Source of the DNA: Halobacterium wangiae
Lineage (GTDB): Archaea; Halobacteriota; Halobacteria; Halobacteriales; Halobacteriaceae
Assembly: GCF_021249345.1 (NCBI RefSeq)
Contig: NZ_CP089588.1
Span: forward strand, 434,001 to 498,000
DNA length: 64,000 nt
Direction: 5' to 3'
Shown here: positions 1 to 64,000 of the stretch, piece after piece
Numbering within the stretch: the first letter of the stretch is position 1
Layout of the letters: every line of letters begins with the position of its first letter
Made by a program: the position numbers and the translations under genes
The notes under the pieces: generated by a model
The model's input: only the letters and a program-made list of their open reading frames with translations
Database searches by the model: none
Told to the model about the DNA's origin: nothing

Positions 1-381
1 GGGCTGCTGGACGCCGCCGAGGACGCCGGTATCGGCGAGGACGTCAACGACATCATCGCCGAGCACGAGCGCGACGGCGCGACGCGCTCCGAACGCCTGC
101 CGTGCGCCGACGAACTCGCGGATCTCGACGTCCCGCTGGGCGTCTGCTCGCTGAACTGCGAGGCGGCCTGCCGGATCGCCCTGGAGCGCCACGACATCCT
201 CGACAACTTCGAGGTGGTCGCGGGCCGAGACACCGTCCCGGCGCGCAAGCCCGACCCGCGGGCGCTGACGTGGGTGCTCGACGAACTCGACGTCGACCCG
301 GAGCGCGCGCTGTTCGTCGGCGACTCCTCCTCGGACGAGACGACCGCGGACCGCGCCGGGACCGCGTTCCGCCGCGTCTAA
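1..381 (+). CDS. HAD-superfamily hydrolase (phosphoglycolate phosphatase-like), 5' truncated by window
   Basis: The frame is open from base 1 and ends with TAA at 379-381, giving the last 126 residues. Three of the four HAD motifs are visible: motif II (VCSLN, with its Ser), motif III (the Lys of PARKPDP) and motif IV (FVGDSSSDETTADRAGT with acidic Mg ligands). Motif I (DxDxT) and most of the cap must lie to the left. The arrangement fits a small-molecule phosphatase of the phosphoglycolate phosphatase type, probably cytosolic, but the substrate cannot be deduced. Its TAA overlaps the TAG of the convergent membrane-protein gene by three bases. Confidence 0.85.
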   Translation, partial: GLLDAAEDAGIGEDVNDIIAEHERDGATRSERLPCADELADLDVPLGVCSLNCEAACRIALERHDILDNFEVVAGRDTVPARKPDPRALTWVLDELDVDPERALFVGDSSSDETTADRAGTAFRRV

Positions 382-608
382 ACCCGCTTCCTGGCGAGCC
401 AGTAGGCCACGAGCGCGGTGACGATCCAGACGATGGCGCCGACGCGGACCGCGAACGACACTCGCGCCTCCCAGGTCGGGAGCGTGTAGAACAGCGAGAG
501 ACCGGCGACAGTCGGCGCTCCGAGGACGATGGTGAGGACGAACGTCGTCTGCATCACCCACCCGTAGTCGACGCCGTCCGGGTCGGTCTCCTCCTGTAGC
601 TCCGGCAC
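378..608 (-). CDS. Small two-helix membrane protein, DUF5822-like
   Basis: A 76-residue protein with a GTG start (base 608). The N-terminus is acidic (VPELQEETDPDGVDYGWVM), followed by two hydrophobic segments at about residues 20-40 and 52-72 and a basic end (ARKRV), so it is a small integral membrane protein. From memory the acidic N-terminal motif ending in DYGWVM is typical of the haloarchaeal DUF5822 family, whose function is unknown. A longer reading frame continues upstream but is only the antisense of panB. The gene converges on the HAD gene with overlapping stop codons and is divergent from panB. Confidence 0.75.
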   Translation of the reverse strand: MPELQEETDPDGVDYGWVMQTTFVLTIVLGAPTVAGLSLFYTLPTWEARVSFAVRVGAIVWIVTALVAYWLARKRV

Positions 609-667
609 GCGCGAACGCAGACGGGCAGGTGGCTTAACTTCCCCGTTCGGAGCGTCGCTTCGAGTAC

Positions 668-674
668 GTTTAAC
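668..674 (+). promoter_or_regulatory. TATA-like box for panB
   Basis: GTTTAAC is centred about 28 nt upstream of the panB GTG at 699. This is the spacing expected for a haloarchaeal leaderless transcript and supports that start. Confidence 0.55.
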
Positions 675-698
675 AGGGAGTCTCACCGACTGGAGGAC

Positions 699-1511
699 GT
701 GCCGACCGTTCAGCACGTCCGCCAGCACGACGACGACGAACCGCTCACGATGCTCACCGCGTACGACGCACCGACCGCCAGCATCGTGGACGACGCTGGC
801 GTGGACGTAATCCTCGTCGGGGACAGCGTGGGGAACGCGAACCTGGGGTACGACACCACACTCCCGGTCACCGTCGACGAGATCGCGAGTGCCACCGGTG
901 CCGTCGCGCGCGCCACCGACGAGGCCCTCGTCGTCGCCGACATGCCGTTCCTCAGCTTCGGCGCCGACCAGTCCGAGAGCGTCCGGAACTGCGGGCGCAT
1001 GCTCAAGGAGGAGGACGCCGACGCCGTGAAACTGGAGTGTGGCCCCCACACCGTCGAACTCACCGAGCGCCTCACTGACCTCGGGATTCCGGTGATGGCC
1101 CACCTCGGACTCACCCCCCAGCACGTCAACCAGCTCGGCGGGTTCTTCCGGCAGGGAACCGACCAGGACGCCGCCGAGCGCATCCTCGAACTCGCCCGCC
1201 GACACGAGGACGCGGGCGCGTTCTCGCTGGTCCTCGAACACGTCCCCGCGAACGTCGCCGCCGACGTCACCGACGCCCTCGACGTCCCCACCATAGGTAT
1301 CGGCGCGGGCCCCGACACCGACGGCCAGGTGCTCGTGATCACGGACGTCCTCGGGCTCTCCGAGCGCAGTCCGCCGTTCTCGCGGCAGTTCGGCGACGTG
1401 AAATCGGAGATGGAGAACGCCGTCGGCGACTACGTCGAGGCCGTCGAGAGCGGCGAGTTCCCCGCCGACGAACACAGCCACGTCGAGGAGGACGTGGACT
1501 CGTTGTACTGA
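699..1511 (+). CDS. panB: 3-methyl-2-oxobutanoate hydroxymethyltransferase (ketopantoate hydroxymethyltransferase)
   Basis: 270 residues, the normal PanB length. The enzyme moves a one-carbon unit from 5,10-methylene-tetrahydrofolate to 2-oxoisovalerate, giving ketopantoate, the first step toward coenzyme A. Active-site residues are visible: LTAYD near residue 20, the Mg ligands in LVGDSVGN (Asp42) and VADMPF (Asp81), Lys111 (AVKLE), His135 (AHLGLTPQ), the catalytic Glu180 (LVLEHVP) and the IGIGAG loop. The start is GTG, chosen because a TATA-like box lies 28 nt upstream. The gene appears monocistronic; the other archaeal CoA-pathway genes (pantoate kinase, phosphopantothenate synthetase) are not nearby. 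Confidence 0.95.
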   Translation: MPTVQHVRQHDDDEPLTMLTAYDAPTASIVDDAGVDVILVGDSVGNANLGYDTTLPVTVDEIASATGAVARATDEALVVADMPFLSFGADQSESVRNCGRMLKEEDADAVKLECGPHTVELTERLTDLGIPVMAHLGLTPQHVNQLGGFFRQGTDQDAAERILELARRHEDAGAFSLVLEHVPANVAADVTDALDVPTIGIGAGPDTDGQVLVITDVLGLSERSPPFSRQFGDVKSEMENAVGDYVEAVESGEFPADEHSHVEEDVDSLY

Positions 1512-1524
1512 AGTCTCGGCGGAG

Positions 1525-1686
1525 TCACGCGCTGGCCCGGAGGAGGCGCCAGACGACGTAGACGACTGCGAGCAGGCCCGCGACGAGAGTGTACAGGATC
1601 GGTTGCTGGACCACGAACAGACCGTAGACCATCGACGCGACGGCCAGCACGGCGAGGAGGGCCGGGACGAGGCTGTCGGTGTCCAT
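1525..1686 (-). CDS. Very small membrane protein (53 aa), unrecognised
   Basis: ATG at 1686 opens a 53-residue reading frame with two hydrophobic stretches (about residues 5-25 and 29-48) ending in WRLLRASA. It follows the alpha/beta hydrolase on the same strand by 26 nt, so the two probably share a transcript. I do not recognise a family. Good codon bias, alternating hydrophobic segments and tight spacing argue that it is translated. It could be a membrane partner of the hydrolase or simply a hitchhiker in the operon. Confidence 0.6.
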   Translation of the reverse strand: MDTDSLVPALLAVLAVASMVYGLFVVQQPILYTLVAGLLAVVYVVWRLLRASA

Positions 1687-1712
1687 GGCTGCCGACTCGG
1701 AGGCCGCCGGAA

Positions 1713-2507
1713 TCAACCTTGTGCCAGGGCGTCGCCCAGGAAACCGGAGACGGCGTCGTTGAACGCCTCGGGCGCCTCCAGCATCGAGAGGTGGGCGGCG
1801 TCCGGGAGCGTCGTCCACTCCCCCTGGTGGACGTGTGCTGCGAGGTACTCGTGGAACGCCGGTGGTGTGAGGCCGTCGTGTTCACCGGTGAGCGCCAGGA
1901 GGGGGACGTCGAGTTCGTCGAGGCGGTCGCGGACGTCGAACGCGTGCGAGGAGAGGAAGTCGCGTTCGACCACTTCGCGGCCGGCCTCGCGCATCGCTCG
2001 CTTCGAGAACGCGAGTTCGCTGTCGGTCGGGTCGTGGAACAGTCGGTCGTCGCCGTGGAGGAACTCGATCGCCTCGTCGAAGCCGCCGTCTTCGCCCGCG
2101 AGCCAGCGCCGGAGGTCCTCGTGGACCGAGAGCTTCGCGCCGGAGCCCGCGAGGATAGCGGCGTCGACGGCGGCGTCGTGGTCCAGCAGTGCGGTGAGGA
2201 CGAGAGCGCCGCCGAGGCTGTTCCCCAGGAACGCGCGAGCCCCGACCTCGTCCGCGACGGCGACCACGTCGCGCGCGTAGGCGTCCAGTGCGTCCGACCC
2301 CTGGTCGAGGGATACGTCGTCGCTGTCGCCGTGGCCGCTCAGGTCGAGGGCGGCGACGGGCCGGTCTCGCGAGAGGCGACCGAGCTGGGACTTCCAGACG
2401 GCGTGTGTGCCGCCGCTGCCGTGGACGCAGAGCAGTGGGTCGCCGTCGCCGCCGCGGTCCACGATGCGGTAGGCGGTCTCGCGGCCGTCGTGAGTGACCG
2501 TCTCCAT
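1713..2507 (-). CDS. Alpha/beta-fold hydrolase
   Basis: 264 residues from ATG at 2507; the longer open frame adds nine residues without family resemblance. The fold hallmarks are the oxyanion motif CVHGSGG, the nucleophile elbow GNSLGGA with catalytic Ser, an acid in GEHDGLTPP and the His in PDAAHLSMLE. The protein is soluble, with no signal peptide, so it acts in the cytosol on an unknown ester, lactone or similar substrate. It heads a two-gene unit with the 53-residue membrane protein. A second alpha/beta hydrolase of the same general family lies 3 kb away but is not an obvious recent duplicate. Confidence 0.88.
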   Translation of the reverse strand: METVTHDGRETAYRIVDRGGDGDPLLCVHGSGGTHAVWKSQLGRLSRDRPVAALDLSGHGDSDDVSLDQGSDALDAYARDVVAVADEVGARAFLGNSLGGALVLTALLDHDAAVDAAILAGSGAKLSVHEDLRRWLAGEDGGFDEAIEFLHGDDRLFHDPTDSELAFSKRAMREAGREVVERDFLSSHAFDVRDRLDELDVPLLALTGEHDGLTPPAFHEYLAAHVHQGEWTTLPDAAHLSMLEAPEAFNDAVSGFLGDALAQG

Positions 2508-2611
2508 GATTCCGGCGAGGGCGACCAGTGCCAAAACACCTACGAAGGTGTGAACCGCAATTCTACTCGTAGGGAGAAACGGCGCACCGTACCCCCACAG
2601 GCAGCGGCAAC

Positions 2612-2619
2612 TTTATAAG
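2612..2619 (+). promoter_or_regulatory. TATA box of the hsp20-like/cdc48 operon
   Basis: TTTATAAG is a strong haloarchaeal TATA element. Its centre is about 32 nt upstream of the ATG at 2648, implying a leader of only a few bases. Confidence 0.7.
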
Positions 2620-2647
2620 TGTAGAAGGATTACCATAGGTTAGTCAA

Positions 2648-2899
2648 ATGAATTTCGACACACTCACCGAACGGAGCGACGCGGTGGCTCGCCGGTACGA
2701 CTACGGCGACGAGCAGGTGCTCGTGGCCGACCTGGGCGTGACGGACGACGAGGCGACCGTCGACGTCGTCGAGGACACCGTCATCCTCGTCGTCGAGGAC
2801 GAGGGTGAACCCGTCCAGCACGAGTTCGAAACGCCCGAGGGAACCGTCGAGAAAGCGTTTATCAACAACGGCGTCGTCACTGTCGAGGTGGAACTATGA
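2648..2899 (+). CDS. Hsp20/alpha-crystallin-like small protein upstream of CDC48 (DUF7127-like)
   Basis: 83 acidic residues predicted to be almost all beta strand ([39 protein letters not shown]). The last stretch resembles the end of an alpha-crystallin domain, where A-x-x-x-N-G-V-L is the signature; here it reads [10 protein letters not shown]. Only part of the fold is present, so it may act as a small adaptor rather than a classic chaperone. Its TGA overlaps the ATG of cdc48 (ATGA at 2896-2899), so the two are translationally coupled. That suggests a role with the CDC48 unfoldase, for example substrate delivery. The family name is from memory. Confidence 0.75.
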
Positions 2900-5175
2900 A
2901 GCTCACGGTCAAACCCCTCAAGCAGAAGGACGCCGGCCGCGGGTTGGCCGCCGTCGACCGACAGTCGATGGAGGAACTCGGCCTCGAGAACGGCGACTAC
3001 GTTCTCATCGAGGGGAAGAGCGACCAGGGGCGCGCCGTCGCGCGCGTCTGGCCGGGCTACCCCGAGGACGAGGGCGAGAGCATCGTCCGCATCGACGGGC
3101 GCCTCCGCCAGGAAGCCGACGTCGGCATCGACGACCACGTCACCGTCGAACCCGCGGACATCAAGCCCGCGACCGCGGTCACCGTCGCGCTCCCGCAGAA
3201 CCTGCGCGTACGCGGTGACATCACGCCGATGGTCCGGGACCGCCTGAGCGGGCGCCCCGTCACCGCCGGCCAGACCATCCCCATCTCCTTCGGGTTCGGC
3301 GGGATGAGCACCGTCTCCGGCCAGCAGATCCCCGTCAAGATCGCCGACACTGACCCCGAGGGCACGGTCGTCGTCAGCAACGACACCGATATCCAGGTCT
3401 CCGAACGCCCCGCCGAGGAGATCGCGCCCGGCGCCGGCGCGGGCGGCGGCAGCGGCGACGGCACGCCGAACGTCGCCTACGAGGACATCGGTGGCCTCGA
3501 CCGCGAACTCGAACAGGTCCGCGAGATGATCGAGCTCCCGATGCGCCACCCGGAGCTGTTCCAGCAGCTCGGCATCGAACCGCCGAAGGGCGTGCTCCTG
3601 CACGGCCCGCCTGGCACCGGGAAGACGCTCATCGCGAAGGCCGTCGCCAACGAGATCGACGCCAACTTCCAGACCATCTCGGGCCCCGAGATCATGTCGA
3701 AGTACTACGGGGAGTCCGAGGAGAAGCTCCGCGAGGTCTTCGACGAGGCCGAGGAGAACGCGCCCGCCATCGTCTTCATCGACGAACTCGACTCCATCGC
3801 GCCCAAGCGCGGCGAGACGCAGGGTGACGTCGAGCGCCGCGTCGTCGCACAGCTACTCAGCCTGATGGACGGGCTGGAGGACCGCGGCGACGTCACCGTC
3901 ATCGCGGCGACCAACCGCGTCGACGCCATCGACCCCGCGCTCCGTCGCGGTGGCCGCTTCGACCGCGAGATCGAGATCGGCGTCCCCGACCAGGACGGCC
4001 GCAAGGAGATCCTCCAGGTCCACACGCGCGGCATGCCGCTCTCTGACGGCATCGACCTCGACGCGTTCGCGGAGAACACCCACGGCTTCGTCGGCGCGGA
4101 CCTCGAGAGCCTCGCCAAGGAGGCCGCGATGAACGCGCTCCGGCGCATCCGCCCGGACATCGACCTCGAAGCCAACGAGATCGACGCCGAACTCCTCGAG
4201 TCCATCCGCGTCACCGAACGCGACTTCAAGGACGCGCTGAAGGGCATCGAACCGTCCGCGCTCCGCGAGGTGTTCGTCGAAGTGCCGGACGTCACCTGGG
4301 ACCAGGTCGGCGGCCTCGGCGACACCAAAGAACGCCTCCGCGAGACCATCCAGTGGCCCCTCGACTACCCCGAGGTGTTCGACTCGATGGACCTCGAGTC
4401 CGCGAAGGGCGTGCTCCTGTACGGCCCGCCAGGCACGGGGAAGACCCTGCTCGCGAAGGCCGTCGCCAACGAGGCCAACTCGAACTTCATCTCCGTGAAG
4501 GGCCCCGAACTCCTCAACAAGTACGTCGGGGAGTCCGAGAAGGGCGTCCGCGAGGTGTTCGAGAAGGCTCGCTCGAACGCACCGACCGTGGTGTTCTTCG
4601 ACGAGATCGACTCCATCGCCGGGGAACGCGGCCGCGGTATGAGCGACTCCGGCGTCGGCGAACGCGTCGTCAGCCAGCTCCTGACGGAGCTCGACGGCAT
4701 CGAGGAACTGGAGGACGTCGTGGTCGTCGCCACGACGAACCGCCCCGACCTCATCGACAACGCACTGCTGCGCCCGGGCCGCCTGGACCGTCACGTCCAC
4801 GTGCCCGTGCCGGACGAGGAGGCGCGCCGCGCCATCCTCGAAGTCCACACGCGGAACAAGCCCCTCGCCGACGACGTCGACCTCGACGACATCGCCGAGC
4901 GCACGGACGGCTTCGTCGGCGCCGACATCGAGGCGCTCGCCCGCGAGGCCACGATGAACGCGACCCGCGAGTTCATCAACTCCGTCGACCCCGAGGAGGC
5001 CACCGAGTCCGTCGGCAACGTCCGCGTCACCATGGCGCACTTCGAGGACGCCCTCGACAAAGTGGTCCCGAGCGTCACCGAGGACGTCCGCGAGGAGTAC
5101 AAGGAGATCGAGAGCCGCTTCGAGAAGGCCGACGCGCCCGAGACCGAGGAGACCACCCCCGGGGCGTTCCAGTAG
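2896..5175 (+). CDS. cdc48: AAA+ ATPase CDC48/VCP-like protein unfoldase
   Basis: 759 residues with the full CDC48 plan. An N-terminal double-psi barrel and second N subdomain (about residues 1-180) are followed by a Gly/Ala linker and two AAA+ modules. D1 has Walker A GPPGTGKT (237-244) and Walker B IVFIDELD (292-299). D2 has Walker A GPPGTGKT (510-517), Walker B VVFFDEID (565-572) and an Arg finger in LLRPGRLDR. The acidic tail ([11 protein letters not shown]) may contact partners such as the proteasome. CDC48 extracts and unfolds proteins for degradation. The gene is coupled by ATGA to the upstream Hsp20-like gene. D1 reads RRGGRFDRE where bacterial and eukaryotic relatives usually have RRPGRFDRE. 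Confidence 0.97.
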
Positions 5176-5179
5176 GACC

Positions 5180-5184
5180 TTTTT
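5180..5184 (+). terminator. Oligo-T tract after cdc48
   Basis: TTTTT begins five bases after the cdc48 TAG. Archaeal termination often uses U-rich tracts without a hairpin, so this is a plausible terminator. Confidence 0.4.
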
Positions 5185-5191
5185 ACTGCGG

Positions 5192-5401
5192 GGGTTTCCT
5201 CGTTCGCGCTTCGCGCTCACTGCGGGAACCCACCTCGCAAAAAGCTACGCCGAGAGAGCAAAGCTCTCTCGAGCCCTGTCTCGCTTCGCTCGACAGGACG
5301 CCAAAAACTCCCCGCGCTCACTTCGTTCGCGCGGTGAAACTCGCCCTCCTGGCGAGTACGCTACTCCTTCCGCAATCGCAGTTTCACGGAGTAATCACTC
5401 C
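5192..5401. repeat. Tandem mini-hairpin array 1
   Basis: At least six short inverted repeats follow one another between cdc48 and the convergent hydrolase: 5192-5231 (GGGTTTCC with GGGAACCC, one G-U), 5251-5271 (9 bp stem, loop AAA), 5275-5297 (CCTGTC/GACAGG), 5312-5334 (CCGCGC/GCGCGG), 5339-5357 (ACTCGCC/GGCGAGT) and 5388-5401 (GGAGT/ACTCC). An outer pair, GTGAAACT (5334-5341) with AGTTTCAC (5380-5387), encloses one of them. Stem sequences differ, so this is not a simple repeat. It lies between convergent genes, so some stems could aid termination in both directions. Confidence 0.75.
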
Positions 5402-6243
5402 GTCCCGCCGACCGTCGACTCCGCAGGGGAGACCTCGGCCAGGAACTCCCGCAGCGCTGCCGTGAAGAACGCGGGGTTGTCGAGGTTCGAGGCGTGGCCC
5501 GCGTGCGGTACCTGCAGAATCGAGGCGTCCGGAATCTCGGACTCGAAGATGGGCGCGTGCCGGCGGACGAACGCCGGTTCGTCTTCGCCGTACAGCACCA
5601 GCGTCGGCACCGAGATCGCGGCGAGGTCGACGGTCGTCTCGTGGAACGCGGCGACGGCCCGCACCACCTTCGCGAACTCCGGGGTGGTCAGCTTCGGCCC
5701 CTCGGCTCGCAACCGTTCGATCTTCTCGTAGTCGCCGCCGACGCCCTCGCCGTGGAGGCGCTGCTGGAGCCACACCATCGCCTTCTCGACGCGCTCGTAG
5801 CCGAGGAGGCGGACCGGCGGGACGGTCGCTCGCAGCACGGCCGAGCGCTGGAGCCACTCACGCCAGCCGCCGAGGTCCGGGCTGAACGTGTCGGCGAGGA
5901 CGAGCCCACGCAATCGGTCCGGGTAGCTCGCCGCGTACACCTGGGCGATACAGCCACCCATCGAGAGGCCACAGATCACCGGCCGGTCCAGGTCGAGTCC
6001 CTCGACGAGCGCTCGGAGGTCGTCGGCGAACAGGTCGATAGCGTAGGGCGAGCGGTCCGACCCGCCGGTGCGGCCGTGCCCCCGGACGTCGTACGCGACA
6101 GTCGTGTACTCCTCGCCGAGCGCCTCCACCTGCGGGGTCCACTGGGAGTGGTCGAGGATGGCGCCGTGAACGAACACGAGCGGCGGCCCGTTCCCGCGGC
6201 GCTCGTAGTACGTCTCGACGCCGTTCGTCTGTACTGTCGGCAT
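5395..6243 (-). CDS. Alpha/beta-fold hydrolase
   Basis: 282 residues from ATG at 6243. The order of motifs is classic: HGAILDHSQW around the oxyanion hole, DVRGHGRTGG, nucleophile elbow CGLSMGGCIA, acid in YGEDEPAF and His in HAGHASNLDNP. It resembles the lactonase/esterase branch (3-oxoadipate enol-lactonase-like), but no aromatic degradation genes surround it, so the substrate is open. The last codons extend into the final hairpin of array 1. The next gene upstream on the minus strand, gins, ends 70 nt before this start. Confidence 0.9.
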   Translation of the reverse strand: MPTVQTNGVETYYERRGNGPPLVFVHGAILDHSQWTPQVEALGEEYTTVAYDVRGHGRTGGSDRSPYAIDLFADDLRALVEGLDLDRPVICGLSMGGCIAQVYAASYPDRLRGLVLADTFSPDLGGWREWLQRSAVLRATVPPVRLLGYERVEKAMVWLQQRLHGEGVGGDYEKIERLRAEGPKLTTPEFAKVVRAVAAFHETTVDLAAISVPTLVLYGEDEPAFVRRHAPIFESEIPDASILQVPHAGHASNLDNPAFFTAALREFLAEVSPAESTVGGTE

Positions 6244-6313
6244 ACGAGAACTACACCGTCAGCACCGATGAACTTCCCGCAGAGAGAGGCGGTCGAGCGG
6301 TGCGTCGAGCGCC

Positions 6314-7120
6314 CTACTCCAGTTCCTCGGCCGCACCCTTCTCGACCAGCGGCGCCGCGTTCTCCTCGGGGAGCGTCACGACGTCCTCGGCTTCCAGGGA
6401 GTACGGTCGCTCGTCCACGCCGAAGATCTCGCCGACGTCGTCTGTCACGCGCACCGTCGTGCGGTCGACGTCCGCGCCACCCTCGTCCGTGTCCGCCGCG
6501 TCGTCTGCGGTCCCGCGGTCACCGACGGCTTCCGGGGGTTCTGCGTCCGCCGAGCGGTCCGGTCCCGAGTCCTCGTCGTCGTCCATACCGCCGCCCATCG
6601 CCGCGGCCGCCGAGGAGTCGGCAGACTCCGGTTCCGGCGGTTTCGCGGGCGACTCTCCGGGCGGCGACGTGTCCGCCGACCGCGTGTCGGCGTGGTCGTC
6701 TCTCGCCGCCTCGGTGCCGTGGCTGGTCTCTGCGTTCCCGGAGATGACGTCCAGCACGTGGGACTTGTTCGTCTCGATGCGCTCGACGAGGTCCTCGTAG
6801 AGGTCCCGCTCCTCGGCGGTCAGTCCGTTCCCGTCGTCGGGCATCCCCGCGGCCGCGAGACTGGCCTGCTTGACGAGTTTCCCCATCCGTCGCTCGTAGA
6901 TGGCCTCCGTGACCTGCTCGGCGGTCTCGATCTTGTCCGTCAGCTCCTGGACCTCGGGGTCGCCGAACGGGTCGCTGGCGGCCGCAGCGGCCGCGTCGCG
7001 TCGCTCCTTCAGTTCCTCGAGGTAGTTCGCGACGTCGCCGTAGAACGAGTCTCGTAGCTCCTGGAGGCCGTCGGTCGCGCGCTCGCGGGTCTGGGCCGCG
7101 CGTAGGTCTTCGAGTTTCAT
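6314..7120 (-). CDS. gins: DNA replication factor GINS, Gins51 (Sld5/Psf1-type) subunit
   Basis: 268 residues from ATG at 7120. The helical A domain occupies the N-terminal half (MKLEDLRAAQTRERATDGLQ onward, with the LVKQASLAAAG helix). A long acidic, Ser/Pro/Gly-rich disordered linker (about residues 130-215) leads to a short beta-rich B domain at the C-terminus (RTTVRVTDDVGEIFGVDERPYSLEAEDV region). The order A then B marks the Gins51 type. With MCM and Cdc45/GAN it forms the replicative helicase. The start overlaps the priS stop (ATGA), so priS and gins are co-translated, an arrangement widespread in archaea. Confidence 0.9.
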   Translation of the reverse strand: MKLEDLRAAQTRERATDGLQELRDSFYGDVANYLEELKERRDAAAAAASDPFGDPEVQELTDKIETAEQVTEAIYERRMGKLVKQASLAAAGMPDDGNGLTAEERDLYEDLVERIETNKSHVLDVISGNAETSHGTEAARDDHADTRSADTSPPGESPAKPPEPESADSSAAAAMGGGMDDDEDSGPDRSADAEPPEAVGDRGTADDAADTDEGGADVDRTTVRVTDDVGEIFGVDERPYSLEAEDVVTLPEENAAPLVEKGAAEELE

Positions 7121-8292
7121 TCTTTGGCCTTCTCGGCGGTGCCGCGGGCCATCAGGAAGATGCCCGCGTACTCTGGTACCGACACGACTCCCGGTTGTAC
7201 CGTAAGCGTTTCCCCGAGCAGTTCGAGCGTGCGTTCGGCGTTCACCTCGACCGTGATGTCGTGGCCGACGAACGTCTCCGGGACGGCGTCGACCAGCGGG
7301 TCGAAGTCGTCCAGTTGCTCGCGGGTGAGCCGCTGAACGTGGAGGCCGCTGCCGCCGTGGAGCGTCCCCGGCAGGCGGATGAGGCGGTTCGTGTCCGTCG
7401 TCACCGGTTCGTCGATGGGCGCGTTCTCCGCCTCGACGGTCTCCGCGACGTACTTCCGGGCGACCTTCAGGAACGCGGGGTGGACGTCCACGTTGCCGGC
7501 CTTCACCGCCTCGGTGTTGTTCTCGACGACGTTGTAGATGGCGCGGGCCGACTTCTCGCCGACGCCCTCGAACCCCGAGAGGTACTCGACGGCGTCGTCC
7601 TCGCCGCGGGCGAGCAGGTCGTCGGCGAACGTCCCGAGGCGGTCCGTGACCCGCCGACCCCAGCCGCCGTCCGCGGGGAGCGTCCGCTTCGAGGTCGGGT
7701 TCTTCAGGCCGATGCCGTCGACCGTCTCCTCGCTGACGAGTGTGTCGAGGTCGAGTTCGTTCCCCCGGACGTAGTCCACGATCTCGCGACGCTGCTCGCG
7801 TTCGAGGTCGTAGACGCCGGGGTCGCGGACGTGGACATGGTAGCCGCGGCCGCCGGAGAACGTCACCGTGAGGTCCTCGAAGCCGAAGTCCCGTTCGAGG
7901 AAGTCCAGCAGGCGGTAGAGGGCGTCCTTGCACTTCGCGAGCATCTGGGCGTAGGAGTCCTCGCCGAGCGTGACGTTCGGGAGGTGGTCGGCGTCCAGGT
8001 CGAAGACGAGGTCCGACCCGCGCCACTGCTTCTCCTCCATCGTGCTCGCGCCCGGGTGGTCGTAGAACCCCGCCGAGAAGTAGACGTGGCGGGGGCGTTC
8101 GCGCTGGAGGAACGCCTCGGTGTCACCGAGGTCGAGCGTGGACTGGTGGCGGACCATCGTCGTGTCCGGCCCCGACGTCCACGGGATGTGGCCCCACTCG
8201 CGGTCGTCTGCCCGCGGCGGGAGCGTGACGTCTGCTCGGCGGTAGAAGTCGCCGAACCGACCCCGTAGATACGCTCGCGTCCGTTCCTCCAT
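7117..8292 (-). CDS. priS: DNA primase small catalytic subunit PriS
   Basis: 391 residues from ATG at 8292. Catalytic acids are in VFDLDAD (Asp98/Asp100), with a conserved FSGGRGYHVHV segment and the nucleotide-binding LPGTLHGGSGL near residue 310. PriS synthesises primers with PriL, which is not in this window. A TATA-like CATTTACC (about 8319-8326) sits some 28 nt upstream, implying a leaderless mRNA. The stop overlaps the gins ATG. Length and motif order are normal for archaeal/eukaryotic-type primase. Confidence 0.96.
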   Translation of the reverse strand: MEERTRAYLRGRFGDFYRRADVTLPPRADDREWGHIPWTSGPDTTMVRHQSTLDLGDTEAFLQRERPRHVYFSAGFYDHPGASTMEEKQWRGSDLVFDLDADHLPNVTLGEDSYAQMLAKCKDALYRLLDFLERDFGFEDLTVTFSGGRGYHVHVRDPGVYDLEREQRREIVDYVRGNELDLDTLVSEETVDGIGLKNPTSKRTLPADGGWGRRVTDRLGTFADDLLARGEDDAVEYLSGFEGVGEKSARAIYNVVENNTEAVKAGNVDVHPAFLKVARKYVAETVEAENAPIDEPVTTDTNRLIRLPGTLHGGSGLHVQRLTREQLDDFDPLVDAVPETFVGHDITVEVNAERTLELLGETLTVQPGVVSVPEYAGIFLMARGTAEKAKE

Positions 8293-8367
8293 GTCGACAG
8301 TCGGCTACGACGACCTGTGGTAAATGCGTGTCGTTCGTCAGCCGACTGGTTACCAGGGGAAAATCGG

Positions 8368-8847
8368 TTAGTCGCCGCGGAGGATCTCGGAGATGCGGTC
8401 GCGGATGCGCTCGCGGTCGCCGAGGCGGAGGTAGTACGCGCCGACGCCGTCCTCGTAGTAGTCGTCGATCTCGCGCTCGACGGTGAACCCGAGGTGTCGG
8501 TAGAACTCGATGGCGTTGTCGTTCGTCACGCGGGCGTGACAGGACGCCTTCCCGGCCTCTCCGGCGACCGACGCGACGAGGCGTTCGCCGTAGCCGTGGC
8601 CGCGGTACTCTGGTGCGACCGCGAGGAAGAGGATGTAGCCGTCCGAGCGCGCGGCGGCGAAGCCGACGAGGGTGTCGCCGTCGAGGAAGCAGTGGACCGA
8701 CGAGCGGCGGTAGGCGTTGGCGAAGAACCCCCGTCGCTGCTTGAGGAGGCCCTCCTCGACCCGGATCCGCTCTTTCAGTTCCCAGGCGCTCTCGAGGCAC
8801 TCGGCGTTCCCCGGGGGCACCACGCGTTCGTCGACCGTTACGCTCAC
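8368..8847 (-). CDS. GNAT-family N-acetyltransferase
   Basis: 159 residues from GTG at 8847. The acetyl-CoA binding motif A is clear (LAVAPEYRGHGYGERLVASV, about residues 75-95), followed by NDNAIEFYRHLGF, the usual motif B region. It looks closest to RimI-like or small-molecule acetyltransferases; the substrate is unknown. The start was chosen because GAATTATGG lies 29 nt upstream; the longer frame runs into the next gene's leader. It is divergent from the archease/rtcB cluster and separated from priS by 75 nt. Confidence 0.85.
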   Translation of the reverse strand: MSVTVDERVVPPGNAECLESAWELKERIRVEEGLLKQRRGFFANAYRRSSVHCFLDGDTLVGFAAARSDGYILFLAVAPEYRGHGYGERLVASVAGEAGKASCHARVTNDNAIEFYRHLGFTVEREIDDYYEDGVGAYYLRLGDRERIRDRISEILRGD

Positions 8848-8871
8848 TGAGAGGGGGTAGCAGGCGCGTGA

Positions 8872-8880
8872 CCATAATTC
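8872..8880 (-). promoter_or_regulatory. TATA-like box of the GNAT gene
   Basis: GAATTATGG on the minus strand, centred 29 nt upstream of the GTG at 8847; supports that start and a leaderless mRNA. Confidence 0.55.
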
Positions 8881-8902
8881 CACCGTCGCCGTCCGCCAAA
8901 AT

Positions 8903-8911
8903 GCGTTTACG
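8903..8911 (+). promoter_or_regulatory. TATA-like box upstream of the archease transcript
   Basis: GCGTTTACG is centred about 28 nt before the ATG of a 35-codon frame (8935) and about 132 nt before the archease GTG. It predicts a leader that carries the small frame. Confidence 0.45.
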
Positions 8912-8934
8912 ACTCGTCGCCCTCTGGTGGGACG

Positions 8935-9042
8935 ATGCCAGGTGAGGAACGAGTCGGTGCCGGTCGAGTCCACCGGACGCGTCGTCGAGGAGCGCCGCTG
9001 CCGCGCGTCGGAGCGCCGACGCTCGCGGGTGGTTCCTCGTGA
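8935..9042 (+). CDS. Possible 35-aa upstream ORF coupled to archease
   Basis: ATG at 8935 starts MPGEERVGAGRVHRTRRRGA and ends with TGA at 9040-9042, overlapping the archease GTG (GTGA). The product is basic and Pro/Gly-rich with no recognisable domain. Two points favour translation: a TATA-like box at the leaderless distance, and the four-base stop/start overlap seen at several coupled genes in this window. Against it are the small size and unusual composition for a haloarchaeal protein. It may serve only to couple or regulate archease translation. Confidence 0.3.
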   Translation: MPGEERVGAGRVHRTRRRGAPLPRVGAPTLAGGSS

Positions 9043-9449
9043 CCTTCCGCCTCCGGGAGCACACCGCGGACGTCGCCGTGGAGGCCGAGGCGAACAGTCT
9101 GGGAGGCCTCTTCGCGGCCGTCGCGGACGGGATGGCGGCCGCGATGGTCGAGGATTTCCCCGACTCCGGCGAGCGGTTCACGCTGGAGGAGCGAGCGGGG
9201 AGCCGGGAGCGCGCGCTCTACGACTACCTCGACCGGCTCATCTACGAGCGGGACGTGCGCGGCGTCCTCCCCGTGGACAGCGACGCCACGGTCCGCGAAG
9301 TCGACGGCGAGTGGGTCGTCGAGGCGAGTGCGCGCGGCGTCCCCCTCGCGGCGGTCCACGGCCGCGACCTGAAGGCCGTGACGTACTCCGAGATGGTCCT
9401 CGAGGAGCGCGCGGACGGCTGGCACGGCTACGTGGTCTTCGACGTGTAG
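9039..9449 (+). CDS. Archease (RtcB RNA ligase activator)
   Basis: 136 residues with a GTG start at 9039 that begins exactly at the family N-terminus (VTFRLREHTADVAVEAEA). The conserved acidic metal-binding surface is visible: EHTAD near the start, the AxADGMAAAM helix and, at the C-terminus, KAVTYSEMVLEERADGWHGY. Archease promotes guanylylation and turnover of RtcB, the 3'-phosphate/5'-hydroxyl tRNA ligase. The rtcB gene is the second gene downstream on the same strand, which strongly supports the assignment. Confidence 0.93.
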   Translation: MTFRLREHTADVAVEAEANSLGGLFAAVADGMAAAMVEDFPDSGERFTLEERAGSRERALYDYLDRLIYERDVRGVLPVDSDATVREVDGEWVVEASARGVPLAAVHGRDLKAVTYSEMVLEERADGWHGYVVFDV

Positions 9450-9466
9450 GCCCGACGAACGACCAC

Positions 9467-9474
9467 GCTTTTCG
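9467..9474 (+). promoter_or_regulatory. TATA-like box before the DoxX-like gene
   Basis: GCTTTTCG lies about 27 nt upstream of the ATG at 9498, so the membrane-protein gene can be transcribed independently of archease. Confidence 0.4.
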
Positions 9475-9497
9475 GTCGTGGGAGCGTACCGCCGCCC

Positions 9498-10523
9498 ATG
9501 TTCGAAGCCGTCGGCGACGGAGTCGGCCACGTCAGGTACGTCGTGGACGGCGCACCGACCGTCCGGGCCGTGACGTTCCTCGCGGACGTGCTGAGCGACC
9601 CGGTGAACGCCGCGCTCGTCGGTGGCGGGGGGCTCGCCGTCGTCCTCGCGATGGTCGCCTTCCTCCGGTACCGGCCCGCCAGCGCGGACGTCCGGGCCCT
9701 CCGGAACTCGCTCTGGGGCTACCGCGAGTTCGTCCCGTGGATGCTCCGGCTCGCCGTCGGCCTGCCGCTGATCGGCGCGGGGTTCGCCGGCTACTTCTTC
9801 TCCCCGGCGGTGCAGGCGCCGACACGCGTCTTCCAGGTCGCCATCGGCTTCCTCCTGCTGTTCGGGCTCGGCACCCGCGTGGTGGCGCTCGTCGGCCTGC
9901 TCGCGTACCTCGCCAGCCTCGCGGTGCGCCCGGAACTCGTGCTCGCCAGCGAGTACGTCGGCGGCTTCCTCGGCATCCTGGTCCTCGGGAGCGGCCGTCC
10001 GAGCGCCGACCACCTGCTCAAGGAGGTTGCGGCCACCGAACACACTGTCTACGGCCGCTTCGAACCGATCTATCCCGCCGTCGAACGGTTCCACGGCCTC
10101 GTCAAACCGTACGAACAGTACGCGCCCACCCTGATCCGCGTGGGACTGGGGTTCAACTTCGCGCTGCTGGGCTTCTGGGAGAAACTCGCGAACCCGGGCC
10201 ACGCCCTGGAGGTCGTCGAGAAGTACGACCTGACGGCGGTCGTCCCCGTCGACCCGGGGCTGTGGGTCGTCGGCGCGGGCCTGACGGAACTCGCGGTCGG
10301 CGTGTTCCTCGTTGTCGGCCTGTTCACACGGGCGACCGCGGCGACGGCCTTCCTCGTGTTGACGACGACGCTGTTCGGCCTGCCCGACGACCCGGTGCTC
10401 GCCCACGTCACGCTGTTCGGGCTCACGTCCGCGCTGTTCGTCACGGGCGGCGGCCCGCTGTCCATCGACGAGCGCCTCGGCGTCGTCCTCGACCACTCGC
10501 CGCACCGACCGGCGACCGAGTAG
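9498..10523 (+). CDS. DoxX-like multi-pass membrane protein
   Basis: 341 residues with about eight hydrophobic segments. Two similar halves each start with a charged stretch and a helix of the DoxX type: WMLRLAVGLPLIGAGFAGYF near residue 80 and LIRVGLGFNFALLGFWEKL near residue 210. The latter is the typical DoxX N-terminal helix. DoxX/SURF4-like proteins are linked to quinone or thiosulfate metabolism and membrane stress, but no partner enzyme is visible here. It lies between archease and rtcB with gaps of about 45-50 nt; whether it belongs functionally to RNA repair is unknown. Confidence 0.75.
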   Translation: MFEAVGDGVGHVRYVVDGAPTVRAVTFLADVLSDPVNAALVGGGGLAVVLAMVAFLRYRPASADVRALRNSLWGYREFVPWMLRLAVGLPLIGAGFAGYFFSPAVQAPTRVFQVAIGFLLLFGLGTRVVALVGLLAYLASLAVRPELVLASEYVGGFLGILVLGSGRPSADHLLKEVAATEHTVYGRFEPIYPAVERFHGLVKPYEQYAPTLIRVGLGFNFALLGFWEKLANPGHALEVVEKYDLTAVVPVDPGLWVVGAGLTELAVGVFLVVGLFTRATAATAFLVLTTTLFGLPDDPVLAHVTLFGLTSALFVTGGGPLSIDERLGVVLDHSPHRPATE

Positions 10524-10568
10524 GCAGTAGACGAAACGCCTACCAACGGGACGCACCGACTCTTCAGT

Positions 10569-12068
10569 ATGAACTCGTTCGACGCCGGCGACCGGACGCT
10601 CTACGAGGTCGAGGAGAACGTCTGGGAGCTCGAAGCAGACGACGCGATGCGCGTCCCGGCCCGCGTACTCGCCAACGAGGCGCTGCTCGAACACATCGGC
10701 GACGACCGCACGCTCGGCCAGTTGCGCAACGTCGCGTGCATGCCGGGGGTCGTCGCGCCCGCGCTGTGTATGCCCGACGGCCACCAGGGGTACGGCTTCC
10801 CCGTCGGCGGCGTCGCCGCCTTCGACGCCGAGGACGGCTGCATCTCGCCGGGCGGCGTCGGCTTCGACATCAACTGCGGCGTCCGCATGGTGAAGACGGA
10901 CCTCACGTACGAGGACGTCCAGGGCCGCGAGGAGGACCTCGTGGACGCGCTGTTCGACGCGGTGCCCTGCGGCCTGGGTGGCGGCGGCGTCCACGACGGC
11001 ACGCACGGCGACCTGGAGGCCGCCCTGGAGCGCGGCGTCGACTGGTGCGTCGAGGAGGGGTACGCCACGCGCGAGGACCGACTGCACTGCGAGGACGAGG
11101 GGATGCGCCCGGACGCCGACCCGGACGCCGTCTCGAAGAAGGCCAAGGACCGCGGCGCGAGCCAGATGGGGTCGCTGGGATCGGGCAACCACTTCCTCGA
11201 GGTCCAGCGCGTCACCGACGTCTACGACGCCGAGACGGCCGACGCGTTCGGCCTCGCGGAGGACCAGGTCGTCGTCCTCATCCACTGTGGCTCCCGGGGG
11301 CTGGGCCACCAGATCTGCTCGGACTACCTCCGGCGCATCGAAGACGAACACCCCGACTTCCTCGCAAAGTTGCCGGAGAAGGACCTCGCCGCCGCGCCCG
11401 CCGGCTCCGAACTCGCCGACGAGTACTACGGCGCGATGTGCGCCGCCATCAACTTCGCGTGGGTGAACCGACAGCTCATCACGCACGCCGTCCGCGAGAC
11501 GTTCGCGGACGTCTTCGATCAGTCGTGGGAGGCCCTCGAGATGGACCTCCTCTACGACGTCGCACACAACATCGCGAAGCGCGAGAGCCACGCGGTGCAC
11601 GAGGTCGAGGACGGCTACAGCCTCTACGGCGACGGCGAGCAGGTCGAGCGCGACCTCTACGTCCACCGGAAGGGTGCGACCCGCGCGTTCCCCGCCGGCC
11701 ACCCGGAGGTGCCGACCGCGTACCGCGACGTCGGTCAGCCGGTCATCATCCCCGGGAGCATGGGCGCGGGGAGCTACGTGCTGAGGGGCGGCGACGAGTC
11801 TCTCGGGCGGTCGTTCGGCTCGACGGCGCACGGCGCGGGCCGCCTGATGAGTCGCACACAGGCGAAGCGGGAGTACGGCGGCGGCGCGGTCCAGACCAGC
11901 CTCCGCGAGCAGAACCAGATCTACGTGAAGGCGGCCTCCGGCGAGACCATCGCGGAGGAGGCGCCCGGCGTCTACAAGGACGTCGACGAGGTGGTCGGGG
12001 TCTCGGACGCGCTCGGTATCGGTGACCTCGTCGTGCGGACGTTCCCCGTCTGCAACGTCAAGGGGTAG
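10569..12068 (+). CDS. rtcB: RNA-splicing ligase RtcB
   Basis: 499 residues, full length and without an intein. Metal and GTP residues are all present: Asp100 and Cys103 in GVGFDINCGVR, His208 in GSGNHFLEV, His239 in IHCGSRGLGHQ, His333 in DVAHNIAKRESH and the guanylylated His421 in TAHGAGRLMSRTQAKR. RtcB joins 2',3'-cyclic phosphate (or 3'-phosphate) ends to 5'-OH ends, sealing tRNA exons after intron removal and repairing RNA. Archease lies two genes upstream. The stop abuts the stop of the convergent nucleotidase with no spacer. Confidence 0.97.
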   Translation: MNSFDAGDRTLYEVEENVWELEADDAMRVPARVLANEALLEHIGDDRTLGQLRNVACMPGVVAPALCMPDGHQGYGFPVGGVAAFDAEDGCISPGGVGFDINCGVRMVKTDLTYEDVQGREEDLVDALFDAVPCGLGGGGVHDGTHGDLEAALERGVDWCVEEGYATREDRLHCEDEGMRPDADPDAVSKKAKDRGASQMGSLGSGNHFLEVQRVTDVYDAETADAFGLAEDQVVVLIHCGSRGLGHQICSDYLRRIEDEHPDFLAKLPEKDLAAAPAGSELADEYYGAMCAAINFAWVNRQLITHAVRETFADVFDQSWEALEMDLLYDVAHNIAKRESHAVHEVEDGYSLYGDGEQVERDLYVHRKGATRAFPAGHPEVPTAYRDVGQPVIIPGSMGAGSYVLRGGDESLGRSFGSTAHGAGRLMSRTQAKREYGGGAVQTSLREQNQIYVKAASGETIAEEAPGVYKDVDEVVGVSDALGIGDLVVRTFPVCNVKG

Positions 12069-13454
12069 TCACTGCACGACCGGCTGGTCGAGGTACGGCC
12101 GCTCGATGCGGCCCTCCGTCTCCGTGTTCACGCCGTGTTCTCGCGCCCGCTCGACCAGCGCGTCCCGGAGGCTGCCGACCGTCCGCACCACGTCGCTCTC
12201 GTCGATGGCCTGCACGATGTGGTCGGTCACGACGTGGTAGTCCGAGAGCGCGACCTCGTACGTCTCCTCGGGGTGGACCGGCTCTCCACCGACAGTCGCT
12301 TCCACGACCGAGTAGTCCCGGTCGTCGTACACCAGCCTGGCGCCGGAGACGTGGCCGAACCACCACGGCGGCACGTCGTCGTCCGGGTAGCGGGCCGCCA
12401 ACTGGAGGTCGGCGAACGCGTCGAGCAGCGTGGCGCCGTCGACGTCGGCGACGACCACCTCGTTGTCGAACGGACAGAGGCCGTGGATGTCCGCGGCGCT
12501 CACCTCGCCGTCGAGCGGGTCGTCCTGCCTGATACCGCCCACGACGAACGCGACGTCGGCGTCGCCGGCCGACCGGAGCGCGTCCGTGACGAAGTTCCCG
12601 ACGGCGCTCTCGCCGCCCTTCAGGTGGCGCTCCGTCCGGCGCACTGGCCCGTCGACGTGTGCGACCGTCTCCGAGAGCCCCGTCTCGTCGAGGCGCTCGC
12701 GGAGCGCGTCCGCCACCGACTCGTCGACGGGGTAGTCGGCCGTCTCGCGGTGGCTAGCCGTCGGCTCGTCGCCGCCCAGCGTGACCTCGAGGAGCGTGTG
12801 GCCGTTGGAGCCGGGGCGCGCGACGAGCGTCCCGTCGACTTGCGCGACGACTTCGTCGTGCTCGTGGCCCCCGAGGACGGCGTCGGCCGACGTCTCGCGA
12901 GCGAGGTCCTCGTCGTCGCCACGGTGGGAGATGACGACCACCAGGTCCGCGCCGGCGTCGCGGAGGTGGCGCTCGGCGTCCTGGACTGCTTCGACCGCGT
13001 CCCCGACCGCCAGATCGTTGGCTACCGGGTTGATGTCCGGCGTCGTCTCTGCCGTGACGCCGACGAGGCCGACGGTCACGTCCCCAGCGTCTACGAGCGT
13101 CGAGGGGGTCGTGTGGTCGGCCGCGAAACGGTCGCCGTCGAGGTACGCGTTCGCGTTCAGCCACGCGCCCGGGAACTCGCGGGCGGCGCGGCGCGCGGCG
13201 TCGTAGTCGTGGTCGAAGTCGTGGTTGCCGAACACCTCGGCGTCCGGGTCGACGGCGTCGAAGAGGTCCTGTGACTGCGCGCCGCCGCAGGCCGTCGAGA
13301 GGACGCCGGGGCCGGTGTTGTCGCCGCCACCGGTGACGAGCGTCGGTACGTGGTCGTCGCGGAGGGCGTCGATGGCGCCGGCGAGACGACCGACGCGCTC
13401 GGGCGTGTCGTAGGCGTTCTCCACGTCTGCGTAGTGGAGGATACGGACGGTCAT
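12069..13454 (-). CDS. 5'-nucleotidase/UshA-like metallophosphoesterase, paralogue A
   Basis: 461 residues from ATG at 13454, with no signal peptide, so unlike bacterial UshA it is probably cytosolic. The metallophosphoesterase domain has D10 (HYADVEN), GNHD (76-79), H177 (SHRGDDEDL) and GGHEHD (195-200). In the first motif the usual D-x-H is D-x-E. The C-terminal nucleotidase domain follows (GNFVTDALR, GGIRQDDP), but the usual NGGGIR is VVGGIR, lacking the Asn. It likely removes phosphate from nucleotides or related esters. A paralogue lies 5 kb away. Confidence 0.87.
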   Translation of the reverse strand: MTVRILHYADVENAYDTPERVGRLAGAIDALRDDHVPTLVTGGGDNTGPGVLSTACGGAQSQDLFDAVDPDAEVFGNHDFDHDYDAARRAAREFPGAWLNANAYLDGDRFAADHTTPSTLVDAGDVTVGLVGVTAETTPDINPVANDLAVGDAVEAVQDAERHLRDAGADLVVVISHRGDDEDLARETSADAVLGGHEHDEVVAQVDGTLVARPGSNGHTLLEVTLGGDEPTASHRETADYPVDESVADALRERLDETGLSETVAHVDGPVRRTERHLKGGESAVGNFVTDALRSAGDADVAFVVGGIRQDDPLDGEVSAADIHGLCPFDNEVVVADVDGATLLDAFADLQLAARYPDDDVPPWWFGHVSGARLVYDDRDYSVVEATVGGEPVHPEETYEVALSDYHVVTDHIVQAIDESDVVRTVGSLRDALVERAREHGVNTETEGRIERPYLDQPVVQ

Positions 13455-13506
13455 GGACGGACGTACCGCGAGTGTGACGAAAAGGGTTCCGTGAAGATTT
13501 CTGGGG

Positions 13507-13980
13507 TCAGGACTGTGCGGTCGTCGTCGCGTCGTCGCAGTCGTGGGTCGCCACGTACGTGATCTCCACGGCGTCCTCCTGGACGGTCACGCCGAGGGCG
13601 AGACAGGACTCCGCGGTGGTCTCGCTGGTGAACAGCGTGGTGTACGTCTCGTCGGTGTCGCGGACGCGCGCCCGGACCCGCCACTCGCCGCGCGACCGGG
13701 GGAACGCCGGCGGTTCGAACGTGGCGCCGTGGACGCTCTGTCCGACGTCGTCGCTGTCTGTCCCCTCGATGCCGACGTCGGACCAGAACACCACCTCGCC
13801 GTCGAGTTCGAGCTGGAGGTCCAGGGAGACAGACTGCGAGAGTGAGTTGCTGACCCGGACGCTGTCGAGGCGGGGGTTCTCGGTCCCCGACCCCGACCCG
13901 GAGTCCGAGGAACAGCCCGCGAGCGCGGCGAGCGAGACGACCCCCGCCCGGAGTGCGTTCCGGCGCGTGATGGGTGGCAT
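13507..13980 (-). CDS. Predicted lipoprotein, Tat-type signal, unknown function
   Basis: 157 residues from ATG at 13980. The N-terminus MPPITRRNALRAG carries twin arginines, then a hydrophobic stretch and the lipobox LAALAGC, typical of haloarchaeal Tat-exported lipoproteins. A Ser/Gly/Asp-rich linker leads to an all-beta domain (VRVSNSLSQSVSLDLQLELD) that resembles immunoglobulin-like or FxLYD-type domains, with two later cysteines. It is probably anchored on the outer face of the membrane. I do not recognise a specific family. It sits just upstream of the nucleotidase on the same strand (52 nt apart). Confidence 0.75.
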   Translation of the reverse strand: MPPITRRNALRAGVVSLAALAGCSSDSGSGSGTENPRLDSVRVSNSLSQSVSLDLQLELDGEVVFWSDVGIEGTDSDDVGQSVHGATFEPPAFPRSRGEWRVRARVRDTDETYTTLFTSETTAESCLALGVTVQEDAVEITYVATHDCDDATTTAQS

Positions 13981-14047
13981 ACAGCCACGTGGGAACACCG
14001 CCGAGTAAAGCGTGTGGGTTTCAGTCTCGCTGCTGACGCATTGGCCG

Positions 14048-14473
14048 TCAGCGCGAGAACCCGGGTCCGGACGGGCCGCGGGGGCCGCTCGGCCCGCCGC
14101 CCTCGGCCAACTGGACGTACTCGGACTCGGGTTCGCCCGGAACCTCCTCGCCGTCCTCGTAGCGGACGAAGTTCAGGTAGAACGGTTCGCCACAGCCCGG
14201 TTCCTCGTCTTGCTCCGCGTCTGTGCCGCGGGTTGCGTCGCTCCCCGCTCTACCAACCGAGGCCTCGCGCGGAGGATGTGACCACTCGACGTCGCCCTCC
14301 CCACAGACGAACTGCACGCCGTCCGCGTCGTCGGCCTCGTAGTCGTCCGACGGACTGACGTATTTCCACCCCGCCAGCGGGAACGGCGTCACGGACTTGT
14401 CCGCCATGTAGGGGTCGCGGTCGAGTTCGGCGACGGCGCCACAGCGCGGACAGTAGTACGTCACGGCGACCAT
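14048..14473 (-). CDS. Haloarchaeal zinc-ribbon protein, unknown function
   Basis: 141 residues. A first CxxC (YYCPRCGAVAEL) sits at the start, and further cysteines occur in QFVCGEG and PGCGEPFYLNFVRY, consistent with a treble-clef or zinc-ribbon fold. The tail is Gly/Pro-rich (GGGPSGPRGPSGPG), unusual for this genome and probably disordered. No enzymatic motif is visible; it could be a nucleic-acid-binding or protein-interaction factor. The gene stands alone between the lipoprotein and the M24 peptidase. Confidence 0.7.
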   Translation of the reverse strand: MVAVTYYCPRCGAVAELDRDPYMADKSVTPFPLAGWKYVSPSDDYEADDADGVQFVCGEGDVEWSHPPREASVGRAGSDATRGTDAEQDEEPGCGEPFYLNFVRYEDGEEVPGEPESEYVQLAEGGGPSGPRGPSGPGFSR

Positions 14474-14546
14474 ACGACGGGTTCGCGCCCGAGCGGCAAA
14501 GGCCGTTCGCCGACGGGCGTTCTCGAGCGCCCCACTGGTGGGCGTG

Positions 14547-15722
14547 TCAGACCACGCGGAGTTCCCGGGAGTAGTCGTTCAGGTTCTCGTAGCCGTCCTC
14601 GGTGACGAAGACGAGGTCCTCGAGGCGAACGCCGCCGGTCCCCTGCTCGTACAGGCCCGGTTCGACCGTCACGACGTGGCCGGGTTGGAGTTCGCCGCCG
14701 AACTCGCTGAGGCTGGGCATCTCGTGGACGTCGAGGCCAACCCCGTGTCCGGTGCTATGGAAGAAGCCGTCCTGGGTCGACTCGTCGGTCCGGAGCGTCG
14801 GGTAGTCCTCGCGCTCGAAGACGTCACACACCGCTCCGTGGACCGTTTCACCGGTCACGCCGGGCCCGATCGCGTCCAGGGCCGCCTCGAAGGCCTCCCG
14901 GGTGAGGTCGTACCACTCCCGAACCTGCGGGTCGGGGTCGCCCTTCACGAACGTCCGGGTCATGTCGCCGAAGTACCGCGACGCCTCGTTATGCGGGTAG
15001 ATGTCGACGATCACCGGCTCGCCAGCGCGGATCGGACCCGACCCGGACTCGTGTGAGAGCGCGCCGTCGGCGCCGGCGGCGACGATGCAGTCGTCTACCC
15101 GACAGCCGTCCTCGAGGAGCGCGACCTCGATCGCGCGGCGGACCCGCTCGCTCGTCAGCACCTCGCCGTCGAGACGGAGCACGCCGTCGGTGACCGTCGC
15201 GCGTTCGAGTAGCTCCTCGGCGACTGCCATCGCGTCCTCGGTCGCGCGCTGGGTCTCCGCGATGTGGTCGATCTCCGCGTCGGTCTTCACCGTCCGAGCG
15301 CTGAGCAGGACGTCGTCGTAGTCCGTGACGACCTCGATGCCGTGGTCGCGCAGGACCTCCGCGGTCCCGGTCGGGAACGACACCGGGACCGACACGGAGT
15401 CGACGCCGTACTCGGCGAGGAACCCGGCGGTCGCGACGGGTCTGGCCTTCGTCCGCCCGTGGTCCGCGACCGCGTCCGCGAAGCCGAACTCCCGGAACGT
15501 CCGGACGCTGTCGGCGTCGGTGTCGGCGCTCGCTCGCGTGGACTCCAGCGGGGGCACGAGGAGCCTGACCGCCCCGTCCGCGTACAGCGTGACGAAGTCG
15601 TCCGGAGCGTGGTACCCCGAGAGGTAGTACTGGTTGCTGTCCTCGCCGTCGGCGTCGACGAGGTAGCCGTCCGTCCCCGCCTCGTCGAGGTGGTCCTCCA
15701 GGTGGGAGTGACTCTCGTTCAC
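14547..15722 (-). CDS. M24-family metallopeptidase (Xaa-Pro aminopeptidase-like)
   Basis: 391 residues from GTG at 15722, chosen because GTTTTTATAC lies 27 nt upstream; an in-frame extension to 15800 would cross this promoter. An N-terminal creatinase-type domain precedes the pita-bread catalytic domain. Its metal ligands are visible: Asp in VIVDIYPHN, Asp in YFGDMTRTF, His in [12 protein letters not shown], Glu in VEPGLYEQG and Glu in VRLEDLVFV. It should cleave N-terminal residues before proline in the cytosol, although some family members act on other substrates. Confidence 0.92.
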
Positions 15723-15744
15723 GGCCCGAGTTCGGCGCTGTGGT

Positions 15745-15754
15745 GTATAAAAAC
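15745..15754 (-). promoter_or_regulatory. TATA box of the M24 peptidase gene
   Basis: GTTTTTATAC on the minus strand, centred 27 nt upstream of the GTG at 15722; one of the clearest leaderless promoters in the window. Confidence 0.65.
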
Positions 15755-15822
15755 TGCCGAGGTGCGTCACCGACCGACACACGCCCCCGCAGCGGTACAC
15801 GACCAGCGCACAATCCCGTGGC

Positions 15823-15920
15823 AGTAGGCAGCCGGCAGCCTGGCGGACTGTGAGGGCGACGACCGAGCGAGCGGCGCAGCGCGCCGCTCACGAGGGAGGA
15901 GGGCTCGCGAGTGGCCTACT
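15823..15920. repeat. Hairpin element 2 between divergent promoters
   Basis: A long-range pair, AGTAGGC (15823-15829) with GCCTACT (15914-15920), encloses a perfect 9-bp stem with loop AGC at 15869-15889 (GAGCGGCGC/GCGCCGCTC). Wording around it (GACCGAGC, ACGAGGGAGG) resembles the other arrays. It lies between the peptidase promoter and the eIF-2B-like gene start. Confidence 0.6.
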
Positions 15921-15958
15921 TCGGAAGGCCTTTTGTCGCACCCCGGGTGGTAGCTACT

Positions 15959-16810
15959 ATGATAGACGAGACTGCCGAGGAGATCCGAGAGATGCGGACG
16001 CACTCCTCCTCGGTCGTCGCCGTGAAGGCCGCTCGCGCGCTCCGGGACCTCCTCGACAAGGACTACCCGACCGTTGAGGAGTACGTGCGGGCGCTCGAAC
16101 GGAACAGCAACGCCCTCCGCCGCGCGAACGCCTCCCACGCGTCGCTGGTGACCACCCAGCGCGCCATCGTCGAGGGCGTCCGGGACGCCGACCCCGCGTC
16201 CGTCGCGGAGGCCAAGGAGGTCACCGCGGCGGCCATCGACGACGTGGTCGACACCGTCGAGAACGCGAAACACGCGGCCGCAGAGGCTACCGCCGAGCGC
16301 ATCGAGGACGGACAGACGCTGCTCACCCACGACTACTCCTCGACCGTGCTGGAGGCCCTCGAACTCGCCGCCCAGGACGGCAAACACCTCGACGTGTTCG
16401 TGACGGAGGCCCGCCCGCGCCACCTCGGCCGGAAGACGGCGCGGACGCTCGCGGCCATCGACCGCATCGACCCGACGCTCATCGTCGACGGCGCCTCCGG
16501 CTACTACCTCCCGGAGTGCGACCGCGTCCTCCTCGGGATGGACTGCATCGTCGACGACACGTACTACAACCGCGTCGGGACGTACCCGCTGGTCGCGACG
16601 GCCGCCGACATCGGCACGCCCGTGACTGTCTCGGGGTCGAGCGCGAAACTCGTCGACGACGGCTTCCGCTTCGAGAACGACTTCCGCGACCCCAGCGAGG
16701 TCATCCGTGAACCCCCGGAGGGCTTCGAAGTGGAGAATCCGGCGTACGACGCGACCCCGACCCGCCTGCTCGACGTCGTGGTGACCGACGAGGGCGTCGA
16801 GGAGTACTGA
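15959..16810 (+). CDS. eIF-2B alpha/beta/delta-like protein, possibly ribose-1,5-bisphosphate isomerase
   Basis: 283 residues from ATG at 15959. The N-terminal half is helical. The C-terminal Rossmann-like half has the family signatures VFVTEARPRHLGRKTARTLA, GMDCIVDDTYYNRVGTYPL and AADIGTPVTVSG. Archaeal members include ribose-1,5-bisphosphate isomerase of the pentose bisphosphate (AMP salvage) route as well as proteins annotated as translation factors. Haloarchaea lack a genuine eIF2B exchange complex, so a metabolic isomerase is the more likely role. A TATA-like CCTTTTGTC lies near 15929. The longer frame starting at 15911 would run through the hairpin element and is less likely. Confidence 0.8.
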   Translation: MIDETAEEIREMRTHSSSVVAVKAARALRDLLDKDYPTVEEYVRALERNSNALRRANASHASLVTTQRAIVEGVRDADPASVAEAKEVTAAAIDDVVDTVENAKHAAAEATAERIEDGQTLLTHDYSSTVLEALELAAQDGKHLDVFVTEARPRHLGRKTARTLAAIDRIDPTLIVDGASGYYLPECDRVLLGMDCIVDDTYYNRVGTYPLVATAADIGTPVTVSGSSAKLVDDGFRFENDFRDPSEVIREPPEGFEVENPAYDATPTRLLDVVVTDEGVEEY

Positions 16811-16828
16811 GGGCCGCCGGACTCGGTT

Positions 16829-17827
16829 CTACGCCGGACGCTCCGACGTGACCTCGTACTGTTCGTCCTCGTACTCGACGTAGACCGGTTCGTCGATGCC
16901 GAACGGCGGGACGGTCGCGTCCGGTGCTTCTAGGCGAACGGTCTCGACGCCCTCCTCGAAGAACGGAATCGTGTTCCGGTACGGCGTCGTCCGGCCCGTC
17001 CCGGGACCCGGTCTGAGGAGTTGCTCGGTGACGTACCGCTGGAGGGGGCGGCCTGCTGGAACCCCCTCGCGTTCGACGACGAACGCCGACAGCTCTTCGT
17101 CCTCCCCGGGTTCCTCGCCGGTGGTCACGACGACGGTGTCGCCGTCCCGCGACGCGGAGACGTCGTCGGTCGGCGTCAGTTCGAGTTGGTCGCCGTTCAG
17201 CCTGAAGCGGGCGCCGAGCGCCACGTGGAACGAGTCCTTGTCGCCGAGGGGGAACCATCCCTGCAGGGTGAACGCGTACTCCCCACCACCGAGGCCCGCG
17301 AGCGCGACGTCGCTATCGCTCGAGGACCCGCCGGTCGGCGTCTCGGAGTTGTCCACCGTGAACGACCACTCGTGGGACTCGCCGGCGGGGAGCATGTGGA
17401 GTGGCTGTGGCCAGTACTGCGGCGCGACGTGGAACCACTGGCCATGCACGCGCTTCGAGAGTTTCCAGCCGTAGAAGTTCGCGTGGTACTCGTAGTCGGT
17501 GTCGTTCGCGAGCGTGAACGTCGTCGAGTCCGTCGGCAGGTCGAGTTCGTCGTCGTCGGGCGTCAGCGAGAGAATCTCGCCGGTCTGCTCGGGGTAGCAG
17601 ACGGCCCGTCCCTCGTCGCCGAGTGGGCATTCGCTCTGTGTCGTCGGAACGCCGAGTGAGAGTAACTCCGCCGGCGTGGCGTCCGAGGTGGTGGTCGGCT
17701 GCGTAGTCGACGTCGAGGTGGCCCGTGTGGTCGTCGTACTGTCGCTTCCGGACGGCTGGGCACCGGTACCCGTACAGCCAGCGACCGCCAGCGAAGCGAT
17801 GGTGCCGAGGAGGGCGCGTCGTCTCAT
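16829..17827 (-). CDS. Predicted lipoprotein with Thr/Ser-rich linker, unknown function
   Basis: 332 residues. MRRRALLGTIASLAVAGC is a twin-arginine-like signal with a lipobox, followed by about 35 residues rich in Thr and Ser, a likely O-glycosylated stalk. The remaining domain is beta-rich with repeated Trp/Tyr-containing strands (YHANFYGWKLSKR, HEWSFTVDNSETP, YAFTLQGWFPLG). Two cysteines (SECPLGDEGRAVCYPE) could form a disulfide outside the cell. No family recognised. Convergent with the eIF-2B-like gene. Confidence 0.72.
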   Translation of the reverse strand: MRRRALLGTIASLAVAGCTGTGAQPSGSDSTTTTRATSTSTTQPTTTSDATPAELLSLGVPTTQSECPLGDEGRAVCYPEQTGEILSLTPDDDELDLPTDSTTFTLANDTDYEYHANFYGWKLSKRVHGQWFHVAPQYWPQPLHMLPAGESHEWSFTVDNSETPTGGSSSDSDVALAGLGGGEYAFTLQGWFPLGDKDSFHVALGARFRLNGDQLELTPTDDVSASRDGDTVVVTTGEEPGEDEELSAFVVEREGVPAGRPLQRYVTEQLLRPGPGTGRTTPYRNTIPFFEEGVETVRLEAPDATVPPFGIDEPVYVEYEDEQYEVTSERPA

Positions 17828-17882
17828 ACCGGGGCGGTCGGCAGGAGGCGGTAAATGCTTCGTGGGGACTACGACGCGCGTT

Positions 17883-18632
17883 TCACATGTACATGCGGTC
17901 CTCGGAGCGTTCCTCCTCGGCGTGGCTCCGGATCCGCTCGCTGAGGTTCTCGTAGTGCTGGGCGACCTCCGCGGCGAACGCTTTCAGGGGCCCCGTGTCC
18001 ACGTCCAGGTCGTAGACGCTGCTGGCGGCGTCGACGAGGCGAATTGCGGCCTCCACGTCGGGCACCTGTGCGTGGACGGGTGTCGTGTAGGTGCACGCGC
18101 GGAGGTTCGAATCCAGGCCGCGTGCGAGCAGTTCGGCGTTCACACCGTCGAGGAAGCCGTTCCCCATCGCCGGCACGTCGGCGTCCACGAGGCGCGCGTC
18201 GCGGTAGTCCTCGGTGGCGATGTAGAACGCGCGGTGTTCGTCGGGCCCGTGCGCGACGGGGACTCCAGAGAGCACGGCTACCTCGCCGACGTCGTTCTCG
18301 TCGATCCACGCGAGCAGCGACCTGGCGAACGGTTCGGCCGCCGGCAGCGGGATGAACAGTTCGCCGACGAGCACGGTGACGTCGACGTCCGGTTTCGAGA
18401 AGAACCGCGTGTGGTGGCGCGGCACGCCGTTCTCGAAGGGCGTGATCGCCGGGAGGCTCTCGACGGCGACGTGCCCGGTCTGCTCGAGGTCGAGGTGGTC
18501 GACCAGGTAGTCGGCGGCGGTGAGCCCGGCGAGTCCGAACTCGGAGAACCCACAGAGGAGCGCCTCGTTCGGGGGAGCGTCGTGCGTGAAGTGGAAGTCG
18601 GGGCGCTCTGGGCGGGTGTCTGTGTCGGCCAT
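17883..18632 (-). CDS. PAC2-family protein (proteasome assembly chaperone-like)
   Basis: 249 residues from ATG at 18632. The PAC2 fold is suggested by NEALLCGFSEFGLAGLTAADYL near the start (a GFxxxGxxGxxAxxYL motif), VTVLVGELFIPL, VAVLSGVPVAHG and MGNGFLDGVNAELLARGL, with a helical acidic tail. Archaeal homologues (COG2047 group) resemble eukaryotic proteasome assembly chaperones, but a direct role in the haloarchaeal proteasome is not established. Soluble and cytosolic. It follows the second nucleotidase on the same strand with a 69-nt gap. Confidence 0.82.
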   Translation of the reverse strand: MADTDTRPERPDFHFTHDAPPNEALLCGFSEFGLAGLTAADYLVDHLDLEQTGHVAVESLPAITPFENGVPRHHTRFFSKPDVDVTVLVGELFIPLPAAEPFARSLLAWIDENDVGEVAVLSGVPVAHGPDEHRAFYIATEDYRDARLVDADVPAMGNGFLDGVNAELLARGLDSNLRACTYTTPVHAQVPDVEAAIRLVDAASSVYDLDVDTGPLKAFAAEVAQHYENLSERIRSHAEEERSEDRMYM

Positions 18633-18701
18633 GTGTGTGAGAACGGCGACGATCTCCTTAGCCGTTGGCCCGGCCGGACCACGGCACCCGCCGATCGCCG
18701 C

Positions 18702-20048
18702 TCAGTCGTCGGCGTGGAGTTCGACGCGCCCCTCGATCTCGGGGTCGATGCCGCGCTGGCGAGCGTAGTCGGCGAGCACCCGGTGCTGGACCTCGAGGCG
18801 GTCCACGCGGTGGGCCTCGTCGAGCGCTGGGAACTCGTCGTCGGAGTAGAACAGGTAGTCCGTGGTGGCGAGCGTGTACGTCGCGGTGGGGTCGACTGGT
18901 TCGCCGTCGACGGTGGCTTCCAGGAGTTCGTCGCGGTCCGCGTCCCACACCAGTTCTGCCCCCGAGACGTGGGCGTGCCACCACTCGGGCTCCGCGAAGC
19001 CGAGGGAGCCACCGCGCGCGCCGTGGAACACGTCCAGCAGTTCCTCGCCGGTGAGTTCCGCGACGCTCACCGGTTCCTCGAAGGGGACGACGCTGACGAG
19101 GTCCGACACCGTCACGTCGCCCTCGATGTCCGGGCCGTCGCGGACGCCGCCGGAGTTCTGGAGTGCGACGTCCGTCCCCGCGGCCCACCGGTAGGCGTCC
19201 GCGACGAAGTTCCCGATGCGGGACTCCCCCCGGAACAGCGTCTGCTCGGTGCGCTCCAGGGGGTCCTCGACTTCCCCGACGACGTCGTTCAGTCCGGTCT
19301 CGTCCATGCGCTCCTGGAGTCGCTCGGCGAGCGGTTCGTAGACGGGTTCGTCGGCGACGACGCGCCGGGTCACGTCGCCCGATTCGAGGTCGACGTCGAG
19401 TACCACCTCGCCGCCCGATCCCGGTCGCGTCAGGAGCGTCCCGTCGATGCGCTCGACGCGCTCGGAGGCGATGTGCCCGCCGAGGACGGCGTCCACGTCG
19501 GTGGCTGCGGCGAGTTCCTCGTCGTCGCGGCCGAGGTGGGAGAGGACGACCACGTAGTCCGCACCGGCGTCCCGGACGTCGGCGGCGGCCTCGCGGGTCG
19601 CGGCGACGGGGTCGGTGACGGTGAGGTCGCTCGCCATCGGGTTGAGCGCGGGCGTGGCGTCGTCGAGGACGCCGAGGAAGCCGACGCGCACGCCGTCGTG
19701 CGCGTCGATAGTCCACGGTTCGACACCGCCGATGGGGTCGCCGTCGCGGGTGACGTTCGCGCTCACCCACGTCTGCGGGGAGGCGGCGACGATCTCGGCG
19801 GTGACGTCGGCGCCGTAGTCGAAGTCGTGGTTGCCGAACGTCGCGACGTCCGGGTCGACCGCGTCGTAGAGGTCCAGCGCCTGTCGGCCCTCGGTCACGA
19901 GCGAGAGCACGCCCGGCGAGGTGTTGTCACCGGAGCCGGCGGCGATAGCGTCCCCGCGGTCCCGGAGGAGTGAGGCGAGACGCCCCGCCTGCTCGGGCGT
20001 GTCGTAGACGTTCTCGAGGTCGGAGTAGTGGAGGATACGGACCGCCAT
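18702..20048 (-). CDS. 5'-nucleotidase/UshA-like metallophosphoesterase, paralogue B
   Basis: 448 residues from ATG at 20048; the frame extends 26 codons further but loses family similarity there. It is colinear with the gene at 12069-13454, sharing the start (VRILHY-D-EN-YDTPE), GNHDFD (72-77) and the overall length. Differences matter: the motif GGHxH is GGHIAS (190-195), so the second metal-binding His is missing, and NGGGIR is NSGGVR, which keeps the Asn that paralogue A lost. The D-x-H motif is again D-x-E. The enzyme may use a different metal arrangement or substrate. Cytosolic, no signal. Confidence 0.85.
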   Translation of the reverse strand: MAVRILHYSDLENVYDTPEQAGRLASLLRDRGDAIAAGSGDNTSPGVLSLVTEGRQALDLYDAVDPDVATFGNHDFDYGADVTAEIVAASPQTWVSANVTRDGDPIGGVEPWTIDAHDGVRVGFLGVLDDATPALNPMASDLTVTDPVAATREAAADVRDAGADYVVVLSHLGRDDEELAAATDVDAVLGGHIASERVERIDGTLLTRPGSGGEVVLDVDLESGDVTRRVVADEPVYEPLAERLQERMDETGLNDVVGEVEDPLERTEQTLFRGESRIGNFVADAYRWAAGTDVALQNSGGVRDGPDIEGDVTVSDLVSVVPFEEPVSVAELTGEELLDVFHGARGGSLGFAEPEWWHAHVSGAELVWDADRDELLEATVDGEPVDPTATYTLATTDYLFYSDDEFPALDEAHRVDRLEVQHRVLADYARQRGIDPEIEGRVELHADD

Positions 20049-20093
20049 TGTCGGCTGGAGGCGGGCACGGCCAATGAGCGCTTCGACCGCGAC

Positions 20094-20102
20094 TGATAAA
20101 TG
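20094..20102 (+). promoter_or_regulatory. TATA box of the DUF5816-like gene
   Basis: TGATAAATG is centred 27 nt upstream of the ATG at 20125. Read on the other strand (CATTTATCA) it could also serve the nucleotidase gene, with a leader of about 20 nt. Confidence 0.55.
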
Positions 20103-20124
20103 CCGCAAGCCGGTACGTGGAGCC

Positions 20125-20364
20125 ATGTTGACGGTGGCGACCGACGACGGGGAGACGCTGTACGTCGCCGAGGACGAGGCCGAGCGCGGGCAGGACGGCC
20201 CGTTCCTCGTCGTCTACCGGACGCCGGACAGACAGCGCCGCTGGGGCTGGTTCTGCACGAACTGCGAGTCCGTCGACAACGCGATGGACTCGATGGGGCG
20301 CATCGAGTGCAACGTCTGCGGGAACTTCAAGAAGCCCGACGAGTGGGACTCGGCGCACGAGTAG
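20125..20364 (+). CDS. Small zinc-ribbon protein, DUF5816-like
   Basis: 79 residues. The N-terminal half is beta-rich (VATDDGETLYVAEDEAERG); the C-terminal half carries two CxxC pairs (WFCTNCESVDNAMD and IECNVCGNFKKPDEWD), consistent with one zinc site. From memory this pattern is the haloarchaeal DUF5816 family; function unknown. The start is fixed by the TATA box 27 nt upstream. It is divergent from nucleotidase B, with overlapping promoter regions. Confidence 0.78.
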   Translation: MLTVATDDGETLYVAEDEAERGQDGPFLVVYRTPDRQRRWGWFCTNCESVDNAMDSMGRIECNVCGNFKKPDEWDSAHE

Positions 20365-20411
20365 CGGGCCGGTCCGCCCCGGCCTGCGCGGCTCAGCTTC
20401 CGCCAACCCGG

Positions 20412-20419
20412 TCTTTATG
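20412..20419 (+). promoter_or_regulatory. TATA box of the serine hydrolase gene
   Basis: TCTTTATG is centred 28 nt upstream of the ATG at 20443, the leaderless distance. Confidence 0.5.
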
Positions 20420-20442
20420 CGCTCCGTGTCGTACCCGGTCGT

Positions 20443-21921
20443 ATGAGCCGCGTCGACGAACTCGACCCGGAGACCAGGGACGCAGTCGAATCGTTCGTGA
20501 GCGAGTGGCTGGCCGACGAACACGTCCCCGGTGCGAGTGTGGCGCTCGTGGACTGCGCGGAGCCACGCTCCGCGGAAGACGCGAGTGGCGAGGGACGAAG
20601 TTCCTCGCACCGTTCGAGCGGGCAAAGCCCGCGAGAAGGCGGCGACCAGCCGCGAGCGGGCGACCACGTCGTGTACGCGGACGGCTTCGGCGCCCGCGAC
20701 CTGGAGTCGAACGCGCCGGCGACGCCGGACACGGTGTTCGGCGTGGCGTCGGTGACGAAGTCGTTCGTCGCGACGAGCGTCCTCCGGTTGGTCGACGAGG
20801 GCCACCTCTCCGTGGACGACCCGGTGACGGACTACGTCCCGTACTTCCGGGACCTCGACGACCCGCCGACGGTCCACGAACTGCTCTCGCACACCTCCGG
20901 GATGCCCAGCGACGGCGCGAGCGTCGCGCTCATCTCGCGGTTCGTCGGCGGCGACGCGGCGACGGCGCCGCTGAGCTCCGACGCAGACGTCCGCCGGAAC
21001 GTCCGCGACTCGCTCGCCGAACGCTCCGACGGCGAGCGCTTCTTCTACTACAACACCGGCTACACCGTCCTCGGCGAACTCGTTGAAGCGATCGACGGTC
21101 GGCCGTTCCCGGAGTACGTCGACGACGAGGTGCTCGGCCCGCTCGGGATGGACCGCTCGGTGGTGCGGGCGGACCCCGGCGACGTCGCGGACGGGATGAC
21201 GCCGTACCGCCTCGACGACGGCGACCTAGAGGAGACGGCGTTCCCCGTGAAGGGGGTCGGAGCGGCGGGCGGCCTGTTGAGCACGGCCAGCGACCTCGCG
21301 GCGTACCTCCAGTTCGCGATGCACGGCGACGAGCGCGTGCTCCCGGACGACCTGCTGGACCTCGCCCAGGAGCCCCACGCGACGCGCCAGGAACGCGTCG
21401 ACGGGGCGGCCAACCAGTACGGGTACGGGTGGATGCGACAGCCGCTGCTCGGCGACGAACTCGTCGAGCACTCGGGGGACCTCGCCGTATCGTCGGCGTA
21501 CGTCGGCTTCCTGGAGGACGCCGGAGTCGGCGTCGCGGTGCTGGCGAACACGTCACCGGAGGTCCACCCGAGTTTCGTGGGCCGCGCGCTGCTGGCGCTC
21601 GTCCGCGGCGAGGACCCCGACGACGCGGTGCCGTTCTACGCACTCCGCGCGAAGTGCCGGCGGGTCGCGGGTCGCTACGAGTCCTTCCGGTCGGCGATGA
21701 CGGCGGACGTCGAGGCCACCGGTGGGACGCTGCAGGCGACGTTCGAGACGGCGCTCGGCGAGGAGTCGGTGACTGCGTTCCCGGAGTCCCTCGACCCGAC
21801 GGACCACCGGTTCTACACGGTGGACGCGGGCGGTAATCGCCAGCCGCTGACCTTCGAGGAGACCGACGAGGGACTGGACTGTTACTACCAGCGGTGGCGA
21901 CTCCACGAATCGGACGAATAG
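20443..21921 (+). CDS. Class C beta-lactamase-like serine hydrolase with an in-frame hairpin insertion
   Basis: 492 residues, cytosolic (no signal). The penicillin-binding fold residues are in order: nucleophile Ser103 in ASVTKS (SxxK), the YxN-type motif in FYYNTGY (202-204) and HSG (343-345); a C-terminal beta domain follows. Homologues of this family act as esterases, D-amino peptidases or lactamases. Between VPGASVALVD and HVVYADGFG, where relatives have a short beta turn, about 36 residues rich in Ser, Gly, Arg and Glu are inserted (residues 38-73). They are encoded exactly by the hairpin array at 20556-20653. The reading frame is intact on both sides, so the protein may still fold with a surface loop. 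Confidence 0.87.
   Translation: MSRVDELDPETRDAVESFVSEWLADEHVPGASVALVDCAEPRSAEDASGEGRSSSHRSSGQSPREGGDQPRAGDHVVYADGFGARDLESNAPATPDTVFGVASVTKSFVATSVLRLVDEGHLSVDDPVTDYVPYFRDLDDPPTVHELLSHTSGMPSDGASVALISRFVGGDAATAPLSSDADVRRNVRDSLAERSDGERFFYYNTGYTVLGELVEAIDGRPFPEYVDDEVLGPLGMDRSVVRADPGDVADGMTPYRLDDGDLEETAFPVKGVGAAGGLLSTASDLAAYLQFAMHGDERVLPDDLLDLAQEPHATRQERVDGAANQYGYGWMRQPLLGDELVEHSGDLAVSSAYVGFLEDAGVGVAVLANTSPEVHPSFVGRALLALVRGEDPDDAVPFYALRAKCRRVAGRYESFRSAMTADVEATGGTLQATFETALGEESVTAFPESLDPTDHRFYTVDAGGNRQPLTFEETDEGLDCYYQRWRLHESDE
20556..20653. repeat. Tandem mini-hairpin array 3, inside a coding sequence
   Basis: Four consecutive inverted repeats: 20556-20574 (CGCGGAGC/GCTCCGCG, loop CAC), 20588-20608 (8 bp with one G-U, loop CGAAG), 20618-20632 (GCGGGC/GCCCGC, loop AAA) and 20639-20653 (GCGGC/GCCGC, loop GACCA). 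Stems differ from each other, as in arrays 1 and 4. The spacers (GCGAGTGGCGAG, CGAGAAGG) echo those of array 4. Confidence 0.7.
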
Positions 21922-21997
21922 CCACCGTTGTACAGGATTCCAAAACGTTCGTCCAGTATCGCCAGGGCCAGGCAGACGTTCGGTGAATGGTGGGAAA

Positions 21998-22006
21998 GCT
22001 TATAAC
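21998..22006 (+). promoter_or_regulatory. TATA box of the 102-aa protein gene
   Basis: GCTTATAAC is centred about 29 nt upstream of the ATG at 22031; strong leaderless promoter. Confidence 0.6.
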
Positions 22007-22030
22007 CCGCTTCCACGAAGGGTAGTACGC

Positions 22031-22339
22031 ATGGGGACTGTTACCACCCCTCCCGACGAGCAGGCCCGGTCGATCTTCGCCGACCTCGGGTACAGTCTCG
22101 CAGGTGACGGCGCAGAGTTCTCCGCGACTCGCGACTGGAAGGAGATACGAGTCTCCGCCGTCACAGAGAACGTCGACACGCCCGACGACAGCGGCTATCG
22201 CTGCTTCGTCACGTGGGCGGACGAGGCCGACGCACTGGAACGACAGTTACGCCGCGTAGATCCGCCCTACGAGTGGGCGGTGATGGGGGTCGAAGAGGAC
22301 GGCGACTACGAGGTTGCGCGCGCACCGCCGGTCGAGTGA
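22031..22339 (+). CDS. Small haloarchaeal protein (DUF7116-like), unknown function
   Basis: 102 acidic residues starting MGTVTTPPDEQARSIFADLG. It reads like a compact alpha/beta domain: GYSLAGDGAEFSATRDWKEI, a Cys in YRCFVTWADEA and the end YEWAVMGVEEDGDYEVARA. No catalytic motif is evident. The family name is from memory and uncertain; the protein appears conserved in haloarchaea. The start is supported by the TATA box; an upstream in-frame start at 21983 would overlap that box. Confidence 0.7.
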   Translation: MGTVTTPPDEQARSIFADLGYSLAGDGAEFSATRDWKEIRVSAVTENVDTPDDSGYRCFVTWADEADALERQLRRVDPPYEWAVMGVEEDGDYEVARAPPVE

Positions 22340-22375
22340 CCGGTCGGTCGCGTCGATTTTTCGGGACCGAGTTGC

Positions 22376-23560
22376 CTAGCGGAGCGACTCGCGCGTCGCC
22401 GCGAGCCCCGCGTCCGCGTCGACGTCCGCGCCGAGCGCGTCGAAGGCGTCGGCGAGCGCCGCGACGACGAGGGTCACGTTCTCCGGGCGCGCACCGTGGC
22501 CCATGCAGCCGATGCGGAACACGTCGCCCGAGAGGTCGCCGAGGCCGGCCGCTATCTCCAGGTCGTAGGCGTCGAGCACGTAGTCGATGACGGCGCCGTC
22601 GTCGACGCCGTCGGGGACGCGGACGGCGTTCAGACTCGGCAGCCAGTAGTCGTCCTCGGGGTTGAGACCGAGACCCATCGCCTCCACGCCTGCCTTCAGC
22701 GCGCCCGCCATCTCCAGGTGGCGCTCCCAGCGCGCCTCGATGCCCTCCTCGGCGACGAGGCGGAGCGCTTCCCGGAGCGCGTACACGTTCGAGACGGGTG
22801 CCGTGTGGTGGTAGGCTCGCTCGTCGCCCCAGTAGCCCTCCAGCAGCGAGAGGTCGAGGTACCACGACCGGGCGGGTTCCTCGCGGTCAAGGACCTTGTC
22901 CATCGCGACGTCGTTCAGCGTCAGCGGGCTGGCGCCCGGCGGACAGGAGAGGCACTTCTGGGGGCCGGCGTACGCCACGTCGACGTTCCAGTCGTCGACG
23001 TGCAATTCGACGCCGCCGATGCTCGTCACGGTGTCAGCGATGACCAGCGCGTCGTGGTCGTGGGCGGCCTCGGTGATGGCGGGCACGTCCGGTTGCTTCA
23101 CGCCCGTCGACGTCTCCGCGTGGACGAACCCGAAGACGTCCGGGTCGAACTCCTCGCAGGCGTCGGCCACGTCGTCCGGGTCCAGCGGTTCGCCCCACGG
23201 CGCACCGACGCGGACCACGTCGCCGCCCGCGCGACGCGCCATCGCCGCCATCCGGTCGCCGAAGTAGCCGTTCGTCGGCGCGAGGACCGTGTCCCCCGGT
23301 TCGACGAGGTTGCCGATGGCCGCCTCCATCGCGGCCGACCCCGTCCCCGAGACGGGGATCGTCCACTCGTTGTCGGTCTGGAATGCGTACCGGAGCAGTT
23401 CCTGGGTCTCGTCCATGATGTCGACGAACGACGGGTCGAGGTGGCCCACGAGCGGCGTGCTCATCGCCTTCAGCACGCGCGGGTGGACCGGACTCGGCCC
23501 CGGACCCATCAGCGTTCGCTGCGGCGGATTCAGCTCGCCGATGTCTGGCGCGTCTGTCAT
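22376..23560 (-). CDS. Alanine-glyoxylate/serine-pyruvate aminotransferase family (class V PLP enzyme)
   Basis: 394 residues from ATG at 23560. The fold-type I, class V signature is complete: LMGPGPSPVHPRVL at the N-terminus, SGTGSAAMEAAI binding the cofactor phosphate, VHAETSTGV, ADTVTSIGG with the Asp that contacts the pyridine nitrogen, and the Schiff-base Lys202 in YAGPQKCLSCPPG. C-terminal RIGCMGHG matches the substrate carboxylate site. It probably transfers an amino group from alanine or serine to glyoxylate or pyruvate, linking glycine, serine and alanine pools. Monocistronic and convergent with the 102-aa gene. Confidence 0.9.
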   Translation of the reverse strand: MTDAPDIGELNPPQRTLMGPGPSPVHPRVLKAMSTPLVGHLDPSFVDIMDETQELLRYAFQTDNEWTIPVSGTGSAAMEAAIGNLVEPGDTVLAPTNGYFGDRMAAMARRAGGDVVRVGAPWGEPLDPDDVADACEEFDPDVFGFVHAETSTGVKQPDVPAITEAAHDHDALVIADTVTSIGGVELHVDDWNVDVAYAGPQKCLSCPPGASPLTLNDVAMDKVLDREEPARSWYLDLSLLEGYWGDERAYHHTAPVSNVYALREALRLVAEEGIEARWERHLEMAGALKAGVEAMGLGLNPEDDYWLPSLNAVRVPDGVDDGAVIDYVLDAYDLEIAAGLGDLSGDVFRIGCMGHGARPENVTLVVAALADAFDALGADVDADAGLAATRESLR

Positions 23561-23647
23561 GTGAAACACACGCGTCGGGAGCGAGCAAGAAACTTCGGGA
23601 TGCGGGGGCGTCGGCGGAGTTACGTGACCCCCGTGTGAACGGCCGGT

Positions 23648-24193
23648 ATGCAGACCGACACGCCGTCGTCGCTGTCCGAGCTGGTGAACAGGGCCATCGA
23701 CGGGTTCGTCGGCAACGTCGTCGACGCCCTCCCCGAGCTACTCACCGGCGTCGTCTTCCTCGCGCTCGCGGCCGTCCTCATCAGAGCCGTCGTCGCCGTA
23801 TTGCGGTGGTTCCTGGCTCGCATCTACCGCAACCAGCCAATCTACGTCCAGCTCGGCGCCACGCTCGCGTCCATCCTGCTGTGGTTCGGCGCGCTGCTCG
23901 CGTTCCTCTCGGCGGTCGGCCTCCCGGAGATCGCGGCCGCACTCGGCACCGCCTCCGGGTTCCTCGCGCTCGGCGTCTCCTACGCGCTCTCGGGGATGCT
24001 CGCCGACGCCGTCGCCGGCATCTACCTCCTCCGCGACCCCGACTTCAACCCCGGCGACACCGTCGTCACTGGTGACGTCACCGGGACCGTCGAGACCATC
24101 GAGTTGCGGAAGACGCGCTTCGCGGTCGGCGAGGACATCGTGGTGCGTGCCAACGCGGAGGTTGAGAAGAAGTGGACGAAGAAGCCGGACTGA
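23648..24193 (+). CDS. Short MscS-like mechanosensitive channel
   Basis: 181 residues, much shorter than E. coli MscS (286). Three hydrophobic helices are visible (about 32-52, 68-90, 94-128). The third, pore-lining helix is rich in Gly and Ala (AAALGTASGFLALGVSYALSG), followed by the conserved beta-domain start FNPGDTVVTGDVTGTVETIELRKT. The protein ends right after this beta domain, so the C-terminal alpha/beta vestibule of MscS is missing. It should sit in the cytoplasmic membrane and respond to tension or osmotic downshift. No frameshift is seen, so the short form seems natural. Confidence 0.85.
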   Translation: MQTDTPSSLSELVNRAIDGFVGNVVDALPELLTGVVFLALAAVLIRAVVAVLRWFLARIYRNQPIYVQLGATLASILLWFGALLAFLSAVGLPEIAAALGTASGFLALGVSYALSGMLADAVAGIYLLRDPDFNPGDTVVTGDVTGTVETIELRKTRFAVGEDIVVRANAEVEKKWTKKPD

Positions 24194-24256
24194 GCCGCGT
24201 TCCCGGCGGAGCGACCCGACCCGCGTGCTTATCAGCGACCGCGGCGTAGCGCGACT

Positions 24257-25180
24257 ATGTTCGTCGGACACGCAACGTTCGCGTTCGGCGCCGTCGCCCT
24301 CCTCGCCCTCCAGTTCGGGAGGTCCCGAGAGCGTGCGCTGGCGCTCGGCGTGTTCGCCGGCCTCTTCGCCGCCGTCCCCGACGTGGACATGGCGTACGCC
24401 GTCGTCGGCCTCGTCGGTGCGGACCCGACCAGTCCGACAGCCGCCGCCAGTTCGTTCTGGGGCGCCTCCACGGTCGTCCACCGCGCGGTCACGCACTCGC
24501 TGGTGGTCGCCGTCCCGGCCGCCGCAGCGTTCGCGCTCGCTCCCACCCACCGCCGTCTCGCTGCGGTCGCGCTGCTCGGTCTGGTCGCGGTGGTCGGCAC
24601 CACTGCCGGCGTGCTCGGCGTCTTCGTCGTCGCGCTGTTCGCCGTCGCGGGCTGGCTGGTCGCCGTCGGCGGCCACCACTGGGGCGTCCGTGGACCCGCG
24701 CTCTTCGGCGTCGCGCTCGCCGGCCTCGCCAGCCACCCGTTCGGCGACCTCCTCACCGGAGAGCCGCCACGCCTGCTGTACCCCCTCGACGTCGTCGTCT
24801 TCGACGGGCGGCTCACGCTGTCCGCGGACCCGACGCTCCACCTGCTCGGGGCGTTCGGCGTCGAACTCGTCGCCATCTGGGTCGGCGTGGTCGCGGCGCT
24901 CGCGCTCGCGGACCACCGGCTCACCGACCACGTGAACGGTCGCGCGGCGGTCGGCGCTGCCTACGCCCTCGCGGTGCTCGTGGTGCCCCCGCCGACGCTC
25001 GACGTCTCCTACCACTTCGTCTTCAGCGTCGTCGCGGTCGGTCTCGTCGCCGCCGTCCCCGTCCCGCGGGGGCGGTCGATTCCGCGCCCGACGCCGTTCA
25101 ACGCGCTCGTGACGGGGCTGACGGCGGTCACGCTCGCCGGCACCGCGTACGCCGTGGCGTACGTCGGCGGACTCGCCTGA
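24257..25180 (+). CDS. Membrane-bound metal-dependent hydrolase family (DUF457/YdjM-like)
   Basis: 307 residues with roughly eight transmembrane helices. The family's metal-binding signatures are present: GHATFAFGAVAL at the N-terminus, FAAVPDVDMAYA, VVHRAVTHSLV and LASHPFGDLLTGE. This distribution of His and Asp in membrane loops defines the YdjM/DUF457 family, sometimes called LexA-regulated inner-membrane hydrolases; the actual reaction is not known. The gene follows the short MscS on the same strand by 63 nt and has its own TATA-like TGCTTATC near 24230. Confidence 0.87.
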   Translation: MFVGHATFAFGAVALLALQFGRSRERALALGVFAGLFAAVPDVDMAYAVVGLVGADPTSPTAAASSFWGASTVVHRAVTHSLVVAVPAAAAFALAPTHRRLAAVALLGLVAVVGTTAGVLGVFVVALFAVAGWLVAVGGHHWGVRGPALFGVALAGLASHPFGDLLTGEPPRLLYPLDVVVFDGRLTLSADPTLHLLGAFGVELVAIWVGVVAALALADHRLTDHVNGRAAVGAAYALAVLVVPPPTLDVSYHFVFSVVAVGLVAAVPVPRGRSIPRPTPFNALVTGLTAVTLAGTAYAVAYVGGLA

Positions 25181-25233
25181 GGCCGCCGCCGGGGCGCGCG
25201 ACCGCCCGTGACCGCGAGCGGGCCGGCGACTAG

Positions 25234-25240
25234 CTTTATC
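25234..25240 (+). promoter_or_regulatory. TATA box of the dodecin gene
   Basis: CTTTATC is centred about 29 nt upstream of the ATG at 25266; supports that start over the GTG at 25245. Confidence 0.55.
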
Positions 25241-25265
25241 CGGCGTGCGACGGTATAACGTACTG

Positions 25266-25466
25266 ATGGTCTACAAGAAGATCGAACTCATCGGGACCAG
25301 TGAGGAGAGCTTCGACGACGCCGCGGACGACGCCATTGACCGCGCGGAGGACACCCTCCAGAACGTGAAGTGGGCGGAGGTGATCGACCAGGGCGTCGAG
25401 ATAGCCAACGCGGAGGACAGACAGTATCAGGTCGAGATGAAGGTCGCTTTCGAACTCCAGGACTAG
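25266..25466 (+). CDS. Dodecin (flavin-binding storage protein)
   Basis: 66 residues matching haloarchaeal dodecin along its whole length: [20 protein letters not shown], the Trp in [11 protein letters not shown] that stacks on the isoalloxazine ring, and the Gln in [13 protein letters not shown]. Dodecin assembles as a hollow dodecamer that stores and protects riboflavin or lumichrome in halophilic archaea. The TAG stop overlaps the TAG of the convergent IscA-like gene through the palindrome CTAG. Confidence 0.95.
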
Positions 25467-25828
25467 GTGCGGAACGACTCGCCGCAGCCACACTCGCTCT
25501 CGACGTTCGGGTTCTGGACGTGGAACCCCGCTCCCTGCAGGCCGCCCTCGTAGGCGAGCTGGCTGCCGCCGACGTAGTTCAGGCTCGACTGGTCGACGAA
25601 CAGCCGGATACCGTTGCTCTCGAAGATCTCGTCCTCTGGTTCGGGCTCGTTCTCGAAGCGCATCCCGTAGGAGAGCCCCGCACAGCCGCCCTGCTGGACG
25701 TAGAGTCGCAGGCCCGCCTCGCCCGCGTCCATCCCCTCGCCGTCCATCAGCTCCCGGGCCTGTTCGGCGGCTGGCTCGGTGGCCGTGACGACGACGTCTT
25801 CCTCGCCCTGTCCGGCGGTGGTGCTCAT
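25463..25828 (-). CDS. HesB/IscA-family iron-sulfur cluster carrier
   Basis: 121 residues. The three cluster-binding cysteines are in place: Cys49 ([14 protein letters not shown]) and Cys113/Cys115 (SECGCGESF). The A-type carrier accepts Fe-S clusters from the SUF machinery and delivers them to apo-enzymes in the cytosol. An acidic N-terminal extension of about 12 residues is typical of halophilic proteins. The gene converges on dodecin with a four-base shared CTAG. Confidence 0.93.
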
Positions 25829-25868
25829 GGGAACACGTTCGCATGCTGCGGGGAAAAGGATGACGCCC

Positions 25869-27146
25869 CTACTCCTCGGTGAACCGCGCGTCGACGCTGG
25901 CAGCGTGGCCCTCCAGTCCCTCGGCGTCCGCGAGCGTCGTCACCGTCTCCCGGAGGTCGGCGAGCGCGTCCCGGTCGAGGCGCTGGACGGTCGTCGAGCG
26001 GACGAACGTGTCGACGCTGAGGCCGCCCGTGACCTTCGCCAGCCCGTTCGTCGGCAGCACGTGGTTCGTCCCGGTCGCGTAGTCGCCCGCGGCGACGGGC
26101 GCATACGGTCCGAGGAACACCGACCCCGCGCTGTCGATGCGGTCGAGGATGGCCTCGTCGTCCGCGGTCTGGATGGAGAGGTGTTCGGCGGCGTACTCCT
26201 CGGCGAACAGCACCGCCTCGCTCATCGAGCGCGCGACGAAGACCCCGCTCGCGTCGCTCTCGAGGGCCGCCCGGATGGTGTCAGCGCGCGCCCGGTCGTC
26301 GATTCGAGCGTCGACCGCCTCGCAGATGGCCGCCGCGGTGTCCTCGTCGTCGGTCACCGCGACGACGCTCGCGTTCGGGTCGTGTTCGGCCTGTGCGAGC
26401 AGGTCCGCCGCCACGAACCCGGGGTCCGCGGTGTCGTCGGCGACGACGAGCAGTTCCGAGGGGCCGGCGAGGAAGTCGATCTCCACGTCGCCGCGCACCT
26501 CGGCCTTCGCCGCCGTCACCCACTTGTTGCCCGGGCCGACGACCTTCTGGACGCGGTTCACCGTCTCCGTGCCGTACGCGAGCGCGGCGACCGCCTGGGC
26601 GCCCCCGGCGGCGTAGACGCGGTCGGCGCCCGCGGCGTGGATGGCGGCCAGCGTCACTGGGTTCAGCTCCTCGGCGGGCGGGGTCGCCACGGCGACCTGC
26701 TCGACGCCCGCGACGCGGGCCGGGATCACGCCCATCAGCACCGACGACGGGTACGCCGCGGTGCCGCCCGGCACGTAGACGCCGACGCGTTCGAGCGGCC
26801 GGAAGCGCCGCCCGAGTTCTCTCCCTTCACTGAACTCCCGTCGCCAGTCCTCGGGCAATTGGGCCTCGTGGAACTCGCGGACGTTCGCCGCGGCGTCCTC
26901 GATGGCCTCGCGGGTCGCCTCGTCCACCTCGTCGTAGGCGCGCTCGGCGGCGTCGGTCACGTCGAGGTTGCCGACCTCCACGTCGTCGAACTCGCTGGCG
27001 AACTGCCGGAGCGCCACGTCGCCCTCCTCCCGTACCCGGCCGACGATGTCTCGCACGTCCGAGCGGACCGCGTCGACGCCCGCGTCGCGCTCGAACAGCG
27101 CGCGGCGTCGCTCCGGTCCGAGCTCCGCGACGGCTTCGTAGTCCAT
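25869..27146 (-). CDS. hisD: Histidinol dehydrogenase
   Basis: 425 residues from ATG at 27146. The enzyme performs the last two oxidations from L-histidinol to L-histidine with NAD and zinc. Diagnostic features are VGRVREEGDVALRQFASEFD near the start, VPGGTAAYPSSVLM, AGGAQAVAALAYGT, VGPGNKWVTAAKAEV and the zinc-site segment LLAQAEHDPNA (Gln and His ligands). TATA-like CGTTTTTCG lies about 27 nt upstream. No other his genes are adjacent, as is usual for the scattered haloarchaeal histidine pathway. Confidence 0.97.
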   Translation of the reverse strand: MDYEAVAELGPERRRALFERDAGVDAVRSDVRDIVGRVREEGDVALRQFASEFDDVEVGNLDVTDAAERAYDEVDEATREAIEDAAANVREFHEAQLPEDWRREFSEGRELGRRFRPLERVGVYVPGGTAAYPSSVLMGVIPARVAGVEQVAVATPPAEELNPVTLAAIHAAGADRVYAAGGAQAVAALAYGTETVNRVQKVVGPGNKWVTAAKAEVRGDVEIDFLAGPSELLVVADDTADPGFVAADLLAQAEHDPNASVVAVTDDEDTAAAICEAVDARIDDRARADTIRAALESDASGVFVARSMSEAVLFAEEYAAEHLSIQTADDEAILDRIDSAGSVFLGPYAPVAAGDYATGTNHVLPTNGLAKVTGGLSVDTFVRSTTVQRLDRDALADLRETVTTLADAEGLEGHAASVDARFTEE

Positions 27147-27200
27147 GGGGCGGGCTACGCGGGGCCGCCGAAAAACGGTTTCTACACGCGGCCAGCGGCG

Positions 27201-27569
27201 CTACCGGACGGAGGGGAGTTCGACGTAGGTCGCCAGCTCCCGGCTCGGCTCCGCGAGCGCCACGAGCTCTCGCTCCGGATTGTAGTCGACGACGCCGGCG
27301 TCGGCCATCTTCGGTACGTGGGTGTGGTAGAGGTCGGCGTGGATCGCGGCGACAGCGTCTGCGGGGACTTCGGTGATGCGGGCGTCGTACTCCCAGACCG
27401 CGAGCTCGTCCGCGACGTCCGGGAGGGTGAGCGGCGTCTCGTACTCCGCGAGACAGGCGACGACGAACCGGCGGCGAGCGTGGGACAGCACGTCCATGAG
27501 TGCGTCAGTGTCCACGTCGAGGGCGGCGAGTGCAGCGTGGTCGGCGCTGACGCGTTCGTCTGCAGTCAT
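27201..27569 (-). CDS. DUF7344-type winged-helix regulator-like protein
   Basis: 122 residues. A helical N-terminal domain, DALMDVLSHARRRFVVACLA then LPDVADELAVWE, is a winged helix of the type found in many haloarchaeal regulators (DUF7344 from memory). It is followed by ADLYHTHVPKMADAGVVDYN, the usual HxxxPxLxxxGxVxYD wing. It could bind DNA and regulate nearby genes such as hisD or the kinase, but no operator is recognisable. The TATA-like palindrome at 27622-27631 would give a leader of about 30 nt. Confidence 0.8.
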   Translation of the reverse strand: MTADERVSADHAALAALDVDTDALMDVLSHARRRFVVACLAEYETPLTLPDVADELAVWEYDARITEVPADAVAAIHADLYHTHVPKMADAGVVDYNPERELVALAEPSRELATYVELPSVR

Positions 27570-27621
27570 TGTGTATTGGACTACGCCGAACGCTATTGAG
27601 CTGTCGGTCTAACAGCTAAGG

Positions 27622-27631
27622 GATTTAAATA
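27622..27631 (-). promoter_or_regulatory. Palindromic TATA-like element GATTTAAATA
   Basis: The AT-rich GATTTAAATA lies about 57 nt upstream of the winged-helix gene start at 27569. Being symmetric, it could act in either direction, but no plus-strand gene follows. Confidence 0.45.
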
Positions 27632-27714
27632 CCGGCGAGAGCGGCGCTGAGACGTCGGTAGTCCGACTGGTTCCTCCGGGTGGACTGCGTCTCCCCCGGT
27701 GGGGAACTGCTGGC

Positions 27715-30700
27715 TCACCTGCTGTGGGACCCCTCGGACGGGAGCGTGAACGAGAACGTCGTCCCCTCGCCGGGAGTGGACTCGACCCAGATCTCCCCAC
27801 CGTGACGCTCGACGATGCGCTCTGCGAGCGCCAGACCGATTCCCGTGCCCGCGTGCTCGGCCTGGGAGTGCAGGCGCTGGAACACGTCGAACACTCGCTG
27901 GGCGTCCGCCGGGGCGATACCGATCCCCTCGTCGTGGACCGAAATCCGCCACGCGTCGGTCTCCCGCTCGGCGGTCACCTCCACGCTCGGCGGCGCCTCA
28001 CCACTGTACTCGATGGCGTTGTCCAGCAGATTCTGGAACAACTGCCGCAACTGCCCCGCGTCGCCGTCGACGACCGGCAACGGTTCGTGGACGATCTCGG
28101 CGTCCGCCTCCTCGATGCGCACCTGCAGGTCGTCCAGCACGTCCGCGAACACACTGTCCAGGGCGACCGGTTCGAGCGGGTTCCCGCGGGAGTCCACGCG
28201 CGAGTACTCGAGGAGGCCTTCGATCATCGTCCGCATCCGGTCGGCGCCGTCGACGGCGAAGTCGATGAACTCCCGGCCATCGTCGTCCAGATCGTCGCCG
28301 TACCGGGTCTCGACGAGTTGCAGGTAACTCGACACCATCCGCAGCGGCTCCTGGAGGTCGTGTGACGCCGCGTACGCGAACTGCTCGAGGCGCTCGTTGG
28401 ACTCCTCGAGGTTCTCGACCAGACTCTCGAGGTCGCTCTGGTACCGCTCGCGCTTGACAGCCTCCGCGAGCACGTTGGCGACGGTCTGGACGAAGTTCAC
28501 GTCCTCCTCGGTGAACACCCGTGGCTCCGTGTCGTGGGTGCCGAGGATGCCCCACGGGTCGTCGACCGAGCCGACGATGGTACTGATGCCGCTGCGCACG
28601 TCGTGGCTCGTGAGGAGGTCCGGGCCGGAGAATCGGTGTTCCGTCTCGAGGTCCTCGACGACCACCGGCTCGTCGGACAACAGCGTGTAGGACGCTTGCG
28701 AGTCCCGCTCGACGGCCGACACCGTCGTGGAGCCGACGACACCCTCGCGCCAGCCGGCACCCTGCCGGAGCAGGAGTTCGTCGGCACCAGCCTGGAGGTC
28801 CAGCACCTTACAGTAGTCGGTGTCGAGGACGTCCGCGACCTGCCGGGCCGCCTCGTCCATGAGTTCGTCGAGGTCGTCGGTCTCGAGCGCGAACTGCCCG
28901 AGGTCCGCGACGACCTGCTGCTGGCGGGCGCGTCGCTCGAGTTCCTGCTCGTGTTCCTTCCGCTCGGTGACGTCCTGGGCGGTGCCGACGATGCGCGTCA
29001 TCTCGCCGTCCTCGTCGCCCACCCGGGCACCCTGTGCGTGGACCCACCGGAGTTCGCCGTCGGGCCGGACGATGCGGTACTCGCCGTCGAAGGGCTCGGA
29101 CGGGAGCGCCTCGAACCTCTCGCGGACGCGGTCGCGGTCCGCCCGGTGGACCGCCTCGAGGAAGGCCATCGGGTCCTCGTACAGCCGTTCCCGGTCCATC
29201 CCCCAGAGGTCCTCGAACGCCGGGTTGACGTAGACGAACTCCTCGACGTCCGCGGTCGCCATCCAGACGACCTCGTCGACGTTCTCCGCGAGCATGCGGA
29301 GTTTCGCCTCGCTCTCCTGGAGTTCGCGCTGGACCTCCCGGCGCTCCGTGACGTCCTGGACGACGACCATCCCGGTGAACGAGTCGCCGGACTCGATCGG
29401 GTGGGTGTTGACGAGGAGGTGGCGCCCGTGGAGTTCGAGTTCGAACGAGCGCGTTTCGCCGTCGAGGGCGGCCCTGAACCGCGGTTCGAGCCTGTCGGCT
29501 AACTCGTCCGGGTGGAGTTCGCGGATGGTGGCGCCGAGTCGGTCCTCGGGGTCGACGTCGAGGTCGTCCATCAGTTCTCCACCCACGGCAGTGTACCGCA
29601 GGTCCGCGTCGAACAGCCCCACTGCCCCGTTCGGGAAGTTCTCGACGAGTGCGCGGTAGCGGCGCTCGCTCTCCGCGAGCCTCCGCTCGCGCGCTCTCCG
29701 CTCCGTGATGTCCCGCACCACGCCGACACGGTACCAGCCGGACTCCCCGTCCGCCTCGAGTGGCGCGAACGTCGCCTCGGTCAGAACGGTGTCGCCACTG
29801 GCGGTCCGCAACTCGGCCTCGATAGTGGACGGTTCGATCGTCCCCTCCAGTAACCCCTGTCGCTGCTCCTCGACTCGTTCGACCACCTCGTCGTCGACGA
29901 CGACCGAGGAGGCGGCAGTACCGACGAGTTCCGCCGGGGAGTAGCCGAGCATCGACGCGTACGCCTGGTTCACCATCGAGAAGTCGCCGTTCTCGTCGAC
30001 GACGTAGACGCCGTCGTTCACCGTCTCGACGATGGTCTCGTAGCGCTGGAGGCGCCGCTCGCGCTCCGCCTGCTCGGTCGTGTCCTGGGCCATCGTCATC
30101 CCCGCGAACACCTCGCCGTGGTCGTCGGCCACCGGCACCACGTGGACCAGCCACTCCCGGTCGGCGTACGACAGTTCGACCGCCCCCTCCTCGCCGTCGA
30201 GAGCGGACTCCATCAGCGGGACGAGGTCTTCGGCGACGTCACTACCCCAGACGTCCCACGGACCACTCCCCTCCAGTTCGCCACGAGCGACGGGGAGGTC
30301 GTCGAAGACCTGTCCCGCCGCGAGCGTGTACCGGAGCTCCCGGTCGAACAGCGTGACGATGCCGTTCGGGAAGTGTTCGGCGAGCGTCCGGTAGCGCTGC
30401 TCGCTCTCCGCGAGCTGTCGCTCGTACTCGCGGCGCTCGGTGACGTCCCGGAAGTACACCGACAGCCCGGTCTCCGAGGGGTAGGCCCGGACCTCGAACC
30501 ACGCGTCCAGTGGCTCGGGGTAGTACGCCTCGAAGGAGACGGTTTCCTGGTCGCTCATCGCGCGTTCGTACTGCTCCGCGAACTGCCGGCTGGCAGCCTC
30601 GGGGAACGCCTCCCAGATCCGTTCCCCGACCAGCGTACGGCCCTCGGGGTTGATCAGCTCGTGAGCGCGGTCGTTCAGGTACGTGAACCGCCACTCCTCG

Positions 30701-31290
30701 TCGAGCGCGTAGAAGGCGTCCGAGATGCGGCCGTAGATCTCCTCGACGTCCCGCTCGACACGCTCGCGCTCGGTGCGTTCGTTCTCGATAGCCGCCCCCA
30801 GTACGTTGGCGACGCCCTGGAGGAAGTTCACGTCGTGCTCCGAGAACTCCCGGTGATCGGTCGCGTACGCACCGAGGACGCCCCACGGGTCGTCGGGCGG
30901 GCCGACGACGACGCTGACACCGCTCACGACGTCGTGGTCGTCGAGCAGCCCCGACCCGGAGAACCGTTCGTCGGCGGACAGGTCCGCGACGACGGCCGTG
31001 CCGTCGCCGTGGAGGGCGTAGCCAGTCGCCGAGTCCGGGTCCGCGGCTACCGCTGCGCTCCCGACCAGGTCGTCGCGCCAGCCGGCGCCCGCACGAAGCA
31101 ACGCCTCCTCGCCCTCGGGGAGCAGTTCGAGGACGGCCGAGTAGTCGATGTCCAGAATCTCGGCGACGACCGCCGCGGCGTCGTGTAGCAACTGCGCTAC
31201 GTCGTCGGTCTCCAGGGCCTGCTGTCCGAGTTCGGCGACGACCGCCTGCTGGCGAGCCCGCCTGTCGAGTTCCGTGGCGGAGGCATCCAT
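27715..31290 (-). CDS. Large multi-sensor histidine kinase (GAF-5xPAS-GAF-HisKA-HATPase)
   Basis: 1191 residues without transmembrane segments, so a cytosolic sensor. Domains in order: GAF (about 28-172), five PAS domains (181-285, 296-405, 413-532, 544-650, 661-776, each ending in DxTER- or DxTEQ-like motifs), a second GAF (800-945), HisKA with phospho-acceptor His977 in YAASHDLQEPLRMV, and HATPase with N-box LLDNAIEYS, G1 HDEGIGIAP and G2 GTGIGLALAERI. The two GAFs are internal duplicates: both begin RARQQ-VVA-LGQ-ALETDD. GAF/PAS domains probably sense redox state or small ligands. No receiver is fused; a response regulator lies 1.5 kb upstream. Confidence 0.95.
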   Translation of the reverse strand: MDASATELDRRARQQAVVAELGQQALETDDVAQLLHDAAAVVAEILDIDYSAVLELLPEGEEALLRAGAGWRDDLVGSAAVAADPDSATGYALHGDGTAVVADLSADERFSGSGLLDDHDVVSGVSVVVGPPDDPWGVLGAYATDHREFSEHDVNFLQGVANVLGAAIENERTERERVERDVEEIYGRISDAFYALDEEWRFTYLNDRAHELINPEGRTLVGERIWEAFPEAASRQFAEQYERAMSDQETVSFEAYYPEPLDAWFEVRAYPSETGLSVYFRDVTERREYERQLAESEQRYRTLAEHFPNGIVTLFDRELRYTLAAGQVFDDLPVARGELEGSGPWDVWGSDVAEDLVPLMESALDGEEGAVELSYADREWLVHVVPVADDHGEVFAGMTMAQDTTEQAERERRLQRYETIVETVNDGVYVVDENGDFSMVNQAYASMLGYSPAELVGTAASSVVVDDEVVERVEEQRQGLLEGTIEPSTIEAELRTASGDTVLTEATFAPLEADGESGWYRVGVVRDITERRARERRLAESERRYRALVENFPNGAVGLFDADLRYTAVGGELMDDLDVDPEDRLGATIRELHPDELADRLEPRFRAALDGETRSFELELHGRHLLVNTHPIESGDSFTGMVVVQDVTERREVQRELQESEAKLRMLAENVDEVVWMATADVEEFVYVNPAFEDLWGMDRERLYEDPMAFLEAVHRADRDRVRERFEALPSEPFDGEYRIVRPDGELRWVHAQGARVGDEDGEMTRIVGTAQDVTERKEHEQELERRARQQQVVADLGQFALETDDLDELMDEAARQVADVLDTDYCKVLDLQAGADELLLRQGAGWREGVVGSTTVSAVERDSQASYTLLSDEPVVVEDLETEHRFSGPDLLTSHDVRSGISTIVGSVDDPWGILGTHDTEPRVFTEEDVNFVQTVANVLAEAVKRERYQSDLESLVENLEESNERLEQFAYAASHDLQEPLRMVSSYLQLVETRYGDDLDDDGREFIDFAVDGADRMRTMIEGLLEYSRVDSRGNPLEPVALDSVFADVLDDLQVRIEEADAEIVHEPLPVVDGDAGQLRQLFQNLLDNAIEYSGEAPPSVEVTAERETDAWRISVHDEGIGIAPADAQRVFDVFQRLHSQAEHAGTGIGLALAERIVERHGGEIWVESTPGEGTTFSFTLPSEGSHSR

Positions 31291-31371
31291 CTAGCCGGTC
31301 GTACTCCGGCAGCGCCTGTAAGCCCTTCCCCGGGTAGGACTCCCGGGCCCGCGTGGAGTGTCCACTGGCCG

Positions 31372-32709
31372 TCAGGACGTCTCGGCGTCGGCGTCCGTCG
31401 GGGTCCCGCCACCCTGTTCTTTCCACCTGTCGAGTGCGTCCATCACCGCGCTCGAACTGATGCCGTGGACGACGATCGACGAGAGGACGACGAAGCCGAC
31501 GATCGCCCACAGCTGGTTGGCGGCGACGACGAGTTCGATCTCCTGGAACGACGACTCGGCGAGCGCGTGCGAGAGGTAGTAGAACGACCCGATCCCCCGG
31601 ATGCCGAACGCGCCGACGACGATGCGCTCCGGCCACGAGGCGCTGGTGCCCACTAAGCTGAGGATGCCGACCACCGGACGGATGACGAGCAGGAGCGCCA
31701 GCCCGACCAGCGCTCCCCCCACGGTCAGGGGCGCGAGCAGGCCGCCGGCGATCGCACCGCCGAACAACACCAGGACGGTCGCCATCAGCAACCGCTCGGC
31801 GAGGACGGCGAAGTCGTGGAGCTCCACGTAGTAGTCGTGTTCCCACTCGGCGTGCCGGAGCGCCAGCGCGGCGACGAAGACGGCGATGAAGCCGTAGCCG
31901 TGGAGTTGCTCGGTGACGCCGTACGCGATGAGCGTCGTCGCCAGCGCCTCGACGCCCGCCATCACCTCCTCGCCGCGCCCCATCAGTTCCGCGACGCTCT
32001 TCGTCGCCGGGATGCGGAACAGGAGGCGGGCCATGAGGTGTCCGATGGCGTAGCCGATGAGCGTGCCGACGACGATCTTGTAGCCGACGTCGACGAGCAG
32101 CCAGTCGGCCAGCCACTCCTCCGGGGCGAGCAGCGACGCTCCCGCGACGGCGATAGCGAGGTTCGTCAGCGGGAACGCGAGCCCGTCGTTGAGGCCGGCC
32201 TCGGAGGTGAGCGCGAACCGGACCGACCCCCACCTGTGGCTCGGGTCCTGCTCCTCCTCGATCTCGGTCAGGGGCGCACCCGCCTCGATGCCGGAGGCGA
32301 GCACCGGGTCGGTCGGCGAGACGACGGCGCCCAGCAGGATGGCCGTCGCCGGGAGGAGGCCGAGGACGCCCCACGCGAGCACCGCCACCAGGGCGGCCGT
32401 GAGGGGCAACGCGACGACGAGCAGCCGCCACGTCGAGGACCACGACCGCAGCGAGAACGGGCGGTCGAGTTTGAGGCCGGCGCCCATCAGCGAGATGATG
32501 ACGACGAGTTCGGTGAGCCGCTCGGTCAGGTGGGCGTTCTCGACTGGCTCGAGCGTCGGCGTTCCGGGGAGGAACGCGAACAGCAGGAAGCCGGTCGTCA
32601 TGTAGACGATGGGGAACGACAGCGGCCTGTGTTCGAGCAGACGGGGCAGTATGGCCGTGCCGAGGAGCGCGATGCCGACGACCAGCAGCCCGATTTCGTA
32701 GACACCCAT
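31372..32709 (-). CDS. Cation:proton antiporter, CPA1 (NhaP-like) family
   Basis: 445 residues from ATG at 32709 (GTG at 32715 is also possible), with about 12 hydrophobic helices. Two ion-site motifs are decisive: LLGAVVSPTDPVLAS (Asp of the TM5-like helix) and LTSEAGLNDGLAFPL (the ND pair of the following helix). It should exchange Na+ or K+ for protons across the cytoplasmic membrane, important in a salt-in strategist. There is no C-terminal TrkA-C or CNMP-binding domain; the tail is short and Thr/Asp-rich. TATA-like GCTTTTC lies about 28 nt upstream. Confidence 0.92.
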   Translation of the reverse strand: MGVYEIGLLVVGIALLGTAILPRLLEHRPLSFPIVYMTTGFLLFAFLPGTPTLEPVENAHLTERLTELVVIISLMGAGLKLDRPFSLRSWSSTWRLLVVALPLTAALVAVLAWGVLGLLPATAILLGAVVSPTDPVLASGIEAGAPLTEIEEEQDPSHRWGSVRFALTSEAGLNDGLAFPLTNLAIAVAGASLLAPEEWLADWLLVDVGYKIVVGTLIGYAIGHLMARLLFRIPATKSVAELMGRGEEVMAGVEALATTLIAYGVTEQLHGYGFIAVFVAALALRHAEWEHDYYVELHDFAVLAERLLMATVLVLFGGAIAGGLLAPLTVGGALVGLALLLVIRPVVGILSLVGTSASWPERIVVGAFGIRGIGSFYYLSHALAESSFQEIELVVAANQLWAIVGFVVLSSIVVHGISSSAVMDALDRWKEQGGGTPTDADAETS

Positions 32710-32786
32710 CACCACCTAGTAGCGTCGGCAGCCAGAAAAGCGTAGAACCTATTGGCGGACGCCGCGGCGGCCGGAACTGGGCTGTC

Positions 32787-33239
32787 TCAGTCGCGGTCCG
32801 GGAGTCGAACGGCGGAGAGCCAGAACCGTTTGAAGGCCTGCACCGCCTCGATGAACGCCCCGGGGTCGACCGGCTTCGTCAGGTACGCGTTCGCCTGCAG
32901 GTCGTACGAGCGGACCACGTCCGTCTCCGACTCGGAACTCGTGAACACGACGACTGGGATGCGCGCGAGTTCGGGGTCGGCGCGGACCTCCGCGAGCACC
33001 TCGTCGCCGTTCTTCCGCGGGAGGTTGAGGTCCAGCAACACGACGTCGACCCGCGGTGCGTCCTCGTAGTCGCCACGGCGGAAGAGGAAGTCCAGGGCCT
33101 CGTCGCCGTCGTTGACGACGTGGAGGGTGTCGGCGTCGCTCCCCGTCTCGAAGGCTTCCCGCGCGAGCCGGACGTCCCCCGGGTTGTCCTCGACGAGCAG
33201 GACGTTCGCCGGCTCCTCGCCTCGGGTCTGCTCTGTCAC
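32787..33239 (-). CDS. Single-domain response regulator (Rcp1/CheY-like)
   Basis: 150 residues from GTG at 33239; a TATA box (CATTTACA) is centred 25 nt upstream, so this start is preferred to a TTG at 33260. Receiver features: acidic pair in VLLVEDNPGD, phospho-acceptor Asp70 in VVLLDLNLPRKNG, Thr/Ser in VVFTSSE and the conserved Lys in AYLTKPVD. There is no output domain, so it probably relays phosphate or acts on a protein target. It is a candidate partner of the orphan multi-PAS kinase 1.5 kb downstream, although the antiporter gene lies between. Confidence 0.92.
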   Translation of the reverse strand: MTEQTRGEEPANVLLVEDNPGDVRLAREAFETGSDADTLHVVNDGDEALDFLFRRGDYEDAPRVDVVLLDLNLPRKNGDEVLAEVRADPELARIPVVVFTSSESETDVVRSYDLQANAYLTKPVDPGAFIEAVQAFKRFWLSAVRLPDRD

Positions 33240-33260
33240 TGTCTCCTCGATAGTTGGCAA

Positions 33261-33268
33261 TGTAAATG
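33261..33268 (-). promoter_or_regulatory. TATA box of the response regulator gene
   Basis: CATTTACA (minus strand), centred 25 nt upstream of the GTG at 33239; decides the start. Confidence 0.55.
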
Positions 33269-33452
33269 AAAATGCCGACCGGGGTCTGCAGGGCGTTCCC
33301 GGCGGTCGAGGCCCCCTCGGTACGCCGCGTGCGGATCGGAGTACGGGTCCATCCGTCGGGGAGTAACGGGTCGGCGCGTAAGGCCTTCGTGGCTACCGGG
33401 ACCGCTCCGACCGGAGGTCGCGGACCCACGTTCCGCGGGTTGGCCGTCCGCG

Positions 33453-34622
33453 TCAGGGCGTGAACACGGGGCGGACGCAGCCGTCGGCCTTCTCCTTGAA
33501 CAGTTCGTACCCCTCCGGGGAGTCCTCCAGGGAGAACTCGTGGGTGGCCAGGTACGACGGGTCCATCCGGCCCTCGGAGACGTGGTCGAGTAGCTCCGGG
33601 ACGTAGCGCTGGCCGTGCTGCTGTGCGGTGCGGACGGTGAGGCCCTTGTTCATCACGACGCCGAGGGGGAACGTGTCCATCACGCCGTAGACGCCCAGGA
33701 TGGAGAGCGTGCCGCCCTTCCGACAGGCGACGATGGCCTGCCGCAGCGCCTCCCCGCGGTCGGTGTGCAGCCGGAGTTTCTGCTTCGCGCTGTCGACGGC
33801 GTGCATCGTTCCCGTCCCGTGGGCCTCCATCCCGACGGCGTCGATGCAGGCGTCGGGGCCGCGCCCGCCGGTCATCGACTTGAGAGTGTCGACGACGCTG
33901 TCGACGGCGGTGTAGTCGATGGTCTCCGAGCCCGCCTCGTTGCGCGCCATTCGGAGGCGTTCGGGGAACCGGTCGATGCCGATAACCTGGTCGGCACCCA
34001 TTAGCGCGGCGCTCTGCTGGGCCATCAGCCCGACGCCGCCACAGCCCCAGACGGCCACGGTGTCCCCGGGTTCGACGTCGCAGAAGTCCGCGCCCATGTA
34101 GCCCGTCGCCCACGCGTCGGAGGCGAACAGCGCCTGCTCGTCCTCGAGTTCGTCGGGGACGTGGAAGCAGTTCTCGTCGGCGTGCGGTACCCGGACGTAC
34201 TCCGCGTGAGAGCCCGCGTAGCCGCCGAACGCGTGCGTGTACCCGTAGATACCCGCCGTCGAGTAGCCGAGCACCGGCTCTTGGAGTTCCGGGTTCGGGT
34301 TCGTGTTGTCACAGAGCGACCACTGGTCGGTCTGGCAGAACGTACAGCTCCCGCAGCCGACGAACGATGGGACGACGACGCGGTCGCCCACCTCGACGTC
34401 GTCGACCTTGCGACCGACCTCGGCCACCTCGCCCATGAACTCGTGACCGATGACGTCGCCCTCTCGCATCGTCGGGAGGTAGCCGTCGATGAAGTGGAGG
34501 TCCGAACCGCAGGCCGTGGTCTTCGACACCGCCAGGACGACGTCCCGGGGGTTGACGATCTCGGGGTCGGGGACGTCCTCCACGCGGAGGTCGTTGGTCC
34601 CCTCCCAGCAGAGCGCCCTCAC
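33453..34622 (-). CDS. Zinc-dependent alcohol dehydrogenase (formaldehyde dehydrogenase-like MDR)
   Basis: 389 residues, GTG start at 34622. Catalytic zinc ligands Cys38 (TTACGSDLHF) and His60-Glu61 (VIGHEFMGEV); structural zinc Cys90, 93, 96 and 104 (GCGSCTFCQTDQWSLC); NAD(P) motif WGCGGVGLMAQQSA. A long insert in the substrate domain (HAFGGYAGSHAEYVRVP and PDACIDAVGMEAHGTGTM) matches the glutathione-independent formaldehyde dehydrogenase-like branch. Substrates may be aldehydes or alcohols. The GTG overlaps the TGA of the upstream SRPBCC gene (GTGA), so the pair is translationally coupled. Confidence 0.93.
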   Translation of the reverse strand: MRALCWEGTNDLRVEDVPDPEIVNPRDVVLAVSKTTACGSDLHFIDGYLPTMREGDVIGHEFMGEVAEVGRKVDDVEVGDRVVVPSFVGCGSCTFCQTDQWSLCDNTNPNPELQEPVLGYSTAGIYGYTHAFGGYAGSHAEYVRVPHADENCFHVPDELEDEQALFASDAWATGYMGADFCDVEPGDTVAVWGCGGVGLMAQQSAALMGADQVIGIDRFPERLRMARNEAGSETIDYTAVDSVVDTLKSMTGGRGPDACIDAVGMEAHGTGTMHAVDSAKQKLRLHTDRGEALRQAIVACRKGGTLSILGVYGVMDTFPLGVVMNKGLTVRTAQQHGQRYVPELLDHVSEGRMDPSYLATHEFSLEDSPEGYELFKEKADGCVRPVFTP

Positions 34623-35401
34623 AGCAGGTCACCCCGGCCGCGACCCGACGGGTTCCCTTCGAGCGTCGGCACCTCCCCCGTCTCCGCGAGGCTCTTGAAC
34701 CGGTGAAGTGCCTTGCCGACCATCGTCCGGGGGACGAGCCCGAACCGCTCCAGAGCCATCCCCCCGAGCCTGCCGCCCGGCGGGTCGAAGCGCACGCGGA
34801 GGGTCACCTCCGTTCCCCGGTCGGCGGGCGCGGGTTCGAAGCGCACCGACCACTCGTTGGGCAGCGACGCGCCCGCCGTGGACTCCCAGCGGAGCAGTTC
34901 GCCGGGGCGCTCCTCGACGATGCGGGACTGCCAGGAGACCGTTCGACCCAGCGGCCCCTCCACCTGCCAGTGCCGGCGCTCCTCGTCGACCGGTCTGACC
35001 GTCGCGAAGTGGCCGACGACCTGGTCCAGCCTGTCGGGGTCGCGCCAGTAGTCGGCGAGGTCCTCGGCCTCCCCAGCGACGGTGATGGACTGCTCGAACT
35101 CGGTCGCGTCGGCGGTCGCACCGGGCTCGCGGTTGTCGCTCTCGCTCCTGATCACGCCGACCACCCGGTAGAGGATGCTCTGTCCCGAGACGCCACGGGA
35201 GAGTAGTGCTCCGCCGACGACCGTCATGAGAACCCCACGAATCGACTGCCGCCTGAGACCGCGAACGAGCAGCACGGCACCGACACCGGCGGAGACGACT
35301 CGTTCCCAGCGACCGACGTTGATCTCTCTCGACTGCAGACCCGTCCACTCCCTCTCGGCCGGTTCCTCGCCCGACCGCTCGTCCGGTTCGGCAGTGCTCA
35401 T
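34619..35401 (-). CDS. DUF2892/SRPBCC two-domain membrane-associated protein
   Basis: 260 residues from ATG at 35401. After an acidic start, two short hydrophobic helices (VVSAGVGAVLLVRGL and GVLMTVVGGALLSRGVSG) with the pattern REINVGRWERVVS resemble the DUF2892 (YgaP-type) membrane hairpin. The C-terminal 150 residues form an SRPBCC (START-like) hydrophobic ligand-binding domain: FEQSITVAGEAEDLADYWRD, RRHWQVEGPLG, GTEVTLRVRFDPPGG. It likely presents or binds a hydrophobic ligand at the membrane. Its last four bases overlap the dehydrogenase start, suggesting joint function. Confidence 0.83.
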   Translation of the reverse strand: MSTAEPDERSGEEPAEREWTGLQSREINVGRWERVVSAGVGAVLLVRGLRRQSIRGVLMTVVGGALLSRGVSGQSILYRVVGVIRSESDNREPGATADATEFEQSITVAGEAEDLADYWRDPDRLDQVVGHFATVRPVDEERRHWQVEGPLGRTVSWQSRIVEERPGELLRWESTAGASLPNEWSVRFEPAPADRGTEVTLRVRFDPPGGRLGGMALERFGLVPRTMVGKALHRFKSLAETGEVPTLEGNPSGRGRGDLL

Positions 35402-35734
35402 CGGCGGCGGTTCCTGCTGGAGAAACGCGGGTTCGGGCGGGTCGATGCGTCGTCACCGGCGGGTGTAGTGGGCCACCCGCGCGCTCCAGCGACCGGTGCA
35501 GGCGCGCGCTGGCTGTCGACGGCAGCTACTGACATTGAGAACAGTCACCACGAGTACTGACGGCGAACCGACGCTTAGATTCCGGGGCTGCAACTGCAGG
35601 CAGTATTCCCAAGGCTGTGCCAACCGTTCGACTAGGCCGGCTCGAACCGAGTGATACCAGATGACACAGCTACCCGCCACCAGTCCAGTCGCACAGCGGC
35701 AGAGACCGAACGCCGGACGCGCACGAAGTGGGGG
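35402..35734. other. Gene-poor 333-bp divergent region with two inverted repeats
   Basis: No credible gene. Between the divergent SRPBCC and SDR genes lie a perfect 7-bp inverted repeat GCGGGTG/CACCCGC (35459-35480) and a second, CCAGCG/CGCTGG (35486-35512). The wording GCGGGTG is the same as in spacers of hairpin array 4. No TATA box at the leaderless distance is evident for the SDR gene. Confidence 0.5.
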
Positions 35735-36760
35735 ATGCCGGCGATGAACGTGGACCTGAAACCCGTCGACCAGCAGGTGGTCGTCGTCACGGGCGCGACC
35801 TCCGGTATCGGGCTGGCGACCGCGCGAATGGCCGCCGAGCGCGGAGCGAAGGTGGTGTTGGCCGCCCGGAGCGAGGACGCGCTCGCGGAGCTGGCCGAGG
35901 AGATAACGGCCGCGGGCGGCGACGCGACGTACGTCGTGGCGGACGTGCGGGACCGAGACGACGTGGCCCGAATCGCTCGCACGGCCGAGGAGACGTACGG
36001 CGGCTTCGACACGTGGGTCAACGTCGCCGGCGCGTTCCTCTACGGCAGACTCGACGAGACACCCATCGAGGACATGCGCGCACAGTTCGAGACGAACGTC
36101 TGGGGGCTGCTGTACGGCAGCCTCGAGGCCGCCGACCACCTCGCGGAGCGCGGCGGCGCCATCGTCAACATCGGCAGCGTCGTCTCCGACCGCGCCATCC
36201 CGCTGCAGGGGAGTTACTCCGCGTCGAAGCACGCCGTCAAGGGGTTCACGGACGCGCTGCGGATGGAACTGGAGGAGGAGGGTGCGCCCGTGTCGGTGAC
36301 GCTCGTCAAACCGGCGGCCATCGACACGCCGTACCCCGAACACGCGAAGAACTACATGGACGAGGAGGCGACGCTCCCGCCGCCTGTCTACGCCCCGGAG
36401 ACGGCCGCGCGCGCCATCCTGGAGGCCGCCGAGCAGCCCCAGCGGGACGTCTTCGTCGGCGGCGGCGCGAAGGGGATGGCGGCGCTGGGCAACTACGCCG
36501 CGGGGCTCACGGACCGCATCATGGAGGCGACGTTCTTCGACCAGCAGCGGACGGGCCAGCAACCCGCCCAGCCCGACCGGAGCGGCATCGACGAACCCGT
36601 GGGTGAACTCGAGGAACGCGGCGACCACGAGGGCCACGTCGCGCAGTCGAGCATCTACACCCGACTCTCCCAGGGACGCTCCTCCGGGCCGCTTCTCCGT
36701 GGCGGCATCGTCCTGGCGGGGCTCTACGGCGCCTACCGAATGCTTCGAGGGCGGCGGTGA
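35735..36760 (+). CDS. Short-chain dehydrogenase/reductase with C-terminal membrane anchor
   Basis: 341 residues from ATG at 35735; ATG at 35744 is an alternative with a better-spaced GGGGG upstream. SDR motifs: cofactor loop VTGATSGIGLATA (19-31), ADVRDRDD, NVAGAF (NAG-like), Ser148 in IVNIGSVVS, Tyr161 and Lys165 in YSASKHA. The C-terminal extension has a polar linker and ends GGIVLAGLYGAYRMLRGRR, a likely membrane anchor with basic end. This longer SDR type (DltE-like) acts on unknown, perhaps lipid-linked, substrates. The start is preceded by a long leader. Confidence 0.87.
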   Translation: MPAMNVDLKPVDQQVVVVTGATSGIGLATARMAAERGAKVVLAARSEDALAELAEEITAAGGDATYVVADVRDRDDVARIARTAEETYGGFDTWVNVAGAFLYGRLDETPIEDMRAQFETNVWGLLYGSLEAADHLAERGGAIVNIGSVVSDRAIPLQGSYSASKHAVKGFTDALRMELEEEGAPVSVTLVKPAAIDTPYPEHAKNYMDEEATLPPPVYAPETAARAILEAAEQPQRDVFVGGGAKGMAALGNYAAGLTDRIMEATFFDQQRTGQQPAQPDRSGIDEPVGELEERGDHEGHVAQSSIYTRLSQGRSSGPLLRGGIVLAGLYGAYRMLRGRR

Positions 36761-36922
36761 GGACGGCAGCGGCTCCGTGGTGAGACTGTCGCCCGCGGCA
36801 CTACACGAGGACGAACTCCCGGGTATCGTTCGTGAATACGGGGTCCGAGCCGATCGCCAACATCGTTTTACGCGTCACTGACCTCCCACTAGGGTACTGA
36901 CCTCTTCACTGGAGGCCCCCTC

Positions 36923-37717
36923 ATGAGCGACTCACCGACCACCCTCGAGCGACTCGACCTCCCGGAGAGAATCGACTCGGGAATCGACCGCGTGATTCTG
37001 GCGTTCAGCGACGGTGAGTCCGGTACTCGGTTGACTGGAATGGAGAAAGAGCTGTTCGAGGTGCTCGTGGTGAGTGACGCGCTCCTCGAGACGGTCGGCC
37101 TCGACGGAGTATCGGAGAGCGTCGACACCGGAAAGCTCCTCGAGAGGGTCGACGTGGACCACCTCGCAGACGCGATCGAGGAACGCAACCCCGATCTGGC
37201 GTTCGACCTCAGTGACCTGGAGACGGTCATCGACAGGCGAGAGCTGTTGAACTCGATCGACCTCCTCGAATTCGCGAAAGCCAAACGGCAACTAGACGTC
37301 GAACTCGAGGACGTCGCCGGCGAAGGCGGCCTGGCCGGAGTCGGTAGCAACTCGAAAGCCAGTGCCGACATCGCTGCGTTCGTCTCGTCGCTCCGTTCCG
37401 AAGCGCCAGAAACGCTGCTGGAGCAGGAGACCACGGCGAAAGCGAGGGCCGTCCAGGAGAAGGTTGTAGAGGGACACGAGGAGCTCGAAGAGCGTTACGA
37501 GGCGAATAAACAGCGCTTCAGTAGTGACAATGAGCAGCGGGCTCCTGGAAATCCGACTGCGGTTTCGTTGCTCTCGTCGGGACCGCTGCCGGACAGCGTC
37601 TCGACCCGACTCTCGACGGTTCCGTCGAGGGTGCTGTATTCGAAGGCCGAACCCATCCCACGGGTGTACAGCCGGCGGTGGGCGAGAGGTCGCCCGAAGA
37701 GAACTCGATCGCGGTAG
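36923..37717 (+). CDS. Haloarchaeal protein of unknown function
   Basis: 264 residues preceded by a real Shine-Dalgarno-like GGAGG at 36915-36919 region, unusual here because most genes look leaderless. The first 200 residues are helical and acidic with repeated short Leu/Asp-rich segments (LDLPERIDSGID, ETVGLDGVSESVDTGKLLERV, LAFDLSDLETVIDRRELL). The end, from about residue 205, is different: Pro/Ser-rich then basic (RVYSRRWARGRPKRTRSR). I recall similar C-terminal wording in other haloarchaea but no function. Base composition is noticeably less G+C-rich than neighbours, which suggests recent acquisition or relaxed selection. Confidence 0.62.
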   Translation: MSDSPTTLERLDLPERIDSGIDRVILAFSDGESGTRLTGMEKELFEVLVVSDALLETVGLDGVSESVDTGKLLERVDVDHLADAIEERNPDLAFDLSDLETVIDRRELLNSIDLLEFAKAKRQLDVELEDVAGEGGLAGVGSNSKASADIAAFVSSLRSEAPETLLEQETTAKARAVQEKVVEGHEELEERYEANKQRFSSDNEQRAPGNPTAVSLLSSGPLPDSVSTRLSTVPSRVLYSKAEPIPRVYSRRWARGRPKRTRSR

Positions 37718-38240
37718 TCGCTAGTGTGTCGCCACCCCGGGAGACTGGCAGAGACTGATTCAGAGTACCGTCGTGGCGCTCCACGGCGAACGGACGCGCG
37801 GGAGAGACACGTTCTGACTCGTCGGCGTCCGCGGTACGCTCGACCGACGCCCGCGAAACCAGCCGAGGCGCTATCGCCACGGCTGTTGCAATCGGAAATG
37901 TGCGCCCGCAACACTAACGACCGACCTCATCCGTGGGCGGCGTGCCCCGTTGGCCGGGAAACCCTCGTGGCGGGCGGGTGCTCCGTCGGGAGCACCAGTG
38001 GCGAGGCGGCGTCAGCCGCCGAGCCGGGTGGCGCTACGCGCCACCGAGTGCCGAGACGGCGAAAGCCGTCGAGGCGGGTGATTCGTGACGTGAATCGGAC
38101 GGACGCTGCGGGCGCCAACCGGGAACCGAAGTTCCGTGTCGCACGCCGGGGTTCTCCGAGCGTCATCGCGTCCGCGTGGACGAACTCGGTCGGGGACAAA
38201 CGGCGCGCACTCGACCGTAGGCGCCCGCGTAGAAAGAGGG
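37718..38240. other. 523-bp region without a credible gene; contains hairpin array 4
   Basis: Frames here are Arg-rich and unbiased in codon use, so I reject them. The left half (37718-37920) shares the lower G+C of the preceding gene and may be decayed coding sequence. The right half is the hairpin array. The region resembles an island scar, but no integrase, terminal repeats or tRNA are seen. Confidence 0.5.
37978..38135. repeat. Tandem mini-hairpin array 4
   Basis: Six consecutive inverted repeats: 37978-37995 (GTGCTCC/GGAGCAC, loop GTCG), 38005-38020 (GGCGGC/GCCGCC, loop GTCA), 38027-38045 (GGTGGCGC/GCGCCACC, loop TAC), 38055-38070 (GACGGC/GCCGTC, loop GAAA), 38080-38096 (GATTC/GAATC) and 38122-38135 (GGAAC/GTTCC, loop CGAA). 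Most spacers are variants of GAGGCGGGTG or AGTGGCGAG. Stems are unrelated in sequence, loops are 3-5 nt. Confidence 0.75.
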
Positions 38241-38465
38241 TTACGCCCCGTCGTCGGCGAGGGCGTACACCTGCTGTCTGCTCTCGCAGAGCCCACAGAC
38301 GCACTCCGCCAGCCCCTCCTCGGAGAGTTCGGCGAGCGCCTCGCTGGCGGTGTCCTCCGAGAGGCGGGCCTCCTCGGCCACCTCCGCGGGGGAGAGCGGC
38401 CCACAGTTGTCCAGGACGACGTGCGCGAGCTTCGCCGCACACGACAGCGTGCCGGACTCGCTCAT
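38241..38465 (-). CDS. Small winged-helix protein with cysteine cluster
   Basis: 74 residues from ATG at 38465, the start supported by a TATA-like GGTTTTTGAC about 27 nt upstream. LSPAEVAEEARLSEDTASEA is a helix-turn-helix, followed by a Leu-rich recognition region and a wing containing CVCGLCESRQQVYAL; with Cys9 and Cys21 the protein has five cysteines. That suggests a metal- or redox-responsive MarR/ArsR-like regulator. It is divergent from the D-2-hydroxyacid dehydrogenase, which could be its target. Confidence 0.75.
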   Translation of the reverse strand: MSESGTLSCAAKLAHVVLDNCGPLSPAEVAEEARLSEDTASEALAELSEEGLAECVCGLCESRQQVYALADDGA

Positions 38466-38567
38466 CGTTCCACCGTACTTGACTCGCGTCAAAAACCCTT
38501 CGTAAACCGGCGAGTAGGGGGTCGCGTCGCGGAACGCTTACGGCTCGCCGCGTCCACCACCGGGACG

Positions 38568-39515
38568 ATGGTCGACATCGCCGTCCTCCGCCGGGGAACG
38601 CACGGCCTGCCGATGGACGAGTACGCCGCGGCGCTCCGCGAGCGCCTGCCGGACCGCGAGATAGCGCTCGCGCGGACGCCCGGCGAAGAGCGAGACCTCG
38701 TCGCCGACGCGCCCGTCGTCACCGGCAGTAGCATCGACGAGGAACTCCTCTCGGTTGCCGACGAACTGGAACTGTTCGCGTGTGCCTACGCGGGCTACGG
38801 CCACCTGCCGATGGACGCGCTCCGCGAACGCGGCGTCGCCGTCACCAACGCCGCGGGCATCCACGCGCCGAGCATCGCCGAGCAGGTGCTGGGCTACCTC
38901 CTGACGTTCGCCCGTGACCTCCACGAGGGGTGGCGACGCCAACAGAACCGCGAGTACCGCCACTACCAGGCCCGCGAACTCGGGGGGTCGACGGTGACCG
39001 TCGTCGGGATGGGCGCCATCGGGCACGCCGTCGTCGAGCGCCTGCGGGGGTTCGACGTCGACACTATCGGTGTGCGGTACACGCCGGAGAAGGGCGGCCC
39101 GACCGACGAGGTGATCGGATTCGACGAGGAGGCGTTCCACGACGCGCTCGCCCGGACTGACTACCTCGTGCTGGCGACCCCCCTGACCGACACGACCCGC
39201 GGCCTCGTCGACGAGGCGGCGTTCCACACGCTACCCCCGGAGAGCGTGCTCGTGAACGTTGCGCGCGGCGGCGTGGTGGAGACGGACGCGCTCGTCCACG
39301 CGCTCCAGAAGCAGTCGATCCGCGGGGCCGCCCTCGACGTCACCGACCCGGAACCGCTCCCCGAGTCCCACCCGCTGTGGAACTTCGAGAACGTCCTGCT
39401 GACGCCGCACAACGCCGGCCACACGCCCGAGCACTGGCCTCGACTGGCGGACATCGTGGCGACGAACGTCCCGCGACTCGGGACCGACGAGGACCTGGAG
39501 AACAGAGTCGATTAG
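38568..39515 (+). CDS. D-2-hydroxyacid dehydrogenase
   Basis: 315 residues from ATG at 38568. NAD-binding VVGMGAIGHAVVERL (145-159), catalytic Arg233 (LVNVARGGVV), Glu262 (VTDPEPLPES) and His281 (LLTPHNAGHTP), all in the order of the D-lactate/phosphoglycerate dehydrogenase superfamily. No ACT or other regulatory domain, so it is a short 2-ketoacid reductase; the exact acid is unknown. TATA-like GCTTACG about 28 nt upstream. The gene stands between a small regulator and asd (convergent). Confidence 0.92.
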   Translation: MVDIAVLRRGTHGLPMDEYAAALRERLPDREIALARTPGEERDLVADAPVVTGSSIDEELLSVADELELFACAYAGYGHLPMDALRERGVAVTNAAGIHAPSIAEQVLGYLLTFARDLHEGWRRQQNREYRHYQARELGGSTVTVVGMGAIGHAVVERLRGFDVDTIGVRYTPEKGGPTDEVIGFDEEAFHDALARTDYLVLATPLTDTTRGLVDEAAFHTLPPESVLVNVARGGVVETDALVHALQKQSIRGAALDVTDPEPLPESHPLWNFENVLLTPHNAGHTPEHWPRLADIVATNVPRLGTDEDLENRVD

Positions 39516-39552
39516 GCCGGGTCGAGCGGCCCGCTACGCCGACGAACGGTTC

Positions 39553-40584
39553 CTACAGCCAGCCCTCGCGGGCGAGCAGTTCGCCGTTGAGGAGGCTGGC
39601 GCCCGCGGCGCCGCGGACGGTGTTGTGCGCGAGGCAGTTGTACTGGACGCCCGTCTCCGTCTCCTGGATGCCGCCCGCGGCGACGGCCATCCCGTCGCCG
39701 AGCATCCGGTCGAGACGCGGCTGGGGGCGGCTGGGGTCCTCGAACACCTCGATCAGCGGGTCGGGCGCGCTCGGCAGGTCGAGGGTGGGCGCGTCCTCGA
39801 ACGCCGCGGCGACGTCCGCGACCGTCGGGTCGTCGTCGGTCTCCGCGAACACGTTCTCGAGGTGGCCGTCGAGGGTCGGGACGCGGTTGCAGGACGCGGA
39901 GACGACGGCGTCGTGCCACTCGACTTCCGCGCCGGTGAACTCCCCGAGGAGTTTCCTGGATTCGGTCTCCATCTTCTCCTCCTCGCCGCCGATGTGCGGG
40001 ACGACGTTGTCCAGGATCTCCATCGACGTGACGCCCGAGTAGCCCGCGCCCGAGACGGCCTGGAGCGTCGAGACGTGGACGCGGTCGAGGCCGAACTCGT
40101 CGAGTGCGTTCAGGGTAGGGACCATCGTGATGGTCGAGCAGTTCGGGTTCTTCACGAGCGCGCCGTCCCACCCGCGCTCGTCGCGCTGCACCTCGATGAG
40201 GTCGAGGTGGTCGGCGTTCACCTCGGGGATGACGAGGGGCACGTCGTCGGCCGTACGCGCGTTCGAGGAGTTCGAGGAGACGACGAAGCCCGCCTCGCAG
40301 AGTTCCGGTTCGACGCGCTCGCCGACGCCCGACGGGAGCGCCGAGAAGAGGAGGTCGGTGTCGTCGGGAATCGCCGCGGGGTCCGTCTCGCGGACGGTGA
40401 TGTCTGCCGTCGAGTCGGGGATGGGCGTATCGAGTCGCCAGCCGGCGGCCTCGCGGTACGGCTTCCCCGCGCTGTCGGAGCTCGCAGTGAGTACAGAGAG
40501 TTCGAAGTCCGGGTGGTCGTCGAGCAACTGGACGAACCGCTGCCCGACGGCACCGGTCGCGCCGAGTACGCCTACAGTAGTCAT
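39553..40584 (-). CDS. asd: Aspartate-semialdehyde dehydrogenase
   Basis: 343 residues from ATG at 40584. NADP motif GVLGATGAVGQRFV, phosphate site SSNSSNARTADDVPLVIPE, nucleophile Cys149 in VKNPNCSTI and His241 in CNRVPTLDGH. It reduces aspartyl-phosphate to the semialdehyde at the branch to threonine, methionine, lysine and isoleucine. The sequence belongs to the archaeal/fungal-type branch. TATA-like GGGTTTCA about 25 nt upstream. It is transcribed in the same direction as rps17e and deoxyhypusine synthase but appears independent. Confidence 0.96.
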   Translation of the reverse strand: MTTVGVLGATGAVGQRFVQLLDDHPDFELSVLTASSDSAGKPYREAAGWRLDTPIPDSTADITVRETDPAAIPDDTDLLFSALPSGVGERVEPELCEAGFVVSSNSSNARTADDVPLVIPEVNADHLDLIEVQRDERGWDGALVKNPNCSTITMVPTLNALDEFGLDRVHVSTLQAVSGAGYSGVTSMEILDNVVPHIGGEEEKMETESRKLLGEFTGAEVEWHDAVVSASCNRVPTLDGHLENVFAETDDDPTVADVAAAFEDAPTLDLPSAPDPLIEVFEDPSRPQPRLDRMLGDGMAVAAGGIQETETGVQYNCLAHNTVRGAAGASLLNGELLAREGWL

Positions 40585-40635
40585 ACCCGTCTCTGGGGGA
40601 CGGGTAGGTGAAACCCCTTCGGGTGCGGGAAAAAT

Positions 40636-40815
40636 TCAGTTACGCTTGTGCGTGATGTAGCCCGCGATACGGTTGCGGACCTCCTTGGACTCGATGTTCG
40701 TCAGCTCGCTGACGGCTTTCTTGTTGTGCTCGAAGTCCTCTCGCGAGAACGCGTCCTCGTAGCGCTCCATGAGGATGTTCCCGGTCTTCTTGACGTAGTC
40801 GGGCTTGATGGCCAT
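40636..40815 (-). CDS. rps17e: 30S ribosomal protein S17e
   Basis: A 59-residue protein beginning [20 protein letters not shown] and ending with a YITHKRN tail, matching archaeal S17e over its full length. It has a small helical core ([20 protein letters not shown]). ATG at 40815, TGA at 40636-40638. TATA element CCTTTTAAC sits 28 nt upstream, implying a very short leader. Located 51 nt upstream of asd on the same strand. Confidence 0.96.
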
Positions 40816-40838
40816 ACGACTCGTTTCTCCCGCCGTTC

Positions 40839-40847
40839 GTTAAAAGG
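40839..40847 (-). promoter_or_regulatory. TATA box of rps17e
   Basis: CCTTTTAAC on the minus strand, centred 28 nt upstream of the ATG at 40815. Confidence 0.6.
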
Positions 40848-40956
40848 ATTCGTTTCGTGGGGAGCGCTAGTGGGTGTCTGTAGCGGAGGAAGTGATTTCT
40901 GTCAGCTCGAAAGGAGCGACATCCGGGAAGTAGTCCTCAGAAGAGTTACTTCCGAA

Positions 40957-41937
40957 TTACCGTTCGAACGCGCCAGCAACCAGCAGTGGCAGCACTAGCG
41001 TCGCCTCCGCCTCGATCTGGGTGTAGTTGGGTTCGGCGTCGTCGTCCTTGATCTTCCCCCACGAGACCGCCTCCTCGGGCGGGGCACCCGACAGGGAGCC
41101 GTCGCCCTCCATGCCCGTGGAGATGTAGACGGCGTAGTCGGCGCCGCCGCGGAAGAGGTTCGTCATGATGGCGTGGTGTTTCGGGACGCCGGCGCCGACG
41201 GCGATGAGGCCGGTCTTGTTCGCGAGCAGGCCCTCCTCGATGAGCGAATCGTAGTCGTCGACGATCTCGATGCCGACCTCGGAGTCGTAGCCCTGGCGGT
41301 AGTAGTAGAGGAAGTTCCCGATCTCGGCGTCCGTGAGCGCGGGGCAGAAGACGGGGACGTCGTTGTCGGCGGCGTTCTTGAGGAAGGAGTCCTCGTCGTC
41401 GAGGGTCTCGCCGAGTTCCTTCGCGAAGTCCGTCGGCGTTCGGACCTTCTCCTCGGCGAAGAAGTCCTCGAAGAAGTCGTAGAGGTACTCCTCGAGCCAG
41501 ACGTAGCGGTCCGAGGGGACGAAGATGTTGCCGAGTCGGTTGATGCCCTCCTCGCGGAGCGCGGCCTCGTCGACGTCCCACTCGCCCATCTTGAACGGCT
41601 TGGCGGTCTTGATGACGTCCTCCGTGAGCGACCCGGAGGTGGTGATGATGACGTCTACGTACCCCTCGCGGACGAGGTGCGCGACGACCTCCCGGAGCCC
41701 CGAGGAGACGATGTTCGACGTGAACGTGAGGTAGACGGTGGCGTCGTCCTCGTGCATCTGGCGGGTGATGTCGACGCCCTCCGCGAGGTGGGTCGCCTGG
41801 AAGCCGGTCGTCGCGTAGGCGTCGAGCATCTCGAAGAAATCGAAGTCGCCGCGGAAGTCGTAGCCGCGCACGTCCGGCGTGTCGAGGTCCTCGTCGCTCC
41901 CCGGCAGGACGTTCTCACGGGTGTCGTCGTCGGTCAT
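40957..41937 (-). CDS. dys: Deoxyhypusine synthase
   Basis: 326 residues from ATG at 41937; TATA-like GTTCAAATC about 28 nt upstream. The NAD- and spermidine-binding landmarks are TFTSNIVSSGLREVV, ITTSGSLTEDVIK, VFCPALTDAEIGNFL and the active-site Lys295 in VSWGKIKDD. The enzyme transfers an aminobutyl group (from spermidine, or agmatine in some archaea) to a lysine of aIF5A, the first step of hypusination. Position near rps17e fits a translation neighbourhood. The longer frame to 42114 is unsupported. Confidence 0.95.
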   Translation of the reverse strand: MTDDDTRENVLPGSDEDLDTPDVRGYDFRGDFDFFEMLDAYATTGFQATHLAEGVDITRQMHEDDATVYLTFTSNIVSSGLREVVAHLVREGYVDVIITTSGSLTEDVIKTAKPFKMGEWDVDEAALREEGINRLGNIFVPSDRYVWLEEYLYDFFEDFFAEEKVRTPTDFAKELGETLDDEDSFLKNAADNDVPVFCPALTDAEIGNFLYYYRQGYDSEVGIEIVDDYDSLIEEGLLANKTGLIAVGAGVPKHHAIMTNLFRGGADYAVYISTGMEGDGSLSGAPPEEAVSWGKIKDDDAEPNYTQIEAEATLVLPLLVAGAFER

Positions 41938-42008
41938 GCCCAGTCGTTGTGAGCGCGCGGATTTGAACGTCCCGACATCCGGCGGCGCGGGCCCGCGGCA
42001 GTGGCCGG

Positions 42009-42854
42009 CTACTCGTCGGGGGTCGTCCGCCAGTACCGCCAGACCGCCTCGTTGCCGTCGCCCTCGCGCTCGACTCCGGGCAGTTCGGCGAGGTGCTCCC
42101 TGACGAACGCCCACCAGTCGTCGGCCGACTCGTAGCCGGCGTCGCGGTCCGGGTAGACCTGCTCCCGGAACGCAGTCGCCGTCGCGTCGTCGGACTCGGC
42201 GAGTAGTTCGAACGCCGCGCGGACCGCCTGCCGCTCGTCGTCTTCGACCGGGAGGCGTTCGAGCGCGAACTTCACGCTGTTCCGGCGGTTCCCCTTCGGA
42301 CCCAGCAGCAGGCGGCTGTCGTCAGTGCGCTGGTCGACGGTGGGCGTCCCGTCGTAGCGCCACGCGCCGTTCGGGGAGTCTGGAGGGTCGACCGACGGCA
42401 GGGCGGCGAGGCGGTCCCGGACGAGTTCTGTCCACCAGGCGTCGCTGTCGTCGTACTCCGCGGGGTCCTCGGGGAAGATGGCGTCGACGATCTCGGGCGC
42501 GGTCGCTTCCCCCCAGTAGTGGAGGAACGCGAACGCGTTCCGGACGGCCTCCTCGCGGTCCGGGCGGAGGTCGTAGGACTCGATGGCCGCCTCGACGTCC
42601 TCGGGCGTGTCGATTCGGTTGTCCTGGAGGCCGGCGGGGGACGCGGCCACGACGCGCTCGCCGTCCTCGGTGAGCGCGTACGTGTCGTCGCCGACGCGCT
42701 CAACGAGCCCGTTGTCCAGGAGTCTCGGGAGGTGCTCGCGGACGTCCTCGGGGCTCGTGTTCACCGTCCCGGCGAGCGACTCGACGTCCGTCTCCCCGCG
42801 GTGGAGTCGCTCCAGGATCGCCCGGTCGCGCTCGTCGAGCGTGTTGCCCGCCAT
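42009..42854 (-). CDS. Winged-helix protein with duplicated C-terminal domain
   Basis: 281 residues from ATG at 42854. Residues 5-70 form a winged helix (LDERDRAILERLHRG, VNTSPEDVREHLPRLLDNGL, YALTEDGERVVA). The rest is two copies of a roughly 70-residue module: 99-168 (DREEAVRNAFAFL to GAWRYDG) and 206-276 (DERQAVRAAFELL to AVWRYWR), each with DDSDAWW or SADDWW in the middle. I know no function for the repeated module; it may sense a ligand or dimerise. Lies 45 nt downstream of the cofD-to-DUF447 run on the same strand and may belong to that operon. Confidence 0.78.
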   Translation of the reverse strand: MAGNTLDERDRAILERLHRGETDVESLAGTVNTSPEDVREHLPRLLDNGLVERVGDDTYALTEDGERVVAASPAGLQDNRIDTPEDVEAAIESYDLRPDREEAVRNAFAFLHYWGEATAPEIVDAIFPEDPAEYDDSDAWWTELVRDRLAALPSVDPPDSPNGAWRYDGTPTVDQRTDDSRLLLGPKGNRRNSVKFALERLPVEDDERQAVRAAFELLAESDDATATAFREQVYPDRDAGYESADDWWAFVREHLAELPGVEREGDGNEAVWRYWRTTPDE

Positions 42855-42899
42855 ACGTCGGCTACGTCTCTCAGGTCCTTGACGGTGACTCCCCGGCGC

Positions 42900-43478
42900 C
42901 TACCAGTCGCCGTCCGCGAGTTCCCGCACGCGCTCGACGGCCACCCGCTCGCGCTCGCCGCCGCAGGTCTCCGCGACGCCCTCGAAGTACCGCAGACGCT
43001 CGCGCAGCGTCTCCGCGTCGTAGGCGTCGACGTCCAGGCGCGACACCGCCACCGTCATCTCGACGACGGCAGCGAACCCGCGGTCGATTGTTCTGGGGGC
43101 GGTGCGCCGGACCTCGCTCTCGACCGGGCGGAGTTCCCACTGCTCGGTTCGCGTCCCCGCGTCGTCGTTCGTCGCGACGTGTGTGACCTCCACGCGGGCC
43201 CAGGCGTCCGCCGAGTCGAGCACGGGGTCGGCCGCCTCCCGGATGGACAGCGCGGCCTCCGCGAAGTCCACGGGGTCGGCGACGAACTGGACGTAGCCGC
43301 CGCCCTCGCGGTGGAAGTTCCGGCGCGTCCGGGTGTTCCCCCACGTCGTGGCCGTGGCGGGGTCCCCCTCGGCAGGGGAGTGGAGGCCCAGCGCGGCGAC
43401 GTTCCACAGTCCGTTCGGCCCGCGGGTCGTCACCACCGTCTCGGTGACCCCCGACAGGTCGACGGGCCACTCAACCAT
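42900..43478 (-). CDS. DUF447 family protein (COG2457), flavin-reductase-like fold
   Basis: 192 residues from ATG at 43478. The N-terminus VTETVVTTRGPNGLWNVAALG and the segment TTWGNTRTRRNFHREGGGYVQF are typical of DUF447, whose split-barrel fold suggests flavin or nucleotide binding; a helical C-terminal part follows. Homologues occur in gene neighbourhoods for C1 carriers in methanogens and methylotrophs. Its start overlaps the CitG-like gene by 8 nt, and it is the last of four overlapping genes beginning with cofD, so an F420-related role is a reasonable inference. Confidence 0.85.
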   Translation of the reverse strand: MVEWPVDLSGVTETVVTTRGPNGLWNVAALGLHSPAEGDPATATTWGNTRTRRNFHREGGGYVQFVADPVDFAEAALSIREAADPVLDSADAWARVEVTHVATNDDAGTRTEQWELRPVESEVRRTAPRTIDRGFAAVVEMTVAVSRLDVDAYDAETLRERLRYFEGVAETCGGERERVAVERVRELADGDW

Positions 43479-44307
43479 CCACGGACACCCCGCGTTCGAG
43501 GGCGACGAAGAGTGCAGCGGCGGTGAGGTCGGCCGTCGTCCCGGGATTGACGCCGCGCTCGACGAGTTCGTCCGCGAACTCCCGCACCGCCTCCGGGTCG
43601 CCGCCCTGGAGTTCGAGCGCGCGCTCCTGTAGTTCGTCGGCGACGCTCTCGCCGTGTTCCGTGACGACGAGCGTGTCCGGAGCCTCCGCGAGCAACTGGA
43701 GGAACGCGCGCGCCCCGCGGTCGGCGAGCGGGCCGTCGTCGGCCTCGACGCGGGCCGCCGCGCGGAACACCCGCGGGAACCCCTCGACCCACTCGCGGGC
43801 GTTGGCGTCGTGGTCGGCGCCCAGTCCGAGGACGTCGAGGAGAGTGAGTCCGCGCTCGCGGAGGTCGGGAATCGCGTCCGCACCCCGCCGCACGTCCAGC
43901 GCGTCGGCGCCCTCCGGGGGGTCCTGAACGGCGACGTCCGTCTGTTCGAACGCGCGGTAGAACGCCGCGGCGTCGTCGACGGTGGTCGCGTCGACCACCT
44001 CGCTGGCGCGCTCGCGGGTCAACTCGCCGGTGCTGGCGGTGCGCACGAGCGGGACGAGCAGGAGGAGACAGCCGAACTGGGTGTTCGTGCCGGCGGCGTC
44101 GGCCATCCCCGCGACGGCCGTCTCGAACGCCTCGCCGACGGGGCCGTCCTCGGCGGTTTCGAGGCCCGCACGAGCGCCCACCGCGCCCGCGAGGAACTGC
44201 TCGAAGCGGAGGTCCGGGAGGTCGCGCTCGCGGTCGACGTTCCCGGGCTTCGGCGCGCCCGTGACCTCCAGCAGCAACGCGAGTTCGGCGCGCTCGGCGG
44301 GCGTCAC
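43471..44307 (-). CDS. CitG/MdcB-like (triphosphoribosyl-dephospho-CoA synthase family) protein
   Basis: 278 residues from GTG at 44307, which overlaps the TGA of the preceding gene (GTGA). The all-helical CitG fold is shown by LLLEVTGAPKPGNVDRE, AGTNTQFGCLLLLVPLVRT and GVNPGTTADLTAAALFVAL. In bacteria CitG makes the prosthetic-group precursor of citrate lyase from ATP and dephospho-CoA. No citrate or malonate lyase genes are here, and archaeal CitG-like proteins (COG1767) seem to have another, unknown substrate. Gene order with cofD and DUF447 suggests a cofactor-linked role. Confidence 0.85.
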   Translation of the reverse strand: MTPAERAELALLLEVTGAPKPGNVDRERDLPDLRFEQFLAGAVGARAGLETAEDGPVGEAFETAVAGMADAAGTNTQFGCLLLLVPLVRTASTGELTRERASEVVDATTVDDAAAFYRAFEQTDVAVQDPPEGADALDVRRGADAIPDLRERGLTLLDVLGLGADHDANAREWVEGFPRVFRAAARVEADDGPLADRGARAFLQLLAEAPDTLVVTEHGESVADELQERALELQGGDPEAVREFADELVERGVNPGTTADLTAAALFVALERGVSVDG

Positions 44308-45035
44308 AGGAACCACTCCTTCACGGCGGCGTACGTGGAGCGCACCTGTTCGGGGTCGCGGCTCGGCCGCCCGACGCTCACCGCGTCGGCGCCGTACGAG
44401 AAGTACTCGAAGACGTCCTCGCGGGTGCGGACGCCGTTGTTCGCCACGACGAACAGGTCCGTCGCGTCGACCACGTCGCGGACGACGCGCCTGGAGTCCA
44501 TCGCGTCGACGTGGATGGCGTCGGCGCCGGCGCGCTCGACGGCCTTCGCGAGCGTCGGCAGGTGGACGCCGTCGACCTCCGCGCGCACCTTCACGGAGAC
44601 GTCGGCGCCCGTGTCGCTGGCCGCGCCGACCTGTTCACAGAGGCGGTCGGTCTCGCGGAGCAGCGTCTCGCCCGCGCCCGCGGCGCACATCTCGTCCTGC
44701 CGGCAGTGGGCGTTCACCTCCAGCATCGCGTCGTGGGCCGCGCAGACCGCCGCGACCTCCCGGAGCGGTTCGACGCTGGTCGTACGGACGTTCATCCCGG
44801 CCCGCAGGAACGTGTCGTCGAGTTCGGTGAGCTGGTCGTCGACGAACGCCACCGGGTCGTCGGGCAGGAACTCCTCGCGGTCGCGGTCGACCATCGAGCG
44901 GGCCGCCTCCCGGGTCGGTTCGTCGATGGCGATACCGCCGAGGAACGCGCCGCCCGCGGGGTGCGCGCAGGCCGCCGCCCACTCGGCGTCGGACTCGCCG
45001 CTGAGGCTGGCGAGCGCGAGGCGCGGCGCGAACAT
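44304..45035 (-). CDS. Dihydrouridine synthase-like TIM-barrel protein
   Basis: 243 residues from ATG at 45035 (GTG at 45038 also possible; both overlap the cofD TGA). The TIM barrel shows FMN-enzyme traits: FLRAGMNVRTTSVEPLREVA, LEVNAHCRQDEMCAAGAGE, VSVKVRAEVDG (the Lys/Arg pair of Dus), AIHVDAMDS and the phosphate-binding end VANNGVRTREDVFEYFSYGADAVSVGR. The protein is shorter than true tRNA-dihydrouridine synthases (about 300-330) and lacks their tRNA-binding helical domain. It is therefore more likely a small-molecule FMN oxidoreductase within this cofactor gene run. Confidence 0.82.
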   Translation of the reverse strand: MFAPRLALASLSGESDAEWAAACAHPAGGAFLGGIAIDEPTREAARSMVDRDREEFLPDDPVAFVDDQLTELDDTFLRAGMNVRTTSVEPLREVAAVCAAHDAMLEVNAHCRQDEMCAAGAGETLLRETDRLCEQVGAASDTGADVSVKVRAEVDGVHLPTLAKAVERAGADAIHVDAMDSRRVVRDVVDATDLFVVANNGVRTREDVFEYFSYGADAVSVGRPSRDPEQVRSTYAAVKEWFL

Positions 45036-46045
45036 CACGGCACCTCCGCGCCGCCCACTCGTTCTAGCGCTTCCCGGCAGGCGCGGGCCACGCGCTTGGC
45101 GTCCGCCTCGTCGTTCATCTCGGTGTCCGTGCGGACCACCGTACGGTCGAGGTCGGTGCCGTCGGCGTCGTCGAGGACGAAGGCATCCACGAACGGGTAG
45201 GCGTCTGCGACGCCCGCCGTCGAGGGGTCGTAGCCGACCGCGTCCATCAGTTTCCCGGCGGGGCCGGAGAACACCCGGTCCTCGACGAACGGCGAGACGG
45301 CGACCACCGTGGTCGCTTCGAGTGCCTCGCGGACGCCGTCGAGCGCGAGCATCGGCCCGACACTCGTCACCGGGTTCGACGGGCCGATTATCACGGGACC
45401 GTCGCGGATAGCTTCGAGGGCGGGGTCGGCGGCGTCGGCGTCGCCGGCGCCACGGAACTCCACGTCTTCGACTGCTGGTTCGCCACCCTCGGCGACCCAG
45501 AACTCCTGGAAGTGTAGCGGGCCGTCCGGCGTGTGGACGATGCTCGCCACGGGGTCGTCGCTCATCGGTACGAGGTCCACGTCGAGGTCAAACGCGTCCG
45601 CGAGTCGTCGGGTCACCTCGGTGAGCGAGTGGCCCTCGTCGAGGAGGCTGGTGCGGAGGACGTGGACGGCGCGGTCGCGGTCGCCGATGAACATGAACTC
45701 CGAGGCGCCGGAGAACCGCCGCCAGCGCGCGATATCCCGGCCCGCGGTCTGCCCGTCGTCGGCGAGGTAGCGTGGTCGCTGGTCGATGCCCGCAGCGCTC
45801 GCGAGGTCGGTCAGGTAGTCGTGGGTCGTCGACTCGTCGCCCTCGATGCCCCACCACCTCTCGCGGTCCAGCACGTCGCCACCCTCGAAGAGGACGGTGT
45901 CGACGTCGGGGCAGACGAGCAGGCCACCGAGTTCCACGTCGTCGCCGGTGTTCCCGACGACCGTGACGTCGGCCGGGTCGAAGACGTCGTGGCTGCCGGC
46001 GAGCAGTTTCGGGGTGCCCGTCCCCCCGGCGAGGAACGTCGTCAT
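45035..46045 (-). CDS. cofD: 2-phospho-L-lactate transferase (coenzyme F420 biosynthesis)
   Basis: 336 residues from ATG at 46045. The CofD signatures are [15 protein letters not shown] at the start, [35 protein letters not shown] and [17 protein letters not shown]. CofD transfers the phospholactyl (or related) group onto Fo to form F420-0, the deazaflavin hydride carrier. It leads a minus-strand run in which each following gene overlaps the previous one (45035/45038, 44304/44307, 43471/43478). Confidence 0.96.
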
Positions 46046-46122
46046 ACCCCTACGTCGACGAGCACTCCGGTAAACCCTTCCGTCACCGGGCGAGGTTGCA
46101 ACAGCCGAGAAAGCGGCGTGGC

Positions 46123-46941
46123 TCAGGCTGAGGCCGAGGTGGTGGTCGCGGAGCCGTCGCTCGTGTTCGCGCGCGCCTCACCGATCCACGCGGGCGGTTC
46201 GACCGTCGTCTCGCCGAGGTCCGTGTACTGCTGGGTAACGGCGATCGACGCCGACTGGCCCTCGGTCTCCAGGCCCAGTTCGTAGCCGAACTGCTTGACG
46301 AGGCCGTCCTCGGTGATGTAGAGGGTGGCGCCGAGGTTCGAGACGTTCTCCGTGTCGAGACCGCTGAAGCCGGGTGCGGACTCGTTCAGGTCCGAGACGC
46401 CGCTGGCCTCGTACACATGTGTGTCCGTGCCGTCGACGGTCTCCGTGCCGACGTACTCGTACTCGAAGGCGTCGACGAAGGAGGCGATCTGTCCGCCCGC
46501 GATCACCGACGCGTTGGCGGTCTGCTGCGGGACGGTGTAGCGGACGTCGCCCGTCGAGAACTCGAAGCGCTGGTAGCCGGAGCCGTTGCCGAAGACGAAC
46601 TGCTCGACGGTGCGGCCCCGCGACTGCTGGACGGAGCTGTACGCGCCGGAGTCGAAGTCGGCCCGGAGCGTGCTCTCCGAGGAGACCGACTGGTTCCCCT
46701 GGCTCTGGTTCGAGGTGGAGACGAGCGTGAACGTGGTCGCGTCCGCGACGACCGACTCGTGGTTCTCGGCCACCGTCGCGCCGTCGAGTGGCGTCTCGTA
46801 GATGGCGTCGCCCGCGTCGCTGGCTGTCGTCCCGTTCGGCGCCGCCTGTGTCGTGGTGCCGTCGCCGCCGCCACCGCCGGCGCTACAGCCGGCGAGGACG
46901 ACGAGCGCTACGACGGCGACCGTGGCAATCGTTCGTCGCAC
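46123..46941 (-). CDS. Haloarchaeal lipoprotein, paralogue 1 (DUF7537-like)
   Basis: 272 residues, GTG start at 46941, TATA-like GGGTTTTCC about 27 nt upstream. Sec-type signal and lipobox [10 protein letters not shown], a Gly/Thr linker, then the hallmark [19 protein letters not shown] shared with the next two genes. The mature domain is beta-rich and resembles outer-membrane LolA/LppX-type folds in layout: [48 protein letters not shown]. It probably sits on the outer face of the membrane and may bind a hydrophobic ligand, but this is inference from fold layout. Confidence 0.8.
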
Positions 46942-46989
46942 GCCACCACGTTCGCCGAGCGCGCGGAAAACCCCTCCGAAGGTCGCGGG

Positions 46990-47757
46990 TCACTCAGTGG
47001 CGTTGCGCGCGTCCGGAATCCAGCGTGGCGGCGAAACGTCGGTGTCGCCGAGTCTCTGGACGTGCAGGTCGACGCTGGTGAGTTGGGATTCGCCGTCGGA
47101 CTCGAACTGGAGCGTGTAGTCGGCGTGGCGGAGCGTCCCGTCCTCGCGGAACTGCAGGGTTGCCTCGGCACGGTTCACGGTGACGTTCTCTCCCCCGCCG
47201 AGATTCGACGGGTCGAACTCCCCCGAGCGGTCCAGGCTGTCCGCGCGGTAGACGTGGACGCGCTCCCCGTCGACAGCTCTCGTCCCCGCGTAGTCGAACG
47301 TGAACAGCTCGAGAGCGCCCCAGAGGTTCCCACTCGCGTACGTGGTTGCGTTCCCGACGCCGCGTGTGACGCTGTCGTAGGACACCTCGCCCGAGGAGAC
47401 GAACCGGGCGTAGGCAGTCCCGTTGCCGAATCGGTACGTCTGCTGGACGTCCCCCCGGGCCGCCTGGTGTTCGTACACCGCACCGGTGTCGAGGTTCCCG
47501 CGCACCAGGATCTCCCTGCGCACTCGCTCGCTACTCCCGTGCCTCCAGGTCGCGTTCACGTCGACGGTGAACGTCCCGTGGTCCCGGAGGGCGTCGACGT
47601 GAGCGTCGGTCACCGTCTCGGTGTCGAGAGGCGTCTCGTACACCGGTTCGGCTTCGGTGTCGTACGCCGGAGTGGTCGTCGTGTCGCCGCCGCCGCTGCT
47701 ACAGCCGGCGACGACGAGGAGGGCGACCACGGCGAGTGTCACGATCTCTCGTCTCAC
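46990..47757 (-). CDS. Haloarchaeal lipoprotein, paralogue 2 (DUF7537-like)
   Basis: 255 residues, GTG start at 47757 overlapping the TGA of paralogue 3 (GTGA). Signal and lipobox LAVVALLVVAGC, then VYETPLDTETVTDAHVDALRDHGTF, nearly the same as in paralogue 3, and the same succession of strands (VQQTYRFGNGTAYARF, FDYAGTRAVDGERVHVYRA, LHVQRLGDTDVSPPRWI). Closer to paralogue 3 than to paralogue 1. Coupled translation implies roughly equal expression of the two. Confidence 0.8.
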   Translation of the reverse strand: MRREIVTLAVVALLVVAGCSSGGGDTTTTPAYDTEAEPVYETPLDTETVTDAHVDALRDHGTFTVDVNATWRHGSSERVRREILVRGNLDTGAVYEHQAARGDVQQTYRFGNGTAYARFVSSGEVSYDSVTRGVGNATTYASGNLWGALELFTFDYAGTRAVDGERVHVYRADSLDRSGEFDPSNLGGGENVTVNRAEATLQFREDGTLRHADYTLQFESDGESQLTSVDLHVQRLGDTDVSPPRWIPDARNATE

Positions 47758-48548
47758 TGGCCCGAATTCGACGCCCTCTGGGAGGCCGGAGATTGGTCAG
47801 TTCGATTGCGCGCGACCGATACCCATCCCGGTGGCGAGACGTCGGTGTCACCGAGTTTCTCGAAGCGCCAGGTCGTCGAGACGGCGTCCAGTTGGTCACT
47901 GTTCTCGAACGCTACCGTGTACGCCACGCGGCGGAAGGCACCGTCCTCGCGGACGTGCACCGTCGCTTCGGCGTGGTCCACGGTGGCGCTGTCCAGCTGA
48001 CGGACGGAGGGGAACGCGCTCGTATCGACCTCGTCGGGGCCGCTCGCCTGGTAGACGTGGACGCGGTCACCGTCGACGACAGTCGTGCCGGCGTAGTCGA
48101 ACGTGAACACCTCGACGACGAGGAGGCCGCCCTTCGCGTACCCGGTGGCGTTCGTCCGCGCGCCGCCTCGACTGTAGTGCAGTTCGCCGTCGTTCACCAG
48201 TCGGTTGTAGCCGGTCCCGTCCGCGAACTGGTACGTCTGTCGGGTGTCGTCCCTGAACTTCCAGTGTCCGTAGACCGCGCCGCTGTCGAGGTTCGCGCGA
48301 ACGAGCCCCGTTCGCAGCTCTCGGCCGCCGCTGTCCTCCCAGGTCGTGTTCTGGTCGATTGTGAACGTGCCGTGGTCTCGGAGGGCGTCGAGGTGGGCGT
48401 CAGTCACCGTCTCGGCGTCCAGGGGCGTCTCGTAGATCGGTTCGGCGTCGGTGTCGTACTCCGGGGTGGTCGTCGTATCGCCACCACCGCTACAGCCGGC
48501 GGCGACGAGGAGGGCTGCCACGGCGAGCGTGGCGGCAGGGCGTCGCAT
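47754..48548 (-). CDS. Haloarchaeal lipoprotein, paralogue 3 (DUF7537-like)
   Basis: 264 residues from ATG at 48548; the frame extends far upstream only as antisense of the HD gene. Lipobox LLVAAGCSGGG, linker rich in Thr, then IYETPLDAETVTDAHLDALRD and the strand pattern RQTYQFADGTGYNRLV, FDYAGTTVVDGDRVHVYQA, EKLGDTDVSPPGWVSVARN. A short Ser/Gln-rich tail is specific to this copy. TATA-like CTATTTGG about 28 nt upstream. First gene of the three-lipoprotein run. Confidence 0.8.
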   Translation of the reverse strand: MRRPAATLAVAALLVAAGCSGGGDTTTTPEYDTDAEPIYETPLDAETVTDAHLDALRDHGTFTIDQNTTWEDSGGRELRTGLVRANLDSGAVYGHWKFRDDTRQTYQFADGTGYNRLVNDGELHYSRGGARTNATGYAKGGLLVVEVFTFDYAGTTVVDGDRVHVYQASGPDEVDTSAFPSVRQLDSATVDHAEATVHVREDGAFRRVAYTVAFENSDQLDAVSTTWRFEKLGDTDVSPPGWVSVARNRTDQSPASQRASNSGQ

Positions 48549-48600
48549 ACGACGGCGGCTTCGGCGGCGGCCACCAAATAGCCACGGGAGTGAGCCGCGG

Positions 48601-48609
48601 TTTTTTACC
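48601..48609 (+). promoter_or_regulatory. TATA-like box of the HD-domain gene
   Basis: TTTTTTACC is centred 28 nt upstream of the ATG at 48633. Confidence 0.55.
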
Positions 48610-48632
48610 CGAGAACGCCGAATCACGCCCCA

Positions 48633-49859
48633 ATGACGACCATCAAGGACAGCGTCCACGACCACATCGAGGTCACGGGCGTCGCCGCCGACCTGGTGGA
48701 CACCCCGCCCGTCCAGCGCCTCCGCCGCATCAAACAGCTGGGCACCGTCCACCTCGTCTACCCGTCGGCGAACCACACGCGCTTCGAGCACTCCCTGGGC
48801 GTCTACCACCTCGCCGACCGCGCGCTCGACCACGTCGAGATCGGCGGCGTCCAGGCCGAACGCGTGCGCGCCGCGGCCATCCTGCACGACGTCGGTCACA
48901 GCCCGTACAGCCACAACGTCGAGGGCGTCCTCGAACGCCGCACCGGCAAGCGCCACGACGACGTCGACGACCTGCTCACCGACGGTCGGGTCGCCGAGGT
49001 GCTGGAGTCCCACGGGCTCGACCCCGCGAACATCGCCTCGCTCGTGCGTGGCGAGGGCGAACTCGCGCAACTCGTCGCGGGCGAACTCGACGTCGACCGG
49101 ATGGACTACCTCGTGCGGGACGCCCACCACACCGGCGTCCCCTACGGCACCATCGACACGGGTCGGCTGGTGCGAGAGCTGACGTTCATCGACGGCGACC
49201 TGGTGCTCGACGAGGGGAACGTCCAGACCGCCGAGAGCCTGCTGCTGGCGCGCGCGCTGATGAACCCCACCGTCTACAGCCACCACGTCGCGCGCATCAG
49301 CAAGTCGATGCTCCGGCGGGCCACCGAGACGCTCCTGGACACCAGCGAGATTTCTGCCGCTGAACTCCGCCGGATGGACGACTACGAACTCGCAGTGGCG
49401 CTGCGGACCCACGCGGAGACCGCCGAGTTCGGCCGCAGGCTCGCCGACCGCGACCTGTTCAAGCGCGCGGTGTGGGCGGAGATGGGCGACGTCGACGCCG
49501 ACGTCATCGGTGCGGACCACGACGACGTCCGGGCGTTCGAGGCGGACATCGCGGCCGACGCCGGCGTGGCTCCCGAGAACGTCGTCCTCGACGTGCAGGG
49601 CCAGCCGTCGATGCGGGAGTCGACGACCGGTGTGCTCGTCAACGGGGAGGTGCGCCGTCTCGACGAGCAGTCGACGCTCGTGCGCGCCCTCCAGGTCGCC
49701 CAGCGCGAGCAGTGGCGACTCGGCGTCTACGCGCCGGCCGACAGCGTCGAGAGCGTCGGCCAGGCCGCCGAGCGCGTCCTCGGCCTGAAGACGGACGGGG
49801 CGCTCATCAGCGAGGTGAACACCCCCGGTCGGTACGCCTCGCTGGAGGAGTTCGAGTAA
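48633..49859 (+). CDS. HD-domain phosphohydrolase (SAMHD1/dGTPase-like)
   Basis: 408 residues. The H...HD...D metal site is visible: His53 in NHTRFEHSLGVYHLA, His85-Asp86 in AAILHDVGHSPYSH and the distal Asp in GELDVDRMDYLVRDA (about 153-158). This set with TPPVQRLRRIKQLG at the N-terminus defines the SAMHD1-like group that hydrolyses dNTPs to nucleosides plus triphosphate. The C-terminal 150 residues are less conserved and may mediate oligomerisation. It could balance dNTP pools or limit viral replication; the sequence does not separate these. Confidence 0.9.
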   Translation: MTTIKDSVHDHIEVTGVAADLVDTPPVQRLRRIKQLGTVHLVYPSANHTRFEHSLGVYHLADRALDHVEIGGVQAERVRAAAILHDVGHSPYSHNVEGVLERRTGKRHDDVDDLLTDGRVAEVLESHGLDPANIASLVRGEGELAQLVAGELDVDRMDYLVRDAHHTGVPYGTIDTGRLVRELTFIDGDLVLDEGNVQTAESLLLARALMNPTVYSHHVARISKSMLRRATETLLDTSEISAAELRRMDDYELAVALRTHAETAEFGRRLADRDLFKRAVWAEMGDVDADVIGADHDDVRAFEADIAADAGVAPENVVLDVQGQPSMRESTTGVLVNGEVRRLDEQSTLVRALQVAQREQWRLGVYAPADSVESVGQAAERVLGLKTDGALISEVNTPGRYASLEEFE

Positions 49860-49890
49860 GCTTCACGGTGGCGGCCCGACAGTGACACGT

Positions 49891-50907
49891 ATGGAACTCT
49901 CTGGGACGGTCCTCTGGGGGGAGGACTACGAACCAGTACAGGGGACGCTCGTCGTCGACGACGGCGAGATCGTCCGCCTCGACGAGGAGCGAACGGACTC
50001 GACGGACATCGTGTTGCCGGCGTTCGTGAACGCCCACACCCACATCGGCGACTCCATCGCGAAGGAGGCGGGTCGCGGCCTCACGCTGGAGGAACTGGTC
50101 GCGCCGCCGGACGGCCTCAAACACCGGCTGCTCCGCGAGGCCGACCGCTCGGAACTCGTCGAAGCGATGCGCCGGAGCCTCCAGTTCATGGCGGAGACGG
50201 GTACCGCGGCGACCCTCGAGTTCAGGGAGGGTGGTCTGGAGGGCGTCCACGCGATCCGCGAGGCGGCGAAGGGCGTGGGCGTCGAACCGTTCGTGTTCGG
50301 TCGCGGCGACCCGGCGGTCGTCGACGCCGCGGACGGCTACGGCGCGAGCGGCGCGGCGGACGGGGAGTTCGGGCGCGAGCGCAACGCCGCGCGGACCGCT
50401 GGCAAACCGTTCGCCATCCACGCGGGCGAGGTGGACGCCACCGACATCAACCCCGCGCTGGACCTCGACCCGGACATGCTCGTCCACATGGTGCACGCCG
50501 AACAGTTGCACCTCGACCGCGTCGAGGACAACGGCATCCCCGTGGCAGTCTGCCCGCGCTCGAACCTCGTGACGGACGTCGGCCTGCCGCCGGTCCGCGA
50601 GCTGCTCGACCGCACGACGGTGGCGCTGGGCACTGACAACGTGATGACGAACAGTCCGTCGATGTTCCGGGAGATGGAGTTCGTCGCGAAGTGCTGCGAC
50701 GTGGAGGCGCCCGAAGTGCTGGAGATGGCGACGCGGGCGGGCGCGTCGGTGGTCGACGGGAACTACGGCGTCGTCAAGGCCGGCCGGGAGGCCCGCCTGC
50801 TGGTGCTCGACGGCGACTCGCACAACCTCGCCGGCGCCCGCGACGTGGTCCGCGCGGTGGTGCGGCGCGCCGGTTCGAGCGACGTGGAACGCGTCGTGCT
50901 GCCATGA
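49891..50907 (+). CDS. Amidohydrolase-superfamily protein (nucleoside/chlorohydrolase-like)
   Basis: 338 residues from ATG at 49891. Metal and catalytic residues of the SsnA/TRZ branch: FVNAHTHIGD (HxH), IHAGEVDAT with His-x-x-Glu, the later His in LVHMVHAEQLH and the Asp in VALGTDNVMTN. A small beta-sandwich formed by both termini (TVLWGEDYEPVQGTLVVDDGE and ARLLVLDG) completes the fold. The likely chemistry is deamination or hydrolysis of a heterocycle. It follows the HD gene by 31 nt; both could act in nucleotide catabolism. Confidence 0.88.
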   Translation: MELSGTVLWGEDYEPVQGTLVVDDGEIVRLDEERTDSTDIVLPAFVNAHTHIGDSIAKEAGRGLTLEELVAPPDGLKHRLLREADRSELVEAMRRSLQFMAETGTAATLEFREGGLEGVHAIREAAKGVGVEPFVFGRGDPAVVDAADGYGASGAADGEFGRERNAARTAGKPFAIHAGEVDATDINPALDLDPDMLVHMVHAEQLHLDRVEDNGIPVAVCPRSNLVTDVGLPPVRELLDRTTVALGTDNVMTNSPSMFREMEFVAKCCDVEAPEVLEMATRAGASVVDGNYGVVKAGREARLLVLDGDSHNLAGARDVVRAVVRRAGSSDVERVVLP

Positions 50908-50909
50908 AC

Positions 50910-50918
50910 ACTTAACCC
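50910..50918 (+). promoter_or_regulatory. TATA-like box of the uspA-like gene
   Basis: ACTTAACCC is centred about 30 nt upstream of the ATG at 50944. Confidence 0.45.
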
Positions 50919-50943
50919 CCCACCGCGTGAACACGTAGCACAC

Positions 50944-51387
50944 ATGGGTCGCTACGAGCGCATCCTCGTGCCGACCGACGGCTCCGAGGCGACGCGGAGA
51001 GCCGTCGAGCACGGGGTCGGACTGGCCGCCGAACACGGCGCCACGATACACGCGCTGTACGTCGTGAACTCGGCGAACTTCGCGGGCCTCCCGATGGACT
51101 CCTCCTGGGAGAGCGTGGCGGCGATGATGAACGAAGAGGGCACGAGCGCACTCGACGACGTCGAGGCCGTCGCCGACGAGCACGGCGTGACCGTCGAGCG
51201 CGCACTGGTCGACGGCAACCCGAGCCGCGAGATCGTGCGCTACGCGGAGGACGAGGGCTGTGACCTCGTGGTGATGGGGACCCACGGCCGCGGCGGGATC
51301 GACAGGCTCCTGCTCGGCAGCGTCGCAGAGAAGGTCGTCCGCTCCTCCTCGGTGCCGGTGTTGACCGTGCGCGTCGGCGAGGAGTAA
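50944..51387 (+). CDS. Universal stress protein (UspA family)
   Basis: 147 residues, single Usp domain. RILVPTDGSEATRRAVEHG at the N-terminus and the ATP-binding signature G-2x-G-9x-G-S/T in MGTHGRGGIDRLLLGSVAEK place it in the ATP-binding group. Soluble, likely dimeric. Haloarchaea carry dozens of such genes; the specific stress is not evident. It has its own promoter between the amidohydrolase and birA, which is convergent with it. Confidence 0.93.
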   Translation: MGRYERILVPTDGSEATRRAVEHGVGLAAEHGATIHALYVVNSANFAGLPMDSSWESVAAMMNEEGTSALDDVEAVADEHGVTVERALVDGNPSREIVRYAEDEGCDLVVMGTHGRGGIDRLLLGSVAEKVVRSSSVPVLTVRVGEE

Positions 51388-51389
51388 CG

Positions 51390-52337
51390 CTACGCCGAGC
51401 GGAGGTGCTGGCAGTCGCCGGCGTGGACGACCTGCGCGCCGTCCGCCGTGTCGACGACCAGTGCACCGTGTTCGGTCACGTCGACGGCGTCGCCGACGAC
51501 GTCGCCGTCCGCGGTTTCGACGCGGACGCGCTGGCCGATGGTCGCCGCGCGCTCGCGCCACGCGGTCAGGATGTCGTCGGGGTCGTCCCTGAGTGCGGCG
51601 AACCGCTCGAGCAGGCGCTGGACGAACACTCTTCGGGGGACGTCACCCACCTCGGCCCGGACGCTCGTCGCTTCGCCGTCGAGTTCCCCGGGGTCGAGGT
51701 TGACGTTCACCCCGACGCCGACCGCGAGCCACGACACGCGGCTGGCCTCCCCCTCCATCTCCGTGAGGACGCCCGCGAGCTTCGCGCCGCCGCGACCCGA
51801 ACTGTCGCGCTCGTCGGAGACGACGACGTCGTTCGGCCACTTTATCTCGGCGTCGACGCCGGCCTCCCGTGCGGCGTCGGTGACGGCGACGGCCGCCGCG
51901 AGCGTCAGTAGCGGTGCACGGGCCGGCGGTACGTCGGGGCGGAGGAGGAGGCTCGTCCAGACCCCGCCCGCGGGCGAGGACCACTCGCGACCCCTCCGGC
52001 CCTTGCCGCCGGTCTGGCGGTCGGCCAGGACGACCACGTCGCTGGCGCCGTCCGCGGCGAGTTCGCGCGCCCGGTCGTTCGTGCTCGGGAGGGCGTCGTG
52101 GTACTCGACGTCGAAGGGCGCGTCGAGCCCGAACTCGACGGCCGCCGCGCCGTACTCAGGGACGCCCGCGAGCACGTAGCCGTCCGCGACGCTGTCGACG
52201 ACGAAGCCGGCGTCGCGGAGCGCTTCGACGTGCTTCCAGACGGCCGTGCGGGAGACCTCGAGGCGCTCGGCGAGCGCCGGGCCGGTGACCGGACCGTCGT
52301 CGAGGGCAGCGAGGACGGCGCGACGCGTCTCGTTCAT
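51390..52337 (-). CDS. birA: Bifunctional biotin-protein ligase/repressor BirA
   Basis: 315 residues from ATG at 52337. An N-terminal winged helix (VTGPALAERLEVSRTAVWKHVEALRD region) is followed by the ligase core with the biotinyl-AMP loop GGKGRRGREWSS, KWPNDVVV and VGVGVNVNLDP, and a C-terminal SH3-like domain (IGQRVRVETADGDVVGDAVD). It activates biotin with ATP and attaches it to the BCCP lysine. The only obvious target here is the biotin-carrying carboxylase subunit at 55179-57005. The DNA-binding domain suggests it may also repress biotin or carboxylase genes. Confidence 0.95.
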   Translation of the reverse strand: MNETRRAVLAALDDGPVTGPALAERLEVSRTAVWKHVEALRDAGFVVDSVADGYVLAGVPEYGAAAVEFGLDAPFDVEYHDALPSTNDRARELAADGASDVVVLADRQTGGKGRRGREWSSPAGGVWTSLLLRPDVPPARAPLLTLAAAVAVTDAAREAGVDAEIKWPNDVVVSDERDSSGRGGAKLAGVLTEMEGEASRVSWLAVGVGVNVNLDPGELDGEATSVRAEVGDVPRRVFVQRLLERFAALRDDPDDILTAWRERAATIGQRVRVETADGDVVGDAVDVTEHGALVVDTADGAQVVHAGDCQHLRSA

Positions 52338-52495
52338 CGCCCGGAGGTTGCTCGTGCGTCGGCAAAAACCTCCCTGTCGAGGGTGAAATCCGTTCACAAT
52401 GCCCTCGTCGGGGGGTAGAGCACCTCCGAAGTTGATTTCGGCGTTTGATTCGGGAATTTTACGGATATTTTCTATCTGTTATCTTCAAATAGATT

Positions 52496-52505
52496 CAATA
52501 TATTG
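52496..52505 (+). promoter_or_regulatory. TATA box (CAATATATTG) of the twin-peptide genes in an AT-rich island
   Basis: The palindromic CAATATATTG is centred 27.5 nt upstream of the first peptide ATG (52528), giving a leaderless mRNA. It lies at the end of a strikingly AT-rich stretch (about 52430-52505) that contrasts with the G+C-rich surroundings. Confidence 0.65.
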
Positions 52506-52527
52506 ACCGGTCTCTATCCAGTTGACG

Positions 52528-52662
52528 ATGTCAGACAGCAAGCTCACGCAGTTCCTGACCGACAACCCGCGAATGATCGGCGTCCTGTTCAGCCTCATGG
52601 TCTTCCTCTCGACCACCGGCGCTGCCGCCGCGAGCAACACCTCCTCCATCTCGGGGCCGTAA
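52528..52662 (+). CDS. 44-aa membrane/secreted peptide, copy A
   Basis: ATG at 52528, TAA at 52660-52662. The peptide has a polar, Lys/Arg-containing N-terminus (MSDSKLTQFLTDNPR), a hydrophobic span at residues 16-36 with small residues at its end (STTGAAAAS), and a short tail NTSSISGP containing an N-glycosylation sequon (Asn37-Thr-Ser). It could be a single-pass membrane peptide or an exported one. The protein sequence is identical to copy B, which starts two bases after this stop. From memory it resembles tiny haloarchaeal proteins filed as DUF7503; no function known. It is convergent with the CHAT protein. Confidence 0.82.
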   Translation: MSDSKLTQFLTDNPRMIGVLFSLMVFLSTTGAAAASNTSSISGP

Positions 52663-52664
52663 CG

Positions 52665-52799
52665 ATGTCGGACAGCAAGCTCACGCAGTTCCTGACCGAC
52701 AACCCGCGGATGATCGGCGTCCTGTTCAGCCTCATGGTCTTCCTCTCGACCACGGGCGCCGCAGCTGCCAGCAACACCTCGTCGATCTCCGGTCCTTAG
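52665..52799 (+). CDS. 44-aa membrane/secreted peptide, copy B
   Basis: ATG at 52665, TAG at 52797-52799. The product is identical to copy A at all 44 residues, while the DNA differs at 12 sense positions, all synonymous, plus the stop codon. Ten of the 12 changes fall in the last 16 codons. Both copies are preceded by ACG and start ATGTC. The stop overlaps the TAA of the convergent CHAT gene. Identity of protein despite DNA divergence shows selection on the peptide sequence. Confidence 0.82.
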   Translation: MSDSKLTQFLTDNPRMIGVLFSLMVFLSTTGAAAASNTSSISGP

Positions 52800-54880
52800 T
52801 TCAGCTCGTTCTCCAGTAGTTCGTCGCTCCAGACCAGTTCGTCGTCGAGGAGCACCGGCACGACGCCGCGGTTGAAGAACTCGCGTAGCTCCGCCGCCGA
52901 GACCTCGAACGTGTCGATGTGCCCGGAGTTCAGGTAGCGTAGCGTGTTCTCCTGGACGTTCGGCGTCAACAACGACCCGATAGAGGTCCGCGACGTCGGG
53001 TAGCCGTGGATGGTGAGTTCGTAGCCATCCGACAACGTCTCTAGCTCCGTCGATACCGGCGTCCCGGTCGTGTGCTGGACCAGCTGTAGGGTCCCGTCAC
53101 CGATGGTGATGTACTGGTTCCCGAACAGCGTGACGTTCCTGGCCACCGACAGCCCCGCCTGGAGCGTGAACCCGTTGTTCAGCAGGCGGGCGAGCGCGCG
53201 ACCGATCCTGACCGCGGGGTCGTTGCTGATGTTCGTCAGCGTGACGATGCCGCCGAAACTCCCCCGGTCGACGAGCGCCTTCCCCTGTTCGTAGGAGCGG
53301 CAGGCGTTCAGGAGGAACGCGTCGACGTTGACCTCCGTCAGTGTGTGGGCGTCCAGCAGGCCGTCACTGCACTGGAACCCGCCGTCGTCGACGTGCCCGA
53401 TGTAGTGGAGGAAGTCCGCGTCCGCCCGCAGCAGTTCGGCGAGTTCGGCCTTCGAGAGCTCGTAGTGGACGGCGATCTCGAACTCGAAGAGGTCCCGCGC
53501 CCCGTAGAACTGCTCGACGATGTCCTCCTCGCTCATCTCGGAGTCGTTGCAGACGATCTCGATGCTGATCGACTCCCTGTCGCGTTCCGGCCGCTCGAGC
53601 CGGCGGCGGTACGAGGGCGTGGTCGTCTTGCTCGCACCGAGCGGGTAGCCGTCGGCGATCCAGGCGTGTTCGATGGCGGTCGTTTCCGTCGGCTTCACGA
53701 TACCGGAGTCGTCGGTGACCGCACCCGACTGGCTCCTGACGTTCGCGTCCTTCGCCCGGTAGAACGACGTCAGTTCCTCGGGCTCCGAGCGAACGGTGGG
53801 GTCCGGTCCCGTCTCGGGGATCCGTATCTCCGCGAGGTCGTTCGTGACGAACGGGATCGACTCGACGTTCGCGGGGTCGGGAGCCATGTCCGCCGTCAGC
53901 TTCCACCGCGGGCGGTACGGTTCCGTTACCTCGTAGGGCACCTCGAGGTACGCCCGGAGCTGTTCGGCGAGGGAGGCCTCGTACAGTTCGGCGAGGTCGA
54001 ACGGGAGGTCGTCCTCGACTTCGTTCCGCTCGTGGAGGTCGACCGGGTAGAACCCCTCGGTCCGGGTCACACAGTCGAGGAAGAAGACGTGCTTGAGCAG
54101 CGTGTTCACCTCCGACTCGAAGCCACGTTCCGTGTCGAGGTCGTAGCGCCACCCGTCGACCACGAGCGTCCGCGTCTCCCCCGGGACGATCTCGGCGCCG
54201 AGGTAGTACGCCAGCGAACTCACCACGTAGAGGTCCGCGTAGTCGCGCGGAATCTCGATGGTCACGTCGGTGTCGGGTGCGACGAGGGCGTCCGGGGCGT
54301 CGAAGCCGTCGCCCCGCTCGACGAGCGGCGGGTGCCCCCGAAGCGTCGGGAACGACCGCTCGCAGGACGTCGTCTTCAGCGCCGACCCGCTCAGGGAGAT
54401 GGCGCGCATCGCGTCCTCGACGCTGTCGCCGACGGTGATGGTGCCTGCTGGCGACTCGTGGAGGGAGCGAACGCCGACCGCGAGTGGCGTCACTTCGCCG
54501 AACTCCACGTGTGTCGAGTTCTCCAGGCGCCGGATCGTCACGCTGGACTCGACGACAACCTGGAGTTTCATCGGGCCGACGTCGAAGTTGAGCGAGTACC
54601 AGTCCAAGGGGTACTCGGCTCGTTGCTGGTTCGCGGACTCCCCGATGAGGGTCCCGTCGGCCGACCGGAGGATGACGTCCACGAGTCGCGGGATCTCGAG
54701 CGTGCCCGTCGTTACGCTGACCGCCTCGTCGGCCGGGAAGACGAACCGGTCGGTGTCCACCGGCGTCGGGTCGACGACGTGGTCCGTGTACAGTTCGAAC
54801 TGCGCGTTCTCGATGGGGTCGAGGATGTGGAGGCCGGGCGGCGTCTCCAGGGTCGTGAACTCCGGTCTCACGCCGACCAC
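52796..54880 (-). CDS. Haloarchaeal CHAT-domain (caspase-like) protein
   Basis: 694 residues from GTG at 54880; GTG at 54871 is an alternative that overlaps the TGA of an upstream 88-codon frame (GTGA). The N-terminal 450 residues are a mostly beta, then alpha/beta, region with no named domain (PEFTTLETPPGLHILDPIEN, ISLSGSALKTTSCERSFPTL, VFFLDCVTRTEGFYPVDLHE). The C-terminal CHAT peptidase domain carries the catalytic pair: His496 in ADFLHYIGHVDDGG and Cys527 in VDAFLLNACRSYEQG, followed by GSFGGIVTLTNISNDPAVRIGR shortened strands. The dyad is intact, so proteolytic activity is plausible. No signal peptide: cytosolic. It converges on the twin-peptide genes. Confidence 0.85.
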   Translation of the reverse strand: MVGVRPEFTTLETPPGLHILDPIENAQFELYTDHVVDPTPVDTDRFVFPADEAVSVTTGTLEIPRLVDVILRSADGTLIGESANQQRAEYPLDWYSLNFDVGPMKLQVVVESSVTIRRLENSTHVEFGEVTPLAVGVRSLHESPAGTITVGDSVEDAMRAISLSGSALKTTSCERSFPTLRGHPPLVERGDGFDAPDALVAPDTDVTIEIPRDYADLYVVSSLAYYLGAEIVPGETRTLVVDGWRYDLDTERGFESEVNTLLKHVFFLDCVTRTEGFYPVDLHERNEVEDDLPFDLAELYEASLAEQLRAYLEVPYEVTEPYRPRWKLTADMAPDPANVESIPFVTNDLAEIRIPETGPDPTVRSEPEELTSFYRAKDANVRSQSGAVTDDSGIVKPTETTAIEHAWIADGYPLGASKTTTPSYRRRLERPERDRESISIEIVCNDSEMSEEDIVEQFYGARDLFEFEIAVHYELSKAELAELLRADADFLHYIGHVDDGGFQCSDGLLDAHTLTEVNVDAFLLNACRSYEQGKALVDRGSFGGIVTLTNISNDPAVRIGRALARLLNNGFTLQAGLSVARNVTLFGNQYITIGDGTLQLVQHTTGTPVSTELETLSDGYELTIHGYPTSRTSIGSLLTPNVQENTLRYLNSGHIDTFEVSAAELREFFNRGVVPVLLDDELVWSDELLENELN

Positions 54881-55134
54881 CGTCCGTCTGCCCGGGGAGA
54901 GCCTGTGACCGGACCGGCGGACTCACGAGCGCAGTCGGTCGAACAGTCGGGGTGGAGGGGGGTTCTGCACGGGGTAGCTGTGTCGGCGGGGTCCATGGTG
55001 ACGTCGGTAGCTGTCTGCGTCGAGAGGCACCGGACGCGGATAACCACCGCGGTGTCCGACGGGGGCGTGTGGGGGTCGACGGGACCCTCCAGCGGCTCAG
55101 TCGGCGCGTGAACGGCGACCCCCTCTTGTGGCAT
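54868..55134 (-). CDS. Possible 88-aa leader protein coupled to the CHAT gene
   Basis: ATG at 55134, 30 nt downstream of a strong TATA box, opens an 88-codon frame whose TGA (54870-54868) overlaps the second possible CHAT GTG (54871). The protein is Pro/Thr-rich with four cysteines (VIRVRCLSTQT, ATPCRTPLHPDCSTDCARE) and no recognisable domain. Promoter position and coupling argue for translation; composition and lack of any known relative argue for caution. It might instead be a long 5' leader. Confidence 0.4.
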   Translation of the reverse strand: MPQEGVAVHAPTEPLEGPVDPHTPPSDTAVVIRVRCLSTQTATDVTMDPADTATPCRTPLHPDCSTDCARESAGPVTGSPRADGRWSA

Positions 55135-55160
55135 CGTACCACACAGGGGAGCCTGCTGTC

Positions 55161-55170
55161 ATAAAAATTC
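55161..55170 (-). promoter_or_regulatory. TATA box of the CHAT transcript
   Basis: GAATTTTTAT (minus strand) is the only clear promoter upstream of the CHAT gene. It lies 290 nt before the CHAT start but 30 nt before the 88-codon frame. Confidence 0.55.
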
Positions 55171-55178
55171 GGACGGCG

Positions 55179-57005
55179 TCAGTCGATGACGACGAGCACG
55201 TCGCCCATGTCGACGCTGTCCCCCTCCTCGACCGCTACCTGCGTGACGGTGCCGCCGTGGGAGGCGACGACGTCGTTCTCCATCTTCATCGCCTCCAGCA
55301 CCACCAGCACGTCGCCGGGTTCGACCTCGTCGCCCTCCGCGACGTCCACGGAGAGGATGGTGCCCTGCATCTCCGACTCGACGGTCTCGCCGTCGCCCTC
55401 GACGACCGTCTCGGAGTCGTCGTCACCGCTCGCGCGCTCGGGGCGCTGGCCGCCCGCGCTCCCGCCGCTCGTGGCCAGTTTGGCAGCGCCGCGCTCCTCG
55501 AGGTTGACCTCGAAGCGCTTCCCGTTGACCTCGACGGTGAAGTCGCGTTCGACGACATCCTCGTCGCCGTCGGCGCTGGTGGTGTCGCCGCCCCACTGCT
55601 CCTGGGCCTCGTCGATGCGCTCGGGGTCGAGCTGTTCGTCGAGGTACTTCGTCGTGTGCGTGCCAGCGACGAACGCGTCGTCGGTGAGCATCAGCCGGTG
55701 GAACGGGACGATGGTCGGGATGCCCTCGATGTCGTACTCCGCGAGCGCGCGCTGGGAGCGCACGATGCACTCCTCGCGGTCGCCCGCGCTGACGACGAGT
55801 TTCGCGACCATCGAGTCGTAGTCCGTGACGAGGTCGTCGTCCTGGCGCAGCGCGTCGTCGACCCGGACGCCGATGCCGCCCGGCGGGTCGTACGTATCGA
55901 GGCTGCCGCCGGTCGCTGGCGCGAAGTCCTCGGCCGCGTTCTCCGCGTTGATGCGGAACTCCATCGCGTGGCCCCGCAGGTCGACGTCGTCCTGGGCGAA
56001 CGTGAGTTCCTCGCCAGCGGCGATCTTCAGCTGCCACTTCACGATGTCGATGCCCGTCAGTTCCTCCGTGACGGTGTGCTCGACCTGGATGCGGGTGTTC
56101 ACCTCGAGGAAGTAGAAGTCCGTCTCCGGGCCGAGCAGTTCGCCGGCCTCCCGGTCGAGGTCCTCCTCGACGAGGAACTCGAAGGTGCCCGCGTTGTAGT
56201 AGCCCGCGACGTCCGCGCCGCGGCGCGCGGCCTCGCCGATCTCCTCGCGGAGGTCGTCCGTGAGCGCCGGGGACGGCCCCTCCTCGATGACCTTCTGGTG
56301 GCGGCGCTGCAGCGAACAGTCGCGCTCCCCGAGGTGGCGGACGTTGCCGTGGTGGTCTGCGACGATCTGGACCTCGACGTGGCGCGGGTTCTCGAGGTAG
56401 CGCTCGAGGTAGACGTTCGCGTTGTCGAAGTACGCCTCGCCCTCGCGCTTCGCGGATTCGAGCTGTTCCTCGGCTTCCTCGGCGCTCTCGACGATCTTCA
56501 TCCCGCGGCCGCCACCGCCGCCCTCGGCCTTGATGGCGATGGGGTAGCCGTACTCCTCGCCGAACTCGTGGACCTCCTCGACGGACTCCGCGGGGTCGGT
56601 TGTGCCGGGGACGATGGGGACGTCGGCCTCTCGCATCGTCTTCCGCGCTGACGTCTTCTCGCCCAGCTGGGCCATCGACTCGGCGGCGGGGCCGACCCAC
56701 GTCACGCCCTCCGTATCCTCGACCTTGCCCGCGAACGTCGCGTTCTCCGCGAGGAAGCCGTAGCCCGGGTGGATGGCGTCGGCGCCGGACTGCTCGGCCG
56801 CGTCGATGATGGCCTCGTGGTCGAGGTAGGAGTCGGCGGCGCGGGCGGGTCCGACGTTGTACGCCTCGTCGGCGTACCGGACGTGTCCCGCGTGTTTGTC
56901 GGCGTCGCTGTAGACGGCGACGGTGTCGATGCCGAGTTCCTCGCAGGCCCGCATCACTCGGACCGCGATTTCGCCGCGGTTGGCGACGAGTACCTTCTCG
57001 AACAT
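55179..57005 (-). CDS. pccA: Acetyl/propionyl-CoA carboxylase biotin carboxylase-BCCP subunit
   Basis: 608 residues from ATG at 57005. Biotin carboxylase occupies about residues 1-450: [18 protein letters not shown], the ATP-grasp glycine loop [34 protein letters not shown] and FRINAEN. A linker leads to the biotinyl domain with Lys574 in LEAMKMEND near the C-terminus. The enzyme carboxylates biotin with bicarbonate and ATP. In haloarchaea such carboxylases feed propionyl-CoA into methylmalonyl-CoA and supply precursors for PHBV; substrate range cannot be read from sequence. Its carboxyltransferase partner is at 60180-61730 on the same strand. Confidence 0.95.
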
Positions 57006-57118
57006 TCTTGAAGTTTGATTCTGGGGACGGCCTACTGATACTGTCGGTTCGAATCCGCCTCCGACCCACTGCTGCTTCGCGGAATCGTCCACGTTGCACC
57101 CGGAGGCGGTTGACGAAC

Positions 57119-57763
57119 CTACATCAGTGCGCCCATCACCTCGGCCTCGGCCTTCCGGAGGTGGTCCGAGACGGTCGAGGCGGCGACGTCGAGTTCGGCT
57201 GCCACGTCGTCTAGCGTCGCCTCCCGCGGCACCTCGTAGTAGCCGAGTTCAGTGGCCGTCTCGACGACCTCCCGCTGGCGGTCGGTCAGCGGCGCCGCGG
57301 GCGTCCGGAAGCGGTCGTACTCGCCGACCCGTTCGACGGTGGTGTCGATGCGGTCGGGGAACTCAGCGAGCATCCCGCGGAGGTCCGCGGGGTCGCCGAG
57401 CACCTCGAAGATGGCCTCGCCGTCGTCCGTGTAGACGATGGGCGGCATCACGACGATGCTCGCCCGGTAGAACGCCAGCATCCACTCCCACTCGCTCTCG
57501 GAGGGTTCCGCGTACACGAAACTGTAGAACGTCGAGTCCGTGACCGGCGTGAGGTCGAACTCCTGCACCGAGTCGACGTCCGCGATGCGCTCGCGGTAGG
57601 CGTCGACGTCGCCCACGGCGCGGAACAGCACCGTCGGCAGTTCGCCGACGAAACTCCACGACCAGAGTTCCTGGCGACGCATCTCGGGGTGGTCGACGAG
57701 GAAGTTGTGCATCGGGTGGCGCGTCCGCCGGGGGAACCCGAGTCTGACGCGCATGTGCTTCAT
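57119..57763 (-). CDS. Bacterio-opsin activator (bat)-type HTH-10 regulator
   Basis: 214 residues from ATG at 57763; TATA box CCCATTTATG 28 nt upstream. The N-terminal 150 residues are a sensor-like domain typical of this haloarchaeal family ([35 protein letters not shown]). The C-terminus is the HTH-10 domain ([20 protein letters not shown], then [20 protein letters not shown]). It is divergent from the P450 gene and directly upstream of pccA, so either could be its target. Confidence 0.92.
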
Positions 57764-57785
57764 ACCGGCAACACCCACGCCAGGC

Positions 57786-57796
57786 TACATAAATGG
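57786..57796 (-). promoter_or_regulatory. TATA box between the divergent regulator and P450 genes
   Basis: CCATTTATGTA on the minus strand is 28 nt upstream of the regulator ATG (57763). Read on the plus strand (TACATAAATGG) it could start a P450 mRNA with a leader of about 30 nt. Confidence 0.6.
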
Positions 57797-57847
57797 GCTA
57801 GGATGGACGTGGCAAGCGCAATCATCCGTGGCGACGGAGCCTCCCAC

Positions 57848-59197
57848 ATGAGCGAGAGCGCCGACGCCCGACCGCTGCCCGGACCGGATGGACTACCGTT
57901 CGTCGGCAGTTTCCTCGAGTTCCGGCGCGACCCGTTCGCGTTCTACGACGACCTGCGCGAGTACGGCGGCGTCGTCGGCTACCGGATGATGGGCTACGAC
58001 ATGTGTTCGGTCCTCGACCCCGACGCCATCGAGGACGTCCTGCTGAACGAAGCCGACGCCTTCCAGAAACCAGCCCTGCTCGGCGAGTCCCTGGACGACT
58101 ACATGGCCGAAGGCGTGCTCCTGACGGAGGGCGAACAGTGGCGCGCCCAGCGCACCATGCTCCAGCCGATGTTCTATCGGGAGCGCGTCGAGGGGTACGG
58201 CGACCTGATGGCCGACTACGCCGTAGAGGCGGCCGCAGAGTGGGCCAGCGATGGCGAGGTCGACGTCCAGTCCGCGACGTCCGACCTGACGCTCCGCATC
58301 CTCGCTCGCACGCTCTTCGACGTCGACCTCGACGAGCGTGCCGCCGTCGTCCGGGAGTTCGCGGACGCCGTGAGTGAGATCGGGCGCGCCGGCTCGCTGG
58401 AATCTCAGCTCCCCGGTTGGGTCCCGCTCCCCTCCCGTCGCCGCCACCGTCGGGCGTTCGAGAACTTCGACGACGCCCTGCGGAACCTCGTCGACGAGCG
58501 GCGAGCCAGCGGTGGGTCGGGTGACGACACGCCCGACGACCTGCTGACGTTGCTCCTGGACGCCGACTACCCGGACGGCTCGACACCCTCGGAGACGGAG
58601 ATCCGCGACCAGTTGATGACGTTCCTGTTCGCCGGTCACGAGACGACCGCGCTCGCACTGACGTGGGCGTTCGTCCTCCTCGAGCGACGCCCCGAGACGT
58701 ACGACCGGCTACGGCAGGAGGTGGACGACGTCCTCGACGACGACCGCGCGGCCGTCGCCGACCTCCCCGACCTGACGTACACGGACTGGGTCGCCAGAGA
58801 GGTGTTGCGACTCCGACCGCCGGCGGGTGCGCTGTTCCGCGAACCCCGCGAGGACGTCGAACTCGCCGGCTACCACGTCCCGGAGGGGACGATGGTCGTC
58901 CTCCCGCAGTTCGCCGTGCAGACCGACCCCCGGTTCTTCGAGGCCCCCGAGGAGTTCCGTCCGGAACGCTGGGCGGGCGACCTGGAGGACGACCTACCGG
59001 ACTACGCGTACTTCCCGTTCGGCGGTGGCCCCCGACACTGCATCGGGATGCGCTTCGCGGCTCTCGAACTCCGGCTCGCGCTCGCGACCATCGTCCGCAA
59101 CGTCGACGTCTCCGTCCGCAATCCCGACGTCGACCCGGACCTCGGGACGCCGTTCGCGCCCGCCGAGGACGTCCGCGCGGACGTGACCGAACGCTGA
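57848..59197 (+). CDS. Cytochrome P450
   Basis: 449 residues from ATG at 57848. Diagnostic features: proline-rich LPGPDGLPFVGSFLEF start, I-helix oxygen-binding FLFAGHETTALALTW, ExxR in REVLRLRPPAG, the PERW-type segment FRPERWAG and heme-ligating Cys398 in FPFGGGPRHCIGMRF. No membrane anchor, so soluble. Substrate unknown; haloarchaeal P450s may modify lipids or carotenoids. A redox partner gene is not adjacent. Divergent from the bat-type regulator with a shared promoter region. Confidence 0.95.
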   Translation: MSESADARPLPGPDGLPFVGSFLEFRRDPFAFYDDLREYGGVVGYRMMGYDMCSVLDPDAIEDVLLNEADAFQKPALLGESLDDYMAEGVLLTEGEQWRAQRTMLQPMFYRERVEGYGDLMADYAVEAAAEWASDGEVDVQSATSDLTLRILARTLFDVDLDERAAVVREFADAVSEIGRAGSLESQLPGWVPLPSRRRHRRAFENFDDALRNLVDERRASGGSGDDTPDDLLTLLLDADYPDGSTPSETEIRDQLMTFLFAGHETTALALTWAFVLLERRPETYDRLRQEVDDVLDDDRAAVADLPDLTYTDWVAREVLRLRPPAGALFREPREDVELAGYHVPEGTMVVLPQFAVQTDPRFFEAPEEFRPERWAGDLEDDLPDYAYFPFGGGPRHCIGMRFAALELRLALATIVRNVDVSVRNPDVDPDLGTPFAPAEDVRADVTER

Positions 59198-59215
59198 GGA
59201 TCGGCCCGCGGAGGG

Positions 59216-59881
59216 TCAGTCGCGGAGGAACGCGAGCGTCTGGTCGACGACCTCGCGTTCCAGGTCCACCCCGCGGAACGAGTGGTCCTCGCCCTCGCGG
59301 ACGAGCAGTTCCGCGTCAGCTAGCGCGTCGACGACGCGCCGGGAGTTCTCGACGGGGACCACCGCGTCCTCGGAGCCGTGGATGAGGAGGGCGGCGGCGT
59401 CGACGTCGGCGAGCGTCCCGGGACCGATCTGTCGCGAGTCGAGTTCCTCGATGGGAGCGGCGCTCACGCCCCCGATGTGTGACTCCTCGCCAAAGTCGAA
59501 GGCCGCGGGCGCCCACAGCACCAGTCTGTCGACGGCGTCGGGCACGTGGGTCAGCATGACGCCCGCGCCGAAGCTCTTCCCGACCACGGCGAGGTCCGTA
59601 CAGCCCCGGTCCTGGAGCACCCGAACCGCGGCGTCGAGTTCCGCGTGGAGGTCGTCGAGGCTCTTCTCCCAGACGCCGCTGGGCGTCCAGCTCTCGAAGC
59701 GGAAGACGTGGCTGCCGTCGGCGGCGGCCGCTTCGGCGAGCCGGTCGAAGATGCCGCCCCAGGGACCGTGTCCGGCGCCCGGCATCACAGCGATGCCGCG
59801 GCCGTCCGGGTCGTCGGGGACGGTCAGTTCGGCCTCGTACGCGTCGCCGTGCGCGGAGAGCGTGGCTGCCTCTGAACGCAT
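59216..59881 (-). CDS. Alpha/beta hydrolase, dienelactone hydrolase/KANL3-Tex30-like
   Basis: 221 residues from ATG at 59881. Short hydrolase with GAGHGPWGGIFDRL at the oxyanion region, nucleophile Ser in VVGKSFGAGVML, acid in IHGSEDAVVPVENS and His in GEDHSFRG. This pattern is seen in dienelactone hydrolase-like and Tex30-like proteins. Cytosolic; substrate unknown. It ends 18 nt from the convergent P450 stop and starts 41 nt after the small carboxylase subunit, so it may be in the carboxylase transcript. Confidence 0.86.
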   Translation of the reverse strand: MRSEAATLSAHGDAYEAELTVPDDPDGRGIAVMPGAGHGPWGGIFDRLAEAAAADGSHVFRFESWTPSGVWEKSLDDLHAELDAAVRVLQDRGCTDLAVVGKSFGAGVMLTHVPDAVDRLVLWAPAAFDFGEESHIGGVSAAPIEELDSRQIGPGTLADVDAAALLIHGSEDAVVPVENSRRVVDALADAELLVREGEDHSFRGVDLEREVVDQTLAFLRD

Positions 59882-59922
59882 CGTCTATCCGACGGCGGGA
59901 CGCCCCGTAACTCTTCGGGCAC

Positions 59923-60180
59923 TCAGAACCGGTCCCGGCGGCCCGCCGCGCTCCATGCGTCGGTGGGCGCGCCGTCCGGCACGCGCACCGGACCGCCGTC
60001 GAGCGCCTCGATGCGGCCCGCGAACGACCACTTCCGGCCGGTCCACGTCGCCGCCTCGTCGCCCTCGGCGGCCGCGGCTTCGAGTGCCGCGAGGTGGGCG
60101 CTGACCGCGGCCGCGATGGCCGCCGCCTCCTCGTCGCTGGCGTCGTCGGGAATTGCGACCTCGGAGTCGTCGGTGACCAT
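59923..60180 (-). CDS. pccX: Small third subunit of acyl-CoA carboxylase (PccX/AccE-like)
   Basis: 85 residues from ATG at 60180, which overlaps the TGA of the carboxyltransferase gene (TGATG). A helical acidic N-terminal half ([20 protein letters not shown]) is followed by [15 protein letters not shown], the typical AccE-like motif, and a short C-terminus. A comparable small subunit is required for propionyl-CoA carboxylase activity in Haloferax mediterranei and in actinobacterial acyl-CoA carboxylases. The assignment rests on this motif and on gene coupling. Confidence 0.88.
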
Positions 60181-61730
60181 CACAGCGGGATGTTGCCGTG
60201 TTTCTTCTCGGGGGTGTCCTCGCGCTTGCTCGCCAGCATCTCCAGGTCCGAGATGAGCCGCGGGCGAGTCTCCGTCGGTTCGATGACGGCGTCGACGTAG
60301 CCGCGGTCGGCGGCCGTGTACGGGTTGGCGAACTCCTCGCGGTACTCGTCGATGAGCTCCTCGCGGAGTTCCTCCGGGTCCTCGGCGTCCTCGAGTTCGT
60401 CGCGGTAGAGGACGTTCACCGCCCCCTTCGGCCCCATCACGGCGATCTCGGCGGTCGGCCACGCGTAGTTGACGTCCGCGCCGATGTGCTTGCTCGACAT
60501 CACGTCGTAGGCGCCGCCGTAGGCCTTCCGCGTGATGACCGTGAGCAGGGGGACGCTCGCCTCGGAGAACGCGTAGAGGAGTTTCGCGCCGTGGCGGATG
60601 ATGCCGTCGTGCTCCTGGTCGGTGCCGGGGAGGAAGCCGGGGACGTCGACGAACGTCAGGATCGGCACGTTGAACGAGTCACAGAGGCGGACGAACCGGC
60701 TGGCCTTCTCGGAGGCCTCGATGTCGAGGGTCCCCGCGTTCACGCGGGGCTGGTTGGCGACCACGCCCACCGAACGGCCGTCGAGGCGCGCGAAGCCGAC
60801 GACGATGTTCTTCGCGAAGTTCTCGTGGACCTCGAAGAACGACCCCTCGTCCGCGACGCTCCCGATGACGTCGGTCATGTCGTAGGGCTTGCGGGGTTCG
60901 TCCGGGACGATGGACTCCAGGTCCTCGTCGCGGCGCTCGGGGTCGTCCCACGGCTCCACTCTGGGTGGGTCCTCGACGTTGTTCTGTGGGAGGTACGAGA
61001 GCAGACGGCGGATGTCGTCGAGGGCCTGCTCCTCGTCGTCGCAGGCGAAGTGCGCGACGCCGGACTCCGAGGAGTGGGTGGTCGCGCCGCCCAACTCCTC
61101 GAAGCCGACCTCCTCGCCGGTGACCGTCTTGATGACGTCCGGCCCGGTGATGAACATGTGGCTGGTGTCCTTCACCATGAAAACGAAGTCCGTGATGGCG
61201 GGGGAGTACACCGCGCCGCCCGCGCACGGCCCCATGATGGCCGAGATCTGGGGGACGACGCCGGAGGCCTTCTCGTTGCGCGTGAAGATCTCGGCGTAGC
61301 CGCCCAGCGAGTCGACGCCCTCCTGGATGCGGGCGCCCGCGGAGTCGTTGAGGCCGACGACGGGCGCACCGACCTCCATCGCCTTGTCCATCACCTTCGT
61401 CACCTTCTCGGCGAACACCTCGCCGAGGCTGCCGCCGAAGACGGTGAAGTCGTGGGCGAAGACGAAGACGGTGCGGCCGTTGACCTCGCCGTATCCCGTG
61501 ACGACGCCGTCGCCGGGGAGCTGTCTCTCCTCCATCCCGAAGTTGTGGCTGCGGTGGGTGCGGAGGCGGTCGAACTCTTCGAACGTGTCGTCGTCGAGGA
61601 AGTAGTCGATGCGCTCCCTGGCGGTCATCTTCCCCTTCTCGTGCTGGGACTCGATGCGGTCCTCGCCGCCGCCGAGGAGTGCGCGCTCGGTCTTCTCGCG
61701 CAGTTCCTCGATGCGCTCTTCCATCGTCAT
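60180..61730 (-). CDS. pccB: Acyl-CoA carboxylase carboxyltransferase subunit
   Basis: 516 residues from ATG at 61730. Two crotonase-like halves: N-terminal with [35 protein letters not shown] and [18 protein letters not shown] (oxyanion hole), C-terminal with [40 protein letters not shown] and [17 protein letters not shown]. It transfers the carboxyl group from biotin to acetyl- or propionyl-CoA. Downstream and coupled is the small subunit; pccA lies 3.2 kb further along the same strand, separated by a P450 and others. Confidence 0.96.
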
Positions 61731-61803
61731 CTGATTGTGCCATGCTTCCAGCACCGAGGGCAAAAGGATTCCGAGACGGGTACAGCGCGCCCCGTAACTC
61801 CGG

Positions 61804-63237
61804 CTACAGCACGGACCGCGGGGACCGGAGTCCCGCGAACGCCGCGAGCACGAGAGCGGCGCTGGCGACGCCGAGGAGGCGTGTCTGGTCGAAGGTCACG
61901 CCCAGCACCGACACCGGGTCGACGGTGACGCCGAGTGCGGCGACGACGCCGGAGACGAGCGTGAACGTGAGGAACAGCGGGATGACGACGCCGACGGCGT
62001 ACAGCCACGGCGTCCCGAGACTGCTCGCGAACGCGCCCGCGCCGCGGCGGTACTCGTCGAGCGCGTCGGCGCCCATCACCCACCCCACGAACAGCAGCAG
62101 GCCGAGGAGGCCGGCGGTCAGCAGGAGGTCGACGAGCGTGCTGGCGACGAAGTCGAAGAGCTCCGGGTCGAGCGCGCAGACGGTGCCCGTGACCGCGAAG
62201 AGGGCGGTGAGCCCTGCCGTCGCGGTCCGCCGCGTCACGCCGTACTCGTCGACGAGGAACGACACGGGGATCTCGAGCATCGAAATCGAGGAGGAGAGCG
62301 CAGCGAGCACGACGGCGCCGAAGAAGACGGCGCCGACCACCTGGCCGTACGGGAGCGCGGCGAACGCGCCCGCGAGACTGACGAACAGCGAGCCCGGACC
62401 GCCCCCACCCACGCCGACGCCGAGCGCGAACAGGATGGGGAAGACGACGAAGCCCGCGAGCAGGCCGACGAGCGTGTTGAAGCCCGCGATGGCGGTACCG
62501 TCGGTCGCGAGCGAGCGGTCCTCGCCGAGGTAGGAAGCGTAGGTGAGCATCGTGCCCGCGCCCAGCGACAGCGTGAACAGCGCCTGGCCGGCGGCGGCGG
62601 GGAGGATGGAGAGGAAGTTCGCCTGCAGGTAGCCGAGGTCCGGCGAGAGGAAGAACGCCAGCCCCTCGCCCGCCCCGTCGAGGCTGACGCCCCACGCGGC
62701 GAGGCCGACGAGCAACACGACGAGCGCGGGGACCATCACCTTCGCCGCCACCTCGATGCCGCGCTGGACGCCGCGGAGGACGACGAACGCGGTGAGACCG
62801 AGGAAGAGGAGGTGGAAGCCCACCGCCTCGACCCCGAAGTTGACGCTCTCGAAGTATGTGGCGGGGTTCCCGAAGTAGGCGCCGCCGAAGCTAGCGACGA
62901 CGTAGCGGAGGATCCACCCACCGACGACGCTGTAGAACGAGAGGAGAGCGATTGCAGTGACGACGAAGAGGTAGCCGAACCCGCTCCAGCGTCTCGACCC
63001 GGAGAGTGCGCCGAGCGCACCGACCGGGTTGCGTTCCCCCCGGCGACCGACGACGAGTTCGCCGAGGAGGCCGGGCACGCCGACGAGCAGGACGATGGCG
63101 AGGTAGACGAGGAGGAACGCCGCACCGCCGTTCTCTCCGGTCATCCACGGGAACCGCCAGAGGTTCCCGAGGCCGACGGCGCTCCCGACGGCCGCGAGGA
63201 TGAACCCGAGCCGCGTCTTCCAGGATTCGCGAGTCAT
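61804..63237 (-). CDS. Sodium-dependent transporter, NSS/SNF family
   Basis: 477 residues from ATG at 63237 with about 11-12 transmembrane helices. The LeuT-type TM1 is complete: WKTRLGFILAAVGSAVGLGN then LWRFPWMTGENGGAAFLL. Also present are the TM6 region (ALFTLSLGAGTMLTYASYLG) and the TM8 sodium-site segment (FFGAVVLAALSSSISMLEIP). It should couple Na+ entry to uptake of an amino acid or related solute, using the steep Na+ gradient of the habitat. A second homologue follows upstream on the same strand. Confidence 0.93.
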   Translation of the reverse strand: MTRESWKTRLGFILAAVGSAVGLGNLWRFPWMTGENGGAAFLLVYLAIVLLVGVPGLLGELVVGRRGERNPVGALGALSGSRRWSGFGYLFVVTAIALLSFYSVVGGWILRYVVASFGGAYFGNPATYFESVNFGVEAVGFHLLFLGLTAFVVLRGVQRGIEVAAKVMVPALVVLLVGLAAWGVSLDGAGEGLAFFLSPDLGYLQANFLSILPAAAGQALFTLSLGAGTMLTYASYLGEDRSLATDGTAIAGFNTLVGLLAGFVVFPILFALGVGVGGGGPGSLFVSLAGAFAALPYGQVVGAVFFGAVVLAALSSSISMLEIPVSFLVDEYGVTRRTATAGLTALFAVTGTVCALDPELFDFVASTLVDLLLTAGLLGLLLFVGWVMGADALDEYRRGAGAFASSLGTPWLYAVGVVIPLFLTFTLVSGVVAALGVTVDPVSVLGVTFDQTRLLGVASAALVLAAFAGLRSPRSVL

Positions 63238-63375
63238 TGGGTAGCGTTGCGACCACCCCCATTTGAGGGTTTTGACCGACGATTCCACAATCTGTCGAGA
63301 GTACGTCCTTTCGCTCCCGAGCGGGGACGCTGGTCCGTCGAGTTCACGGCCAATCCGGGACGACGGTGACGATTC

Positions 63376-64000
63376 CTAGATCGCCGGCAGCGGAATGTCG
63401 GGCGCGGGGAAGATGGAACTCACGCCGAGGTACAGCGTCACGAACACGCCCAGGAGGACGAACGTCCGGATGGACCAGAGCCACGCGGTGGCGAACGTCT
63501 CGCCGCCGCCGGTCCCCTTCTTCAGTTCGTCGACGGCTTCGGGGCCGTACACCCAGCCGACGAAGACGACGCCCAGCAGCACGGACAGCGGGAGGAGCAC
63601 GCTGTACGCGAGGTCGTCGAACCAGCCGAGCCACGCGGTGTTCCACGCGGAGAGGCTCCCGACGGCGAACAGGCCGCCGGCGAAACCGAAGGCGACGGTG
63701 GGACGACTCGCGCCGTAGTTGTCCACGAGGTAGGAGGTGACGACCTCGAGCAAGCTGATGGCCGAGGAGAGCGCGGCGATGAGGACGACGCCGAAGAAGA
63801 CGACGCCGAGGGCCTGCCCCGCGGCGCCGAGGTCGGCCAGCGCCGAGGCGACCGAGACGAACAGCGCGCCCGGGCCGCCGCCCGCCGCAGTGTCCGGGAT
63901 GCCGTCGAACTGCACGAACAGCAGCGGGATGACGACGAGACCCGCGAGCAGGCCGACGAACGTGTTCAGCACGACGATGAGGCTCCCGTCGGCGGGGAGG
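63376..64000 (-). CDS. Sodium-dependent transporter, NSS/SNF family, N-terminus beyond window
   Basis: The last 208 or so residues of a second NSS transporter; the frame is open to the right edge. Visible parts are the helix FVGLLAGLVVIPLLF, the sodium-site segment FFGVVLIAALSSAISLLEV (aligning with the equivalent of the neighbour), TSYLVDNYGASRPTVAFGF and a C-terminal LFVLLG-type helix ending PAPDIPLPAI. It lies 138 nt from the start of the first NSS gene, so the two are likely tandem paralogues with separate promoters. Confidence 0.9.
   Translation of the reverse strand, partial: LPADGSLIVVLNTFVGLLAGLVVIPLLFVQFDGIPDTAAGGGPGALFVSVASALADLGAAGQALGVVFFGVVLIAALSSAISLLEVVTSYLVDNYGASRPTVAFGFAGGLFAVGSLSAWNTAWLGWFDDLAYSVLLPLSVLLGVVFVGWVYGPEAVDELKKGTGGGETFATAWLWSIRTFVLLGVFVTLYLGVSSIFPAPDIPLPAI

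Follow-up and report, generated by a model that had tools for sequence, protein, structure and literature searches.

The CHAT/separase peptidases of clan CD (PF12770) share a predicted caspase fold and a His/Cys dyad with the haloarchaeal protein described here. Unlike them, the haloarchaeal CHAT protein is too diverged for the Pfam model, and its partner is a 44-aa peptide. Bacterial gasdermin operons place a caspase-like protease beside a membrane-associated protein, and the same neighbourhood was observed in the haloarchaeal pair. However, the haloarchaeal peptide is much smaller than a gasdermin fold requires, and the two genes are convergent and form no operon. In the Phr-Rap/RRNPP pairs, a precursor of 40–50 aa with a signal-like segment and a short C-terminal peptide is encoded beside the gene of a cytosolic protein. 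Judged by sequence pattern only, the haloarchaeal peptide resembles such a short precursor, with a signal-like segment and a C-terminal tail, whereas its partner is a predicted protease without a TPR receptor.

In type III-E Craspase, the TPR-CHAT protease Csx29 is encoded beside a dedicated partner protein, Csx30 (PMC10028731), as the haloarchaeal CHAT protein is encoded beside its peptide. Compared with the TPR N-terminus of Craspase, the N-terminus of the haloarchaeal CHAT model is β-rich, and no CRISPR/Cas genes were seen among the conserved clusters of neighbouring genes in 120 haloarchaeal loci. By analogy, the haloarchaeal pair may work like the protease–partner module Csx29–Csx30 (PMC10028731); as a whole, it could be assigned to none of the systems in this comparison.

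The peptide and protease genes of the window

The window is the whole stretch of 64,000 nucleotides of Halobacterium wangiae DNA that was analysed. The features of the pair, by position in the window, are as follows.

52430–52527, + strand: AT-rich stretch preceding the gene of copy 1, probable core promoter
52528–52662, + strand: DUF7503 micropeptide copy 1, 44 aa (Pfam match, ORF translation, model)
52665–52799, + strand: DUF7503 micropeptide copy 2, protein identical to copy 1; abuts the CHAT gene
52791–52796, + strand: codons ggt cct for Gly43-Pro44 at the C-terminus of copy 2; this end is near-invariant in the family
52796–52799, no strand assigned: 4-bp overlap of the convergent genes at their stop codons
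52796–54880, − strand: predicted clan CD (CHAT-like) cysteine peptidase, 694 aa, cytosolic by sequence
53300–53302, − strand: putative catalytic Cys527 codon (LNAC.SY), invariant in 141/141 GP-paired and 73/73 aligned homologues
53393–53395, − strand: putative catalytic His496 codon (HY[IV]GH), invariant in the same 141/141 and 73/73 homologues

The flanks were ordinary: the pair lies between a birA-type biotin ligase gene and a biotin carboxylase gene. Both 44-aa ORFs translated to MSDSKLTQFLTDNPRMIGVLFSLMVFLSTTGAAAASNTSSISGP. The two copies differed at 13 of 135 bases, comprising 12 silent codon changes and TAA/TAG, with no amino-acid change. As none of the 13 differences changes the protein, the tandem ORFs are genuinely coding, maintained by selection on the protein, and not a product of chance; the two tandem genes for one 44-residue peptide, as described in the sequence-only reading, were thereby confirmed. 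Copy 1 consists of an N-terminal segment, a hydrophobic helix, an AAA motif, and the 9-residue tail SNTSSISGP. The predicted structure showed a helix at residues 14–38; the partner was also scored in prediction as two short helices, which is not a gasdermin fold. A comparable AT-rich block was observed about 25–95 bp upstream of the peptide gene throughout the class. Tandem duplication of the peptide gene was found in one of 166 loci, that of the window, so the twin is not a conserved feature, and what is conserved is a single peptide facing CHAT. The twin copy is peculiar to the window strain.

The peptide matched Pfam family DUF7503 (PF24335) with an E value of 6e-19 and 67.7 bits against a curated cut-off of 27, and is a member. 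The system had been proposed as undescribed. For the pairing this stands, as no description of it was found; the peptide itself already forms a Pfam family, to which Pfam assigns no function. New here are the findings that DUF7503 is linked to CHAT and that it ends in GP. In the open-access subset of the literature, no paper named DUF7503, and none treated the CHAT domain together with haloarchaea or with H. volcanii.

The AlphaFold2 model of the CHAT protein (pLDDT 85.9, pTM 0.87) had a β-rich N-terminal region, a low-confidence stretch at residues 358–390, and a caspase-fold C-terminal part. Foldseek matched the model to separase, gingipain RgpB, SAVED-CHAT, and Craspase with a probability of ~1.0; for the first three, E was ~1e-6. 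Whole-chain TM-scores against these matches were low (~0.2–0.3), because the alignment covers only part of the CHAT chain. The dyad of the window protein lies in the motifs HYIGH and LNACRSY. Modelling thus predicts a protease fold of clan CD, and in the aligned homologues noted above the His/Cys dyad does not vary. The convergent 694-residue protein, its intact His496/Cys527 pair, and its CHAT assignment had all been read from the letters, and each proved right, the last by predicted fold; no export signal was evident, again as claimed.

Sequence families were less informative. The window CHAT protein matched no Pfam family, PF12770 included, and PF12770 gave a weak match in 8 of 26 CHAT relatives (best E 3.7e-4). 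No family was matched by the N-terminal 430 residues, and no TPR domain was found by Pfam, the N-terminus of the model being mainly β strands. A PDB sequence search with the CHAT profile returned no match, and the NCBIfam search gave nothing useful. The closest homologues of the window protein were in Halobacterium.

Pairing of peptide and protease across Halobacteria

CHAT proteins were found in 271 of 292 Halobacteria genomes (93%) and DUF7503 in 250. None of the 21 CHAT-less genomes carried DUF7503 (Fisher p ~1e-20, kinship between genomes ignored). For this co-occurrence, the DUF7503 and CHAT tables were compared by hand. Among the matches listed, 66 CHAT matches could be linked with a DUF7503 entry, every pair being convergent. 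Unmatched entries were sampled by fetching loci and were not scored as absences. An adjoining, convergent CHAT gene was observed at 30/30 best DUF7503 loci, at 19/19 further loci, and at 29/29 copies from eight multi-copy genomes. As one place belongs to two sets, the distinct loci inspected amount to 77, each with a convergent CHAT neighbour (77/77). Independent occurrence of peptide and CHAT gene in most genomes, which had been named as a test of the proposal, was thus not observed. The DUF7503 peptide is very probably a dedicated partner of the CHAT protease. No third gene was universal beside the pair in 120 loci, i.e., no conserved genomic island was detected.

Stop-to-stop distances in the class were most commonly −3 and +1. 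In most loci the two genes meet or overlap at their stop codons, which would suit an explanation without physical partnership, in which peptide and CHAT are tied by transcript overlap only (antisense control at the 3′ ends). However, gaps of up to 127 bp occur and are tolerated, the overlap involves at most the last few bases in most loci, and the protein keeps its GP end while silent changes accumulate freely in the codons. It would be a great surprise if this explanation were correct.

Partners were surveyed for 166 distinct CHAT genes of near-full length, a set ordered mainly by similarity of the CHAT sequence. A small ORF ending exactly in Gly-Pro (GP) was faced by 141 of them, and the next-commonest ending under the same rule accounted for 9/166. 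Of the rest, 4 faced a DUF7503-like peptide without GP and 21 were orphans. All 141 CHATs with a GP peptide kept the dyad, so routine loss of the His/Cys pair in the family, the other test that had been set, was not seen. Among the orphans, each dyad residue was kept in 19/21 in the alignment. The orphans were scattered in a quick tree with many weak forks and long branches, as apparent losses or deep branches.

The C-terminal Gly-Pro tail and its possible role

Of 108 GP tails, 72 had exactly 9 residues and 104 had 8–10. In alignment A3 (29 sequences, all GP peptides), the only invariant positions were M1, P14, G43, and P44. The GP codons showed silent changes only (pS 0.48–0.67, pN 0), and the tail middle was relaxed (pN/pS 0.36–0.91). 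GP as a by-product of the stop-codon overlap was ruled out, since GP is kept where the gap is tens of bases. A minority form has a tail of about 6 residues with a variable last residue; the twelve non-GP tails collected were TID (4), TIR (2), GIR, TIG, AVF, TTY, GTW, and TVT. They were commoner in the eight multi-copy genomes (5/26 readable peptides).

Distant CHATs faced dissimilar peptides that likewise ended in GP; such cases are few, and single ones such as L112 may be chance GP ORFs. The peptides of L117/L118 (29–34 aa) lacked the hydrophobic segment and ended in GP, and in L256/L261 GP was followed by three residues (SNP, TNP). In a Haloplanus group (L043, L048, L052, L053, L056, L057, L148, L181), the hydrophobic segment was replaced by tandem repeats, e.g. 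TADGNGGGISGP, with the pattern [YFM][TN]ADGNGGGISGP and units ending in ISGP. Each 9-mer was preceded by [TN]AD and followed by [YFMS][TN]AD, and the copies ranged from 2 (L148) to ~14 (L053). The Haloplanus genome G289 carried an ordinary DUF7503 peptide with an N-terminus similar to that of the repeat peptides; the repeat form is therefore probably derived. As the GP tail is kept while the helix is lost or dissimilar, the tail end and not the membrane helix is the element common to distant pairs.

The explanation we favour, with a probability of about 0.45, is a dedicated protease–micropeptide module in which the tail is a ligand setting CHAT activity. The invariant residues lie at the extreme C-terminus without P′ residues, which would favour a ligand or regulator over an ordinary substrate. 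The free C-terminus of the tail would act as a product-like ligand that docks in the CHAT protein, probably inside the catalytic cleft or adjoining it. Once docked, the tail would set protease activity, while the helix would hold the ligand at the membrane. Failed insertion, membrane damage, or peptide loss would then alter protease activity and lead to housekeeping or stress proteolysis. Our first guess for the effect of the peptide is inhibition, as by securin.

Among the CHAT positions differing between GP and non-GP partners were I494, G501, and A526, which adjoin the dyad, and T179/L180, which lie in a conserved loop. In this comparison of 141 columns, with kinship ignored, co-variation of dyad-side and T179/L180 positions with the partner's tail type is weak and no more than suggestive. 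Several findings speak against the ligand view. By the positive-inside rule, R15 immediately ahead of the helix would place the tail of an inserted peptide outside the cell, whereas CHAT is cytosolic by sequence. Most Haloplanus GP copies are internal and those of L256/L261 are not terminal, so the free GP carboxylate is missing in some cases if the precursor stays uncut. Finally, orphan CHATs exist (21/166), most of them with an intact dyad.

The peptide had first been proposed as substrate or effector of CHAT. The dedicated pairing underlying both proposals was supported by the present analysis. In the substrate version, a trigger would lead CHAT to cut the peptide, which would thereby be destroyed or yield a fragment. 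Genes for CHAT proteases can lie next to that of the substrate, as in Csx29–Csx30 (PMC10028731), and the Haloplanus arrays resemble a multi-unit precursor that needs cutting. The usual form, however, has its invariant residues last in the protein with nothing on the prime side, and beyond Met1 the invariants of A3 are Pro14, Gly43, and Pro44, with no other fixed cleavage residue visible. We regard cleavage of the peptide as possible, though doubtful.

As a membrane effector in a cell-death module, the peptide would be a toxic pore former under CHAT control. It is small and hydrophobic with a modelled helix, and bacterial gasdermins are activated by clan CD proteases. Against this, some lineages lose the hydrophobic segment yet keep the GP tail, which weakens a membrane-active effector as a general principle. 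The pair is near-universal in the class, unlike patchy defence systems. Neither peptide nor CHAT protein matched the PADLOC models of anti-phage defence, and an IMG/VR scan with the CHAT alignment gave 95 pattern matches and no relative. Immunity or cell death, which the sequence-only reading had raised without direct evidence, is unsupported on these grounds, and a pore former appears quite improbable.

The tail may instead be an exported signal, following the Phr-Rap logic of Bacillus: the helix would be a cleavable signal peptide, and the GP 9-mer would be secreted, re-imported, and read by CHAT. The peptide has an n-region with R/K, a hydrophobic core, an [AV]xA site, and a tail of fixed length with a variable middle. 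The C-terminal Pro would shield the 9-mer from carboxypeptidases. In ~45/120 loci, CHAT is preceded by a DUF7504 gene, which in some cases also encodes a HalOD1 output domain. However, no diversifying selection on the tail was found (pN/pS < 1), the helix is better conserved than signal peptides usually are, a signal segment is lacking in the Haloplanus peptides, and the CHAT model shows no TPR receptor domain. We consider export and re-import rather unlikely.

Caspase-like activity, paralogues, and neighbouring genes

A dominant caspase-like activity has been described in Haloferax volcanii, in work that did not identify the protein responsible (PMC3615174). Of 114 archaeal genomes surveyed in 2012, only 5 had caspase homologues (PMC3501461). 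The CHAT family is easy to miss because most members fail the Pfam CHAT model. Haloferax species carry the peptide–CHAT pair, and DUF7503 was found in H. volcanii, our control genome; its CHAT gene is inferred from the other Haloferax species. The CHAT family is a candidate source of the unexplained haloarchaeal caspase-like activity. As Haloferax is genetically tractable, this orphan-activity question is addressable by knock-out. A caspase-fold family with an intact dyad is present in 93% of the Halobacteria genomes searched, with a named tiny partner, and the peptide–protease pair has an unusually clear sequence signature in its C-terminal GP. If true, the ligand reading would be a new regulatory principle. 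In its fullest form, the free C-terminus of a membrane-tethered micropeptide would control a caspase-fold protease as a built-in product-like ligand, GP or, in sub-lineages, TID/TIR/AVF being matched to the own CHAT, Haloplanus having tandem ligand arrays, and the protease being the source of the haloarchaeal caspase-like activity. We hold this combined proposal tentatively, and it may well fail in one part or another.

DUF7504 was beside CHAT in 52/120 loci, in ~45 of them upstream on the same strand and in several more on the other side (L061–L100, L130–L209), with a HalOD1 domain in some cases. The window genome has 10 DUF7504 copies, none seen beside the window pair. CHAT relatives outside Halobacteria, in four genomes of one family of the same phylum (L243–L246; G345, G336, G327, G318), had no convincing GP peptide. 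In Haladaptatus and relatives (L152, L171, L062), CHAT genes occurred without the peptide, in tandem in L152 and L171, and the gene next to CHAT in L062 resembles folP; the absence of the peptide is a probable secondary loss. CHAT matches were fragmented across frames in G047 (L115, L124) and G071 (L114, L126), both without DUF7503; peptide and protease seem to have decayed together there.

Two genomes (G123 and G173) had 12–13 CHAT matches each (L108, L113, L121, L122, L128, L129, L254–L261), and several of these CHATs had their own divergent small convergent ORF ending in GP or GPxxP. A second Halobacterium CHAT paralogue (L253, G000:C1:1082000-1092000; L247, L248) had no GP peptide and was convergent, with overlapping stops, with a TRAM-domain protein ending in FWGN. 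Three CHATs of this TRAM-facing type stood in tandem in G022.
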